Below are positions 1-64,000 of a stretch of DNA of 64,000 bases, piece after piece. The stretch is taken from assembly GCF_001429245.1 (NCBI RefSeq), contig NZ_LMJE01000008.1, positions 310,001 to 374,000 of the forward strand. Direction: 5' to 3'. A program made the position numbers and the translations under genes. Positions within the stretch are counted from its first letter, which is position 1. The number at the start of each line of letters is the position of its first letter. The notes under the pieces were generated by a model. That model had not been told where the DNA came from and made no database searches. It saw only the letters and a list, made by a program, of their open reading frames with translations. The DNA comes from Rhizobium sp. Root274. GTDB taxonomy: Bacteria > Pseudomonadota > Alphaproteobacteria > Rhizobiales > Rhizobiaceae.

Positions 1-180
1 AGCAGCAAGAGCCGTGACTTGTAAGGCCGCATCAGCGAGGCGATCTCCTTCGAGGTCGACAAGGACGACGCAGAGGCCCATGCTGGCAAAGGCTTTGGCC
101 GCAGCTAATCCGATGCCGGATGCCGCGCCGGTGACCACGGCGACATGGCCCTTGGCAAGCGCTGGATGCTGGATCGTCAT
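1..180 (-). CDS. SDR family oxidoreductase, N-terminal part (cut by window edge)
   Basis: The 60 visible residues are the start of a short-chain dehydrogenase/reductase; the gene runs off the left edge. The Rossmann dinucleotide motif TGAASGIG is at residues 17-24, and an Asp at residue 42 (in VDLEGD) after the second strand usually means NAD rather than NADP is preferred. The catalytic Tyr-x3-Lys part is outside the window, so the substrate cannot be inferred. The ATG lies about 100 bases from the divergent parD gene, so both promoters must share that gap. Confidence 0.85.
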   Translation of the reverse strand, partial: MTIQHPALAKGHVAVVTGAASGIGLAAAKAFASMGLCVVLVDLEGDRLADAALQVTALAA

Positions 181-281
181 GGGCAAACTCCTTTAGAACC
201 TGTGGTATTGTCTCTGGTGGCGATATGGTATCCTAGCGGAGCATCGTCAACGTGACGGCCGTCGATGGAGGATTGCTGCCG

Positions 282-530
282 ATGAACAAGATGACCACCG
301 TGACCGTTTCCGGAGAGTTGGCGCAGTTCATCGAGGCCAGGATCGCAGCCGGAGATTACGCGTCGGAAGCAGAGGTCATTGAGGCAGCCCTTGCCCTCCT
401 GCGCGATGAGGTGGATGGCCTTGCTGCCATCAAGTCCGCCATTGAAGAGGGCGAGGCATCCGGCGAGCCGCAGCCTTTCGACTTCGACGACTTCATTGAT
501 AGCAAACGCCGCCAGTCGGCTGCTGAATGA
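282..530 (+). CDS. parD: ParD family antitoxin of a type II toxin-antitoxin pair
   Basis: This 82-residue protein has the layout of ParD antitoxins. An N-terminal ribbon-helix-helix DNA-binding segment (TTVTVSGEL followed by an amphipathic helix with the family-typical GDYASEAEVI stretch, about residues 5-45) is followed by an acidic tail that would wrap the toxin. The start at 282 is chosen because GGAGG lies 10 bases upstream; a GTG at 252 is possible but has no clear ribosome site. Its stop overlaps the parE start as ATGA, so the two were translationally coupled. The partner toxin is interrupted, leaving an antitoxin without an obvious intact target. Confidence 0.88.
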   Translation: MNKMTTVTVSGELAQFIEARIAAGDYASEAEVIEAALALLRDEVDGLAAIKSAIEEGEASGEPQPFDFDDFIDSKRRQSAAE

Positions 531-817
531 AGCGCCTGATCGTTTCACCCCATGCAGCGCGGGATATCGATGGGATCTTCGATTAAACGGAAGAGCGATG
601 GGGGCTGGAACAGGCAGTAGCCTATGCGCTCGGGATAAAGATCAGCTTGCGGGCAATCTGCGAAGGTGAACGAAGCGGCCGAAAAATTCCGCAACTCTCC
701 AAAGCCTATTTGAGCTTGGCTTACCGATCCCACTACCTCGTGTATCGTGAAACCCGACAAACGATCGTTCTCATCCGTATCCTCCATCAGCGCATGAATA
801 TTGGCCGTCATCTCTGA
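527..817 (+). pseudogene. parE: ParE/RelE-superfamily toxin, interrupted by one in-frame stop
   Basis: Reading from the ATG at 527 gives 19 codons (beginning MKRLIVSPHAARDI) and then TAA at 584-586. The same frame then stays open for 77 more codons to TGA at 815-817. The full 96-codon frame reads as a normal ParE toxin: an N-terminal helix pair (ARDIDGIFD, then TEERWGLEQA), a middle GERSGRKIP stretch, and C-terminal strands SHYLVYRE and IVLIRILHQRMN. A single base change from TAT or TAC at residue 20 explains the stop. ParE toxins poison DNA gyrase, so inactivation would be tolerated or favoured. Sequencing error or very inefficient readthrough cannot be excluded. Confidence 0.85.
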
Positions 818-926
818 CGCTCTCGGCCCCTCTTGCCCTTGCACACCAGCGGAATCTCGCTAAAAGTGCCGCCATTCTTGATCCAGGCGGGGTTTGAGCC
901 TCGCTCCTTCCAGACGGAACATCGAC

Positions 927-2150
927 ATGGCACTCCCCAAAGACGTGAAGAAAGTCGTCCTCGCCTATTCCGGCGGTCTCGACACCTCGATCATCCTGAA
1001 ATGGCTGCAGACCGAACTCGGTGCTGAGGTCGTAACCTTCACCGCCGATCTCGGCCAGGGCGAAGAGCTCGAGCCGGCGCGCAAGAAGGCCGAGATGCTG
1101 GGCATCAAGGAGATCTTCATCGAGGACGTGCGCGAAGAATTCGTGCGCGATTTCGTCTTCCCGATGTTCCGCGCCAACGCCGTTTATGAAGGCGTCTATC
1201 TGCTCGGCACCTCGATTGCTCGTCCGCTGATCTCCAAGCACCTGATCGACATCGCCAAGAAGACCGGTGCAGACGCGATTGCCCATGGCGCGACCGGCAA
1301 GGGTAATGACCAGGTTCGTTTCGAGCTTTCAGCCTATGCACTGAACCCGGACATCAAGATCATCGCCCCGTGGCGCGACTGGGCTTTCAAGAGCCGTACC
1401 GATTTGCTCGCTTTCGCTGAGCAGAACCAGATCCCGGTTGCGAAGGACAAGAAGGGCGAGGCGCCTTTCTCCGTCGACGCAAACCTGTTGCACTCCTCTT
1501 CGGAGGGCAAGGTTCTAGAAGATCCGTCGGTCGAGGCACCGGAATACGTGCACATGCGCACGATCTCGCCGGAAGCCGCTCCCGACAAGGCCACCATCAT
1601 CAAGGTCGGCTTCGAGAAGGGTGATGCCGTCTCGATCAATGGCGTTCGCATGAGCCCGGCTACGCTGCTCGCCGAACTCAACACCTATGGTCGCGACAAC
1701 GGCATCGGCCGCCTCGATCTCGTCGAAAACCGCTTCGTCGGCATGAAGTCCCGCGGTGTCTACGAGACCCCCGGTGGCACCATCCTCCTTTCGGCACACC
1801 GTGCAATCGAATCGATTACGCTCGACCGGGGTGCAGCCCATCTCAAGGACGAGCTGATGCCTCGTTACGCCGAGCTCATCTATTACGGCTTCTGGTTCTC
1901 GCCGGAGCGCGAAATGCTGCAGGCGCTGATCGATAAGAGCCAGGAGCATGTGGAAGGCGAAGTGACGCTCAAGCTCTACAAGGGCAATGTCATGGTCATC
2001 GGCCGCGAGTCGTCGAAGTCGCTCTATTCCGACCAGCTCGTCACCTTCGAAGACGACCAGGGTGCCTATGACCAGAAAGATGCGGCCGGCTTCATCAAGC
2101 TGAATGCTCTGCGCCTGCGCACGCTCGCCAAGCGTAATCTCGGCAAATAA
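927..2150 (+). CDS. argG: Argininosuccinate synthase
   Basis: This cytoplasmic enzyme joins citrulline and aspartate, using ATP, to make argininosuccinate, the penultimate step of arginine synthesis. The 407-residue length is normal for rhizobial ArgG. The N-terminal PP-loop YSGGLDTS is at residues 14-21, and [13 protein letters not shown] lies near residue 120. The ATG at 927 gives the family start (MALPKDVKK); an upstream TTG at 894 would add 11 unsupported residues. The gene stands alone and ends at a strong terminator. Confidence 0.98.
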
Positions 2151-2171
2151 GCCGGAGCGCTCCGCTATTGA

Positions 2172-2203
2172 AACCCGTCTGCCCGTGGGGCAGGCGGGTT
2201 TTT
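2172..2203 (+). terminator. Rho-independent terminator after argG
   Basis: An ACCCGTCTGCCC arm pairs with a GGCAGGCGGGT arm (one mismatch) around a short loop and runs into five T. It sits between the convergent ends of argG and the minus-strand exporter and may stop transcription from both sides. Confidence 0.85.
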
Positions 2204-2214
2204 CCGTGTCTTGA

Positions 2215-3405
2215 TCAGGGTCGTTTGGACAAGAGGCTCAACCAGAGGAAACCAGCGACGGCTGAGAATTCCATGGTCGGGATGATGACGCCGAAAGCAT
2301 GCAGGGGGTTGCCCATGGCCGCTGCGGCGATACCGCCGAGAAAGCCGGCACCCATCTGCAGAAACCCGGTCATGGCCGAGGCCGAACCGGCGATATGCGC
2401 GAAGGGTGCCATGCTCACGGTCACGACATGCGGGGTCAGAAACGCGATCCCGAAGGTGCAGATCGCAACCGGGCCCATGATCGTCAGATAGTGTGGCTCG
2501 ATGAAGGCGACGGATAGCGCCATGACAAGACCGCCGAGCCCGCACAAACTAATGCCGATCCGTGCCGCGTTTGGCCCGCTAAGCCGGGACGCCACCAGCT
2601 TCAATGTCAGCGATCCAAGCAGATAGGAACCGGACTGCATCAGCATGCCGAGACCAAACTCGGTCGGCGTGAGCCCGACGCGATTGATAAGGATGAAGGG
2701 CAGCATGGTCGATTGGGCGTAGAGCGCCCCAATCGAGCCGCTCAAAACGAGGGACGCGGCGAGGAAGCGCGCATTGGCGACTACCTCCAGATAACCACGC
2801 ACCAGTCGCATGGGACGCAGCCGGGTCAGATCCCGTGTGACGGTCTCGCGCATGAAGAGGAGCGTGCAAGCTCCTGCCAGAAGGCCGAAACCCACCAGAA
2901 GCAGGAAGACCGCGTGCCAGTCGAACGCGGCTAGGGTCAGTCCGCCGAGCGTCGGACCCATGGCCGGACCAACGGCGAGAAAGATGCCGATGGTATTGAG
3001 GATGCGTGCCGCATCCGCTCCTACGAAAAGATCGCGGACGATGGCGCGCCCGACCACCACGCCGACGGAGGCGCCAATCCCCTGGATCAGCCGGGCAGCG
3101 AGGATGAATTCGATCGACGGAGCCACTGCTGCAAGTAGCGAGCCTGTAATGTAGACCGCGAGGAAAATGAGGGTGGCCGTCTTTCGCCCAAGAGCATCCG
3201 AGAGGGGGCCGGCGACGAGTTGCGCCAAGGCAAAGCCGCCGAAGAAGAGAGAGAGGCTGAGCTTTACCGAAGCTTCCGTCGTTGAGAAAGCCGCGACCAG
3301 TTGTGGCATGGCGGGCGTATAAATGGCCATCGAGATGGGGCCGAGTGTGGTGAGCAGCGCACCCAGAAAGGTCGTCCGCCGTTCGCTCATCCGCACTGTC
3401 GTCAT
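2215..3405 (-). CDS. MFS multidrug exporter, Bcr/CflA family
   Basis: A twelve-helix major facilitator of the DHA1 Bcr/CflA type, an inner-membrane proton-driven drug or metabolite exporter. Family features include IYTPAMPQL in the first helix, GPLSDALGRK in the loop between helices 2 and 3, and RLIQGIGAS in helix 4, with GRAIVRD following. The start at 3405 (MTTVRMSERR) has AGGG nine bases upstream; ATGs at 3411 and 3453 are in frame and cannot be excluded. The substrate cannot be told from sequence. It stands alone, convergent with argG. Confidence 0.9.
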   Translation of the reverse strand: MTTVRMSERRTTFLGALLTTLGPISMAIYTPAMPQLVAAFSTTEASVKLSLSLFFGGFALAQLVAGPLSDALGRKTATLIFLAVYITGSLLAAVAPSIEFILAARLIQGIGASVGVVVGRAIVRDLFVGADAARILNTIGIFLAVGPAMGPTLGGLTLAAFDWHAVFLLLVGFGLLAGACTLLFMRETVTRDLTRLRPMRLVRGYLEVVANARFLAASLVLSGSIGALYAQSTMLPFILINRVGLTPTEFGLGMLMQSGSYLLGSLTLKLVASRLSGPNAARIGISLCGLGGLVMALSVAFIEPHYLTIMGPVAICTFGIAFLTPHVVTVSMAPFAHIAGSASAMTGFLQMGAGFLGGIAAAAMGNPLHAFGVIIPTMEFSAVAGFLWLSLLSKRP

Positions 3406-3511
3406 GTCCATCGCCCTGATCATTGAAATCTGCGCGCGCTGCGCGGTGATCACTTATGGCGAAATGGCGATCGTATCGAGCTTAAAAAGCTGCAGAGACG
3501 TCGGATGGTGA

Positions 3512-3940
3512 TCAGCTCGTCCGAGAGAAAAAGTCCAGGACCTTCGAGTAGGAATCTGCCATGTCCATGTCGCCGATCATTTCGGCTAGGGACTGCTGGG
3601 TCTTGTAATATTCGGCGTAATCAAAGTGGGTGTCGTCTGTCAGTGTCGAAAGGTCTGCGACGTTTCCGTTTCGGTCGACGGCCTGCAACGGCAGCTCCGT
3701 CGAGAGTTCCCGGAATGTAACTTCGTCGATCTCGTCCTTCTGGAAGCTCTCGCTCGCGATTTCCCGCAGGCGACGCGGCGTCATGCTTGCGAAGACGGAG
3801 AGCGCTTCCTCGAAGACGTCCTGGTCTTTTGATGTCGGCGTCTTGGGCGCCAGATCGGACATTTTCACATCCGGCTGGGCGCTGCTTTCCCGCAGTTTCA
3901 GCGGCGAAATGCCAACCGGCTGAATTGGAAAGATTTCCAT
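3512..3940 (-). CDS. Conserved-looking hypothetical protein, 142 residues
   Basis: I do not recognise a family. The protein is acidic and soluble, with no signal peptide or membrane helix. A probably disordered N-terminal third (PVGISPLKLRESSAQ and following) leads into a helical region with ALSVFASMTPRRLREIASESF and a C-terminal segment SYSKVLDFFSR. The mid-protein VDRNGNVADL resembles a turn between strands. It stands alone between the exporter and the M3 peptidase. Codon use matches its neighbours and the frame is the only convincing one here. Confidence 0.7.
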   Translation of the reverse strand: MEIFPIQPVGISPLKLRESSAQPDVKMSDLAPKTPTSKDQDVFEEALSVFASMTPRRLREIASESFQKDEIDEVTFRELSTELPLQAVDRNGNVADLSTLTDDTHFDYAEYYKTQQSLAEMIGDMDMADSYSKVLDFFSRTS

Positions 3941-4132
3941 GGCGGTGACCGTCCTTTCATAGGATGATTCGATCTATCGCCTTTCGCGAAAATTCGTCAA
4001 TCGTCATGTTCGGGTGGAGTGGAATAATCTATTCTTGTTCACCGGTTTTTGCATGCTTGCCACGGCGCCGTCGCGATAGCATATCCAAGATAGTTGCTTC
4101 GCCGATCCCAGGTGCCGCCGCAGGAGGTTTTC

Positions 4133-6193
4133 ATGACAGGTTCGCCCGCACTCAATCCCGCCGTCGAATGGGATGGCCCTCACGGACTGCCGCAGTTCGA
4201 GCAGATCACCGATGGCGATTATGCGCCGGCTTTCGAGGCGGCGCTGAAACAGCACGAGGCCGAAATCGAGGCCATCGCCGGCAATTCGGAGGCGCCGACT
4301 TTCGCCAATACGATCGTTGCACTGGAGGTGGCGGGTGATGCGCTTTCACGCGTATCGGCCTTGTTCTGGAACAGGGCCGGTGCCCATACCAACCCTGAGA
4401 TCCAGGCCCTTGAGCGCGAAATCGCGCCGAAAATGTCTCGACACTATTCGAAGATCGGGACCAATATGCCGCTCTTCCGCCGCATCGACGCTCTTTGGGA
4501 GCAGCGTGACACGCTCGGGCTGACGCTTGAGGAGACGCGGGTTCTGGAGCGGCACTGGAAAGGATTCGTCAAGTCTGGTGCCAAGCTGGAAAAGGCCGAA
4601 CAGGATCGGCTGGCAGCCATCAACGAGCGGCTTGCGAGTCTCGGTGCCAGTTTCGGCCAGAACGTGCTGGCCGATGAATCCTCGTGGGTGCTTCCGCTTG
4701 CCGGCGAAGAGGATCTGGCGGGCATTCCGGCATTCTTGCGCGATGCCATGGCCTCTGCCGCTCAGGCGCATGGCGGCGGCCATTCGCATGTGGTGACATT
4801 GTCGCGCTCGATCATCGAGCCTTTCCTCACCTTCTCCGAGCGGCGTGACCTCCGGGAGATTGCCTTCAAGGCCTGGACATCGCGCGGCATCAATGGTGGT
4901 GAGACCGACAATCGCGCAATCGTCAAGGAGACGCTGGCGCTGCGGGCCGAGAAGGCAAAGCTACTGGGTTACGCCAATTACGCGGCTCTCAAGCTCGACA
5001 ATACCATGGCCGAAACCGCCGAGGCCGTGAACGGGCTCCTGATGCAAGTCTGGGAGAAGGCGGTCGTTCAGGCCCATGATGAAGAACAGGCGCTGGCCGA
5101 GCTCATTGTCGAGGAAGGACGCAATCACGAAGTCGCCCCTTGGGACTGGCGTCACTATGCGGAGAAACTTCGGACGCGGAAGTTCGATTTCTCAGAGGCG
5201 GAGCTCAAGCCCTATCTGCAACTCGAGAAGATCATCGAAGCCTGCTTCGACGTTGCCGGTCGCATTTTCGGCATTCATGCCGTGCCGCTCACCAATGTCG
5301 TAGGTTATCATCCAGACGTCAGGGTCTTCGAAATTCGCAACCGTGAGGACAAGCTCGTCGCGCTCTTCCTCGGGGACTATTTCGCCCGTCCGTCCAAGCG
5401 CTCCGGTGCCTGGATGAGCAGCTTCCAGTCGCAGCATCGCTTGCCGCTCGCCAATGGCCGCCTTGGCGAGATCCCGATCATCTACAATGTCTGCAATTTC
5501 GCAAAGCCGGAGTCGGGCAAGCCTGCGCTGCTGTCGCTCGATGATGCGCGGACCCTGTTTCACGAGTTCGGGCATGCGGCGCATGGCATGCTGTCGAATG
5601 TCACCTATCCGACGGTATCAGGCACGGGGGTCTCGCGTGATTTTGTCGAACTGCCGTCGCAACTCTACGAGCACTGGTTGACTGTGCCCGAGATCCTGAA
5701 GACCTATGCGGTGCATTACGAGACAGGCGCGCCGATGCCGCAGGCCCTGCTCGACAAGGTGCTGGCTGCCCGCAACTTCAATGCCGGCTTCAACACGGTG
5801 GAATTCACCTCGTCCGCTCTGGTCGACATGGCCTTCCACACACGCGACGCGGTCGAGGACCCGATGGCGGTGCAAGACGAGGTGCTCAAGAAGATCGGCA
5901 TGCCGTCCTCCATCGTCATGCGTCATGCAACGCCGCACTTCCAGCATGTCTTTGCCGGTGACGGTTATTCTGCCGGATACTATTCCTACATGTGGTCGGA
6001 GGTGCTCGATGCTGACGCGTTCTCGGCCTTCGAGGAGACCGGAAATGCCTTCGATCCGGAGACGGCGCGCAAGCTGAAAGACCACATCTACTCCGTCGGA
6101 GGCTCTGTCGATCCGAAGGAGGCCTATGAGGCATTCCGCGGCAAAATGCCGAGCCCGGAGGCCATGCTGAAGAAGAGGGGCCTTGCCGCCTGA
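4133..6193 (+). CDS. dcp: M3 family zinc metallopeptidase, peptidyl-dipeptidase Dcp type
   Basis: A soluble 686-residue thimet-type peptidase that trims short peptides, probably releasing C-terminal dipeptides, in the cytoplasm (no signal peptide). The zinc motif HEFGH is at residues 477-481, with a third ligand Glu near 506 in RDFVELPSQLYEHW. That segment and the following HYETGAPMP match Dcp better than oligopeptidase A. The substrate-closing GYYSYMWSEVLDADAF motif is present near the C terminus. The start at 4133 has AGGAGG six bases upstream (4122-4127). Single gene. Confidence 0.93.
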   Translation: MTGSPALNPAVEWDGPHGLPQFEQITDGDYAPAFEAALKQHEAEIEAIAGNSEAPTFANTIVALEVAGDALSRVSALFWNRAGAHTNPEIQALEREIAPKMSRHYSKIGTNMPLFRRIDALWEQRDTLGLTLEETRVLERHWKGFVKSGAKLEKAEQDRLAAINERLASLGASFGQNVLADESSWVLPLAGEEDLAGIPAFLRDAMASAAQAHGGGHSHVVTLSRSIIEPFLTFSERRDLREIAFKAWTSRGINGGETDNRAIVKETLALRAEKAKLLGYANYAALKLDNTMAETAEAVNGLLMQVWEKAVVQAHDEEQALAELIVEEGRNHEVAPWDWRHYAEKLRTRKFDFSEAELKPYLQLEKIIEACFDVAGRIFGIHAVPLTNVVGYHPDVRVFEIRNREDKLVALFLGDYFARPSKRSGAWMSSFQSQHRLPLANGRLGEIPIIYNVCNFAKPESGKPALLSLDDARTLFHEFGHAAHGMLSNVTYPTVSGTGVSRDFVELPSQLYEHWLTVPEILKTYAVHYETGAPMPQALLDKVLAARNFNAGFNTVEFTSSALVDMAFHTRDAVEDPMAVQDEVLKKIGMPSSIVMRHATPHFQHVFAGDGYSAGYYSYMWSEVLDADAFSAFEETGNAFDPETARKLKDHIYSVGGSVDPKEAYEAFRGKMPSPEAMLKKRGLAA

Positions 6194-6218
6194 CGCGGTT
6201 CGGCCTGCCCTGATTGCG

Positions 6219-6244
6219 GCGCTGGCGGTAACCATCGCCGGCGC
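6219..6244 (+). terminator. Hairpin after dcp, possible terminator without adjacent T-run
   Basis: GCGCTGGCG and CGCCGGCGC pair over nine positions (one G-U) around an 8-base loop, 26 bases after the dcp stop. The T-run is weak and displaced, so termination efficiency is uncertain. Confidence 0.35.
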
Positions 6245-6350
6245 TCGGGGCGTTTCCCCCTTTCGCAATTGCAAAAAACAGGGTATGAGCGCGCCAAAGT
6301 AAATCGGCGCTTCCTCCTGTTTAGCGCCCCAGCCGCCAGAGATCCAAATC

Positions 6351-8177
6351 ATGAAAATGCGTAACATCGCGATTATCGCGCACGTCGACCATGGAAAAAC
6401 GACCCTTGTCGACGAGCTTCTGAAGCAGTCCGGTTCGTTCCGCGAGAACCAGCGTACTGCCGAACGCATGATGGACTCGAACGACCTGGAAAAGGAACGC
6501 GGGATCACCATTCTCGCCAAGGCGACCTCGATCGAGTGGAAGGGTCACCGCATCAACATCGTCGACACGCCCGGCCACGCCGACTTCGGCGGCGAAGTCG
6601 AGCGTATCCTCTCGATGGTGGATGGCGCAATCGTTCTGGTTGACTCTTCTGAAGGTCCGATGCCGCAGACGAAGTTCGTCGTCGGCAAGGCGCTGAAAGT
6701 CGGCCTTCGCCCGATCGTTGCGATCAACAAGATCGACCGTCCGGACGGCCGTCATGAGGAAGTGATCAACGAAGTCTTCGACCTCTTCGCCAATCTGGAT
6801 GCGACCGACGAGCAGCTCGACTTCCCGATCCTCTACGGTTCGGGTCGCGATGGCTGGATGAACGTCAATCCGGAAGGCCCGAAGGAACAGGGTCTCGCGC
6901 CGCTGCTCGACCTCGTGCTTGAGCATGTTCCGGAGCCGACGGTTGAAGAAGGTCCGTTCCGCATGATCGGTACGATCCTCGAAGCCAACCCCTTCCTCGG
7001 CCGCATCATCACCGGTCGTATCGCCTCGGGCTCGATCAAGTCCAATCAGGCCGTCAAGGTGCTCGGCCAGGATGGGAAGACGATCGAAACCGGTCGTATC
7101 TCCAAGATCCTCGCCTTCCGCGGCATCGAGCGCACGGCCATCGATGAAGCCCATGCGGGTGACATCGTCGCGATCGCTGGTCTTTCCAAGGGCACGGTTG
7201 CTGATACCTTCTGTGATCCGTCCGTGATGGAAGCCATGAAGGCACAGCCGATCGACCCGCCGACGGTTACGATGTCCTTCATCGTCAACGACAGCCCGCT
7301 GGCCGGCACCGAAGGCGACAAGGTCACCAGCCGCGTCATTCGCGACCGCCTGCTCAAGGAAGCCGAAGGCAATGTTGCGCTGAAGATCGAAGAAGCCGAA
7401 GGCAAGGACTCGTTCTTCGTCTCCGGCCGAGGCGAATTGCAGCTCGCCGTTCTCATTGAGACCATGCGCCGTGAAGGCTTCGAGCTTGCCGTATCGCGTC
7501 CGCGCGTCGTCATGCACAATGACGAAACGACCGGTCAGCTGATGGAGCCGATCGAGGAAGTCGTCGTCGACGTTGATGAAGAGCACTCCGGCATCGTCGT
7601 CCAGAAGATGTCCGAGCGCAAGGCGGAGATGACCGAGCTTCGTCCGTCGGGCGGCAACCGCGTTCGCCTCAAGTTCCTCGCGCCGACCCGCGGCCTCATC
7701 GGCTACCAGTCGGAACTGCTGACCGATACGCGTGGCACGGCGATCATGAACCGCCTGTTCCACGACTACCAGCCCTACAAGGGTCCGATCGCCGGTCGCG
7801 TCAACGGCGTGCTGCTCTCGAACGGTTCGGGAGAAGCCGTGGCTTACGCCATGTTCAACCTGGAGGATCGCGGCCCGATGATCATCGAGCCGGGCGAAAA
7901 GGTCTATCAGGGCATGATCATCGGCATCCACACCCGTGACAACGACCTGGAAGTCAACGTTCTCAAGGGCAAGCAGCTGACGAACATCCGCGCCGCCGGC
8001 AAGGATGAAGCCGTCAAGCTCACCCCGCCCATCCGCATGACGCTCGACCGCGCACTCTCCTGGATCCAGGATGACGAACTGATGGAAGTGACGCCGAAGT
8101 CGATCCGTCTGCGCAAGATGTTCCTCGATGCCAACGACCGCAAGCGGTTCGAAAAGCAGCGTGCATCGCAGGGCTGA
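6351..8177 (+). CDS. typA: Ribosome-associated translational GTPase TypA/BipA
   Basis: A 608-residue elongation-factor-like GTPase that acts on the ribosome and in 50S assembly, mainly under stress. G1 AHVDHGKTT is at residues 10-18, G3 DTPGH at 72-76, and G4 NKID at 126-129. The switch sequence [14 protein letters not shown] is typical of TypA. EF-G-like domains III and V and the TypA-specific C-terminal domain follow, and the length is normal. Single gene with its own terminator. Confidence 0.98.
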
Positions 8178-8203
8178 ACCTGCTGAAAACTTTGGACTAT
8201 TCA

Positions 8204-8232
8204 AAACCCCGGTCAACTTGGCCGGGGTTTTT
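8204..8232 (+). terminator. Rho-independent terminator after typA
   Basis: AAACCCCGG and CCGGGGTTT arms flank a short loop and are followed by a T-run, 27 bases after the typA stop. Confidence 0.88.
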
Positions 8233-8269
8233 GTCTGTGTAGCGCACGGCTGCGCGCTTGCGAGGACGG

Positions 8270-8285
8270 TTAAAAAAGCGTTAAA
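8270..8285. promoter_or_regulatory. Candidate CtrA-type box before the GNAT gene
   Basis: TTAA, seven bases, then TTAAA at 8281-8285. This differs from the CtrA consensus TTAA-N7-TTAAC only in the last base and lies about 80 bases before the acetyltransferase start. Such A/T-rich words can arise by chance. Confidence 0.35.
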
Positions 8286-8365
8286 TTTCCAAACGAACAG
8301 ATAGACTGTTTCTCGCGGTGGCCGGCATGACGTCGGTGCCGGTCCAACGAGGCGGAAGTGACGTT

Positions 8366-8872
8366 ATGAAGACGTTGTCGATAGACATGCGGTTGGCCGG
8401 CCCGAGAGATGCCGCGGCGATTGCCGACGTGCACCGCACTGCGTGGCAGCAGGCCTATTCAGGGATCATTCCCCACAGAGCTCTCACCCGCATGATCGAG
8501 CGCCGCGGCGAAACCTGGTGGCGCAAGGCAATCCGAGGGCCTGCCACGATCCTCACCGTCGAGGTTGCCGGCATGGTCGCCGGCTATGCCTCACTCGGCC
8601 TCAACCGGGCGCGCGCTCTGCCGCATGAAGGCGAGATCTATGAACTCTATCTTCGCCCCGAATATCAGGGCATCGGTCTTGGCCACTCGCTCTTCCATGA
8701 GGCGCGTCGGCTGCTGAAGTCTCTCGGTTGCGAGGGTATGGTCGTCTGGTGCCTGGAAGACAGCGAAATCGCTGCCAACTTCTTCCGTTCGAACGGCGGT
8801 GTAGACGCGGTGGAGGGCATGGAAGATTTCGACGACGTGCACCTGAAAAAGCTCGGCTTCATCTGGAACTGA
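8366..8872 (+). CDS. GNAT family N-acetyltransferase
   Basis: A 168-residue acetyl-CoA-dependent acyltransferase. The acetyl-CoA pyrophosphate loop YQGIGLG (residues 100-106) follows the core strand EIYELYLRPE, and the C-terminal half has the usual WCLEDSEIAANFFRSNGG motif of this fold. The start at 8366 is preceded by GGCGGAAG; an in-frame upstream start at 8318 has no clear ribosome site. Substrate unknown. It stands alone on the plus strand, convergent with the next gene. Confidence 0.9.
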   Translation: MKTLSIDMRLAGPRDAAAIADVHRTAWQQAYSGIIPHRALTRMIERRGETWWRKAIRGPATILTVEVAGMVAGYASLGLNRARALPHEGEIYELYLRPEYQGIGLGHSLFHEARRLLKSLGCEGMVVWCLEDSEIAANFFRSNGGVDAVEGMEDFDDVHLKKLGFIWN

Positions 8873-8889
8873 CGCCGCCTATTTTTCCC

Positions 8890-9516
8890 TCATTCGACCA
8901 CGTAGCCTTCCGGCCAGCTGAATGTTCGCTCGCTGACGAGGTCACCGCGCTTACCCACCCATTCCGGTTCCTGCATGCCGCAGGCAAAGTCAGGCGCCGT
9001 GTCGTCGGCCATTTGGCGAGCTTTTACATTGGCATCCGGATTGGCTTTTGCGTCCACGAGAGCCACCATGCAGGAGCCGCCGTAATCCGAAGTGCCGACG
9101 CGGGACACGACCAGGATCTCGCCGCGAGATGCTTTGGTTGAGCCACCATCAGGCCCGGGATTGTCGATGAACCAGCGCAGGATAGCGGCGAAGGGTTCGC
9201 CCGCGTCATTGAGCCGCCACTCGATCGTTGTGTTGATGTGGTTGAATGCTGAAAAGCTTTCGAACGCGCCGTCAACCAGTTCCTTGTCGACCCAACCGTA
9301 GAATACGCTTTGTCTAAGGTCGCCTTCCTTGAAGTAGACCGGCTCGCCACGGTAGCCCCGGCATTTGAGGGAAACGCCCATCTGGTCTTCTGCCAGGGTC
9401 TGGCATTTGTCGAAATCGAGGTCGGTATAGACGCTGTCATTGGCCCTTGCCATTTGCGCCGCCGCCCCGGTCACGACCGTCAGCAAGACGAGCGGCAAAA
9501 TGCTGGACATCTTCAT
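8890..9516 (-). CDS. Periplasmic protein of unknown function, 208 residues
   Basis: A signal peptide is visible: two lysine/methionine residues, a hydrophobic stretch SILPLVLLTVVTGAAA, then a cleavable region around residue 25. The mature part has several Cys residues (in DKCQTLA, LKCRGYRG, GGSCMVAL, DFACGMQ) that could form two disulfides, and alternating strands typical of small secreted rhizobial proteins. No enzymatic motif is recognised. GAGGAG lies upstream of the ATG at 9516. It is convergent with the GNAT gene and divergent from ppa. Confidence 0.82.
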   Translation of the reverse strand: MKMSSILPLVLLTVVTGAAAQMARANDSVYTDLDFDKCQTLAEDQMGVSLKCRGYRGEPVYFKEGDLRQSVFYGWVDKELVDGAFESFSAFNHINTTIEWRLNDAGEPFAAILRWFIDNPGPDGGSTKASRGEILVVSRVGTSDYGGSCMVALVDAKANPDANVKARQMADDTAPDFACGMQEPEWVGKRGDLVSERTFSWPEGYVVE

Positions 9517-9640
9517 GGCGTGTTTCTCCTCGCGGGACGGTTGGCAGTTGTGTCACCCAAGCTTCACCCAAAGCCGTGTTGCATTGCGCCATATTTCGCA
9601 TTAGGTAGCGCGAGAATTCAACACTCTACGGGGTCCAGAT

Positions 9641-10174
9641 ATGCGTATCGATGCAATTGCCATTGGCAAGAACCCGCCGGAAGACATCAACGTGATCGTT
9701 GAGGTTCCGGTCGGCGGCCAACCGATCAAGTACGAAATGGACAAGGACGCTGGCACACTCGTCGTCGACCGCTTCCTGTACACCCCGATGACCTATCCGG
9801 GCAATTACGGCTTCGTGCCGCACACGCTCTGCCTTGATGGCGATCCGCTGGACGTTCTGATCTGCAATACCCGTCCGCTGGTGCCGGGTTGCGTGATCAA
9901 TGTGCGCCCCATCGGCGTGATGATGATGGAAGACGATGGCGGCATGGATGAGAAGATCCTTGCCGTTCCGGTTCCCAAGCTGACCCGTCGCTACGACAAG
10001 ATCGCCAACTACACCGATCTTCCGGAAATCACCCTGAAGCAGATCCAGCATTTCTTCGAGCACTACAAGGATCTGGAGCCCGGCAAGTGGGTGAAGATCG
10101 GCGGCTGGAAGGATGTCGACTATGCCAAGCAGATCATCCTGGAATCGATCCAGCGCGCCAAGGACGAGAAGTAA
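9641..10174 (+). CDS. ppa: Inorganic pyrophosphatase, family I
   Basis: This enzyme hydrolyses pyrophosphate to phosphate in the cytoplasm and so drives biosynthetic reactions forward. At 177 residues it is a standard bacterial family I enzyme. The metal-binding signature DGDPLD is at residues 66-71. KYEMDKD, the [15 protein letters not shown] block and KRIK-type downstream residues are conserved. Single gene with its own strong terminator. Confidence 0.98.
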
Positions 10175-10211
10175 GCCGTAAGAGGCACTTCCCTCTTGGT
10201 CCTGAAATGAC

Positions 10212-10247
10212 AAATCCTCCGGATCAGATCGATCCGGAGGATTTTTT
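10212..10247 (+). terminator. Rho-independent terminator after ppa
   Basis: A perfect 14-base-pair stem (AAATCCTCCGGATC and its complement) around a 5-base loop, followed by a T-run. This is one of the strongest terminators in the window, and it also faces the end of the convergent yggT gene. Confidence 0.95.
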
Positions 10248-10280
10248 ATACATACTATCGAGCTTCCGTAGCCGGCTAAC

Positions 10281-10571
10281 TCAGGCAACCAGCGGGAAGA
10301 TGCTGTTCCAGAGGAACGAGCGCAGGAAGAAGATGATCAGCAGTACGATGATCGGCGAAATGTCGATGCCGCCCAGGTCCGGCATGAAGCGGCGGATCGG
10401 GCGAAGCACGGGCTCCGTCACATTATAGAAGAATTGGCCGAGCGAGGCGACGAAGCGATTGCTGGAATTGATCACGTTAAACGCATACAGCCACGAGAAG
10501 ATCGCGCTCCCGATCAATATCCAGGTAAAGATGCTCAGGGCGAGGTCGATCGTCTGAAAGAGGGCAACCAT
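10281..10571 (-). CDS. YggT family membrane protein
   Basis: A 96-residue protein with two hydrophobic segments, near residues 12-32 ([20 protein letters not shown]) and 70-92. The linker motif [22 protein letters not shown] is the hallmark of the YggT family. Role unclear; family members have been linked to osmotic tolerance and to factors near cell division genes. Single gene, convergent with ppa. Confidence 0.92.
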
Positions 10572-10701
10572 TCAAGTCTCCATTTCTTGGTTGACAGAGA
10601 TGTAGACATTGGCGACTTAACGGACAAGTGGATGGGGCCCACGCAATCCGAATCATGTTTAACGCAGGGGCGTTCGCCCGCATTTCAAGGTTTTTCAGAC
10701 C

Positions 10702-11949
10702 ATGCACCCGTCCTCGGCCGACGACCGTTTCGCGGCGTTCCGGCATTCTTCCTACGCCCGCTTCTTCTTCGCTCGTTTCCTTGGCGCCTTTGCTACCCAG
10801 ATCCTCAGCGTCTCGGTCGGCTGGCAGATGTATGACAAGACCGGCAGTGCCTTCTATCTGGGCCTGATCGGGCTCGTGCAGTTCCTGCCGTCGCTGCTGT
10901 TGATCCTTGTCACGGGTTCAGTCGCCGATCGGTATAACCGACGGGTCATCGTCGCGGCCTGCATGGTGCTCAGTGCGGTCTGTGGCGGCGCTCTTCTGGC
11001 GCTGACCATCGCGGATGCCTTCGAGCCGACGATCGTCTTTGCCATTCTCGTCGTCTTCGGCATCGAGCGCGCTTTTGCAGCGCCGGCCGTTCAGTCGCTC
11101 AGCCCCAATCTGGTGCCACCCAAAGACTTGTCGAATGCGGTGGCTTGGAACTCGTCCTCCTGGCAGACGGCCTCCATCGTCGGCCCGGTCGCAGGTGGCC
11201 TTCTCTACGGAGCAAGCCCGACGGTCGCCTATTCGGTCTGCTTCCTGTTCTTCGTTGCGGCGGCCATTCTGGTTTTCACCATTCCTCGTCCGCCGCAGCG
11301 TGTCTCTAACAAGGCGGTCACGCGCGACAGCCTGCTTGCCGGCTTCCGGTTCATCTTCGGTGAAAAGGTTGTGCTCGGCGCGATTTCGCTTGATCTCTTT
11401 GCGGTGCTTCTCGGTGGTGCAATCGCGCTGATGCCGGTCTTTGCGCGTGACATCCTGACCCTCGGCCCATGGGGCCTCGGCCTTCTCCGCGCCGCGCCCG
11501 GCGTCGGGGCTATCTTGGTCGCCATTGCGCTGGCGAGTTTCCCGATCCGCCATAATGCCGGCACCTTCATGTTTGTCGGCGTGGCGCTGTTCGGCGTCGG
11601 CACGGTGCTGTTCGGGCTTTCAGCAACGCCCTGGCTCTCAATCGCCGCGCTGATGTTGATGGGTGCGGCAGACATGGCCTCGGTCTATGTGCGAGAGACG
11701 CTGATTGCGCTCTGGACACCGGACGAGGTGCGTGGCCGAGTGAATGCCGTCAACATGGTCTTTGTCGGGGCATCGAACGAACTCGGAGAATTCCGCGCCG
11801 GCACCATGGCGCATTTCATCGGCCCAGTTCCGGCTGTCGTCGTCGGCGGCATCGGCACGCTCGCCGTGGCCGTAATCTGGGCGCTCGGTTTCCCGCAGTT
11901 GCGCAAGATCGACGGGCTCGAGGCGCCGGAACGTCACGAAGCGCGCTGA
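10702..11949 (+). CDS. MFS transporter, EntS-like (DHA3 type)
   Basis: A 415-residue inner-membrane transporter with about twelve helices. The N-terminal pattern FARFLGAFATQILSVSVGWQMYD and the loop DRYNRR are typical of the DHA3 group that includes the enterobactin exporter EntS and macrolide exporters. The substrate is not predictable; no siderophore synthesis genes are adjacent. The 3' end overlaps the convergent amidotransferase gene by 16 bases. Confidence 0.88.
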   Translation: MHPSSADDRFAAFRHSSYARFFFARFLGAFATQILSVSVGWQMYDKTGSAFYLGLIGLVQFLPSLLLILVTGSVADRYNRRVIVAACMVLSAVCGGALLALTIADAFEPTIVFAILVVFGIERAFAAPAVQSLSPNLVPPKDLSNAVAWNSSSWQTASIVGPVAGGLLYGASPTVAYSVCFLFFVAAAILVFTIPRPPQRVSNKAVTRDSLLAGFRFIFGEKVVLGAISLDLFAVLLGGAIALMPVFARDILTLGPWGLGLLRAAPGVGAILVAIALASFPIRHNAGTFMFVGVALFGVGTVLFGLSATPWLSIAALMLMGAADMASVYVRETLIALWTPDEVRGRVNAVNMVFVGASNELGEFRAGTMAHFIGPVPAVVVGGIGTLAVAVIWALGFPQLRKIDGLEAPERHEAR

Positions 11950-12668
11950 GGCGCCTCGAAGATCAGATCAAGGAAATCTGAAAGCCATGCCTTCAGCGGC
12001 TCATCGAAGATCATGCGCCCTTCGAGGTGCTCGCGGCCTTGTTGAGCATTAGGCAGGACGAAGCGATGCGCACCGTGCACCACCCAGCGGTGCATCATGG
12101 CTCGCGTCAACTCCGCATGGAACTGAACGGCCCAGGCGTTCTCACCATAACGGAATGCCTGATTGGGATAGATGTCGCCTGTCGCCAGAAGCTTGGCGCC
12201 GTGCGGCAGGGAAAAGCCCTCGCGGTGGAAATGATAGACCATCTTCGGCCACGGCATCAGCAGGCGCCCATGCTCGGTGGGACGGATCGGATACCAGCCA
12301 ATTTCGGTCCGATCTTCGCGATCCGCTTCAACCTTGCCGCCGAGATGGCGCACCAGCATCTGGGCGCCAAGGCAGATGCCGAGGAAGGGCTTGTCCTCCT
12401 TCAGCGGCACGTTGAGCCAATTGATTTCCTGCCTTACGAACTCATCGGGATCATTGGCGCTCATCGGCCCGCCAAAGACGACGGCGCCGGCATGGCCTTC
12501 TAGCGTGTCTGGCAGTGACTGCCCGAGAACAGGCCTTCTTATGTCGAGCGGGTATCCCTTCTCCTTCAGCATCTGGCCGACCCGACCGGGGCTTGACCGC
12601 TCCTGATGCAGGACGATGAGCACAGGCTGCTTGCCGCTTCTGGAGAGCGGCCGGCGGTCAGGTTGCAT
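11934..12668 (-). CDS. Class I glutamine amidotransferase-like protein
   Basis: A 244-residue stand-alone GATase1 domain. The catalytic triad is intact: nucleophile Cys99 in GICLGAQ, His184 and Glu186 in VQFHAE. It would hydrolyse glutamine or a gamma-glutamyl compound; a related group was described as GMP-synthase-like amidotransferases. The start at 12668 (ATG) overlaps the upstream terB-like gene by 11 bases, so it is the last gene of the haem operon. The C-terminal tail resembles other rhizobial members. Acceptor substrate unknown. Confidence 0.88.
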   Translation of the reverse strand: MQPDRRPLSRSGKQPVLIVLHQERSSPGRVGQMLKEKGYPLDIRRPVLGQSLPDTLEGHAGAVVFGGPMSANDPDEFVRQEINWLNVPLKEDKPFLGICLGAQMLVRHLGGKVEADREDRTEIGWYPIRPTEHGRLLMPWPKMVYHFHREGFSLPHGAKLLATGDIYPNQAFRYGENAWAVQFHAELTRAMMHRWVVHGAHRFVLPNAQQGREHLEGRMIFDEPLKAWLSDFLDLIFEAPQRAS

Positions 12669-13140
12669 CGTCAGTCGCTCCAAGGCCCGCCCGATGGGCA
12701 GCCTCCTGCCTCAAAGCGATCCGCTCTCGTCCCGAAACGCCCAGCAGATCCGCCACGCGCCAGATGGCGTGATCTTCCATCTCGCTGCGCGTGCCGTCAG
12801 CATAGACGATGTCCCAGAGAATGCCGACCAGTTGCTGCCGCTCGGCCTCGTCGAGGTGGCGCTTGAGGTCGTTGGTGAAGCGGTAATAATCGACTGCCTC
12901 GTTCTCGGCGTCCTGGCCGGCTCGCAACATCGCATCGAGCTGCTCGCCATCAAGGCCATATTGCTGGCGCAGGATGTCCCGCAACTTGTTGCGCTCGACA
13001 TCGAGCACGACTCCGTCCGCTTCCATGACCTGAAAGCATAAGGCCGCGACTGCGATGCGTGGATCGTCCGGCGCAAAGACCGATTTCGGGTGGTCCTGCA
13101 TCACGGATTGGAAAAAAGTCTGAAGACGATCGAGCAGCAT
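12658..13140 (-). CDS. TerB-like domain protein
   Basis: A 160-residue all-helical protein of the TerB/DjlA-N fold. The repeated acidic helix-loop segments ALCFQVMEADGVVLDVE and LWDIVYADGTRSEMED are the metal-binding-like signatures of this family. ATG 13140 lies 10 bases after the hemY stop. The name comes from tellurite resistance, but most solitary members have no proven link to tellurite; here the operon position after hemY is the only clue. Confidence 0.88.
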   Translation of the reverse strand: MLLDRLQTFFQSVMQDHPKSVFAPDDPRIAVAALCFQVMEADGVVLDVERNKLRDILRQQYGLDGEQLDAMLRAGQDAENEAVDYYRFTNDLKRHLDEAERQQLVGILWDIVYADGTRSEMEDHAIWRVADLLGVSGRERIALRQEAAHRAGLGATDDAT

Positions 13141-13150
13141 CGGGTTCCTG

Positions 13151-14770
13151 TCAGAACAGCTTGAGGCGTGTCTTGGGTTCGGCGGCCGCCAGCAACGGAT
13201 CCTTGACGCCGGGGTCATCCGGCGGGCGGCCGAAGAAAGGCTCCGGTGTCTTCTGCTCCGTCTGCGTGGTCTTCGGAGGCTCCGCCGTCGCTTTTGTCGT
13301 CACCTCCGCGGCTGCAGACTCCGCAAGCGTCTTCGGTTGGTGGATCACGACCACCTCCGGCTCAATCACCTTGGCTGGCTTCACCTCTGTCTTCGCAGGG
13401 CTGCTGACCGGCGGAAGAGAGGCAAGCGCCTGCTCCCCCTGGGAAAGGCTGCCTTCTTCGATCGGGCCTGCCAGCTGGTCAATGGGAACCTTCCACTCGA
13501 AGGCATCAAGGCGGCCCGTCACGGGCGAGATCGGCATCCAGTGATCCGAGACATGGCCGTCTGCGACCCAGGCCGGATCACGGGGCGCCTTGAGCGCCTG
13601 ACCCATCCAGTGGCGGATACGACCCTGGTCTCCGGTTTCGGCTTCCTCAATGTCGGCGAGCAGCAGGTAGACCCTTTCGCGGGATCCCATGCGGGCAGCG
13701 GCTTCCGCTTTGGCCCGAGCACGCTTGAAGTTCTGGGCGTCGAGAGCCGCCTCCGCAACTGCGAGCAAGGATTCGATGTTGTTTGGCTTCAGCGCTTCCA
13801 GCTTTTCGGCCTTCTTCAGGCGGTCAGCCGCGCTGTCGCCGCTGCGTGACCGCATATAGGCCGCCGCGATTTCCGGATGTGGTTCGATCTTCCAGACCTG
13901 TTCCAGCGTGCTTGCCGCCTTGCGCAGGTTATCCTCCCGGACATAGGCCTTTGCGGCAACGATGGCCGCAGGCACCAGATCCTTGGCCAGTTTCAGAGCC
14001 TTCAACGCGCTATCGCGGGCCGCCGTCGGTTCGGCTTCCAGCTGGTCCTGCGCGCGCGCCGTCAGCAGCACCGCCTTCAGCCGGTCGGCTTCGTGGCGCT
14101 CAATGACATTGGCAATGCGCTGCTGATCGAGCAGGCGGATCGCGTCATCCCAATGGCCGGCGCGGCAGCGATATTCGAGTGTCGCCTTCGCGGCCCAGGG
14201 CAGATAGGGTGCATGTTCTGCCGCTGTCTCGGCGTATTGGCGTGCCGCTTCGTGCGCGCCCAGTCTGCTGGCCTCGACATAGAGACCGCGCAAGCCGAGT
14301 TCGCGGGTTTCGGGATCGTCCGACATTTCCTGATAGAGCCGCCGGGCTTCGTCGTGACGCCCCTCGATCAGGGCTGCCTGAGCGTCCAGAACGCGGATCA
14401 GCGGTTCTTGGTCGGCGCGGATCAGGCCCCGGGCGCGGGCGCTCATCTTGCGGGCGAGCAGGGCATTGCCGGCGCCTGCGGCGATCAGCCCCGTGGAGAG
14501 CGCCTGATAGCCACGGTCGCGTTTGCGGGCGCGAAAGAAGCGGCGAACAGAATGCGGCGAGGTCCACAGCGTGCGGATGACCCACCAGAAGGCCATCACC
14601 AGCCCGATCAGGGCAACGAGTGCTGTCAGCGCCACCAATAGCGTCGTCTGGTAGCTCTGCCCCTGCCAGACGAGCGAGATGTCGCCCGGACGATCGGCAA
14701 TCCAGGAAAAGCCGAAGCCAGCGGCGAGGATAAGGGCGAGGAAGAAGAGAACCTTGAAGATCGTCGTCAT
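13151..14770 (-). CDS. hemY: HemY-type TPR membrane protein of the haem operon
   Basis: A 539-residue inner-membrane protein with two N-terminal helices (about residues 5-24 and 42-64), followed by a HemY_N domain and helical TPR-like repeats, then a Pro/Thr/Lys-rich C-terminal tail. This is the proteobacterial HemY. It is not the Bacillus protoporphyrinogen oxidase of the same name, and its exact role in late haem synthesis is not settled. The ATG at 14770 follows the Mic60-like stop by 4 bases, so translation is probably coupled. Confidence 0.9.
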   Translation of the reverse strand: MTTIFKVLFFLALILAAGFGFSWIADRPGDISLVWQGQSYQTTLLVALTALVALIGLVMAFWWVIRTLWTSPHSVRRFFRARKRDRGYQALSTGLIAAGAGNALLARKMSARARGLIRADQEPLIRVLDAQAALIEGRHDEARRLYQEMSDDPETRELGLRGLYVEASRLGAHEAARQYAETAAEHAPYLPWAAKATLEYRCRAGHWDDAIRLLDQQRIANVIERHEADRLKAVLLTARAQDQLEAEPTAARDSALKALKLAKDLVPAAIVAAKAYVREDNLRKAASTLEQVWKIEPHPEIAAAYMRSRSGDSAADRLKKAEKLEALKPNNIESLLAVAEAALDAQNFKRARAKAEAAARMGSRERVYLLLADIEEAETGDQGRIRHWMGQALKAPRDPAWVADGHVSDHWMPISPVTGRLDAFEWKVPIDQLAGPIEEGSLSQGEQALASLPPVSSPAKTEVKPAKVIEPEVVVIHQPKTLAESAAAEVTTKATAEPPKTTQTEQKTPEPFFGRPPDDPGVKDPLLAAAEPKTRLKLF

Positions 14771-14774
14771 GCCA

Positions 14775-16013
14775 TTAGCCCCCATTTCCGGCGACGGTCT
14801 GGGACAAGGCGCCCGCCACCAGCTCTTCCGCCTCGATGCGGTTCTTCAGGGCCTGGCCGAAGTCAGCCGATGCTGCCTTTCCAGCTTCCGGCAGTGTTTC
14901 CCACTCCAGCGACGCCCCCTTCAGGTCACCATTCTGCAGTTTGTTCTCAACGCGGGCGACAATCGCCTCAGGCGTCTCCCCCTCGACATTGCCGACAGGG
15001 CGTACCTTCACGAGAGACTTCGCGCTGGCGAGCAGGCGGTCTGTCCAGCCTTCGCCAGCATCCGGCTGGTTGATCGCTGTGAGGATATCATCGGAAATCT
15101 GGCTGAAGTCACGTGAGAGGTTCGAGCGGGACGGCAGGCCAGCCGAGGCCATGCGCGACAGAGGGGCAATTGCCGGGTCTTCCGGCGAAACGCTTTTCAG
15201 CGCGTCGAGTTCAGAGAGGAAAGGGCCACCACGGTCAATCGCCGTCTTCAGGCCGGCCAGGGCGATGGCGCGTGCCATTTCGACGTCGCTGCGCGGTTCC
15301 TCAATCTTGCGCTCAGCTTCGCTCAGGCGCGTCTGGCTCTCGTCCAGCGTTTTCGCATTGCTGGCGATCTGCTCGCGCAGAGCGGCGATCGATTGTTCGG
15401 CGCCCGCAAGCTGGGTGCGCAGTCCCTCGACGACGGCCGGATCGATGCTGGGCGTCGTCTCGGCATTGCCAGCTTTTGCTTCCAATGCTGCGATGCGCTC
15501 AACGAGCGCCGGATCCGTGGCAGACGTTGCCGGAGCATTTGCCAATCGGGCGATCTCGGCCTTCAGGGCTTCCAGTTCGGTGCCGTCGTTCACCGCGGCC
15601 GGTGCCTGCTGTTGCGGTCCGATGCCCGGAACGACGCCGGCATATTGCATGCTGCCGGCGAGCGCCAAAGCAATCAAACCGCCGAAAATGCCGGAAGCGA
15701 TGAGAGCAGATGTGGAGGGAGAAACGGTTCTGACCGTGCTACCGCCGGACGTGTCCGGGCCGGTGGGGGGAACCGTGGTGCTGTCCGAAGTCGTTGGTTC
15801 GGCAGTAGTGTCTGCGCGCGACGTCTCGTCCAAGGGACTCATTTCGGCAGTGTCGCCAACGCCCGGCTCAGCGATGGGCGTCACATCCTCGGTGCGAGCG
15901 GCGTCTGGGACCTGTGCGGCCTCGTTCGTCGATGCCGTTTCCTCGGCCGTCAGTTCGATCGTGACCGGATCGTCCGGGGACTTCGATCGACGGGGTGGCT
16001 TTCCGGAAACCAT
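14775..16013 (-). CDS. Mitofilin/Mic60-like inner-membrane protein
   Basis: A 412-residue protein with a long acidic, Thr/Pro-rich N-terminal cytoplasmic segment (residues 1-100), one membrane helix (about 102-124), a coiled-coil stretch (about 140-240, rich in Ala, Leu, Glu and Arg) and a C-terminal mitofilin-type domain. Alphaproteobacterial Mic60 homologues, related to the mitochondrial cristae organiser, are known to be encoded between hemD and hemY, exactly as here. It probably bends or tethers the inner membrane, possibly to the outer membrane. Confidence 0.85.
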   Translation of the reverse strand: MVSGKPPRRSKSPDDPVTIELTAEETASTNEAAQVPDAARTEDVTPIAEPGVGDTAEMSPLDETSRADTTAEPTTSDSTTVPPTGPDTSGGSTVRTVSPSTSALIASGIFGGLIALALAGSMQYAGVVPGIGPQQQAPAAVNDGTELEALKAEIARLANAPATSATDPALVERIAALEAKAGNAETTPSIDPAVVEGLRTQLAGAEQSIAALREQIASNAKTLDESQTRLSEAERKIEEPRSDVEMARAIALAGLKTAIDRGGPFLSELDALKSVSPEDPAIAPLSRMASAGLPSRSNLSRDFSQISDDILTAINQPDAGEGWTDRLLASAKSLVKVRPVGNVEGETPEAIVARVENKLQNGDLKGASLEWETLPEAGKAASADFGQALKNRIEAEELVAGALSQTVAGNGG

Positions 16014-16103
16014 GGCAACCTCTTCATTTCCCTAGATGCAATTAAACCTAGTCAGTACGCGCCGCGATGGGAAGGGTGAAGGTCCATTTCCTTGTTCCCT
16101 GCC

Positions 16104-16826
16104 CTAGACCAGATCAAGGAGTAAGTCCTCCCGAGGTTCCATCGGCCAGACCGCATAAGCCATAAAATCTTCCGGCAATGCGGCGGCAATCTTGTGGCTT
16201 AGACACAGGAAGCGGAGGCTTTTTGTCGGGTCAGCCGGAAAACCGGCTGCTTTTGCCAGGGTCGAGAATTGCCGCGCCGTTTCTGAGGAATAGAGGAGGA
16301 CGCGATCGGGCGGTGGTGTGAGGGCCTGCGCTATCTCTTCCGCTTCTCGCTCGATTGTGACCATCCGGTAGCATTCGATGACCTCGACCCGACGTGACGC
16401 ATCTTTCAGCGTTTGCTCTAAATCCGGTGATCTCGGATTGCCGGCAAGGTAGAGGATCGGTTGTGACGAGTCGATTTCGGGGGATGCGAGGAGATGCCGG
16501 GCAAGGGCGGCGCCATCTCCTGCTCCCGTCTCGATGCTGCCGAAGCCGAGCGCGCGGGCCTGCGCTGCCGTCGCTTCACCAACCGCAAAGAGCGGTAAGT
16601 CGAGATACGGTTGCCTCTCGTGTGGTGCAAGCTCCGCCAGCGCGCGGAGGGCTTCGGCGCTGGTCACGGCCAGAGCCGATGCGCCCGGCAATGGGCCGGG
16701 CCTTAGTTTGTCGGTTCGATGTTCAGCCCGCATCAGGGGCAGCAGAACCGGCTGGTGACCGCGCTTCTTAAGTTCCGCAGCGGTTCTTTCGGCTGCCGGC
16801 AACGGGCGCGTCACCAGAACGCGCAT
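16104..16826 (-). CDS. hemD: Uroporphyrinogen-III synthase
   Basis: A 240-residue cytoplasmic enzyme that cyclises hydroxymethylbilane with inversion of ring D. HemD is poorly conserved, but the N-terminal MRVLVTRP, the mid GEATAAQARALGF and the C-terminal LLYSSETARQF region are recognisable. The position 3 bases after hemC confirms the assignment. A 90-base gap precedes the Mic60-like gene. Confidence 0.93.
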   Translation of the reverse strand: MRVLVTRPLPAAERTAAELKKRGHQPVLLPLMRAEHRTDKLRPGPLPGASALAVTSAEALRALAELAPHERQPYLDLPLFAVGEATAAQARALGFGSIETGAGDGAALARHLLASPEIDSSQPILYLAGNPRSPDLEQTLKDASRRVEVIECYRMVTIEREAEEIAQALTPPPDRVLLYSSETARQFSTLAKAAGFPADPTKSLRFLCLSHKIAAALPEDFMAYAVWPMEPREDLLLDLV

Positions 16827-16829
16827 GGC

Positions 16830-17759
16830 TCAGGCCCAGCTGTCGAAGAAGTCGGTGCCGGCCTTGGTGCGGATCGTCCCGCCGGCCGTGGCACCCAGCA
16901 CTGCGGCGTCGGTGCGGCTTCCTTCGATGTCCACATCATGCCAGCGGCTGCCGTCAGGCGTCAGGATCATTCCGGAAAACCGGATGGCGTCGCCGTCGAC
17001 CGTTGCATGGCCGGCAATCGGAGTGCGGCAGGAGCCGTCGAGCGCACCGAGGAAAGCACGCTCGCAGCTGACTGAATCGAAAGTGTCACGGTGATTGATG
17101 GCGTCCAGCAGGTCGTTGACCCTGGTATCGCCGATGCGGCTTTCGATGCAGATCGCGCCTTGTGCCGGTGCGGGCGGAAAATCGCTGGGATCGAGCAATT
17201 CCGTCGGGACATCCTGTTTCCCGAGCCGCTTCAATCCGGCAAAGGCGAGCAAAGTGGCATCCACCTCGCCCTCGGCTAGCTTGCGCAGCCGGGTGTCGAC
17301 GAGGCCACGGAAGGTAATGACATTGATATCCGGGCGAAGCCGGCGAATGAGAGCCTGACGGCGCAGCGACGAGGAGCCGACGGTTGCACCCTGCGGAAGT
17401 TCCTTGAGCGTCGGCGCGGTGCGGCCAACCACGGCGTCCCGAACATCTTCGCGAGGCAGGAAGGCGGACAAAAAGAGCCCATCGGGCAGCTTGGTCGGCA
17501 TGTCCTTGGACGAATGTACGGCAAAGTCGAGGTGGCCGGAGAGAAGCTGCTCTTCCAGTTCCTCGGTAAACAGCCCCTTGCCGCCGATCTCCGACAGAGG
17601 CCGGTCGGTGATCCGGTCACCCTTCGTCGAAAGAACGACGATCTCGAACATCTCTTCCGGAAGATCAAAGGCCACCATCAGGCGGGCGCGTGTCTCTGAA
17701 GCCTGTGCGAGCGCCAGCGGACTGCCGCGCGTGCCGATACGGAAAGGTTTTGTTTGCAT
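16830..17759 (-). CDS. hemC: Porphobilinogen deaminase (hydroxymethylbilane synthase)
   Basis: This enzyme polymerises four porphobilinogens into hydroxymethylbilane. The 309-residue length is usual. Substrate-binding [11 protein letters not shown], the arginine-rich [10 protein letters not shown], and the dipyrromethane cofactor attachment Cys244 in DGSCRTP are present. ATG 17759 gives the family start ([17 protein letters not shown]); a longer in-frame start at 17816 would overlap the divergent tsaD promoter. It is the first gene of the six-gene haem operon. Confidence 0.97.
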
Positions 17760-17831
17760 CCGAACTTGTCCGTTGTTACCGACAGGTTTCGTAGACCGGT
17801 TTCTCGGCAACCGCAATCAATGACAGGCTCC

Positions 17832-18926
17832 ATGGCATCCAAACTGCGCATTCTGGGCATCGAAACCAGCTGTGACGAGACGGCAGCAGCCGTCGTCACG
17901 CGGATGGAAGACGGGTCTGCCGTAACAGAGGCCGATGTCGTGCTGAGCCAGCTGGACGAGCACAGCGCCTATGGCGGCGTCGTGCCGGAAATCGCCGCGC
18001 GCGCCCATGTCGATGCGCTGGATACGCTGATCGAGGAAGCTCTGCAGCGGGCGAACATCACGCTTTCAGACGTGGATGCGATCGCGGCGACCTCGGGGCC
18101 CGGGCTGATCGGTGGATTGCTGGTCGGGTTGATGACGGGCAAGGCGATTGCCATGGCGACCAACAAGCCGCTCTATGCCATCAACCATCTCGAAGGCCAT
18201 GCACTCACAGCTCGGCTGACCGACGGCGTTGCGTTTCCCTACCTGGTGCTGCTTGTGTCCGGTGGCCATACCCAACTGGTGCTGGTCAAGAGTGTCGGCG
18301 AATACGAGCGCTGGGGCACGACCATCGACGATGCGCTGGGCGAGGCCTTCGACAAAACCGCCAAACTGCTGGGTCTCCCTTATCCCGGTGGCCCGGCCGT
18401 CGAACGGGCTGCGGCGAATGGCGATCCGAAGCGTTTCGCCTTCCCCCGCCCCTTGGTCGGCGAAGCGCGTTTGGATTTTTCCTTCTCGGGCCTGAAGACC
18501 GCCGTTCGCCAGGCGGCCGAAGGCATTGCACCTGTAACGGATCAGGATATCGCCGATATCTGCGCCTCCTTCCAATATGCAATTTCCCGCACGCTGAAGG
18601 ATCGGATCGGTCGTGGCTTACAGCGGTTTTCCGAGACATTCCCGGATGACGATCAGCCAGCGCTGGTCGTGGCCGGTGGCGTTGCTGCCAACAAGGCGGT
18701 TCGGCAAACGCTGGACGAGCTCTGCGCCACCAACGGTTTCCGCTTTGTTGCGCCGCCCCACCATCTTTGCACCGATAATGCCGTGATGATTGCCTGGGCC
18801 GGGCTGGAGCGCATGGCGCTCGACATGCCCGCAGATGACCTCGCTGTCGCGCCGCGGTCCCGCTGGCCGCTCGATGCGGATGCCAAGGCGCTTCTCGCCT
18901 ATGGCAAGCGGGGTGCCAAGGCATGA
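17832..18926 (+). CDS. tsaD: tRNA threonylcarbamoyladenosine transferase TsaD
   Basis: TsaD adds the threonylcarbamoyl group in t6A synthesis at A37 of ANN-decoding tRNAs, together with TsaB, TsaC and TsaE (not in this window). It is an ASKHA-fold ATPase with ETSCDET at the N terminus, metal ligands His119 and His123 in NHLEGH, and [12 protein letters not shown] near the C terminus. ATG 17832 (MASKLRI) is preferred, but ATG 17820 is also possible. It is divergent from hemC, and its stop overlaps gpsA by four bases. Confidence 0.97.
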
Positions 18927-19912
18927 GCGCTTTGCCCTCTATCGCGGTCGTCGGCGCGGGCGCCTTCGGCACGGCGCTTGCTGCGGTGATTGCCCAGACC
19001 GGCAAGGCGCATACCCTCCTGCTCGGACGCGATCCATCGGCCATGGCCGATCTCGCGCAGCTTCGACACCACGAAACGGCTCTGCCCGGGATCACACTGC
19101 CGTCCGCGCTTGCCTATTCCGCCGAGGTCCAAGATCTCGCAGCGGCCGATGTGGTGCTCTTTGCCATGCCCTCCCAGGCGCAGATTGCCGCTGCGGAAAC
19201 TTATGGCCGTCATCTGAAGCCCGGTGTGCCCGTGGTGATTTGTGCCAAAGGTATCGAAAAGCAGACATCGCGGCTGCTGACCGATGTCCTTGAAGGCGCG
19301 CTTCCGGATCATCCGATCGCGGTGTTGTCCGGTCCCGGCTTCGCAGCCGATATCGCGAAGGGCCTGCCGACCGCCATGGCGGTTGCGGCGCAGGACCTCG
19401 CGACGGCCGAAGCTTTGGCAAAGGCGATCTCGGGCCAGACGTTCCGTCTCTATGCGTCTGACGATCGTATCGGCGTCCAGCTCGGTGGGGCTTTGAAGAA
19501 CGTGCTCGCGATTGCCTGCGGCATCGTCGAAGGCATGGGCCTTGGTGATTCCGCCCGCGCGGCGCTGATTGCACGGGGGCTTGCGGAAATGTCGCGCCTT
19601 GTTGAGGCCATGGGTGGACGCGGGGATACGGTGCGTGGCCTGTCCGGTCTCGGCGACCTTGTGTTGACCGCCACCAGCCACCAGTCGCGCAACCTGCGCT
19701 TTGGCCTTGCGCTGGGACGCGGCGAAGCCATCGCCGCTCAGGGCGGGGCGCTTGTCGAGGGCGCCTTTGCGGCGGCCGTTGCCGCCCGGCTTGCCGAAGG
19801 GCACCAGATCGAAATGCCGATAACCTCGGCAGTCGCCGCCATCATTGATGGCCGACTGGATATTCCGACCGCCATCACCCAATTGATGTCGCGGCCGATC
19901 ACCACCGAATAG
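18923..19912 (+). CDS. gpsA: Glycerol-3-phosphate dehydrogenase (NAD(P)+)
   Basis: This enzyme reduces dihydroxyacetone phosphate to sn-glycerol 3-phosphate for phospholipid synthesis. The 329-residue length is standard. Rossmann motif GAGAFGTAL is near residues 10-18, catalytic lysine regions lie in VICAKGIE and [14 protein letters not shown], and [14 protein letters not shown] is the family signature. ATGA overlap with tsaD indicates coupling; this tsaD-gpsA-yciI order is common in Rhizobiales. Confidence 0.97.
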
Positions 19913-19933
19913 AGCGTTCCAAGGAGAGAGAAG

Positions 19934-20227
19934 ATGCTGTTTGCCGTCATCTGCGCCGATAAGCCTGGTCACCTGAACCTTCGCATGGAAACCCGTCCGC
20001 CGCATGTCGAATGGCTGAACGGGCTGAATGCCGCAGGCCAGCTCAAAATTGCCGGCCCTTTTCTCGATGCCGACGGCAAGCCTTGCGGCTCCATGCTGCT
20101 GATCGCAGCCGACGACATCGAAGGCGCGCGTGCGCTTGCGGCCCAGGATCCCTATGCCAAGGCCGGTCTCTTCGAAACCGTCGAGATCAAGCCCTATAAC
20201 TGGGTCTTCAACAATCCGGAGGCGTGA
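19934..20227 (+). CDS. YciI family protein
   Basis: A 97-residue alpha/beta protein of the ferredoxin-like YciI fold. The conserved His in PHVEWL and Asp in the later AAQDPYAKAGLF motif form the putative active site of the family, for which no general reaction is proven. AAGGAGAG lies just upstream of the ATG. It sits 21 bases after gpsA and 5 bases before the EVE gene, so it is within one operon. Confidence 0.93.
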   Translation: MLFAVICADKPGHLNLRMETRPPHVEWLNGLNAAGQLKIAGPFLDADGKPCGSMLLIAADDIEGARALAAQDPYAKAGLFETVEIKPYNWVFNNPEA

Positions 20228-20232
20228 ACAGA

Positions 20233-20664
20233 ATGGCGTTCTGGCTTTACAAGTCCGAGCCCTTCAAGTGGTCCTGGGAGATGCAGAAGGCCAAAGGCGA
20301 GGTCGGCGAGGAATGGACCGGCGTTCGCAACTATCTTGCCCGCAACAATATGCGGGCGATGAAGATCGGCGACAAGGGCTTCTTCTACCACTCCAATGAG
20401 GGGCTCGAGATCGTTGGGATCGTTGAGGTCTGCGCTCTCTCGCACCCGGATTCGACTGCTGAAGGCGATGCCCGCTGGGACTGCGTCGACATCCGTGCCG
20501 TCTGCGACATGCCGAAGCCGGTGAGCCTGAAGGACGTCAAGGCGAACGAGAGGCTCGCCAAGATGGCGCTTGTGACCTCGATGCGGCTCTCCGTCCAACC
20601 GGTCACCGAAGACGAATATTTCGAGGTCTGCCGCATGGGTGGTCTCGAGAAACCGCCGGTCTGA
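20233..20664 (+). CDS. EVE domain protein
   Basis: A 143-residue protein of the PUA-like EVE fold, starting FWLYKSEPFKWSWE, the family start, with WTGVRNYLARNNMRAMKIGD and FFYHSN following. EVE domains bind modified bases in DNA or RNA (related to YTH and PUA). In bacteria they occur with tRNA or restriction genes; here it follows tsaD-gpsA-yciI. ATG 20233 is chosen; a GTG at 20224 overlapping the yciI stop is also in frame. Confidence 0.92.
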   Translation: MAFWLYKSEPFKWSWEMQKAKGEVGEEWTGVRNYLARNNMRAMKIGDKGFFYHSNEGLEIVGIVEVCALSHPDSTAEGDARWDCVDIRAVCDMPKPVSLKDVKANERLAKMALVTSMRLSVQPVTEDEYFEVCRMGGLEKPPV

Positions 20665-20672
20665 GCTTGCTC

Positions 20673-21317
20673 GTGAAGACGGATCCCGAACAGTTCATCC
20701 TCGGCAATACGAGCCCAATCGCGCCGCCGCATGTGCCGGAAATCCAGCTGCATCTGGCAAGCGAGGTGCATGAGCTCTGGCTGAAGACGGAGGAGGATCT
20801 GGAGGCCATCGGCCTGCCGCCGCCGTTCTGGGCCTTTGCCTGGGCTGGCGGCCAGGGGCTTGCACGTCACGTGCTCGACAATCCTGAGATCGTTCGGGGC
20901 AAGCGGGTGCTCGATTTCGCCAGCGGCTCAGGACTCGTCGCGATTGCGGCCGCGATGGCCGGTGCCAGTGAGGTGCTGGCCGCCGACATCGATCCCTGGG
21001 CGCACACTGCCGTGCGGCTCAATGCCGCGCTGAACGGCGTGACGCTCGCCTTTACTGACGATGATCTGATCGGCCTGTCGGTGGATTTCGATGTCGTGCT
21101 GGCGGGCGACGTTTTCTATGACAGTGCGTTTGCACAGTCCCTCACGCTTTGGTTCGAGACCCTGGCCAAGGCCGGCTGCGAGGTGCTGGTCGGCGACCCG
21201 GGCCGCAGCTATCGGCCGACGGCCCGTCTGGAACCTCTCGCCACCTATATGGTGCCGGTGACGCGCGTGCTTGAGGACGCCGAAGTCAAGAAGACCACGG
21301 TCTGGCGCTTCGTCTAG
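20673..21317 (+). CDS. Protein lysine methyltransferase, METTL20/ETFBKMT-like
   Basis: A SAM-dependent methyltransferase of about 214 residues. PPPFWAFAWAGGQGLARHVLDNPE-type motifs, with the class I site VLDFASGSGLVAIAAA and ADIDPWA, match the METTL20 family. The Agrobacterium member is known to methylate ribosomal protein L7/L12 and the electron-transfer flavoprotein beta subunit. The start is uncertain: GTG 20673, or TTG 20667 directly after the EVE stop. It is the last gene of the tsaD operon. Confidence 0.85.
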   Translation: MKTDPEQFILGNTSPIAPPHVPEIQLHLASEVHELWLKTEEDLEAIGLPPPFWAFAWAGGQGLARHVLDNPEIVRGKRVLDFASGSGLVAIAAAMAGASEVLAADIDPWAHTAVRLNAALNGVTLAFTDDDLIGLSVDFDVVLAGDVFYDSAFAQSLTLWFETLAKAGCEVLVGDPGRSYRPTARLEPLATYMVPVTRVLEDAEVKKTTVWRFV

Positions 21318-21673
21318 CGGTCGGGCCTGATGACGCAGACGCCGGCTTCGAAGGAGCAGGCGCTGTCTTCATTTTCGGCCGAAATTTCAATGATCTGGAC
21401 CTTGGGCGCCGCGACGATCACGGAATGATGGGGCTGACGACGGTCGAGGGCGATAAAGATGCCGTTGCCCTTGATGCGCACGGCAGACAGGCTGCCGACA
21501 AAGGTGCCGACCCCGGGCACGACAGATGGTAACCCGTCTCCGCCGAAGACGCTTTGCTGATGGTGCTCATGCCGATGACGATGATGGTCGGACCCCCAGT
21601 CGCCGGCCGACGCGACCGTCGAGGCGAGGGGGAGTGCAAATGCCGAGGCCAGGGCTACGCGAAACAGGGACAT
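21314..21673 (-). CDS. Small histidine-rich periplasmic protein, 119 residues
   Basis: A clear signal peptide (SLFRVALASAFALPLASTVASA, cleavage near residue 23) leads to a mature protein that opens with six His in residues 30-38. The remainder is beta-rich, with two Cys near the C terminus (DSACSFEAGVCVI) likely forming a disulfide. I do not know the family. It overlaps the convergent methyltransferase stop by four bases, and a perfect CtrA site lies just upstream of the ATG. Confidence 0.78.
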   Translation of the reverse strand: MSLFRVALASAFALPLASTVASAGDWGSDHHRHRHEHHQQSVFGGDGLPSVVPGVGTFVGSLSAVRIKGNGIFIALDRRQPHHSVIVAAPKVQIIEISAENEDSACSFEAGVCVIRPDR

Positions 21674-21695
21674 CGGGCTACTCTCCGGAACATGG

Positions 21696-21711
21696 TTAAC
21701 CAGTGGTTAAC
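21696..21711. promoter_or_regulatory. Perfect CtrA box, palindromic
   Basis: TTAA, then CCAGTGG, then TTAAC. The same TTAA-N7-TTAAC consensus is also read on the opposite strand because the flanks are symmetric. It begins 22 bases upstream of the start codon of the histidine-rich periplasmic gene. Confidence 0.65.
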
Positions 21712-21963
21712 GCATCATGCCGGATAAAGTCGCTAAAGTCATCCAGCGACTTGCTTTTTTCGTAGTCGAACATGCTTCGATGCGTGATGCTAAAGTTCTA
21801 TTCACGCGAATCGATTAAATTGAAATCGTCAAGCGAATGTGCTTGTCGTCCGGGTGTTCGGGGATTAAACGTCGCCATGATGCAATGCACCACTTACGTT
21901 TTGGCGCTTTTGCTCCTGAAATGTCCGAAAGCTCGGACCGCATCGAGACGCCGCGAGGTTTAG

Positions 21964-22359
21964 ATGGCGAATGTGACGAAAAACCGGCCCCTGTCGCCGC
22001 ATCTGCAAGTATATAAGCTCATCCCGACCATGTTGATGTCGATCCTGCATCGAATCACGGGCGGTGCGCTCTATTTTGGCACCGTTCTTGTCGCCTGGTG
22101 GCTGATCGCCGCCTCGACTGGCGCCGACTATTTTGAGTGGGTCAACTGGTTCATGGGCACGATCATCGGTCGCCTGATCCTGTTCGGCTTCACCTGGGCT
22201 CTGCTGCACCACATGCTGGGTGGCCTGCGTCACCTGATGTGGGATGTGGGCTACGGCTTCGAGAAGCATTTTTCCACCAAGCTCGCCAAGGCGAACATCA
22301 TCGCGTCGGTCGTCCTGACCCTGGTCGTCTGGGTCATCGCCTATATCATCCGCACCTGA
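21964..22359 (+). CDS. sdhC: Succinate dehydrogenase cytochrome b556 subunit
   Basis: A membrane anchor of complex II, 131 residues with three helices. It opens with [11 protein letters not shown] and [14 protein letters not shown], the family signature that includes the quinone-site residues. The haem-ligand His lies in [11 protein letters not shown] 21964 follows a GAGG element. First of four sdh genes separated by 6-15 bases. A 290-base leader upstream contains no convincing gene. Confidence 0.97.
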
Positions 22360-22369
22360 GGCATTTTTC

Positions 22370-22750
22370 ATGGATATGCGCACTCCGCTCGGTAAGGTCC
22401 GCGGCCTTGGCTCCGCCAAGGATGGGACGGAACACTTCTGGCGCCAACGAATGACCGCCGTCGCCAACATCCCGCTGATCCTCTTCTTCGTCGGCTTCCT
22501 GGTGATGTACAACGGCGCCCCTTACGGCGAGGTGGTTGGCGCATTGTCGCACCCGCTGGTCGCTGTCGTCATGGCTCTGGTCGTGGTCTCTGCTCTGATC
22601 CATATGAAGCTGGGCATGCAGGTGATCATCGAGGACTATGTCCATGCCGAGATCCCCAAGCTTTTGCTTCTGATGCTCAACACATTCTTCGCGATCCTGG
22701 TCGGCGGCCTCTGTCTTTTCGCCATCTTGAAGATCGCTTTCGTAGGGTAA
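22370..22750 (+). CDS. sdhD: Succinate dehydrogenase membrane anchor subunit
   Basis: A 126-residue protein with three membrane helices, opening with [19 protein letters not shown] and then [12 protein letters not shown], the usual rhizobial start. The second anchor His is in [11 protein letters not shown], and the Asp-Tyr motif in IIEDYVHAE helps form the ubiquinone site. It lies ten bases after sdhC. Confidence 0.96.
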
Positions 22751-22756
22751 TTCAAC

Positions 22757-24601
22757 ATGGCAACCATTCATAACTTCGCCCAGACCGGCAAAGCCTATAC
22801 CTATGTTGACCACTCCTACGACGTGGTCGTGGTCGGTGCCGGCGGCGCCGGTCTGCGTGCAACGCTTGGCATGGCCGAGCAGGGTTTCAAGACGGCCTGC
22901 ATCACCAAGGTTTTCCCGACCCGCAGCCACACGGTTGCAGCCCAGGGAGGCATTGCCGCCTCTCTCACCAACATGACGCCCGACTGCTGGCAGTGGCATC
23001 TCTATGACACGGTCAAGGGCTCGGACTGGCTCGGCGATGTCGACGCCATGCAGTATCTCGCCATGGAAGCGCCCAAGGCTGTCTACGAGCTTGAGCATTA
23101 CGGCGTTCCCTTCTCGCGTAACGAAGAAGGCAAGATTTATCAGCGGCCGTTTGGCGGTCACATGCAGAACTATGGCGAAGGCCCGCCGGTCCAGCGCACC
23201 TGTGCTGCTGCCGACCGTACCGGCCACGCCATCCTGCACACGCTTTACGGTCAATCGCTGCGCAACAATGCCGAATTCTTCATCGAGTATTTCGCGCTCG
23301 ACCTGATCATGTCGGACGATGGCAGCCGCTGCACCGGCGTCGTTGCCTGGAACCTCGACGACGGCACCATCCATCGCTTTTCGGCCAAGATGGTCGTGCT
23401 GGCGACGGGCGGCTATGGCCGCGCCTATTTCTCGGCCACCTCCGCTCACACCTGCACCGGTGACGGCGGCGGCATGATCGCCCGCGCGGGTCTCCCGCTG
23501 CAGGACATGGAATTCGTCCAGTTCCACCCGACCGGCATTTACGGCGCCGGCTGCCTCATCACCGAAGGCGCACGTGGCGAAGGCGGTTACCTCGTGAACT
23601 CCGAAGGCGAGCGCTTTATGGAGCGATATGCTCCCTCTGCGAAGGACCTCGCATCGCGTGACGTCGTCTCGCGTTGCATGACGATGGAAATCCGTGAAGG
23701 CCGCGGCGTCGGCAAGAACAAGGACCACATCTATCTGCACCTCGACCATCTCGATCCGGCGGTTCTGCACGAGCGTCTGCCGGGCATCTCGGAATCGGCG
23801 AAGATCTTTGCCGGCGTCGACGTGACCCGCGAGCCGATCCCGGTCCTGCCGACGGTGCACTACAACATGGGCGGCATTCCGACCAACTATTGGGGCGAAG
23901 TGCTGAATGCCGACAGCAATAATCCTGAGCGGATCATTCCCGGTCTGATGGCGGTCGGCGAAGCCGGTTGCGCTTCGGTTCATGGTGCCAACCGCCTCGG
24001 TTCCAACTCGCTGATCGACCTCGTCGTCTTCGGTCGCGCCGCCGCGATCCGGGCTGCGGAGGTTATCGACCGGACCTCGCCGATCCCGGCGCTGAATGTT
24101 GCTGCCTGCGACAAGATCATGGACCGCTTCGACAACACGCGTCATGCCGCCGGCCAGACGCCGACCGCCGTGCTGCGCGACAAGATGCAGCGCGCCATGC
24201 AGGAAGACGCGGCCGTGTTCCGCACGCAGGAATCGCTGGAAAGCGGTTGCAAGCGCCTCTCGGCCATCTGGAAGGAACTGCCGGATATCAAGGTCACCGA
24301 TCGTTCGATGATCTGGAACTCCGACCTGGTCGAGACGCTCGAACTGCACAACCTGATGGCCAATGCGATCACCACGGTTTACGGCGCCGAGGCCCGCAAG
24401 GAGAGCCGTGGTTCGCACGCCCGCGAAGACTACACGTCTGGCCCGTTTGCCGGTCGCGACGATGTGAACTGGCGCAAGCATACGCTCGCCTGGGTCTCCG
24501 AAGCGGGTGACGTCAAGCTCGACTACCGTCCCGTCCACACCGAGCTCATCGCTGAAGGCATTGATCCGCAAAAGATCGCGCCGAAAGCTCGCGTGTACTG
24601 A
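22757..24601 (+). CDS. sdhA: Succinate dehydrogenase flavoprotein subunit
   Basis: The 614-residue catalytic subunit that oxidises succinate to fumarate. FAD is bound by [12 protein letters not shown] (about residues 24-35) and covalently through His58 in [10 protein letters not shown]. Substrate-binding motifs [18 protein letters not shown] and [11 protein letters not shown] are intact. Family-typical length. Six bases separate it from sdhD. Confidence 0.98.
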
Positions 24602-24616
24602 TTTGAGGAACTCATC

Positions 24617-25396
24617 ATGGTAGAACTCGCTCTCCCCAAGAATTCCCAGGTCACAGAAGGCAAGGTCTGGCCGAAGCCGGCCGATGCAAAGAACGTCCGC
24701 GAGTACCGGATCTATCGCTGGAACCCGGACGATGGCGCCAATCCGCGGATCGACACCTATTACATCGACGTCGATGATTGCGGCCCGATGGTTCTCGATG
24801 GCCTTCTCTACATCAAGAACAATATCGACCCGACACTGACGCTGCGTCGCTCCTGCCGTGAAGGCATTTGCGGTTCCTGCGCAATGAACATTGACGGCAC
24901 GAATACGCTCGCTTGCACCAAGGGCATGGACGATATCAATGGCACGGTGAAGGTCTATCCGCTGCCGCATATGCCCGTCGTCAAGGACCTCGTTCCGGAT
25001 CTGAGCAACTTCTACGCCCAGCACCGCTCGATCGAACCCTGGCTGAAGACGGTTTCTCCGCCGCCGGCCAAGGAGTGGAAGCAGAGCCATGACGATCGCC
25101 AGAAGCTCGACGGTCTCTACGAGTGCATTCTCTGCGCCTGCTGCTCGACCTCCTGTCCGAGCTACTGGTGGAACGGCGACCGTTATCTCGGTCCTGCCGT
25201 GCTGCTGCAGGCTTATCGCTGGCTGATCGATAGCCGTGACGAAGCGACCGGCGAGCGCCTCGACAATCTCGAGGATCCCTTCCGCCTCTATCGCTGCCAC
25301 ACGATCATGAACTGCGCTCAGGCCTGCCCGAAGGGCCTGAACCCGGCCAAGGCGATTGCCGAGATCAAGAAGATGATGGTCGAACGTCGCAGCTGA
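24617..25396 (+). CDS. sdhB: Succinate dehydrogenase iron-sulfur subunit
   Basis: A 259-residue subunit that carries electrons from FAD to ubiquinone. Cysteines for the 2Fe-2S cluster lie in [15 protein letters not shown] and the following ACTKG. Those for the 4Fe-4S and 3Fe-4S clusters lie in [16 protein letters not shown] and [15 protein letters not shown]. Last gene of the sdh operon; a hairpin follows. Confidence 0.98.
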
Positions 25397-25416
25397 TTGT
25401 CGTTCACGACATCGCG

Positions 25417-25446
25417 AGGCCGCCCGGAACCTGTTTCGGGCGGCCT
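25417..25446 (+). terminator. Hairpin after sdhB, probable terminator
   Basis: AGGCCGCCCG and CGGGCGGCCT form a perfect ten-base-pair stem with a 10-base loop, 20 bases after the sdhB stop. The following TACTTTG is only weakly T-rich. Confidence 0.65.
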
Positions 25447-25577
25447 TACTTTGTCCGTATAGTGCCGGCTATAGATCGCGCGCGATATGGAACTTGATTA
25501 ACCATATCGACGTAACATATTTCTAACCCAGTTGTACGGCAGGTTGCGGCGCGAGTCGCAAGAGCGGGAGTGTCATA

Positions 25578-26102
25578 ATGAAGTCTTTCCATGCGGTCAC
25601 CGGAGTCGCCATTCTCTTGGCACTCGCAGGTTGTCAGAGAACGTCCTACAACAGCATGGACAATGGCAATAGCGCTCTGCCACCTCTGCAGGCACAGCCG
25701 GTTCCTTCCGTGCAGTCTGGCCAGTTGCCACCTCCCGGCGGCGCCACTCCTGGACAATTCCCGGCAGCCCCGGCCAATACGCCCGCCGCAGGCGGCATGG
25801 CAGCCGCACCAGGCACCGCGCTGGACGTGACGAAAGAATCCATGGTCGGCAACTGGCGCGTCCAGAGTGCCGGTGTCAGCTGCGACATGTTCCTGACGCT
25901 GACGAACCTCGGTAGTGGCTCGCGTGGCGGGACCCGTGGTTGCTCGGGCGAGTTGACTGCTATGGGCTCCTGGGAAGTGGCCGGCAAGCAGGTTCTGCTC
26001 AAGGATCGCAACGGCAATACGATCGGCAGCCTCTACAAGACGGCGGATGCCCGTTTCGACGGTAGCACCGGCTCTGGCCAGCCGGTGAGCCTGAGCCGCT
26101 GA
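25578..26102 (+). CDS. Omp19-type outer-membrane lipoprotein, protease-inhibitor (Inh) fold
   Basis: A 174-residue lipoprotein with lipobox LAGC (Cys19), a Pro/Ala/Gly-rich linker (residues 30-85) and a C-terminal AprI/Inh-type beta-barrel domain. The C-terminal [23 protein letters not shown] pattern closely follows Brucella Omp19, which inhibits host and microbial proteases. Here the likely role is an outer-membrane protease inhibitor or stabiliser. Two Cys near GVSCDMF and TRGCSGEL form the family disulfide. It lies alone between sdhB and zapE. Confidence 0.85.
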
Positions 26103-26118
26103 TTCTATCCTCCATCCT

Positions 26119-26140
26119 GTGACGGCCGCGTGGCCGTCAC
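26119..26140. repeat. Perfect inverted repeat between Omp19 gene and zapE
   Basis: GTGACGGCC and GGCCGTCAC, nine pairs around GCGT, begin 17 bases after the lipoprotein stop and end 14 bases before zapE. There is no following T-run, so this may be a weak terminator or an RNA processing or stability element. Confidence 0.6.
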
Positions 26141-26154
26141 CGAGGATCTATCCC

Positions 26155-27318
26155 ATGCAGCCCATTCCTGATTATGCGCTCAGCGTCGTCGAACAATTGC
26201 GCGCGATGACGGAGGCGGGGACCCTGCAGCCGGATGCGGCTCAATTGCAGGTGGCGCGAAAGCTCGACCGGATCCTGACCGAACTCAAGGCCCGCAAGCC
26301 GGCGTCCAAGTCCAGTGCGCTGGGCTGGATGTTTGCTCAGCGTCGCAAGCCGCAGACACCGATCATGGGCCTTTATGTCCATGGGAGTGTGGGTCGTGGC
26401 AAAACCATGCTGATGGACCTGTTCTTCAAGCTGGCACCGATCGAGAAGAAGCGGCGCGCCCATTTTCACGAATTCATGGCGGACGTGCATGGCCGCATCC
26501 ACGCTCATCGCCAGAAACTGAAGGCCGGCGAAACGAAGCAGGCGGATCCCGTGCCGCCGGTGGCGGCAGCGCTGCGCGAAGAAGCGCAGCTTCTGTGCTT
26601 CGACGAATTCACCGTGACGGACATCGCAGATGCGATGATCCTTGCCCGGCTCTTTACCGAACTTTTCGCGCGCGGCTGCATCCTTGTCGCCACGTCGAAT
26701 GTCGAGCCGGACAACCTCTATCGCGATGGACTGAACCGCAGTCTGTTCCTGCCATTCGTCGGGCTCCTGCAACAGTATGTCGAGATCGCCTCCCTCGATT
26801 CTCCGACGGACTACCGCCTTGAGAAGCTGGAGAGTTTGCCCGTCTACGTGGCGCCTCTCTCACAAGAGGCGTCCGCACAGATAGATCGTGCCTGGACCCG
26901 TATCACCGGCGGCAAGCCTGAAGTTCCTGCGACAATCGAAATGAAGGGGCGGGTGGTCGAGATCCCAAGGGCTTCCGGGCGCTGTGCCCGTTTTACCTTT
27001 GACGAACTCTGCGCGCGTCCGCTCGGGGCCTCCGATTACCTCGCCATTGCCGAACGCTTCGATGTCGTCTTCGTCGAAAACATTCCGTATCTTGGTCCGG
27101 AAAAGCGCAACGAGACGAAGCGTTTCATCATCCTGATCGATGCGCTTTACGATGCGCGGGTACGTCTCTTCGCTTCGGCTGTCGCCATGCCCGAGGAGCT
27201 TCTCACAGCAAAAAAAGGCACTGAAGGTTTCGAGTTTGACCGTACCGTTTCGCGTCTTTTTGAAATGCGAAGCACCGACTATCTCGCGGACCATGAAGAG
27301 ATCCGCGCTAAAACGTGA
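26155..27318 (+). CDS. zapE: Cell division ATPase ZapE (AFG1 family)
   Basis: A 387-residue AAA-type ATPase. Walker A GSVGRGKT is at residues 77-84, Walker B is in LLCFDEFTVTDIADAM, and sensor-like motifs include VATSNVEP and NLYRDGLNR. In E. coli, ZapE acts at the FtsZ ring late in division and under low oxygen; mitochondrial AFG1 (LACE1) handles respiratory-chain proteins. Its placement between sdh and mdh fits the respiratory association. ATG 26155 (MQPIPDYALS) matches the family start. Confidence 0.94.
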   Translation: MQPIPDYALSVVEQLRAMTEAGTLQPDAAQLQVARKLDRILTELKARKPASKSSALGWMFAQRRKPQTPIMGLYVHGSVGRGKTMLMDLFFKLAPIEKKRRAHFHEFMADVHGRIHAHRQKLKAGETKQADPVPPVAAALREEAQLLCFDEFTVTDIADAMILARLFTELFARGCILVATSNVEPDNLYRDGLNRSLFLPFVGLLQQYVEIASLDSPTDYRLEKLESLPVYVAPLSQEASAQIDRAWTRITGGKPEVPATIEMKGRVVEIPRASGRCARFTFDELCARPLGASDYLAIAERFDVVFVENIPYLGPEKRNETKRFIILIDALYDARVRLFASAVAMPEELLTAKKGTEGFEFDRTVSRLFEMRSTDYLADHEEIRAKT

Positions 27319-27452
27319 CGATCGTGTGACGATAACTCTTACCTTTACGTAAGAATTTTACGTTCTAACCGATTGAAATTTATACACCGAAAATTATCGA
27401 TTGCGATTCTATTGGGTTGGGTCTATGCGGTCTGTCCACAAGGGCAGGCTAA

Positions 27453-28460
<1,008 letters not shown>

Positions 28461-28505
28461 CAGCCTTTCAGCCCCGATAGGGCGGCCCAAGACAGGGACA
28501 CGACG

Positions 28506-29699
<1,194 letters not shown>

Positions 29700-29700
29700 C

Positions 29701-29919
29701 ATGAATACGAGAGTCATCGTCGCGGTCGCGGTGCTGGCTCTCATTGCCTGCTGGTTTTGGTGGCAGGAAGAGGAAAAGTGGTGTGATGGGTTCTACCAGG
29801 ATGCATCACCGGCAGCGTTCACAGTGTGTTTGCCCCTTTCTCCCTTCGTCGCCTTCGGCATCGTCACAACTTGCTGCGTCGTCATCATATGGATGAAACT
29901 TCGCAAGAGCTCACGGTAG
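29701..29919 (+). CDS. Small two-helix membrane protein embedded in the suc operon
   Basis: A 72-residue frame whose ATG follows the sucC stop by one base and whose stop lies 16 bases before sucD. Two hydrophobic helices are predicted, residues 5-20 ([16 protein letters not shown]) and 45-63 ([15 protein letters not shown] and onwards), joined by an acidic/aromatic loop with a Cys (EEEKWCDGF) and ending in a basic tail (KLRKSSR), so the C terminus is probably cytoplasmic. I do not recognise a family. The tight spacing suggests real coupled translation. Confidence 0.6.
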
Positions 29920-29935
29920 AGATCGGGATCAACGC

Positions 29936-30838
29936 ATGTCCATTCTCGTGAATAAGAACACCAAGGTCCTCGTTCAGGGCCTGACCGGCAAGACCGGTAC
30001 CTTCCACACCGAACAGGCGCTTGCTTACTACGGCACGCAGATGGTCGGCGGTATCCACCCGAAGAAGGGTGGGGAAACCTGGACCGGCTCGAAGGGCGAA
30101 AGCCTGCCGATCTTTGCCTCGGTTGCTGAAGCCAAGGAACGCACCGGTGCTGACGCATCGGTCATCTACGTTCCGCCGGCAGGCGCTGCCGACGCGATCA
30201 TCGAGGCGATCGACGCCGAGATCCCGTTCATCACCTGCATCACCGAGGGTATCCCGGTCATGGATATGGTGAAGGTCAAGGCCCGTCTCGATAAGTCGAA
30301 GTCGCGCCTTCTCGGCCCAAACTGCCCGGGCATCCTGACGCCGGAAGAATGCAAGATCGGCATCATGCCGGGCTCGATCTTCCGCAAGGGTTCGGTCGGC
30401 ATTGTCTCGCGTTCGGGAACTCTTACATACGAAGCTGTGTTTCAGACCTCGAATGAAGGCCTCGGCCAGACGACCGCTGTCGGTATTGGCGGCGACCCGG
30501 TCAAGGGGACCGAATTCATCGACGTGCTCGAGATGTTCCTGGCCGATCCGGCCACGACCTCGATCATCATGATCGGCGAAATCGGCGGCTCGGCTGAAGA
30601 AGATGCAGCCCAGTTCCTCATCGACGAAGCCAAGAAGGGCCGCAAGAAGCCGATGGCCGGCTTCATCGCTGGCCGTACGGCTCCGAAGGGACGGACTATG
30701 GGTCACGCTGGCGCTGTGGTTTCCGGTGGCAAGGGCGATGCGGAATCCAAGATCGCTGCCATGGAAGCGGCCGGCATCAAGGTGTCGCCTTCTCCGGCGC
30801 GCCTCGGCAAGACCCTGGTCGAAGTCCTCAAGGGCTGA
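29936..30838 (+). CDS. sucD: Succinyl-CoA synthetase subunit alpha
   Basis: A 300-residue subunit with the CoA-binding Rossmann domain (opening [20 protein letters not shown]) and the phosphohistidine site His257 in [10 protein letters not shown]. With SucC it makes ATP from succinyl-CoA. Start ATG 29936 (MSILVNKNT). Confidence 0.98.
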
Positions 30839-30855
30839 GCCATCAGAAGTACAAG

Positions 30856-30890
30856 CCAGGCGAAGGGTTGCTGCGGCAACCTTCGCCTGG
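30856..30890 (+). promoter_or_regulatory. Long hairpin between sucD and sucA
   Basis: CCAGGCGAAGG pairs with CCTTCGCCTGG, and TTGC with GCAA after a one-base bulge, giving about 15 pairs around a 4-base loop. There is no T-run, so it could attenuate, protect or process the transcript between sucCD and sucAB rather than terminate it. Confidence 0.5.
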
Positions 30891-30995
30891 AATTCGCATC
30901 TCAGGACGATTCGCTCATCGAGCGTGCAGCGGCAGGCCGGGCATCCGGCCATCAATTTCTAGTCGGGAGGCGAGCAGAGACGCTCGCGAAACACC

Positions 30996-33992
<2,997 letters not shown>

Positions 33993-34050
33993 TCCGCCCA
34001 GTCACACTCCTTGCAGACCGAAACGTTCTCTGACCAACGGAATTGAGATC

Positions 34051-35280
34051 ATGGCCACTGAAATCCGCGTACCCACCCTCGGCGAATCCGTCAGCGAAGC
34101 CACCATCGGCACCTGGTTCAAGAAGGTCGGCGACACCGTCAAGGCCGACGAACCGCTCGTCGAGCTGGAAACCGACAAGGTCACGGTTGAAGTTCCGTCG
34201 CCGGTCTCCGGCGTTCTGACTGAAATTGTTGCCCAGAACGGCGAAACCGTCGGCCTCGGTGCGCTGCTCGGCCAGATCGCAGAAGGCGCTGCCGGTTCTG
34301 CCGGTGCTGCCGCGCCGGCACCTGCCGCCGCACCGGCCCCTGCTGCAGCGCCTGCTCCGGCTGCCGCTGCTCCGGCCGCACCGTCTGCCATGCCGGCTGC
34401 TCCGGCTGCTGCCAAGGTTGCTGCCGACAACAACATTTCGACGTCTGACGTCGAGGGCTCGGGCAAGCGCGGCCAGGTTCTGAAGGGCGACGTACTCGCC
34501 GCCATCGCCAAGGGCGTTGCTGCACCGGCTCCGGCTGCTGCTCCTGCTGCTCCGCGTCCGGCCTCTTCGGCCGACGACGCATCGCGCGAAGAACGCGTGA
34601 AGATGACCCGTCTGCGTCAGACGATTGCGAAGCGCCTCAAGGACGCCCAGAACACCGCTGCCATGCTCACCACCTATAATGAGGTGGACATGAAGGCGGT
34701 CATGGATCTGCGCAACCGCTACAAGGACATCTTCGAGAAGAAGCATGGCGTGAAGCTCGGCTTCATGGGCTTCTTCACCAAGGCCGTCACGCATGCGCTG
34801 AAGGAACTGCCGGCCGTCAACGCCGAAATCGACGGCACCGACATCATCTACAAGAACTACTGCCACATCGGCGTTGCCGTCGGCACGGACAAAGGCCTGG
34901 TCGTTCCGATCGTACGCGATGCCGACCAGATGTCGATCGCCGGTATCGAGAAAGAAATCGGCCGCCTCGGCAAGGCTGCTCGTGACGGTCAGCTTTCCAT
35001 GGCCGATATGCAGGGTGGCACCTTCACCATCTCGAACGGTGGCGTTTATGGCTCGCTGATGTCCTCGCCGATCCTGAATGCGCCGCAGTCGGGTATCCTC
35101 GGCATGCACAAGATCCAGGAGCGCCCGGTCGTGGTCGGCGGCCAGATCGTCATCCGTCCGATGATGTATCTCGCGCTCTCTTATGACCACCGGATCGTCG
35201 ACGGCAAGGAAGCCGTCACCTTCCTCGTCCGCGTCAAGGAAAGCCTCGAAGATCCGGAACGTCTGGTTCTCGATCTCTAA
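34051..35280 (+). CDS. sucB: Dihydrolipoyl succinyltransferase (E2 of 2-oxoglutarate dehydrogenase)
   Basis: A 409-residue E2. The lipoyl domain (residues 1-77) carries the lipoylated Lys43 in [10 protein letters not shown] very Ala/Pro-rich swinging linker (about 84-125) follows, then the E3-binding segment and the catalytic domain with His380 and Asp384 in [11 protein letters not shown] 34051 ([13 protein letters not shown]) is the family start; it lies 58 bases after sucA. Confidence 0.98.
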
Positions 35281-35292
35281 GGAGACCTCATT

Positions 35293-35706
35293 ATGGAGCC
35301 GGTATCCGCTTCCGCCTCGCCGCTCGTCCTGCTCCTTGCCTGGAGCGTGGTGCTTCTGGTCGCGCATATCCTGCTTCAGGGCGTGCTTGCCACCAAGGAG
35401 CTAGGGGCGAAGTGGAATGCCGGCCCCCGGGACGACAACAAGCAGCCGGCGGGCAAGCTCGCCGGCCGTGCTGCCCGGGCGTCTTCCAACTTCCGTGAAA
35501 CCTATCCCGCCTTTGTGGCACTTGCCGCGGGCCTGCTTTTCACCGGAGAAACCTCGGGCCTCGGTTTGATCGGTGCCATCGTCTGGTTCGTCGGGCGCAT
35601 TGTCTACTACCCTCTTTATCTGGGCGGCATCCCCTATGTCCGCTCGCTGGTCTGGACCGGCTCCATGGTCGGCCTCGGCCTTATGTTCCTCGCGCTGGCG
35701 TTTTGA
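35293..35706 (+). CDS. MAPEG family membrane protein
   Basis: A 137-residue integral membrane protein with four helices of the MAPEG (eicosanoid/glutathione metabolism) superfamily. Motifs KELGAKWNAGPRD, the Arg/Asn-containing RASSNFRETYPAFVALA, and RIVYYPLYLGGIPYVRSLVW are typical. Bacterial members are sometimes glutathione transferases or peroxidases, but the substrate here is unknown. It starts 12 bases after sucB. Confidence 0.93.
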   Translation: MEPVSASASPLVLLLAWSVVLLVAHILLQGVLATKELGAKWNAGPRDDNKQPAGKLAGRAARASSNFRETYPAFVALAAGLLFTGETSGLGLIGAIVWFVGRIVYYPLYLGGIPYVRSLVWTGSMVGLGLMFLALAF

Positions 35707-35714
35707 GGTGAGGC

Positions 35715-36209
35715 ATGGGCGCGACTGTCGGAGCATCTGTTCTGCTTGCTGCGCTCGCACTGCCCTATGCGGCCCTGGCTGCTGACTGCCGGATCGAAAA
35801 AGCCACTTACAGGGAAGCCGAAACCGGCCTCGAACTCGTGTTTGAGGCTGCAAGCGGCGAGAACACGCCCGTTACCCACGGCTTCTCCACGACAATCGGC
35901 AAGCTCAAACTTAATGGCTACGTCATGTACGATGCGGAGATCGAACGGCCCGTCGGCATGCTGATGAACAACTGCCCGGAAGGTGACGTGACGGGTGCGG
36001 ACCTCGCCGCCTGCACGGTCTGGAAGGGTATCGTCTACGGGATCGACACGAAGACCGGCCATGTCGATCTGTTGCCGCCGGAAGGTGCGGATGCACCCGA
36101 CGCGCTCCTCTTGCCGGGCTTCGGTCCGTCCGTCATCGCCTCGTCGGCGGGCAAGGGGCTGGAAACGAGCCCGTGGGATGTCTTCGAATTCAAGGGATGT
36201 GCCGCATGA
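35715..36209 (+). CDS. Periplasmic protein of unknown function, 164 residues
   Basis: A signal peptide (ATVGASVLLAALALPYAALA, cleavage near residue 23) precedes a mature domain of about 140 residues with Cys in AADCRIEK, MNNCPEG, LAACTVW and a final KGCAA, suggesting two disulfides. No enzyme motif is recognised. The stop overlaps the next gene as ATGA, and it lies 8 bases after the MAPEG gene, so it is within the same operon between sucB and lpdA. Confidence 0.8.
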   Translation: MGATVGASVLLAALALPYAALAADCRIEKATYREAETGLELVFEAASGENTPVTHGFSTTIGKLKLNGYVMYDAEIERPVGMLMNNCPEGDVTGADLAACTVWKGIVYGIDTKTGHVDLLPPEGADAPDALLLPGFGPSVIASSAGKGLETSPWDVFEFKGCAA

Positions 36210-36955
36210 CAAGCCGTCCCCTCCTCCTCGTGACCGGTGGCAGCCGAGGCATCGGCGCTGCAGTCTGTAGGAAAGCTGCTGCTCAGGGTTACGACCTGCT
36301 GGTCAATTATCGGTCCGACAAGGCGGCTGCAGAGGCCGTGGCGGCAGACTGCCAGACAGTCGGTGCCAAAGCCGAAATCGTTCAGGGTGATACGGCGACC
36401 GAAGAAGGGATCGCCGCGATCTTTGCCGCCGTTGATCGCCGTGGCCGACTGGACGCCCTGGTCAACAATGCCGGCGTCGTTGACCAGACCGGACGGGTCG
36501 AGGATTTCGACCGGGCGCGGCTCGACCGGATGTTCGCCGTCAATGTCATCGGCAAGATCCGCTGTGCCTCCGAGGCCGTGAAGCGCATGTCGACGAGGCA
36601 TGGCGGCAAGGGTGGTGTGATCGTCAATATCTCCTCCATGGCCGCTATCCTCGGCAGCTCGGGCCAATATGTCGATTACGCCGCTGCCAAGGCTGCAATC
36701 GATACGTTTACTGTGGGGCTTTCCCGCGAGGTTGCCACCGAAAGTATCCGGGTCAATGCCATCCGCCCCGGCATCATCGACACCGACATCCATGCCTCCG
36801 GCGGACTGCCGGACCGGGCGCGCGATCTGGCGCCCATGGTCCCGATGCAGCGGCCTGGAACGGCCGACGAGGTGGCTGACAGCGCAATTTATCTCCTTTC
36901 TCCTCAGGCCTCCTATGTCACGGGCGCCATCTTGAATGTCAGCGGCGGTCGTTAA
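36206..36955 (+). CDS. SDR family oxidoreductase (FabG-like)
   Basis: A 249-residue classical SDR. Cofactor motif TGGSRGIG is at residues 10-17, NNAG in the usual place, catalytic Tyr158 and Lys162 in YAAAKAA, and a C-terminal TGAILNVSGGR. An Arg-containing RSDKAA after the second strand suggests NADP. The substrate is unknown and fatty acid reductase (FabG) is not proven. ATGA overlap with the upstream gene shows coupled translation. Confidence 0.92.
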   Translation: MTSRPLLLVTGGSRGIGAAVCRKAAAQGYDLLVNYRSDKAAAEAVAADCQTVGAKAEIVQGDTATEEGIAAIFAAVDRRGRLDALVNNAGVVDQTGRVEDFDRARLDRMFAVNVIGKIRCASEAVKRMSTRHGGKGGVIVNISSMAAILGSSGQYVDYAAAKAAIDTFTVGLSREVATESIRVNAIRPGIIDTDIHASGGLPDRARDLAPMVPMQRPGTADEVADSAIYLLSPQASYVTGAILNVSGGR

Positions 36956-36979
36956 CCGCCGAAAACGAAGGAAAATCTC

Positions 36980-38386
36980 ATGTCTTATGATGTCATCGTT
37001 ATCGGTTCGGGCCCCGGCGGCTATGTCTGCGCCATCAAGGCCGCCCAGCTCGGCCTGAAGGTTGCCGTCGTCGAAAAGCGCGCCACCTATGGCGGCACCT
37101 GCCTCAACATCGGCTGCATCCCGTCCAAGGCCCTGCTGCACGCGTCGGAAGTCTTCCACCATGCGGCTCATGGCATGGCTGACCTCGGCGTCGAGGTCGG
37201 TGCGCCGACGCTGAACCTGCCGAAGATGATGGCGCACAAGGATGCGACGGTGAAGTCCAACGTCGAGGGCGTCGCCTTCCTGTTCAAGAAGAACAAGATC
37301 GATGGCATTCAGGGCACCGGCAAGATCCTCTCGGCCGGCAAGGTCGAAGTCACCAATGACAAGGGCGAAGTTCAGGTTCTCGAGACCAAGAACATCGTCA
37401 TTGCCACCGGCTCCGACGTCGCCGGCATTCCGGGTGTTGCCGTCGATATCGACGAAAAGATCATCGTCTCCTCGACCGGCGGCATCGCGCTTGAAAAGGT
37501 ACCGGGCAGGATGATTGTTGTCGGCGGCGGCGTCATCGGCCTTGAGCTCGGCTCGGTGTGGTCGCGCCTCGGCGCCAAGGTGACCGTCGTCGAATATCTC
37601 GACACGATCCTGGGCGGCATGGACGGCGAAGTCTCCAAGCAGTTCCAGCGCATCCTCGCCAAGCAGGGCATCGAGTTCAATCTCGGCGCCAAGGTCACCG
37701 GTGTTGAAAAGACGGGTGCCGGCGCCAAGGTCACGTTCGAGCCGGTCAAGGGCGGTGAGGCCCAGACGCTCGAAGCCGATGTCGTTCTCGTCGCCACCGG
37801 CCGCAAGCCCTATACGGCTGGCCTCGGGCTTGAAGGTGCCGGCGTTGCGCTCGACAATCGCGGACGCGTCGAAATCGACGGACATTACCGCACGAACGTT
37901 GCCGGCATCTATGCCATCGGTGACGTGGTCAAGGGCCCCATGCTTGCCCATAAGGCGGAAGACGAAGGCGTGGCGCTTGCCGAAATTCTCGCCGGCCAGC
38001 ATGGCCATGTGAACTACGAGGTCATCCCGGGCGTGGTCTACACCCAGCCGGAAGTGGCCTCCGTCGGCAAGACCGAGGAAGAGCTCAAGGCTGCAGGTGT
38101 TACCTACAAGGTCGGGAAGTTCCCGTTCACGGCCAATGGCCGCGCACGCGCCATGCAGGCCCAGGACGGTTTTGTGAAGGTTCTGGCCGACAAGGAGACG
38201 GATCGCGTGCTCGGCGTGCACATCATCGGTCTCGGTGCCGGCGAGATGATTCACGAGGCGGCCGTGCTGATGGAGTTCGGCGGTTCGTCGGAAGATCTTG
38301 GCCGCACCTGCCATGCGCACCCGACCATGTCGGAAGCCGTCAAGGAAGCCGCGCTCGCGACCTTCTTCAAGCCCCTGCACATGTAA
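36980..38386 (+). CDS. lpdA: Dihydrolipoyl dehydrogenase (E3)
   Basis: A 468-residue flavoprotein that reoxidises lipoamide with NAD. FAD-binding GSGPGGYVCAI, redox Cys41 and Cys46 in CLNIGCIPSK, a second Rossmann motif VGGGVIGLELGSVW and the C-terminal HAHPTMSEAVKEA active-site base region are intact. Its place after sucAB marks it as the E3 of 2-oxoglutarate dehydrogenase. It ends at a terminator. Confidence 0.97.
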   Translation: MSYDVIVIGSGPGGYVCAIKAAQLGLKVAVVEKRATYGGTCLNIGCIPSKALLHASEVFHHAAHGMADLGVEVGAPTLNLPKMMAHKDATVKSNVEGVAFLFKKNKIDGIQGTGKILSAGKVEVTNDKGEVQVLETKNIVIATGSDVAGIPGVAVDIDEKIIVSSTGGIALEKVPGRMIVVGGGVIGLELGSVWSRLGAKVTVVEYLDTILGGMDGEVSKQFQRILAKQGIEFNLGAKVTGVEKTGAGAKVTFEPVKGGEAQTLEADVVLVATGRKPYTAGLGLEGAGVALDNRGRVEIDGHYRTNVAGIYAIGDVVKGPMLAHKAEDEGVALAEILAGQHGHVNYEVIPGVVYTQPEVASVGKTEEELKAAGVTYKVGKFPFTANGRARAMQAQDGFVKVLADKETDRVLGVHIIGLGAGEMIHEAAVLMEFGGSSEDLGRTCHAHPTMSEAVKEAALATFFKPLHM

Positions 38387-38432
38387 TTCGTCGCGGACCT
38401 GGTACGGTCTCCATTATATTTTGGTAAGATTG

Positions 38433-38466
38433 AAGACCGTCGCTTGCTCCCCAAGCGGCGGTCTTT
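38433..38466 (+). terminator. Rho-independent terminator after lpdA
   Basis: AAGACCGTCGCTT and AAGCGGCGGTCTT form a 13-pair stem (one G-U) around a short loop and end in T residues. It closes the TCA island. Confidence 0.85.
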
Positions 38467-38512
38467 ATCATGCGCAGGTACTGCCTCTTTCCCAATTGAC
38501 GAAAGGCAAACC

Positions 38513-39013
38513 ATGCCCGCGATCGCTCCCACATCCTATTCCATCCTGCAGAAGGCCCTTCACTGGGCCATGGCTCTTCTCATCCTGTTCAACCTCATCT
38601 TTTCGGACGCCATGGAAGAGGCGGTCGAAGCCTATGAGCGTGGTGAAGTGCCGTCGCCCGAGGATCTGACCTTTGCGAACGTCCATGCCTATGTCGGCAT
38701 TGCCGTGCTCTGTCTCGGCTTGATCCGGCTCGCGGTTCGCCTGACGCGAGGGGCGCCTGATGCGCCGCCCGAGGAGCCTCCGGTGCTGCGGCTCGCGGCG
38801 AAGATTGCCCATTGGAGTTTCTATACGCTGTTCGTGCTCCTGCCGCTTAGTGGCATCGGCAAATACTATTTTGGCAACGATCTCGCCGGCGAGCTTCATG
38901 GCGGCCCGCTCAAGCTTGTGATGTGGGTGCTGATCGTGGTTCACATTGCCGCAGTGCTGGTGCACCAGTTCTACTGGAAGACCCCAATTGCGCAGCGTAT
39001 GACCAAAGGCTGA
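38513..39013 (+). CDS. Cytochrome b561 family protein
   Basis: A 166-residue di-haem membrane protein with four helices. ILQKALHWAMALLILFN opens the first helix. Haem-ligand His residues are visible in ALHWA, NVHAYVGIA, KIAHWSFY and VVHIAAVLVHQF. It probably passes electrons between quinone and a periplasmic or soluble partner. ATG 38513 has GAAAGG upstream. Confidence 0.93.
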   Translation: MPAIAPTSYSILQKALHWAMALLILFNLIFSDAMEEAVEAYERGEVPSPEDLTFANVHAYVGIAVLCLGLIRLAVRLTRGAPDAPPEEPPVLRLAAKIAHWSFYTLFVLLPLSGIGKYYFGNDLAGELHGGPLKLVMWVLIVVHIAAVLVHQFYWKTPIAQRMTKG

Positions 39014-39054
39014 AAGCTGGCGCCTCCGGGGTGGCCGAACCTCGGGGGCGTTGC

Positions 39055-39525
39055 ATGTCGAAGCCATATCTTGAACACGTGATGCTGCCCCATCCGGCGC
39101 TGCGTTCGGCGGATTGGGCCGATCGTTACGTCATCACAACAGATCCAAGGGCAGAAAGCGCGCTCGAACTGGCGCACCGCCTGTTTGGGAGTTCGCCCCG
39201 TTGGGTGCACCTCCTCCTGGCGCTTCGCAATCGCATCGTCGCTCTGTTCGGACTGAAATCCGCCGAACTTGCGATAGCGGACGGGGAGCGCGTGGGCGCG
39301 TTCCCAGTTGTCAGCGCTCGTGACGAGCAGGTTGTGCTCGGATTTGATGACAGCCATCTTGACTTCCGTATTGTGCTTGACGTCGCGCCCACGGGCTCGC
39401 AAACGCGCAAAGTCGCTATCACAACCCTTGTCGAGCGGCACAATCTGTTCGGTCGGTTCTATATCCTCGCGATCACGCCATTCCACAAGCTGATTGTCCG
39501 CACCATTCTGGCACGGCTGGACTGA
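39055..39525 (+). CDS. DUF2867 domain protein
   Basis: A 156-residue protein of the DUF2867 family, with the typical SPRWVHLLLALRNRIVALFGLK and later GFDDSHLDFRIVLDV, ending NLFGRFYILAITPFHKLIVRTIL. The hydrophobic stretches could touch the membrane, but no signal peptide is seen. Function unknown. It starts 41 bases after the cytochrome b561 gene, and its end is 9 bases from the convergent TraB-like gene. Confidence 0.9.
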   Translation: MSKPYLEHVMLPHPALRSADWADRYVITTDPRAESALELAHRLFGSSPRWVHLLLALRNRIVALFGLKSAELAIADGERVGAFPVVSARDEQVVLGFDDSHLDFRIVLDVAPTGSQTRKVAITTLVERHNLFGRFYILAITPFHKLIVRTILARLD

Positions 39526-39534
39526 GGTCGAAGA

Positions 39535-40629
39535 TCAGCCGGCAACGCGTGTGACGGTGAAGCCCTGCTTGCGGAAGAGTTCGACCAGGCCTTCTTCACC
39601 TGGCAGGTGCAAGGCACCCACGGCAATGAAGGCATTGCCCTTTTCCAGCAGCGGCAGGCTCCCCTTGGCCATCACGAGGTTGCGGTCGCGCACGATGCGA
39701 TCCTCGAAAGCGGCATAGGCGCTTTCATCGCCGCCTTCTTGCGTCGGCGCGACGGCCTTCAGCATTGGCATGGTCATGCCGATCTCGCCATCCAGATAAA
39801 GATCGGTCATGGTTTCGGTGACGTCTTCCATCTTGTCGCCGAGCGCGATGGTTTCGATCAGCGCCTGGAAGTGGAAATCGACCGGCAGATCCGCCATGGC
39901 CTGCAATTGCTCGACCATGGTTTCGAGCCCCACCACTTTTTTGTCGGCCTTCACCGCGTCTTCTGCAATCTGCTTGTCGAGGAAGGATGCACCGGCCGCC
40001 TTACGCGACATCTCGCAGGCCGGCAGAGCGACGAAACTGGCGAGGATCCAGGGCTTCATCCGTGAGACTGCGCCGAGCGCCAGGCCCCGCTCCTTGAGGC
40101 CGGCCTCCAGCGTTTTCAGATCGTCGGCATCAAGGTGGTCTTTGATGCTGGTGCCGTCAGTAAACATGGTGAGTTCGGGATGCATGAGCAGCGTCGCGCC
40201 CGCCTTCTGCTCATCGAGGATCTCGTCTGATTCGATCACCACGGCATCGGCGGCAGCCGCCGCCTCGCGTGCGCCGGATGGCATTGTGAGGACGCGCGGG
40301 TCAGTGACGTGCATGGTACCGAGAAGCCAAGAGGGCGCAAGTCCCGCCTTTTCGATCTTCCAAAAGATGCCTTTTCCGTTCGGCACCTTTGCTGCTTCAT
40401 ACCGTATCTTCTTCAGTTCTGCCGGATTTTCTTTCTCCATGACGGTTAGGAGGTTCTGACCGCTGCATGCGATTTCGCTGGCAGCCTGGGCCGGCGAAAG
40501 AGAAAGGACTGTGGTCACCAATACGGCAAGCAAGAAGAGCGGCAGCGCACCGACGAGCCAGAGCAGCAGATCAGCCGCAGACGGGCGCGGCAGATCGGAT
40601 CGCAGCGGAAAGAAGCGGTGCGTGTTCAT
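39535..40629 (-). CDS. TraB/GumN family protein
   Basis: A 364-residue protein with an N-terminal hydrophobic signal or anchor (LLLWLVGALPLFLLAVLVTTV), followed by a TIKI/TraB/GumN fold. Family motifs LLGTMHVTDPRV and VVIESDEI lie near residues 95-125, and the C-terminal FIAVGALHLPGEEGLVELFRKQGF contains the second conserved GxxH. Related TIKI proteins are metalloproteases, but bacterial function is unsettled. AGGAG lies upstream of ATG 40629. Confidence 0.92.
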   Translation of the reverse strand: MNTHRFFPLRSDLPRPSAADLLLWLVGALPLFLLAVLVTTVLSLSPAQAASEIACSGQNLLTVMEKENPAELKKIRYEAAKVPNGKGIFWKIEKAGLAPSWLLGTMHVTDPRVLTMPSGAREAAAAADAVVIESDEILDEQKAGATLLMHPELTMFTDGTSIKDHLDADDLKTLEAGLKERGLALGAVSRMKPWILASFVALPACEMSRKAAGASFLDKQIAEDAVKADKKVVGLETMVEQLQAMADLPVDFHFQALIETIALGDKMEDVTETMTDLYLDGEIGMTMPMLKAVAPTQEGGDESAYAAFEDRIVRDRNLVMAKGSLPLLEKGNAFIAVGALHLPGEEGLVELFRKQGFTVTRVAG

Positions 40630-40703
40630 GACATCTCCTGTGTGGATCGGGACAATAGGGGCGCCGATCCTCACGTTCGCTTAATGATTGTGGTTAACGC
40701 GGT

Positions 40704-41627
40704 TCAGGCGCGAGGATGAGCTCGGTCGTAGACGTCGAGGAGACGGGCGCTGTCGACGCCTGTATAGATCTGCGTCGTCGAAAGGCTGGCGTGACCGAGC
40801 AGTTCCTGAATGGTGCGCAGATCACCGCCGCCTCCGAGCAGATGAGTGGCAAAGGAATGGCGCAGCGCATGGGGCGTGGCCGAATCGGGAAGACCGAGGG
40901 CCGAGCGCAGGCGCTGCATCTCGCGCTGGATGATCGCCGGCTGCAGCTTCCCGCCACGGGCGCCGCGAAACAGCGGCTCCACCTCATCCAGATGATAGGG
41001 GCAGAGCTTGCGATAGGTGTCGACGGCCTCGCCGACCACGGGCAAAAGCGGCACCAGCCGCGTCTTGCCGCCCTTGCCGGTGACGCGAAGACTGGTGGCC
41101 TTGGCATGGAAGGCGGAGGGCGTCAGGTCAAGCGCTTCGGAGATGCGCAGACCGCAGCCGTAGAGAAGAGAGAGAACGGCGGCATCGCGGGCAGCGATCC
41201 AGGGCTCTTCATTCATCTGGGTATTCAGGTCGACTACCGCCACGGCCTGGCTGCCGGACAAAGGTTTTGGCAGCGACTTCGGCTGCTTCGGGGAGCGAAT
41301 GGCCGTCGCGCCGGCCGCATTGACCAGGCCCTTGCGCTCCAGAAAGCGCAGGAATGACCTGAGGCCTGCGAGATGGCGTCCGAGAGAGCGGGCGCCGGCT
41401 CCTTCCTTGCGGCGAGAGGCGAGGAAGGATCTAAGATCCGCAGGCCGCAGATCCTTCACATCGTCCAGACGCACCGTGCCGCCGATGTAGCCGGAGAGGA
41501 ATTGCAGGAACTGACGCGTGTCGCGCTCGTAGGCCTCCAGCGTGTTGCCGGACAGGCGGCGTTCTGCGCCCAGCCTGTCGAGCCAGGCCGCCCGCTCGCC
41601 AAGAAGTCGTTCGTCTGCCGGGATCAC
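40704..41627 (-). CDS. xerC: Tyrosine recombinase XerC
   Basis: A site-specific recombinase that resolves chromosome dimers with XerD at dif. From GTG 41627 the protein has 307 residues and all catalytic residues: Arg161, Lys185, His253, Arg256, His279 and nucleophile Tyr288 (in TTQIYTG). An ATG at 41702 would add 25 residues. Position divergent from priA is the usual rhizobial place of XerC rather than XerD, but the assignment between the two rests on that context. Confidence 0.88.
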   Translation of the reverse strand: MIPADERLLGERAAWLDRLGAERRLSGNTLEAYERDTRQFLQFLSGYIGGTVRLDDVKDLRPADLRSFLASRRKEGAGARSLGRHLAGLRSFLRFLERKGLVNAAGATAIRSPKQPKSLPKPLSGSQAVAVVDLNTQMNEEPWIAARDAAVLSLLYGCGLRISEALDLTPSAFHAKATSLRVTGKGGKTRLVPLLPVVGEAVDTYRKLCPYHLDEVEPLFRGARGGKLQPAIIQREMQRLRSALGLPDSATPHALRHSFATHLLGGGGDLRTIQELLGHASLSTTQIYTGVDSARLLDVYDRAHPRA

Positions 41628-41783
41628 GATGAGGCCTTGGGTTTTTCGAGGATCTGACCGCTCACGATGCCGCCAGAGGGTTACCGAAGCCCTAACGTCC
41701 ATGCATGCCTTCGCCGGGGATCACCTTATCCCTCTGCAATCGGCTGTTTCCTTTCCGGGCCGGCGGGGGCAAGTTGCACGCCG

Positions 41784-43997
41784 ATGAAGGACGATTCGAA
41801 CACCCTTTTCGGCGAACTCTTCGACAGTCCGCGCCGCAAGGTCGTGCCGGTGCTGGTGCCCATGCCGGCACCCACCGCCTATAGCTATGCCGTGCCCGAT
41901 GGTGTCACGGTCGAGCCGGGCGCGATCGTCCAGGTGCCGCTTGGCCCCCGCCAGGTGGTTGGCATCGTCTGGGACGGTGAAGACGGCTCGACCGTCGATC
42001 CGAAGAAGCTACGCGAGATCACCAAGGTCTTCGACTGCCCGCCGCTTGATCGCGACATGCGCAGCTTTCTCGACTGGGTCGCGAGCTACACGCTGTCGCC
42101 GCCGGGTTACGTCGCCCGCATGGCCTTGCGCGCGCCGGCTGCCCTTGATCCGGAGCCGATGATCGAGGGGCTTCGCTACAGCGGCTACCAGCCGGAGAAG
42201 ATGACGCCTGCCCGGCAGAAGGTCTTGGCACTCGCCAGCGACGGGCTGTCCTGGACCAAGAGTGGTCTCGCGCATGCGACGGGCGTTTCCACCAGCGTCA
42301 TCGACGGTCTCGCCAAGCAGGGCGTGTTCGAGCAGGTGTTCCTGCCGCCCCCGCCGATCGTCGCTGCCCCGGACCCCGATTATGCCGAGCATCGTCTGGC
42401 GGGACCGCAGCTTGAGGCGGCAGACGAGTTGCGCGAGCAGATCCGCAATGGCGGCTTTTCCGTCTCCCTCATCGATGGTGTCACCGGTTCGGGCAAGACA
42501 GAGGTCTATTTCGAGGCGATTGCGGAAACGCTGAAACAGGGCAAGCAGGTGCTGATCCTGCTGCCTGAAATTGCGCTCACCGCAAACTTCCTTGAACGCT
42601 TTCAGGACCGCTTCGGCGCAAAGCCTGGCGAATGGCATTCGGATCTGGCAACGCGGACGCGCGAAAAGGTCTGGCGCCAGGCGGCGACCGGCGAGATCCG
42701 GGTCGTTGCCGGTGCGCGCTCGGCGCTGTTCCTGCCGTTTGAAAACCTCGGGCTGATTATCGTCGACGAAGAACACGACCCGGCCTTCAAGCAGGAAGAC
42801 CGCGTCTTCTATAATGCGCGTGACATGGCCGTGGTGCGCGCCCGGATCGCCGGCTTTCCCGTAGTGCTGGTGTCCGCCACGCCTTCGGTGGAAAGCCAGG
42901 TGAACTGTATTGCAGGGCGTTATCATCGCATCCACCTGCCCACGCGCTTTGCCGATGCTGCTATGCCTGACCTGCATCTCATCGACATGCGCCGGCATCC
43001 GCCCGAGCGCGGCGGTTTCCTGTCGCCGATCCTGTTGCGCTCCGTCGGCAAGGCCGTGGAGCGCGGGGAGCAGGCACTGCTCTTCCTCAACCGGCGCGGT
43101 TATGCGCCGCTGACGCTCTGCCGGGTCTGTGGCCACCGTTTCCAGTGCCCGCAATGTTCGAGCTGGCTGGTCGAGCACCGCTTCCGGGGCCAGATCCAGT
43201 GCCATCAATGCGGCTATCACGAGCCGACGCCGAATGCCTGCCCGGAATGCGGGACACTCGACCATCTCGTCGCCTGCGGCCCCGGCGTGGAGCGTATCGC
43301 CGAAGAGGTCGAGAAGCATTTCCCGGAGGCGCGCACGCTGGTGCTGTCGTCCGACCTCGGCGGGGTGAAGCGGCTGCGGCTTGAGTTGGAGGCGATCGCC
43401 AACGGCGAGGCGGATATCGTCATCGGCACGCAGCTCGTTGCCAAAGGCCACAATTTCCCGCTGATGACGCTGGTTGGCATCATCGACGCCGATATCGGGT
43501 TGTCGAATGGTGATCCGCGCGCGGCTGAACGCACTTTCCAGCTTCTCTCCCAGGTCACCGGCCGCGCCGGGCGCACGGGGCGCAAGAGCCTCGGGCTGAT
43601 GCAGACCTTCCAGCCACAACATCCGGTGATGCAGGCACTCGTCTCCGGCGATGCCACAGCCTTTTACGAGCGGGAGATCATCGAACGGGAGCGGGCGCAA
43701 TTGCCCCCCTATGGACGGCTGGTGTCGATCATCGTTTCCGCCGATACCCGAGCGGAGGCCGAGGGCCATGCCCGGGCACTTCGACAGACGGCGCCAGTCG
43801 AATCGGGAATTACCATTCTCGGGCCGGCCGAAGCACCGCTGGCGCTGATCCGGGGCCGTCACCGCTTCCGTCTGCTCGTGCATGGGCGCCGCAGCAGCGA
43901 CATGCAGGCATTTGTTCGGGGTCTTCTGGAGAGGGGGCCGAAAGAACGCCGCTCGATCCAGGTGCAGGTGGATGTGGATCCCCAGAGCTTCCTCTGA
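41784..43997 (+). CDS. priA: Primosomal replication restart helicase PriA
   Basis: A 737-residue superfamily 2 helicase that reloads the replisome at stalled forks. Walker A GVTGSGKT at 232-239, DEEHD as Walker B, and the zinc-binding Cys block CRVCGHRFQCPQC, with CHQCGY and CPECG, are intact. ATG 41784 (MKDDSNTLFG) is the likely start; upstream in-frame extension would overlap the xerC promoter. Confidence 0.97.
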   Translation: MKDDSNTLFGELFDSPRRKVVPVLVPMPAPTAYSYAVPDGVTVEPGAIVQVPLGPRQVVGIVWDGEDGSTVDPKKLREITKVFDCPPLDRDMRSFLDWVASYTLSPPGYVARMALRAPAALDPEPMIEGLRYSGYQPEKMTPARQKVLALASDGLSWTKSGLAHATGVSTSVIDGLAKQGVFEQVFLPPPPIVAAPDPDYAEHRLAGPQLEAADELREQIRNGGFSVSLIDGVTGSGKTEVYFEAIAETLKQGKQVLILLPEIALTANFLERFQDRFGAKPGEWHSDLATRTREKVWRQAATGEIRVVAGARSALFLPFENLGLIIVDEEHDPAFKQEDRVFYNARDMAVVRARIAGFPVVLVSATPSVESQVNCIAGRYHRIHLPTRFADAAMPDLHLIDMRRHPPERGGFLSPILLRSVGKAVERGEQALLFLNRRGYAPLTLCRVCGHRFQCPQCSSWLVEHRFRGQIQCHQCGYHEPTPNACPECGTLDHLVACGPGVERIAEEVEKHFPEARTLVLSSDLGGVKRLRLELEAIANGEADIVIGTQLVAKGHNFPLMTLVGIIDADIGLSNGDPRAAERTFQLLSQVTGRAGRTGRKSLGLMQTFQPQHPVMQALVSGDATAFYEREIIERERAQLPPYGRLVSIIVSADTRAEAEGHARALRQTAPVESGITILGPAEAPLALIRGRHRFRLLVHGRRSSDMQAFVRGLLERGPKERRSIQVQVDVDPQSFL

Positions 43998-44100
43998 TTC
44001 CCCTGCCGGTGCCGGGTGAGAAAAGTCCTTAAAGGCGATACCCCGCGCCATGGAATTGTGGCATAAGCCGCGCGACTTCTCCTTCACCTCAGGATCATCA

Positions 44101-44484
44101 ATGGAGTTCTACTTTCCCACCGAAACCGGCGAGCAACTGGCTTTTCTCGCTGCTACCGCCGCAGCGCTCATCGGGTGCTTCGTTCTGTTTGCACCGGGGC
44201 TGACGCTGAAACTGCTTGGTCTCACCACGGCGGGTGATCGACCGGAAGGCTTGGGTGCCACGCGTTCTGCCGGCGGATTGATCGTCGGATTTTCCGGCAC
44301 CGCCCTATTGCTCGCCCAGCCGACTGTCTATCTCGCCTTTGGTGCAGCGCTCGCCCTTGCCGCCTTCGCCCGCATCCTGTCCATCATGTCGGACCATGGG
44401 GGCACGTGGCGCAACATGCTCTTCCTGGTTGTGGAGATAGTGCTGGCCGTGCTCACGCTCGCCTATGTCTTTGGTCTGACATAA
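44101..44484 (+). CDS. Small membrane protein of unknown function, 127 residues
   Basis: Four predicted membrane helices: LAFLAATAAALIGCFVLFAP, GLIVGFSGTALLLA, AFGAALALAAFARILSIM and MLFLVVEIVLAVLTLAYVFGL. A conserved-looking loop holds LGATRSAGG. AGGA precedes the ATG at 44101. I do not recognise the family with confidence. It lies between priA and the atp operon, with a 262-base gap to atpH. Confidence 0.78.
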   Translation: MEFYFPTETGEQLAFLAATAAALIGCFVLFAPGLTLKLLGLTTAGDRPEGLGATRSAGGLIVGFSGTALLLAQPTVYLAFGAALALAAFARILSIMSDHGGTWRNMLFLVVEIVLAVLTLAYVFGLT

Positions 44485-44746
44485 AGATTGGCAAAGCTTG
44501 CTCGGAACGAGCGATCCCGCCAATTTGACGCAGATTTGGACAAATTTCGGCCCGAGGCCTTGCTCTGAAGGAGCAAACCGTTAATACGCGTGTTGCGAGT
44601 CCGGATATGCTATGCTAGACGAACCGCGAAATTCGGAAAACGCAAGCGTAACCTGCTTGTGTTTTTGAGGAAAACAAAACGATTTCAGGGTCTTGCCGAG
44701 CCTCCTTCGAGGTGTTGAGCGTCCTGGGTCAAGATCAGGGAATTTT
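44485..44746. other. Long leader before the atp operon, no gene seen
   Basis: The 262 bases carry no convincing ORF. They hold short inverted repeats: GCTCG/CGAGC near 44500, TTGCTC/GAGCAA near 44565, and CAAGC/GCTTG near 44645. No clear -35/-10 pair can be fixed by eye. The atp promoter and 5' untranslated region must lie here. Confidence 0.4.
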
Positions 44747-45313
44747 TTGCCCGTGGCAGACGCATCCCAAGTGATTTCCGGCGTGGCCGAGCGTTACGCA
44801 TCGTCGCTTTTCGAGCTTGCGCTCGAAGCCGGTGCGCTTGACGCGGTCTCGGCCGATCTCAACCGTTTCCAGGCGATGATCGACGAGAGCGCCGATCTGA
44901 AGCGCCTCGTCCTGTCTCCCGTTTTCACGGCCGAGGATCAGGTCAATGCCATCACCGCGATCGGCCAGCAGGCCGGGTTCAGCGCGCTGGTCTTGAACTT
45001 CCTCAAGGTCGTTGCCGGCAATCGCCGCCTGTTTGCCGTCTCCGGCATGGTGGCTGCCTATCGCCAGGCCGTTGCCCGCCACAAGGGCGAGGTCACGGCT
45101 GATGTTACCTCCGCTCACGCCCTTTCGGCTGAGCAGGAAACCGAACTGAAGGCGGCGCTGAAGGGCGTTACCGGCAAGGAAGTCTCGATCTCTGTTACGG
45201 TCGATCCCTCCCTGCTTGGCGGCCTGATCGTCAAGGTCGGCTCCCGCCAGATCGACACGTCCCTTCGCACCAAACTTTCCACCCTTAAGCTTGCACTGAA
45301 AGAGGTTGGCTGA
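44747..45313 (+). CDS. atpH: ATP synthase F1 subunit delta
   Basis: The 188-residue stator subunit that joins F1 to the b subunits. A TTG start at 44747 gives MPVADAS and the usual rhizobial N terminus and length. AGGGA lies about 6 bases upstream. A GTG at 44753 is possible. [19 protein letters not shown] and the C-terminal [20 protein letters not shown] are family signatures. Its stop overlaps the atpA start by one base. Confidence 0.95.
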
Positions 45314-46842
45314 TGGATATCCGCGCCGCGGAAATTTCCGCAATTCTGAAAGATCAAATCAAGAACTTCGGCAAAGAGGCGGAAGTCTCCGAAGTCGGTC
45401 AGGTTCTGTCCGTCGGTGACGGTATCGCCCGCGTCTACGGCCTCGACAATGTTCAGGCCGGCGAAATGGTCGAGTTCCCGGGCGGCATCCGCGGCATGGC
45501 GCTCAACCTCGAAGCCGACAATGTCGGTGTGGTTCTCTTCGGTGCCGACCGTGGCATCAAGGAAGGCGACATCGTCAAGCGGACCGGCGCCATCGTTGAC
45601 GTTCCGGTCGGTCCGGAACTGCTCGGCCGCGTCGTCGACGCACTCGGCAACCCGATCGACGGCAAGGGCCCGATCAATGCTGCGAAGCGTTCGCGCGTTG
45701 ACGTCAAGGCTCCGGGCATCATCCCGCGCAAGTCGGTTCATGAGCCGATGTCGACCGGCCTCAAGGCCATCGACGCTCTGATCCCGGTTGGCCGCGGCCA
45801 GCGCGAGCTGGTTATCGGTGACCGTCAGACCGGCAAGACCGCCATCATCCTTGATGCCTTCCTCAACCAGAAGGCCGTCCACGACAGCGGCGCGGAAAAC
45901 GACAAGCTGTACTGCGTGTACGTTGCTATCGGTCAGAAGCGTTCGACCGTTGCCCAGTTCGTCAAGGTACTCGAAGAGCGCGGCGCCCTGCAGTACTCGA
46001 TCGTTATCGCTGCCACCGCATCCGACCCGGCTCCGATGCAGTATCTCGCACCGTTCGCCGGTTGCGCGATGGGCGAATACTTCCGCGACAATGGCAAGCA
46101 TGCCCTGATCGCTTATGACGACCTGTCCAAGCAGGCTGTCGCTTACCGTCAGATGTCGCTTCTTCTGCGTCGTCCGCCGGGCCGCGAAGCTTATCCGGGT
46201 GACGTCTTTTACCTGCATTCGCGTCTTCTCGAGCGCGCTGCCAAGATGGGCGACGCTGCTGGCGCCGGCTCGCTGACCGCTCTGCCGGTCATCGAAACCC
46301 AGGGCAACGACGTGTCTGCCTTCATTCCGACCAACGTGATCTCGATCACCGACGGCCAGATCTTCCTCGAAACCGACCTGTTCTATCAGGGTATCCGTCC
46401 GGCTGTTAACGTCGGTCTGTCGGTCTCGCGCGTTGGTTCGGCCGCTCAGGTCAAGGCGATGAAGCAGGTTGCCGGCTCGATCAAGGGTGAACTCGCCCAG
46501 TATCGCGAAATGGCCGCCTTCGCCCAGTTCGGTTCCGACCTTGATGCCGCCACCCAGCGCCTGCTGAACCGTGGTGCCCGTCTGACGGAACTCCTGAAGC
46601 AGCCGCAGTTCTCGCCGCTCAAGACGGAAGAACAGGTTGCCGTGATCTTCGCCGGCGTGAACGGTTATCTCGACAAGATCGCCGTCAACCAGGTTGGCAA
46701 GTTCGAACAGGGCCTGCTCTCCTACCTCCATTCGGAAGGCAAGGCGATCCTCGACGCCATCCGCACCGAAAAGGCGATCAGCGACGATACCAAGGGCAAG
46801 CTCAAGGCCGCTCTCGATACCTTCGCCAAGAACTTCGCCTAA
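45313..46842 (+). CDS. atpA: ATP synthase F1 subunit alpha
   Basis: The 509-residue non-catalytic nucleotide-binding subunit. P-loop GDRQTGKT is at residues 169-176. The membrane-proximal [18 protein letters not shown] start, the arginine-finger region in [13 protein letters not shown] and the C-terminal helical domain are present. TGATG overlap with atpH. Confidence 0.98.
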
Positions 46843-46871
46843 TTCAGGCTCAAGCCAAGGACGGATAACGG

Positions 46872-47750
46872 ATGCCTTCACTTAAGGATCTGAAAAACCG
46901 GATCGCCTCCGTCAAGGCGACGCAGAAGATCACCAAGGCGATGAAAATGGTCGCCGCGGCGAAGCTGCGTCGCGCCCAGGAAGCGGCCGAGGCTGCGCGT
47001 CCCTATTCGCAGCGCATGGGCGTCGTCCTGGCCAATATCGCACAGGCGGTCGGCACGGACGACAGCGCACCGCGTCTGATGACGGGCACCGGCAAGGACG
47101 ACGTGCATCTGCTCGTCGTGTGCACTGCGGAGCGTGGTCTTTGCGGCGGTTTCAACTCGTCGATCTCCCGTTTCGCTCGTGACCATGCGCGCAAGCTGCT
47201 GGCTGCCGGCAAGACGGTCAAATTCTTCTGCGTCGGCAAGAAGGGCTACGACAGCCTGCGTCGCGAATTCGGCGGCATGATCGTCGAACGCGTCGATCTG
47301 CGCGACGTCAAGCGCATGGGATTCGTCAATGCGGATGCCATTGGCCGCAAGGTCATCGGCATGTTCGACCGCGGCGAGTTCGATGTCTGCACGCTGTTCT
47401 ACGCCGAGTTCAAGTCGGTGATCAGCCAGGTTCCGACCGCTCTCCAACTCGTTCCGGCGGCTCCGCCGGCTGCGGTTTCGGAGACGGGCGCGACTGCGCT
47501 TTATGAATACGAGCCGGATGCGTCGGCGATCCTCACGGATCTGATCCCGCGCAACATTTCGGTTCAGATCTTCCGGGCCCTGCTCGAAAACGTTGCTGGT
47601 GAAATGGGCGCCAAGATGAGCGCCATGGACAATGCGACGCGCAATGCTGGTGAAATGATCAACAAGCTGACCTTGTCCTACAACCGTCAGCGCCAGGCCC
47701 AGATCACCAAGGAACTCATTGAAATCATTTCGGGCGCGGAAGCGCTCTGA
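46872..47750 (+). CDS. atpG: ATP synthase F1 subunit gamma
   Basis: The 292-residue central-stalk subunit that rotates within the alpha/beta ring. The N-terminal helix [22 protein letters not shown] and the C-terminal helix [34 protein letters not shown] are the conserved coiled-coil that forms the rotor. It lies 29 bases after atpA. Confidence 0.98.
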
Positions 47751-47756
47751 GGTTAA

Positions 47757-49238
<1,482 letters not shown>

Positions 49239-49306
49239 GAATGGAACGCCGGCACGCGGAGTTAACCCCGCGTGCCGCTCCTCCCTTCATGAGAGAGTGA
49301 ACGATC

Positions 49307-49714
49307 ATGGCCGACAATTTCAACTTTGAGCTCGTTTCGCCCGAGCGGCTGCTGCTCTCCGCCCAGGTGAGCGAAGTCGTGATTCCGGCAACGGATGGCG
49401 AAATGACCGTCATGGCCAATCATGCGCCGACCATGACCACGATCAAGCCGGGCATCATCAGCGTGAAGCTCGCTTCCGGTCAGGTCACCAAGTACGTCGT
49501 CTTCGGCGGTTTCGCCGACGTCCTGCCGACCGGCTGCACGCTGCTTGCCGAATCGGCCGTACCGCTCGCCGAGATCGCCCCCGATACGCTCACCAAGCGC
49601 ATCGACGAAGCCCGCAAGGAACTCGACGGCGTCGAGCATCACGAGCACCGCACCCGCCTTGAGCAGTATCTGGCTGAACTGACCAACCTGAACGGCGTTC
49701 TGGTCGCAGCTTAA
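49307..49714 (+). CDS. atpC: ATP synthase F1 subunit epsilon
   Basis: A 135-residue subunit with the N-terminal beta-sandwich (NFELVSPERLLLSAQVSEVVIP, then TDGEMTVMANHAP) and a C-terminal two-helix segment that can inhibit the enzyme. Last gene of the five-gene F1 operon; F0 genes are not in this window, as usual for this group. Confidence 0.97.
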   Translation: MADNFNFELVSPERLLLSAQVSEVVIPATDGEMTVMANHAPTMTTIKPGIISVKLASGQVTKYVVFGGFADVLPTGCTLLAESAVPLAEIAPDTLTKRIDEARKELDGVEHHEHRTRLEQYLAELTNLNGVLVAA

Positions 49715-49742
49715 ATCTGACCTTACGTCGACGCATTTGATG

Positions 49743-49767
49743 AAGCCGGATCCTTGATCCGGCTTTT
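49743..49767 (+). terminator. Rho-independent terminator after the atp operon
   Basis: AGCCGGATC and GATCCGGCT form a perfect nine-pair stem with a CTT loop and end in four T, 29 bases after atpC. It also faces the end of the convergent GMC gene. Confidence 0.9.
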
Positions 49768-49780
49768 GTCGTTTTGCGCC

Positions 49781-51406
49781 TTAGCGCAGATCTTCGAGGA
49801 TCATGGCTGCTGCCTTCTCTGCCACCATCATCGTCGGCGCATTGATGTTGCCGGCCGTGATATTCGGGAAGACCGAGGCATCGACGATGCGTAGACCGGG
49901 AACGCCATGTACCCGCAAGCGGTGATCGACGACGGCGCCCTCCGCATCCGGTCCCATGCGGCAGGTGCCGCAGAGATGGTAGATCGAGCCACTGTTGTGG
50001 CGGAAGTAGTCCAGCAGCTTTTCGTCGCTGTCAGCACTGGCCGAAGGCGATACTTCGTCTTGGATCCAGGACTGGAGTGCCTGTTGAGACGCTATAGTCC
50101 GCATCAGCCGGCTGCCCTGCAAGACCTCCTCGATGTCCCGGTCCGTCGTCAGATAATGGGGCCGGATCTGGGGTGCCGAAAACGGATCCGGCGATGCGAT
50201 GCTCACGGTCCCCCTGCTTGTCGGACGGCAGGCGTTGAAGGCCATGAGGAAGCCCGGATAGGGCTCCGGTGTCAGTCCGGCGCGGGGGTTGTCGGGAATA
50301 CGGTAGGAGAGCGGGTTGAAGTAGAGCTGGATGTTCGGCCGCGCTTCCTCGGGTCGGCCCCGGAAGAAACCACCCGCCTGGTTGACGCTCATGGCGAAGG
50401 GGCCGCTGCGTCTCAACAGGTAGGCAAGGCCGAATTTTGCCTGACCGATCAGGCTGGCGAAGTCGCCGTTCAGCGTCGGCTGTTTCGAGCGGTAATAGAA
50501 ACTGGCGCAGAGGTGGTCCTGCAGATTCTGTCCCACCGCCGGCAGGTGATGCTGGGTCTGGATCCCCAAGGACCCAAGCGCGGACCCGTCGGCGATGCCG
50601 GAAAGCTGCAGCAGTTTCGGCGTATCGACCGCACCTGCCGAGAGGATGACCTCCCGGCGGGCATGGAAGGTTCGCACCTGCCCATTTTGAACGACCTCCA
50701 CGGCCTGGGCTTTGCCATCTGAACCGAGCACCACTCGGGTCGCATGGGCATTGCGCTCGATGTGGACGGACCCGCGGCGCAGAGCGGGTCTCAGATATTC
50801 CGCGCTCGAATGGGAGCGTTGGCCGCGGCGTGTGTTGATGTCATAGACCCCGGCGCCCTCGACGGTCGCGCCGTTGAAATCCCCGTTTGCCGGCAGCCCA
50901 AGTTCATTGCAGGCTTCAAGGAAGGCATCGCTGACGGGATGGGTCCCGCCGCGCATGGGCGTGACATGGATCGGCCCGTCGCCGCCATGCCACTGGCTTT
51001 CGCCGCGAGCATGGGTTTCCAGCTTGCGGAAATAGGGAAGGACGTCATCAAAAGCCCACCCGGGATTGCCGGCGTCTCGCCAGTCGTCGAAATCGCTCCG
51101 GTCGCCCCGCACGAAAACCATCGCATTGATCGAGCCCGAGCCGCCCTGGACCTTGCCTCGCGGGGCATAGATCCGTCGTCCGCCGAGCTCCGTCTCCAGC
51201 TCGGTCCGATACATCCAGTTGACCTTCGGATTGTAGTAGCTCTTGGCGTATCCGACCGGGATCTTGAACCAGAAGGATTTGTCCTCCCCGCCCGCTTCGA
51301 TTAGGAGAACGCTGTAGCGGCCGCTCTCACTCAGACGACTGGCGACAATGCAGCCGGCCGAGCCGGCGCCGACGATGACGAAATCGAATTCCATCGGTGT
51401 GCTCAA
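49781..51406 (-). CDS. GMC family FAD-dependent alcohol oxidoreductase
   Basis: A 541-residue glucose-methanol-choline oxidoreductase. FAD-binding GAGSAG is at residues 13-18, PRGKVQGGSGSIN follows the family pattern, and the catalytic His is in IYHLCGTCRMG near the C terminus, followed by NITAGNINAPT. It resembles choline dehydrogenase in length but lacks betaine-gene neighbours; an alcohol or polyol substrate is likely. Its start overlaps the upstream enolase-superfamily stop by four bases, so the two act in one pathway. Confidence 0.92.
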   Translation of the reverse strand: MSTPMEFDFVIVGAGSAGCIVASRLSESGRYSVLLIEAGGEDKSFWFKIPVGYAKSYYNPKVNWMYRTELETELGGRRIYAPRGKVQGGSGSINAMVFVRGDRSDFDDWRDAGNPGWAFDDVLPYFRKLETHARGESQWHGGDGPIHVTPMRGGTHPVSDAFLEACNELGLPANGDFNGATVEGAGVYDINTRRGQRSHSSAEYLRPALRRGSVHIERNAHATRVVLGSDGKAQAVEVVQNGQVRTFHARREVILSAGAVDTPKLLQLSGIADGSALGSLGIQTQHHLPAVGQNLQDHLCASFYYRSKQPTLNGDFASLIGQAKFGLAYLLRRSGPFAMSVNQAGGFFRGRPEEARPNIQLYFNPLSYRIPDNPRAGLTPEPYPGFLMAFNACRPTSRGTVSIASPDPFSAPQIRPHYLTTDRDIEEVLQGSRLMRTIASQQALQSWIQDEVSPSASADSDEKLLDYFRHNSGSIYHLCGTCRMGPDAEGAVVDHRLRVHGVPGLRIVDASVFPNITAGNINAPTMMVAEKAAAMILEDLR

Positions 51407-52620
51407 CCCTTGGCCGGCGCGAAGGCCTTCACGTCGACAGGGTCCGGCGCCATCTGAAGATGCAGCCGGTTGCCGGTATAGGGCGTGTGGCGGGCGATTA
51501 CGTCGTGGTCGAGTTCGATGCCGAGACCCGGTTCGCGCGAGGGAATGAGATACCCGTCGTCAAAGGCGAGCTTGGTCTTCAGCACCTCGGCATGGAAGCC
51601 TCCGAAATCCATGATGGCCTCATGGATCAGGAAATTGGGGGTCGCGGTCGACAGCTGGATGCTCGCGGCTGCACCCACGGGGCCATTGTAGAGATGTGGC
51701 GCAATCTGCGCATAAAAGGACTCGGCCATCCCGGCGATTTTCTTCGCCTCCAGCAAGCCGCCGACGCGTGCGACATTCATCTGCAGGATCGAGGCCGAGC
51801 CAAGCTGCAATACTCTCTGGAATTCGTATTTGGTCGTCAGGCGTTCGCCTGTGGAGACGGGGATGGAGGTGGCGCGGGCTACTTCCGCCATGGCCGCCTC
51901 CTGTCCGGGGGGGACGGGCTCCTCGAACCAGAGCGGATCATATTTTTCCAGCCGCTTGGCAAGCCGGATCGCGGAGGAGGGGACCATCTGGCCATGGGTG
52001 CCGAACAGGATGTCCGCCCGGTTGCCGATCGCGTCGCGGATCTTTCGGCAGAACTCCTCGCAGCGATCCATGACAGGCAATGACAACTGGTGGCCGGAAT
52101 AGTTGGTATAGGGGCCTGCCGGGTCGAATTTCACCGCCGTGAAGCCGGCATCCACCATGCGGATCGCTTCTTCTGCGGCGAGACCTGGATCGTTGTAGTC
52201 GTATTCGCCGTTGGCGTCTTTCGGATAGAGATAGGTATAGGCACGCAGCTTCTCGTGCACGGTGCCGCCGAGCAGATCGGCCACCGGACGACCGGCCGCC
52301 TTGCCAATGACATCCCAGCAGGCGATTTCAAGCCCAGAGATGATGCCGACCATGGTCGGGTCCGGGCGCTGGGTGAAGCCGCTCGAATAGGCGGCACGCC
52401 AAAAGCGTTCGATCTGATGCGGATCGTGGCCATCGAGGTAGCGGGCGAATACGTCTTCCACCAGCATGGCGATGCCCGAGGGATGGAAGGCCGTTGAATA
52501 GATCTCGCCCACGCCCCTGATGCCGCAGGCCGTTTCCAGTTCGACGAAGATCCAATACATGCCGCCGATATGCGGGGCGGGGGTGGCGACGACGTATGTC
52601 TGAAGCGAGGTGATCTTCAT
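51403..52620 (-). CDS. Enolase-superfamily protein, mandelate racemase/muconate lactonizing type
   Basis: A 405-residue protein with the two-domain capping and TIM-barrel fold, closest in layout to sugar-acid dehydratases such as galactonate dehydratase (KITSLQTYVV start, EEPVPPG, STGERL, SILQ, APHLYNGP). Lys164 and His309 are in the expected positions, as are Glu233 and Glu259 as metal ligands. The usual first metal-ligand Asp is replaced by Gly207 (FGTHGQ), and the Asp usually paired with His309 is Asn282. It may still be active through His209 or have changed function. Middle gene of three. Confidence 0.88.
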   Translation of the reverse strand: MKITSLQTYVVATPAPHIGGMYWIFVELETACGIRGVGEIYSTAFHPSGIAMLVEDVFARYLDGHDPHQIERFWRAAYSSGFTQRPDPTMVGIISGLEIACWDVIGKAAGRPVADLLGGTVHEKLRAYTYLYPKDANGEYDYNDPGLAAEEAIRMVDAGFTAVKFDPAGPYTNYSGHQLSLPVMDRCEEFCRKIRDAIGNRADILFGTHGQMVPSSAIRLAKRLEKYDPLWFEEPVPPGQEAAMAEVARATSIPVSTGERLTTKYEFQRVLQLGSASILQMNVARVGGLLEAKKIAGMAESFYAQIAPHLYNGPVGAAASIQLSTATPNFLIHEAIMDFGGFHAEVLKTKLAFDDGYLIPSREPGLGIELDHDVIARHTPYTGNRLHLQMAPDPVDVKAFAPAKG

Positions 52621-52647
52621 GGCTATTCCCTTGGGGCCGCGCGAGGG

Positions 52648-54078
52648 TCAGTGTTTGAGAATGATGAGGCGTGTCTGGGTGAATTCCAGCATGCCGTGCT
52701 TGCCGTCGTCGCCGCCGAGGCCCGACCGTTTCCAGCCGGCGTGGTAGCCCTGATAGGGATCGGCGGGGAAGCGGTTGATATAGAGTTCGCCTGCCTCGAT
52801 CTCGTTCGCCGCCTTCATTACCTTGCGATAGCTTTCGGAGAAGACCACCGAGGCGAGGCCGAACTGATGATCGCTCGCCATCGCGAGAGCTTCGTCGAAT
52901 TCGGTGTAGGGAATGACGGCCAACACCGGCCCGAAGACCTCTTCCTGAACGATCTCCATCGACTGGTGACAGCCCGAGAGCAGCGTCGGCGGATAGAAGT
53001 ATCCATCTCCTTCCGGCAGATAGCCGCCGGTCTCGACCGTTGCGCCTTCCGCCTGGGCTCGCTCGACCATGTGATGCACGCGAAGCCGGGCGGCGGCATT
53101 GGCAAGCGGTCCCATGTGATCGGGATGCACCAACCGGTCGCCGAAGCGGCAAGCGGCAAAGGCTGTTTTCAGCCGCTCCAAAAGGTCGCCGTGAACGGAG
53201 GCGTGCACGTAGAGACGTTCCACCGAAGTACAGACCTGGCCGCAATGGGCGGTCTTTGCTGCCAGTACACTGCGGGTGACGACGTCGAGATCGGCATCCG
53301 GCTCAACGATCACAGGTGTCTTGCCACCCAGCTCCAGCGAGGGTTTGGCGATATTGGCCTTGCAATAGTCGAGCACGACCTGACCAGCCGCAACGCTCCC
53401 GGTCAGAGTGATCATGCCGACGTCGCGGCGCTTGCACATCACCTCCGCCACGTCGTGGGTCATGGTCATGATATTGACCAGAGCGGCTGGCAGGCCGGCT
53501 TCCGCGATGCATTCCGCAAAGACGAAGGCGGAGGTCGGCGTGTCGTTCGACGGGCGGACCACCACGGCATTGCCGGCAATCAGGGCCGGTGCGATCTTGC
53601 GGACCAGCGTGTAGATCGGAAAATTAAAGGGGATGAGGCAGGCAACGACGCCGATCGGCGCGCGCTTCAGCATCAGGGTTTCGTCCGGGGTGTCGCTCTC
53701 GATCACCTCGCCTTCGATACGGCGGGCCCATTCGGCGTGATAGCGCATCAGTTCGACGCCGTAGATCGCCTCACCTGTGGCGTCTGCGACGCTTTTTCCC
53801 GATTCCTTGGCAAGAGCCTCGCCGATCCGGCTGGCATTAGCCTCGATGATATCGGCCAGACGGCGCAGCGCATTGCCGCGTTCGATGGCCGGTAGCCGTC
53901 CCCAGGGTTTCTGTGCCTCGGCAGCTTGGCGAACAGCGGCGATGACTTCCGCCTCGGTGGCAGCGGGAACAGCGGCGAAGACCTGACCGGTGGCCGGATT
54001 GCGCACCTCGATCGTTTCGCTCGTGCCGGGCTCCTGGAAGGAGCCTCCGATGAAATTGCGGAAAGTAGGCATAGGCAA
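52648..54078 (-). CDS. Aldehyde dehydrogenase, AldA-like
   Basis: A 476-residue NAD(P)-dependent aldehyde dehydrogenase that resembles E. coli AldA (lactaldehyde/glycolaldehyde dehydrogenase) along its whole length. Catalytic Cys283 (GQVC), general base Glu249 (LELGGK), and Asn152 (FNFP) are present. The cofactor-site motif that is normally KPSE reads RPSN at residues 175-178, which could change cofactor preference. It lies 27 bases before the enolase-type gene and follows a LysR operator, so it heads the transcriptional unit. Confidence 0.92.
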   Translation of the reverse strand: MPMPTFRNFIGGSFQEPGTSETIEVRNPATGQVFAAVPAATEAEVIAAVRQAAEAQKPWGRLPAIERGNALRRLADIIEANASRIGEALAKESGKSVADATGEAIYGVELMRYHAEWARRIEGEVIESDTPDETLMLKRAPIGVVACLIPFNFPIYTLVRKIAPALIAGNAVVVRPSNDTPTSAFVFAECIAEAGLPAALVNIMTMTHDVAEVMCKRRDVGMITLTGSVAAGQVVLDYCKANIAKPSLELGGKTPVIVEPDADLDVVTRSVLAAKTAHCGQVCTSVERLYVHASVHGDLLERLKTAFAACRFGDRLVHPDHMGPLANAAARLRVHHMVERAQAEGATVETGGYLPEGDGYFYPPTLLSGCHQSMEIVQEEVFGPVLAVIPYTEFDEALAMASDHQFGLASVVFSESYRKVMKAANEIEAGELYINRFPADPYQGYHAGWKRSGLGGDDGKHGMLEFTQTRLIILKH

Positions 54079-54154
54079 CGCTCCGGCAGCAGATTTTGTC
54101 TGCCAGTAGGGCGCTGCGGCTTCCGCTTCGCAAGCGAGTTATTCTCGGTCAGAG

Positions 54155-54171
54155 CATTCGAAAAACGAATG
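54155..54171. promoter_or_regulatory. Candidate LysR-type operator before the AldA-like gene
   Basis: CATTCG, AAAAA, CGAATG: a perfect inverted repeat that also fits the T-N11-A LysR motif. It lies just inside the gap between the LysR gene end and the aldehyde dehydrogenase start. A CATTCG half-site occurs again near 55117 before lysR itself. Confidence 0.6.
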
Positions 54172-54173
54172 TT

Positions 54174-55100
54174 TCAGCCTGTGGCAACATGAAGGCGCGG
54201 CAGGTCGTCGCGTGCCAATTCGGAGCGCAGCCATGCGTGGAAGGCCTTGACGTGGCCGATGGCCGGCTGATCCGCCCGTGTCACCAGCCAGTAGGACTCG
54301 TGCCCTTCGACCTCCACATCGAGAACCTGCACCAATTGTCCCGCCTGCATGAGCGGCGCCACCATGGACCGGTCGGCGACGGCAACGCCCAGTCCGCTGC
54401 AGGCGGCCTCGATCACCAGGTCGAGCAAGTCGAACTCAAGCCCGCCCCGCGTGTCGGTCTGGCCAAGGTCCGCCGCGTCGAGCCAGCGCTGCCATGTCAG
54501 ATAACGTTGATCGGCAGAGGCAAGCACATGGAGAAAGGTGAACCTGGAGAGGTCGACAGTGCCGCAGTTCTTGCCCGCCGGGAGGAGCTGAGGCGCGCAG
54601 ACGGCGATATGGCGCTCCGTCATCAGCCGTTCGGCTGTCATCGCCGGCCATTCGCCGTCGCCGAAACGGATGGCGCAGTCGAGAATACCGCGTTCCGCGA
54701 GATTATCGGTGAGGTCGGTCGTGATGCTGAGATCGATGCCGGGCAGATAACTGCGCAGGCTTGCAAGGCGCGGCATCAGCCAACGCTTGGCGAAGGTCGG
54801 GGGAACGTTCACCCGCAGCCGCTGCGGATTGCTCTTCTCCATGATGTTGCGGACAGTGAGCTCGACATTATGAAACGCCTGCTGCAGGGAGGCCAGCAGT
54901 TCCATGCCGGAGGGTGTCAGCTCCAGGTGATGATGCCGGCGGATCACCAGCGGCTCGCCCAGCTGGTCCTCAAGATTGCGAACCTGCCGGCTCACTGCAC
55001 TTTGCGTCAGGTGCAACAGCTCAGCGGCGCGCGTAAAGCTGCGGGTCTGGCCCACCACTTCGAACACCTTCATCGCCGATAGCGCGGGCAGTCTTCGCAT
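54174..55100 (-). CDS. LysR family regulator, GcvA-like
   Basis: A 308-residue regulator with an N-terminal winged helix-turn-helix (SFTRAAELLHLTQSAVSRQVRNLE) and a GcvA-type effector domain (LRVNVPPTFAKRWLMPRL). ATG 55100 has GGAG five bases upstream; a GTG at 55106 is possible. It is divergent from the L-lactate dehydrogenase gene and codirectional with the downstream catabolic genes, which it probably controls. Confidence 0.92.
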   Translation of the reverse strand: MRRLPALSAMKVFEVVGQTRSFTRAAELLHLTQSAVSRQVRNLEDQLGEPLVIRRHHHLELTPSGMELLASLQQAFHNVELTVRNIMEKSNPQRLRVNVPPTFAKRWLMPRLASLRSYLPGIDLSITTDLTDNLAERGILDCAIRFGDGEWPAMTAERLMTERHIAVCAPQLLPAGKNCGTVDLSRFTFLHVLASADQRYLTWQRWLDAADLGQTDTRGGLEFDLLDLVIEAACSGLGVAVADRSMVAPLMQAGQLVQVLDVEVEGHESYWLVTRADQPAIGHVKAFHAWLRSELARDDLPRLHVATG

Positions 55101-55121
55101 CGTCACTCCACAGGCGCATTC

Positions 55122-55143
55122 GATTATTAGCCTGCATATAATC
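55122..55143. promoter_or_regulatory. Inverted repeat before the GcvA-like lysR gene
   Basis: GATTAT and ATAATC are separated by ten bases and lie 22-43 bases upstream of the LysR start, in the 177-base gap shared with ldh. A CATTCG half-site overlaps its left arm. It could be the autoregulatory site. Confidence 0.4.
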
Positions 55144-55235
55144 AGAGCAGGCAGGCGCGCGCCAACCGAATTCTGGCGCTGTGCCGGTCGTGACTTTCAA
55201 AAGCGGTTGCAAGCGGTCCGCAGCCGGTGAGATAA

Positions 55236-56222
<987 letters not shown>

Positions 56223-56224
56223 CG

Positions 56225-57163
56225 ATGATCGACAAGCTGGAATTCTTCATCGCGCTCGCCCGCCAGCAGCATTTTGGTCGCGCGGCAGAAGAATGCGGCG
56301 TGACGCAGCCGACGCTGTCGGCCGGCATCCGCCAGCTGGAGGAGCAGCTCGGCGTCATGCTGGTGCAGCGCGGCTCGCGCTTCCTGGGCCTGACACCGGA
56401 GGGCCAGCGGGTGCTCGAATGGGCGCGGCGGATTGTCGGCGATACGCGCACCATGCGCGAGGAGATGCGGGCCGCCCGGCGCGGCCTCGCTGGTCATATC
56501 CGGCTCGCGGTTATTCCCACCGCGCTTGCCATGGTGCAGAAGCTCACCGAACCCTTCCAGACCCGCCATCCGGATGTGACTTTTTCCGTGTTGTCGCGTA
56601 CCTCGTTGCAGGTGTTGAGCCTGCTTGAAAACCTTGAGATCGATGCTGGCATCACCTATCTCGACAACGAGCCGCTCGGGCGCGTCACCAGCGTGCCCCT
56701 CTATTCGGAGCGTTATCACCTGATTACCGGTGTCGGGACGCCGCTTGCCGATCGCGATAGCGTCACCTGGGGCGAGGTTGCCGATCTCAGGCTCTGTCTG
56801 CTTACCGCCGATATGCAGAACCGCCGCATCATCAATCAGCATATGATGGAAGCGGGCGTGACGCCGAAGCCGACGCTCGAATCCAATTCGATGATCGTGC
56901 TCTTTTCCCATATCCGGACGGGCAAATGGGCCTCGATCATGCCGAAAAATGTGGCGGAATCCTTCGGCTTCGGCGAAGAGATCCGGATGATTCCGATCAC
57001 CGCACCCGAGGCCGAGCATCTGGTCGGTCTAGTCGCTACCCATCGCGAGCCCTTCACACCGCTGGTCTCCGGCCTACTGCATGAGGCGCGCCTGCTGGCG
57101 GCCTCAAATGCCTTCGATAGAAATCTTCTATCGAGTGACGGAAGCGCCGTATTGACCAGCTGA
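56225..57163 (+). CDS. LysR family regulator beside the formate dehydrogenase operon (FdsR-like)
   Basis: A 312-residue LysR protein with DNA-binding HFGRAAEECGVTQPTLSAGIRQLEEQ and a standard effector domain. It lies directly before fdsGBA on the same strand, the position of FdsR-type regulators in other proteobacteria. A perfect T-N11-A palindrome lies in its own 3' coding end, about 95 bases before fdsG. It follows ldh by 2 bases. Confidence 0.9.
   Translation: MIDKLEFFIALARQQHFGRAAEECGVTQPTLSAGIRQLEEQLGVMLVQRGSRFLGLTPEGQRVLEWARRIVGDTRTMREEMRAARRGLAGHIRLAVIPTALAMVQKLTEPFQTRHPDVTFSVLSRTSLQVLSLLENLEIDAGITYLDNEPLGRVTSVPLYSERYHLITGVGTPLADRDSVTWGEVADLRLCLLTADMQNRRIINQHMMEAGVTPKPTLESNSMIVLFSHIRTGKWASIMPKNVAESFGFGEEIRMIPITAPEAEHLVGLVATHREPFTPLVSGLLHEARLLAASNAFDRNLLSSDGSAVLTS
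57114..57134. promoter_or_regulatory. Candidate LysR-type operator before fdsG
   Basis: TCGATAGAA, ATC, TTCTATCGA: nine perfect pairs with a three-base spacer, containing the T-N11-A core. It lies in the last codons of the lysR gene and about 95 bases upstream of the fdsG start. Confidence 0.65.
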
Positions 57164-57229
57164 GGTCTGACCGATCATCATCTTCCAATGAACGACCCCG
57201 CCAGAGCTCGGTGGGTGAGGAGGATTTCG

Positions 57230-57709
57230 ATGAATATTCGTGTGGCTGCGGACGACGTCTCCGCACGCATATCGACTGTGATCGCCGAGTTGCAGCATCT
57301 GGAGGGACCAATGCTGCCGATCCTGCACCGCGTGCAGGAGGAATTCGGTTACATCCCTGAGATCGCCAAGCAGATCATTGCGAACGCGCTGAACCTGTCG
57401 CGCGCCGAGGTGCATGGTGTCATCAGCTTCTACCACGACTTCAAGGCGCATCCTTCCGGGCGACATGTTCTCAAGCTCTGTCGTGCCGAGGCTTGCCAGT
57501 CGATGGGCTGCGAGCCTCTGGCAGACAAGATCAAGGCCAAGCTCGGAATCGACTGGCACGAGACGACAGCGGATGGAGCCGTCACACTTGAACCCGTCTT
57601 CTGTCTTGGCCTCTGCGCCCAGGCGCCAGCCGCCATGCTGGACGGTGATCTTCATGCGCGTCTCGACGAGCACTGTCTCACCGACATTCTGGCGGAGGTG
57701 CGTCGATGA
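57230..57709 (+). CDS. fdsG: NAD-dependent formate dehydrogenase subunit gamma
   Basis: A 159-residue NuoE-like subunit that holds a 2Fe-2S cluster (Cys in CRAEACQ, then CLGLCAQ) and helps pass electrons to NAD. GAGGAGG is 7-13 bases upstream of ATG 57230. First gene of the fds operon, with a four-base overlap to fdsB. Confidence 0.96.
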   Translation: MNIRVAADDVSARISTVIAELQHLEGPMLPILHRVQEEFGYIPEIAKQIIANALNLSRAEVHGVISFYHDFKAHPSGRHVLKLCRAEACQSMGCEPLADKIKAKLGIDWHETTADGAVTLEPVFCLGLCAQAPAAMLDGDLHARLDEHCLTDILAEVRR

Positions 57710-59262
57710 GCATCAGCATCTTCGTTCCCCGCGATGCGGCAGCGCTTGCCGTCGGTGCCGACAAGGTGGCAGCGGCGATCGAGCATGTGGCCAAGGTCCG
57801 TGGACTTGACGTCACTGTCGTCCGCAACGGTTCGCGCGGAATGCTGTGGCTCGAAGTGCTGGTCGAAGTGCGCACCGAGCATGGCCGCGTTGCCTATGGT
57901 CCGGTCAAGGCTTCGGATGTGCCGTCGCTCTTCGACGCCGGTTTTCTTCATGGTGGCGATCATCCGCTCGGCCATGGTCTCACGAAGGACATCCCTTTCC
58001 TCAGGGGCCAGACGCGGCTTACCTTCGCCCGCTGCGGCGTGACCGACCCGCTCTCGCTCGATGACTACCGCCACTATCAGGGCCTCAAGGGGCTTGCGAA
58101 CGCCATCGCTATGTCACCGGCCGAGATCGTCAAACAGGTGACCGACAGCGGCTTGCGCGGTCGCGGCGGCGCCGGCTTCCCGACCGGCATCAAGTGGAAG
58201 ACAGTGGCGGATGCAAAAGCCGACCAGAAATACATTGTCTGCAATGCGGACGAGGGTGACAGCGGCACCTTTGCCGACCGGATGATCATGGAGGGCGATC
58301 CCTTCGTCTTGATCGAAGGCATGGCGATCGCCGGCATCGCTGTTGGAGCCACCAAGGGTTATGTCTATACGCGCTCCGAATATCCGCATGCGATTGCCAT
58401 GATGGAAGAGGCGATCGAAATCGCCCGGCGCGAAGGCATCCTCGGTTCGTCTGTGATGGGTTCCCCTTACGCCTTCGACATGGAAGTGCGCATGGGCGCC
58501 GGCGCCTATGTCTGCGGCGAGGAAACCTCGCTGTTGAACAGCCTCGAAGGAAAACGCGGCATCGTGCGCGCCAAGCCGCCGCTCCCGGCTCTGCAGGGTC
58601 TGTTCGGTAAGCCGACCGTCGTCAACAACGTCATGTCGCTCGCCTCCATACCCGTCATCATGGATCGCGGCGCGCAGTTCTACCGCGATTTCGGTGTCGG
58701 CCGTTCGCATGGCACGATCCCGATCCAGCTTGCCGGAAACCTCAAGCATGGCGGCCTTTACGAGACCGCCTTCGGCCTGCCGCTCGGCCAGCTGATCAAC
58801 GAGATCGGCGGCGGCACGATTTCGGGGCGTCCGGTGAAGGCCGTGCAGGTCGGCGGACCGCTGGGAGCCTATTTCCCGCCCTCACTGTTTGACACGATCT
58901 TCGACTACGAGGCCTTCACTGCCGCCGGGGGCCTGATTGGCCATGCCGGTATTGTCGTCTTCGACGACAGCGTCGATATGCTGCAGCAGGCGCGATTTGC
59001 CATGGAGTTCTGCGCGGTCGAAAGCTGTGGCAAGTGCACGCCCTGCCGCATCGGTTCAACCCGAGGCGTCGAGACGGTCGACAAGATCGCGCAAGGGATC
59101 GAGCCGGAAAAGAACAAGGTGCTGCTGGAGGATCTCTGCAACACCATGAAATTCGGCTCGCTCTGTGCGCTGGGTGGTTTCACGCCCTATCCGGTCATGA
59201 GCGCCATGACGCATTTCCCGGAGGACTTTGCTCCCACTCCGGTTCGGGAGGCAGCGGAATGA
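57706..59262 (+). CDS. fdsB: NAD-dependent formate dehydrogenase subunit beta
   Basis: A 518-residue NuoF-like flavoprotein that transfers electrons from the iron-sulfur chain to NAD. FMN/NADH-binding GRGGAGFPTGIKWK (near residue 150), GAYVCGEETSLLNSLEG and the 4Fe-4S motif ESCGKCTPCR (Cys441, Cys444, Cys447) are present, with an N-terminal thioredoxin-like segment typical of FdsB. Its stop overlaps the next start. Confidence 0.97.
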   Translation: MSISIFVPRDAAALAVGADKVAAAIEHVAKVRGLDVTVVRNGSRGMLWLEVLVEVRTEHGRVAYGPVKASDVPSLFDAGFLHGGDHPLGHGLTKDIPFLRGQTRLTFARCGVTDPLSLDDYRHYQGLKGLANAIAMSPAEIVKQVTDSGLRGRGGAGFPTGIKWKTVADAKADQKYIVCNADEGDSGTFADRMIMEGDPFVLIEGMAIAGIAVGATKGYVYTRSEYPHAIAMMEEAIEIARREGILGSSVMGSPYAFDMEVRMGAGAYVCGEETSLLNSLEGKRGIVRAKPPLPALQGLFGKPTVVNNVMSLASIPVIMDRGAQFYRDFGVGRSHGTIPIQLAGNLKHGGLYETAFGLPLGQLINEIGGGTISGRPVKAVQVGGPLGAYFPPSLFDTIFDYEAFTAAGGLIGHAGIVVFDDSVDMLQQARFAMEFCAVESCGKCTPCRIGSTRGVETVDKIAQGIEPEKNKVLLEDLCNTMKFGSLCALGGFTPYPVMSAMTHFPEDFAPTPVREAAE

Positions 59263-59474
59263 GCGACACACATAAGGTCAAGGGCCCGGCCTCCTACTTC
59301 CCGCCGATCGAGAAGACCTATGGAAAGCCGATCCAGCATTGGCAGGACATCGTCCGGCAGCAGCAAGGCAAAACGCATATGCAGATCGTCACCTTGCTGA
59401 AGACCGAGCACGGTCTCGGCCATGGTCATGCCAATGCCATTGTCGCGGCGACGCTCGCCGAGACGAAATCCTGA
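59259..59474 (+). CDS. DUF4287 domain protein embedded in the fds operon
   Basis: A 71-residue protein with the DUF4287 pattern: PASYFPPIEKTYGKPIQHW, then HMQIVTLLKTEHGLGHGHANAIVAATLAE. The family has no assigned function. Its ATG overlaps the fdsB stop (ATGA), and it ends 63 bases before fdsA, so it is likely co-translated with fdsB. Its place inside a formate dehydrogenase operon is unusual; it is not a known Fds subunit. Confidence 0.88.
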   Translation: MSDTHKVKGPASYFPPIEKTYGKPIQHWQDIVRQQQGKTHMQIVTLLKTEHGLGHGHANAIVAATLAETKS

Positions 59475-59537
59475 CGCAGACACGAACTTGTTCCGCGCGG
59501 CCTGTTCCGCAGCAAAAAGACTGACCCGGAGGTTTCG

Positions 59538-62420
59538 ATGCCCCTCGTTCCTGAAATCGACTACGGCACGCCCGCTTCGCGCTCGGAAAAACTGGTGACG
59601 CTCACCATCGACGGCCGCGAGATCACCGTGCCCGAGGGTACATCGATCATGCGCGCCTCGATGGAGGCCGGCATTCAGGTGCCGAAACTCTGTGCCACCG
59701 ACATGGTCGATGCCTTCGGTTCCTGCCGTCTCTGTCTGATCGAGGTCGAGGGCCGCAACGGCACCCCGGCCTCCTGCACAACGCCGGTTGCACCAGGCAT
59801 CGTCGTTCACACCCAGACGGAGCGGCTGAAGGCTATCCGCAAGGGCGTGATGGAGCTTTATATCTCCGACCATCCGCTCGACTGTCTGACCTGTGCGGCT
59901 AATGGCGATTGCGAGCTGCAGGACATGGCCGGAGCCGTGGGTCTGCGTGATGTGCGCTACGGCTATGAGGGCGAAAACCACGTTAAGGCACGTTCCACCG
60001 AGGGCGGGATCAACGCCCAGTGGATGCCGAAGGACGAGAGCAACCCCTACTTCACCTATGATCCCTCGAAATGCATCGTCTGTTCGCGATGCGTGCGGGC
60101 ATGTGAAGAAGTGCAGGGCACGTTTGCGCTGACCATCGAGGGCCGCGGCTTCGACAGCCGCGTGTCACCCGGCGCGCACGAAGCCTTCCTCTCGTCGGAA
60201 TGCGTCTCCTGCGGCGCCTGCGTCCAGGCCTGCCCGACGGCAACGCTGACGGAAAAGTCTGTCATTGCCATTGGCCAGCCGGAGCATTCGGCCGTTACCA
60301 CTTGCGCCTATTGCGGCGTCGGCTGTTCGTTCAAGGCCGAAATGCGCGGCGAAGAGCTGGTGCGCATGGTGCCGTGGAAGGACGGCCAGGCAAATCGCGG
60401 CCATTCCTGCGTCAAGGGCCGCTTTGCCTATGGTTATGCCAGCCACAAGGACCGCATTCTCAATCCGATGGTCCGCGAGAAGATCACCGACCCCTGGCGC
60501 GAAGTGACCTGGGAGGAGGCTTATGCCCACGTTGCCTCCGAGTTCAAGCGCATCCAGTATCAGTATGGCCGTGAGGCCATCGGCGGCATTACCTCGTCGC
60601 GCTGCACCAATGAAGAAACCTATCTGGTCCAGAAGCTGATCCGCGCCGGCTTCGGCAACAACAATGTCGATACCTGCGCCCGCGTTTGCCACTCGCCGAC
60701 CGGCTACGGTCTCGGCCAGGCTTTCGGCACGTCTGCCGGTACGCAGAACTTCGATTCTGTCGAACATTCCGACGTCGTCCTTGTCATCGGTGCCAATCCG
60801 ACAGATGGCCACCCGGTCTTCGGCTCGCGGCTGAAGAAGCGGCTGCGTCAGGGGGCGAAGCTGATCGTGATTGATCCGCGCCGCATCGATCTCGTGCGCA
60901 CGCCGCATGTGGAAGCGGCTTACCACCTGCCGCTGAAGCCCGGCACCAATGTCGCCGTCTTGACGGCCATCGCCCATGTCATCGTCACCGAAGGCCTGTT
61001 CGATGAGCGCTTCATCCGCGAGCGCTGCGACTGGTCGGAGTTCGAGGATTGGGCCGCTTTCGTCTCAGAGCCGGAGCACTCGCCGGAGGAGACCGAGAAG
61101 TACACGGGTGTGCCTGCAGCAGAACTGCGCGGTGCCGCGCGGCTCTTCGCCACCGGCGGCAATGGCGCGATCTACTACGGCCTCGGCGTCACCGAACACA
61201 GCCAGGGCTCGACCACGGTTATGGCGATCGCCAACCTCGCCATGGTCACCGGCAATATCGGTCGTCCCGGCGTCGGCGTAAACCCGCTGCGCGGTCAGAA
61301 CAATGTCCAGGGCTCCTGCGACATGGGTTCCTTCCCGCATGAGCTGCCGGGCTATCGCCATGTGTCCGACGATGCCACCCGCGAGACGTTTCAAAAGCTT
61401 TGGGGCGTCGAGCTCAGCAACGAGCCGGGCCTGCGCATCCCGAACATGCTCGATGCTGCCGTCGATGGTTCCTTCAAGGGCATCTATATCCAGGGTGAGG
61501 ACATCCTGCAGTCCGACCCGGATACCAAGCATGTCTCCGCCGGTCTAGCCGCCATGGAATGCGTCGTCGTGCACGACCTCTTCCTCAACGAGACGGCGAA
61601 CTACGCCCATGTCTTCCTGCCGGGCTCGACCTTCCTCGAAAAGGACGGCACGTTCACCAATGCCGAGCGCCGCATCAATCGCGTGCGCAAGGTGATGAGC
61701 CCGAAGAACGGCTATGCTGACTGGGAAGTCACCCAGAAGCTTGCCCAGGCCATGGGCCTTGCCTGGAACTACACCCATCCATCGCAGATCATGGATGAGA
61801 TCGCCGCGACGACCCCAAGCTTTGCCGGCGTCTCTTACGACTATCTGGAGAAGATGGGCTCGGTGCAGTGGCCCTGCAACGAGAAGTTCCCCGTCGGTTC
61901 CCCGATCATGCATATCGACGGCTTCGTGCGCGGCAAGGGCAAGTTCATCCGCACGGAATATGTGGCGACCGACGAACGCACCGGCCCGCGTTTCCCGCTG
62001 CTGCTCACGACCGGCCGCATCCTCAGCCAATACAATGTGGGAGCGCAGACGCGGCGCACCGAGAATGTCGTCTGGCACGAGGAGGACCGGCTGGAGATCC
62101 ATCCGCACGATGCCGAACAGCGCGGTGTGAAAGATGGCGACTGGATCAAGCTTGCCAGCCGTGCCGGCGACACGACGCTTAGGGCGTTGATAACCGACCG
62201 CGTGGCGCCGGGCGTGGTCTATACGACCTTCCACCACCCGAACACGCAGGCCAATGTGATCACCACCGACTATTCGGACTGGGCAACGAACTGCCCGGAA
62301 TACAAGGTGACCGCCGTGCAGATCTCGCCATCCAACGGCCCGACCGAATGGCAGGAAGGCTACGAAGAACTGTCACGCCAGTCGCGGCGGATCGTCGGTA
62401 AGCTGGAAGCGGCGGAGTGA
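59538..62420 (+). CDS. fdsA: NAD-dependent formate dehydrogenase subunit alpha (molybdenum)
   Basis: The 960-residue catalytic subunit. A NuoG-like N terminus carries a 2Fe-2S site, a His-Cys cluster (HPLDCLTC), two 4Fe-4S motifs (CIVCSRCVRACE and CVSCGACVQACP), then the molybdopterin domain with its own 4Fe-4S (CAYCGVGC). The Mo ligand is Cys384, followed by catalytic His385 (RVCHSP); there is no selenocysteine. GGAGG precedes ATG 59538. It oxidises formate to carbon dioxide. Confidence 0.97.
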   Translation: MPLVPEIDYGTPASRSEKLVTLTIDGREITVPEGTSIMRASMEAGIQVPKLCATDMVDAFGSCRLCLIEVEGRNGTPASCTTPVAPGIVVHTQTERLKAIRKGVMELYISDHPLDCLTCAANGDCELQDMAGAVGLRDVRYGYEGENHVKARSTEGGINAQWMPKDESNPYFTYDPSKCIVCSRCVRACEEVQGTFALTIEGRGFDSRVSPGAHEAFLSSECVSCGACVQACPTATLTEKSVIAIGQPEHSAVTTCAYCGVGCSFKAEMRGEELVRMVPWKDGQANRGHSCVKGRFAYGYASHKDRILNPMVREKITDPWREVTWEEAYAHVASEFKRIQYQYGREAIGGITSSRCTNEETYLVQKLIRAGFGNNNVDTCARVCHSPTGYGLGQAFGTSAGTQNFDSVEHSDVVLVIGANPTDGHPVFGSRLKKRLRQGAKLIVIDPRRIDLVRTPHVEAAYHLPLKPGTNVAVLTAIAHVIVTEGLFDERFIRERCDWSEFEDWAAFVSEPEHSPEETEKYTGVPAAELRGAARLFATGGNGAIYYGLGVTEHSQGSTTVMAIANLAMVTGNIGRPGVGVNPLRGQNNVQGSCDMGSFPHELPGYRHVSDDATRETFQKLWGVELSNEPGLRIPNMLDAAVDGSFKGIYIQGEDILQSDPDTKHVSAGLAAMECVVVHDLFLNETANYAHVFLPGSTFLEKDGTFTNAERRINRVRKVMSPKNGYADWEVTQKLAQAMGLAWNYTHPSQIMDEIAATTPSFAGVSYDYLEKMGSVQWPCNEKFPVGSPIMHIDGFVRGKGKFIRTEYVATDERTGPRFPLLLTTGRILSQYNVGAQTRRTENVVWHEEDRLEIHPHDAEQRGVKDGDWIKLASRAGDTTLRALITDRVAPGVVYTTFHHPNTQANVITTDYSDWATNCPEYKVTAVQISPSNGPTEWQEGYEELSRQSRRIVGKLEAAE

Positions 62421-62460
62421 ACGCGATGCTGATCGCGTCCGTTCGGCAAGGGGCATCGAC

Positions 62461-63294
62461 ATGATGCCCTCGTCGCGCTCATTGACGAGCCTTAAGGTCC
62501 GCAGCGGACAGCAAAGCACCGGAAGCCGGATGGTGCCGGAGGAAGTTCCTATTGCTTTCTCCTACGGTGGCTCCACCCACGCCGTGATGATGGCGACGCC
62601 TGCCGATCTCGAGGATTTCGCTTTGGGCTTCTCGCTGGCCGAAGGGATCATCAACAGCGCTCACGAGGTGCTGTCCGTTGAGCCTGTCGAGGCGGATGCC
62701 GGGATCGACCTGCAGATCACGCTGGAGGATCAGACGGCGGACGCGCTGGTTTCGCGCCGACGGCGCATGGCGGGTCCCGTAGGCTGCGGGCTCTGCGGCA
62801 TCGAGTCGATCGAGCAGGCGACGCGGCCTGTGCCGGTCCTCGCGGATACCGGTTTCCGCATTGAAAGCGACCACATCGTTGAGGCGATGCGCCTGCTCGG
62901 GGACCGTCAGGTTCTCAACCGCGAGACGCGCGCCGTGCATGGCGCCGGCTTCTATATCCCCGGCCAGGGCCTTATGGCTCTGCGCGAAGATGTCGGTCGC
63001 CACAATGCACTCGACAAGCTTGTCGGCGCCGTGATCCGGGGCGGATGGAACCCGGCCTCCGGTGTCGTGGTCGTGACCAGCCGGCTTTCCGTGGAAATGG
63101 TCCAGAAGGCGGCCATTCTCGGCTGCCCCGTGCTGGCCGCCATTTCCGTTCCCACCGCCCTTGCCATCCGCACCGCCGAACAGGCGGGTTTGACGCTGGT
63201 CGGGATTGCCAGGGGCGACGAGTTTGAGATCTTTACCCGTGCCGATCGCCTGATCGAAGGAGCCGAACGCCATGTCGCACAGTCACACCGATGA
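62461..63294 (+). CDS. fdhD: Formate dehydrogenase accessory sulfurtransferase FdhD
   Basis: A 277-residue protein that delivers sulfur from IscS to the molybdenum cofactor of formate dehydrogenase. The essential GCGLCG motif lies near residues 104-109. FALGFSLAEGII and REDVGRHNALDKLVG are family blocks. It overlaps fdsD by 23 bases. ATG 62461 is used; 62464 is equally possible. Confidence 0.95.
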   Translation: MMPSSRSLTSLKVRSGQQSTGSRMVPEEVPIAFSYGGSTHAVMMATPADLEDFALGFSLAEGIINSAHEVLSVEPVEADAGIDLQITLEDQTADALVSRRRRMAGPVGCGLCGIESIEQATRPVPVLADTGFRIESDHIVEAMRLLGDRQVLNRETRAVHGAGFYIPGQGLMALREDVGRHNALDKLVGAVIRGGWNPASGVVVVTSRLSVEMVQKAAILGCPVLAAISVPTALAIRTAEQAGLTLVGIARGDEFEIFTRADRLIEGAERHVAQSHR

Positions 63295-63616
63295 GAAACT
63301 CGTCCGCATGGCGAACCAGATCGCGACCTTCTTCCTATCGCAGCCCGAGGAGGTGCGGCGCGAGGGGGTGGCAACCCATATCAACAAGTTCTGGGAGACG
63401 CGCATGCGTCGCCGCTTCTTCGAACTGCTCGAAACCCCGGATGTCGGCTTTCTGCCGCTGGTGATCGAGGCCGCGAAAGACATCAAACGGCCGGGAGAAC
63501 CGGATTCCCGCGCCATCGGCGTGGGCTCGGATGCCGCAGCAGGCGCACCGGGTGGTCGGGGTGTGGTTGCCGGCGAGTCGCTATCGGAACCCAGCATTCC
63601 GGAGGCAACAGCATAA
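63272..63616 (+). CDS. fdsD: Formate dehydrogenase subunit delta
   Basis: A 114-residue protein; the first 75 residues match FdsD (KLVRMANQIATFFLSQPEEV, then VATHINKFWETRMRRRFFELL). FdsD helps insert or protect the molybdenum cofactor. The C-terminal 40 residues are Gly/Ala/Ser-rich, probably disordered, and longer than usual. Last gene before the transporter. Confidence 0.9.
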   Translation: MSHSHTDEKLVRMANQIATFFLSQPEEVRREGVATHINKFWETRMRRRFFELLETPDVGFLPLVIEAAKDIKRPGEPDSRAIGVGSDAAAGAPGGRGVVAGESLSEPSIPEATA

Positions 63617-63678
63617 CTTTTTGAATTTTGGGGCTTGGGGGAGGTCCAAATAGGCTTTTGGAGGAGGAGGAGTACTAC

Positions 63679-64000
63679 ATGGCGGTTTCTGGAGTTAGCG
63701 CTGACAGCTTGAGAGATGTCGGCATTCTGGACAAAGAACGAATTATTGCAAAACCGGGCTTCAATCGCTGGCTTGTCCCGCCGGCTGCCCTCGCCATCCA
63801 TCTGTGCATCGGCATGGCCTATGGCTTCAGCGTCTTCTGGCTGCCGCTGAGCAAGGCGATTGCCAATCCCGATGCCAGCTGTTCCGAGATGACGCTCCTC
63901 AGCGCCCTGTTCACCACCGCCTGCAATTGGCGCGTCGCTGATCTCGGCTGGATCTACACGCTCTTCTTCGTCTTCCTCGGTTGCTCCGCCGCCATTTGGG
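63679..64000 (+). CDS. OFA family (oxalate/formate antiporter) MFS transporter, N-terminal part (cut by window edge)
   Basis: About 107 residues are visible. A soluble N-terminal tail of about 35 residues leads to FNRWLVPPAALAIHLCIGMAYGFSVFWLPLSKAI and the next helix GWIYTLFFVFLG, the start of an oxalate/formate-family transporter. An unusually strong ribosome site, tandem GGAG repeats at 63660-63672, lies upstream. Placed after the fds operon, it probably imports formate or oxalate. The rest of the gene is outside the window. Confidence 0.85.
   Translation, partial: MAVSGVSADSLRDVGILDKERIIAKPGFNRWLVPPAALAIHLCIGMAYGFSVFWLPLSKAIANPDASCSEMTLLSALFTTACNWRVADLGWIYTLFFVFLGCSAAIW

Follow-up and report, generated by a model that had tools for sequence, protein, structure and literature searches.

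Taken together, the evidence suggests that the 72-codon open reading frame (ORF) lodged between sucC and sucD in the window, that is, the stretch of 64,000 nucleotides of Rhizobium sp. Root274 DNA analysed here, is a rare accessory gene of the Rhizobiaceae that would encode a predicted inner-membrane hairpin and that is probably carried as a translationally coupled passenger, not as a subunit or anchor of succinyl-CoA synthetase (SCS). The gene order is mdh-sucC-ORF-sucD-sucA-sucB, all on the plus strand; the genes that we take to be sucC, sucD and their operon neighbours were named from pathway knowledge and from the initial annotation, not from a family search. The placement reported in that annotation is accurate: a single base separates the sucC stop codon (TGA, 29697-29699) from the ATG at 29701, and 16 bases separate the stop codon of the ORF (TAG, 29917-29919) from the start of sucD at 29936 (Table 1). 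An 8-bp direct repeat, GATCAACG, flanks the ORF, with one copy at the end of sucC (29687-29694) and the other just before sucD (29927-29934); the sucC copy is absent in G482, a carrier from another genus, so that the repeat may be a coincidence.

Table 1. Features of the sucC-sucD junction in the window
Feature	Positions	Strand	Basis
sucC, upstream host gene	28506..29699	+	stop 1 nt before ORF start
72-codon ORF, predicted two-TM microprotein of no named family	29701..29919	+	4 other genomes with a homologue at this site; cross-genus omega 0.22-0.28
Codons of predicted TM helix 1 (about residues 5-21), with conserved C17 and W18-F19-W20-W21	29713..29763	+	hydropathy peak; helix 3-34 in low-confidence model; alignment
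Codons of predicted periplasmic acidic loop (residues 22-43), with conserved E23-E25, C28 and C43	29764..29829	+	invariant in 5/5 homologues; outside location from basic ends
Codons of predicted TM helix 2 (about residues 45-66), then basic tail	29833..29898	+	hydropathy peak; helix 48-71 in low-confidence model
16-bp spacer with GGGA ribosome-site-like motif of sucD (29925-29928)	29920..29935	+	sequence comparison of carriers
sucD, downstream host gene	29936..30838	+	matches at E 1e-100 or better in 380/394 family genomes

So how widespread is the ORF? Within the genus it is present in four of the 63 genomes searched (the window's own, G000, and G003, G009 and G028), and the remaining 59 gave no match, a group that includes 54 of the 58 genomes with a completeness of 90% or more. 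Among 394 genomes of the family the search brought one strong addition, G482 (E 2.6e-28), which belongs to another Rhizobiaceae genus and is the only carrier among the nine genomes of that genus, its own assembly being 81% complete; an order-wide search of 397 genomes, in part the same as before, added nothing convincing. Weak profile matches in 16 genomes of the family search (E 5e-4 to 0.05) were treated as chance matches of membrane segments because most of them are partial, lie inside longer frames or contain stops, and one match of the order search (G643, E 2e-4) was treated likewise; a cyanobacterial match (L007) that covers 18 residues was also set aside. In all five carriers the ORF sits between sucC and sucD, in gaps of 234, 236 or 243 bp. 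Three relatives without the ORF (L055, L056 and L057) encode a SucD 99% identical to that of the window, and one of them, L056, is the window's partner on the sucC tree (support 90). In the quick trees, built for 41 loci (32 from the genus, out of 61, and nine others), the carriers stand among non-carriers and form no single clade, whether sucC or sucD+sucA is used. The presence of the ORF takes at least three changes on the sucD+sucA tree and four on the sucC tree, and the starred branches force equal numbers; the carriers are clustered on the former (3 of 500 shuffles are as low) and not significantly so on the latter (59 of 500), where 12 of the 38 inner branches are open. In G418 and G113, the closest measured relatives of G482 by sucD, the two genes lie 2 and 5 bp apart.

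The composition of the ORF also sets it apart from the host operon, with a GC content of 0.54-0.55 against 0.59-0.62 in sucC and a GC3 of 0.61-0.68 against 0.76-0.81, although this lower GC may come in part from the codon usage of a short hydrophobic protein rather than from a foreign origin. The ORF thus has two of the traits of a passenger, being absent from most close relatives while the flanking genes are intact (43 of the 61 genus junctions measure 16-18 bp) and differing in composition from its surroundings, whereas a third, mobile-element machinery or a phage or plasmid source, was not found in the collections and selected inserts that were searched. Specifically, relatives of the ORF are absent from the phage, plasmid and viral-contig collections, and the origin as a phage or plasmid gene was rejected on that ground; no integrase turned up among the selection of insert proteins run against Pfam. 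Profile searches against Pfam, NCBIfam, PHROGs, PADLOC and PDB yielded nothing above the cut-off for the ORF product (no match at all in PADLOC or NCBIfam, none at a meaningful score in Pfam or PHROGs), and a Foldseek search with the low-confidence model returned a best E value of 4.2 and no match below 4. The idea of a defence gene was dropped given the lack of a PADLOC match; an RNA element was likewise discarded, with no Rfam match in 29400-30200, as were an internal promoter, with no promoter-like site in 28400-31100, and an internal terminator, terminator-like sites in the same interval occurring at the shuffled rate. The pattern of presence and absence would be best explained by recombination-driven exchange in the flanking genes; repeated loss of an old gene is a possible alternative.

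A survey of the same junction in 120 family genomes, a non-random and mutually related sample (106 from the listed sucD matches and 14 from a second list), puts this distribution into a broader context. The sucC-sucD gap does not exceed 23 bp in 86 of these genomes, measures 39-90 bp in another 10 and reaches 195-1629 bp in the remaining 24; as the initial annotation held, the place of the ORF is unusual. Co-directional genes occupy 23 of the 24 long junctions, with none in L250 (195 bp); in 21 of the 24 the longest ORF itself runs in this direction. In 18, a co-directional ORF begins no more than 45 bp past the sucC stop (4-6 bp in 13), and in 23 one ends within 60 bp of sucD. The tenants are diverse, and BLASTP at E 1e-4 sorts them into more than ten clusters. 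A VapBC-like pair is found in nine long junctions, hence in nine of the 120 genomes (L193, L199, L208, L226, L229, L234, L244, L246 and L256), a cupin in six, a family of 207-225 aa with a signal-peptide-like start, as judged by eye, in five, DUF1579 in two and Uma2 in one. Several small membrane proteins of no known family are among the tenants, and at least four junction proteins (L185, L205, L237 and L261) are small with two or three hydrophobic helices. When single representatives were compared with Pfam, PIN, Cupin_2, DUF1579 and Uma2 scored above the cut-off and RHH_1 just above it; nothing exceeded the cut-off for the junction proteins of L185, L205, L212, L226, L259, L101 and L261 or for the 126-aa protein described below.

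In the genus of the window, 61 junctions could be measured, of which 43 span 16-18 bp, 17 hold an insert and one is an alignment artefact; a 98-bp gap (L095), where the sucC alignment ends at residue 370, was set aside. The inserts are the present ORF (4 genomes), another of 384 bp (12 genomes: L091, L093 and L103-L112) and one of 515 bp (a single genome). The 384-bp insert encodes a protein of 126-130 aa that belongs to no known family (the ORF was read out in six of the 12), and the adjacent sucD is 87-88% identical to that of the window in ten genomes and 96-97% identical in two. In the six that were read out, the acidic C-terminus of this protein, EEEEAE, is encoded by the purine-rich GAGGAAGAGGAAG, which resembles the sucD ribosome site, and the stop codon overlaps the sucD start (TAATG). 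Neither this protein nor the window ORF was found in the 120 other junctions surveyed.

Is this junction, then, exceptional within the operon? In its strong form, the notion of an exclusive hotspot at sucCD has to be rejected, since genes are also carried at sdhA-sdhB and sucA-sucB. The mdh-sucC gap never exceeds 154 bp (116 measured) and the sucD-sucA gap exceeds 343 bp once in 120 (824 bp); between sucA and sucB, 20 of the 120 loci (within L151-L270) hold a co-directional gene of about 105-110 aa that represents a single family, YCII, by a Pfam match of one representative. The window's own sucA-sucB gap is short and leaves no room for this gene. The sdhA-sdhB junction, which joins a tight pair of subunit genes as sucCD does, could be read in 15 of 40 stretches, the other 25 not containing sdh, and holds inserts of 391-761 bp in four of them (L272, L274, L296 and L304). 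Three of these four share a protein of about 155 aa without a Pfam match, for which the name DUF3052 was accordingly dropped, and one of the three also has a CPCC-domain gene. Repeated inserts are thus seen in two of the four control junctions, and in a third, sucD-sucA, once by length; therefore, gene insertion between subunit genes of the TCA cycle is a wider habit of the family, and what is distinctive of sucC-sucD is the variety of the inserted genes.

The manner in which the ORF is fitted between its neighbours suggests how it might be translated. Where the ORF is lacking, the relatives inspected mostly leave 15-19 bp between sucC and sucD, including a GAGGGACC-like ribosome site; in others the gap is -1 to 6 bp and the ribosome site can sit inside sucC (L125). 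In the carriers, this short spacer is replaced by the ORF followed by TAGAGATCGGGATCAACGC, which, stop codon included, is identical in G000 and G003, differs by one base in G482, and differs by two bases near its end in G028 and G009. The stop codon of the ORF differs as well in G009, where it is lost and the frame continues into sucD. Because stop and spacer are nearly identical among carriers of both genera, the ORF and the spacer appear to travel together. In G000, G003 and G009 one nucleotide separates the sucC stop from the ATG, and in G028 the two overlap (TGATG); in all four genus copies the anti-Shine-Dalgarno duplex upstream of the ORF amounts to -2.1 kcal/mol, with no convincing Shine-Dalgarno sequence. 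Termination-reinitiation would be the natural reading of this arrangement. Coupling by overlap is not universal, however, because in G482 the ORF starts 11 nt past the sucC stop and has a stronger apparent upstream duplex (-4.4 kcal/mol). For sucD, the duplex is weaker in the presence of the ORF, at -4.1 kcal/mol in all five carriers, compared to -6.1 in the genus relatives L055, L056 and L060 and to -5.7 and -6.9 kcal/mol in two further loci, all five of which lack the ORF.

The 72-aa product has two hydrophobic segments (15-residue Kyte-Doolittle maxima of 3.0 and 2.7) and a basic C-terminus, KLRKSSR, in agreement with the two-helix, basic-tail design predicted in the initial annotation, and an AlphaFold2 model from a five-sequence run consists of two long helices, at low confidence (pLDDT 69.6, pTM 0.36). 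According to the positive-inside rule, basic ends are cytoplasmic; hence both ends of the protein are predicted to lie in the cytoplasm and its acidic middle in the periplasm. In the alignment of the five copies, 36 of the 72 columns are invariant, including, in addition to the residues named in Table 1, the stretch A35-S-P-A-A39. The conserved loop cysteines, C28 and C43, could form a disulfide, and a disulfide-closed periplasmic loop on a membrane hairpin is a plausible picture of the protein as predicted from its sequence.

All of this presupposes that the ORF is a gene, and here the argument from its fit into the gap, which the initial annotation considered to speak against chance, turns out to be overstated: when the dinucleotides of the 236-bp gap are shuffled, an ATG-initiated ORF of at least 72 aa arises 271 times in 5000 (p of about 0.05). 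Given that the fit by itself is weak, the case for a gene rests on conservation. The refuting outcome named in the annotation, a frame lost in relatives with a gap of the same length, did not occur: all five genomes found with a gap of 234-243 bp keep it, with no internal stop and a single 3-nt indel, and the four same-genus copies have no frame-breaking indels and none at all inside the ORF. The G482 homologue, of 71 aa, is 63% identical over the full length with one one-codon gap, and its comparison with the four genus copies gives a dS of 1.1-1.5, a dN of 0.29-0.32 and an omega of 0.22-0.28 (Fisher p of 7e-5 against G000 and 2e-6 against G003, from rounded counts in two of the four pairs). 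Across genera, frame +0 is 64% identical, compared to 41-56% in the five other frames, and it is the sole frame that is free of stops in all five copies. The dN/dS test proposed in the annotation thus comes out in favour of a protein between genera, in what is a single cross-genus comparison with a genome 81% complete and in 110 contigs; it does not do so uniformly within the genus, where omega ranges from 0.20 to 0.86 with p < 0.05 in two of six pairs and where the six frames are about equally conserved (73-82%), so that, apart from lacking stops and internal indels, the genus copies contribute no further coding signal. Within the genus, the dS of the ORF is about half that of sucC and sucD, for which recent exchange or constraint at the RNA level are possible reasons; a long stretch of its first half is identical in DNA sequence in all four genus copies. 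Could the ORF, then, encode no functional protein and be a spacer left open by chance and recently inherited, perhaps serving as a translational relay from sucC to sucD? The shuffled gaps and the even conservation of frames among the genus copies leave room for this possibility, but we consider it very improbable, and reject a chance ORF on the cross-genus conservation: in G482, at a dS above 1 with a dN of about 0.3, the frame remains open and its length is kept to within one codon. Because the cross-genus signal is clear and the within-genus signal weak, the ORF, as had been proposed, appears to be a real gene, probably protein-coding, under moderate constraint.

If the ORF is a gene, does its product serve the enzyme whose subunit genes surround it? 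Succinyl-CoA synthetase is a soluble enzyme, unlike cytochrome bd, the membrane enzyme that CydX serves. One might nevertheless suppose that the microprotein, by binding SucC or SucD, anchors the enzyme to the membrane or regulates it there in a CydX-like manner, and the invariable location of the ORF between the two subunit genes, the predicted basic cytoplasmic tail and the recurrence of small helical proteins in at least four other junctions are compatible with such a role. We nevertheless regard this as improbable, and the recruitment of the enzyme to the membrane, one of two options offered in the initial annotation, finds no support here: the patchy distribution (59 genus genomes without a match, nearly identical SucD proteins without the ORF, no single clade of carriers on either tree) and the unrelated tenants of the same slot, among which the VapBC-like, cupin, DUF1579 and Uma2 proteins have no predicted helices, all disfavour it. 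The other option, an unrelated insertion, fits these same facts much better. A related proposal, which we hold to be unlikely in its specific form, is that the protein has an accessory function of its own apart from succinate metabolism, such as immunity, exclusion or stress response, and is kept through expression from an essential operon. The patchy presence of a protein of no known family, with two conserved cysteines in its predicted periplasmic loop, and the toxin-antitoxin-like pairs in nine of the long junctions point in this direction, whereas the searches of family, defence, phage and plasmid collections described above do not. This proposal is a refinement of the passenger interpretation and not its opposite.

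How does the passenger interpretation compare with known systems? Price et al. 2006 reportedly described genes that became inserted into existing operons after horizontal transfer. That transferred genes enter existing operons is also stated in general terms in PMC2259305, and the window ORF, being patchy, lower in GC, of no known family and co-directional within a conserved operon, resembles such genes; it can be classed as an operon-inserted accessory gene, a phenomenon already known in general. The differences are that the slot splits two subunit genes of one enzyme and is reused by unrelated genes, and that the cassette brings a ribosome motif for the downstream subunit. CydX and CydY/CydZ of the cydAB operons (PMC4325964) are likewise small membrane proteins encoded together with enzyme subunit genes, but CydX has 37 aa, is part of a membrane enzyme and tracks the CydA allele, whereas the window ORF encodes 72 aa with two predicted helices and its presence follows no allele of the partner enzyme on the sucC or sucD+sucA trees, which is where the analogy fails. 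The closest neighbours in kind are proteins of the slot itself, L185 (108 aa), L205 (112 aa) and L261 (99 aa), which share position, strand, small size and hydrophobicity with the window ORF and yet show no sequence similarity to it at BLASTP E 1e-4. Among the literature matches listed, nothing concerned a gene in the sucC-sucD junction, the search being blunt as 'sucC' was read as 'succ' (e.g. 'succinate'), and 'sucD' does not occur in the main text of a paper on the small proteome of S. meliloti (PMC10117765).

The passenger interpretation would entail the following chain of events. The sucC-sucD junction would have been entered by a self-contained cassette consisting of the ORF and the 16-bp spacer with a new ribosome-binding motif for sucD; ribosomes that finish sucC would re-initiate on the ORF and then pass to sucD, so that the ORF would be expressed together with the TCA operon and need no promoter. 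It would be retained and moved as one of several interchangeable passengers of this junction, probably via recombination in the conserved flanking genes. A more far-reaching generalisation, which we put forward tentatively and with rather less confidence than even, is that in the Rhizobiaceae the sucC-sucD boundary serves as a permanent cargo bay, a slot under translational coupling that would repeatedly take up unrelated small genes (for VapBC-like pairs, cupins, proteins with a signal peptide and several membrane microproteins of no known family, the window ORF included). These genes would pass from one divergent operon allele to another through recombination in the flanking core genes, with no dedicated integrase, and each would be read by re-initiation from sucC and would hand the ribosomes on to sucD.

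The finding adds a family of small membrane proteins without known relatives, found here in five genomes, and indicates that placement between two subunits of one enzyme is by itself no evidence that a microprotein serves that enzyme. If the generalisation to a reusable slot is true, it would offer a testable model, with no need of an integrase, for the way in which accessory genes come to be expressed by entering core metabolic operons, and would predict that the sucC:sucD stoichiometry is tuned, or else tolerated, with inserts as long as 1.6 kb.
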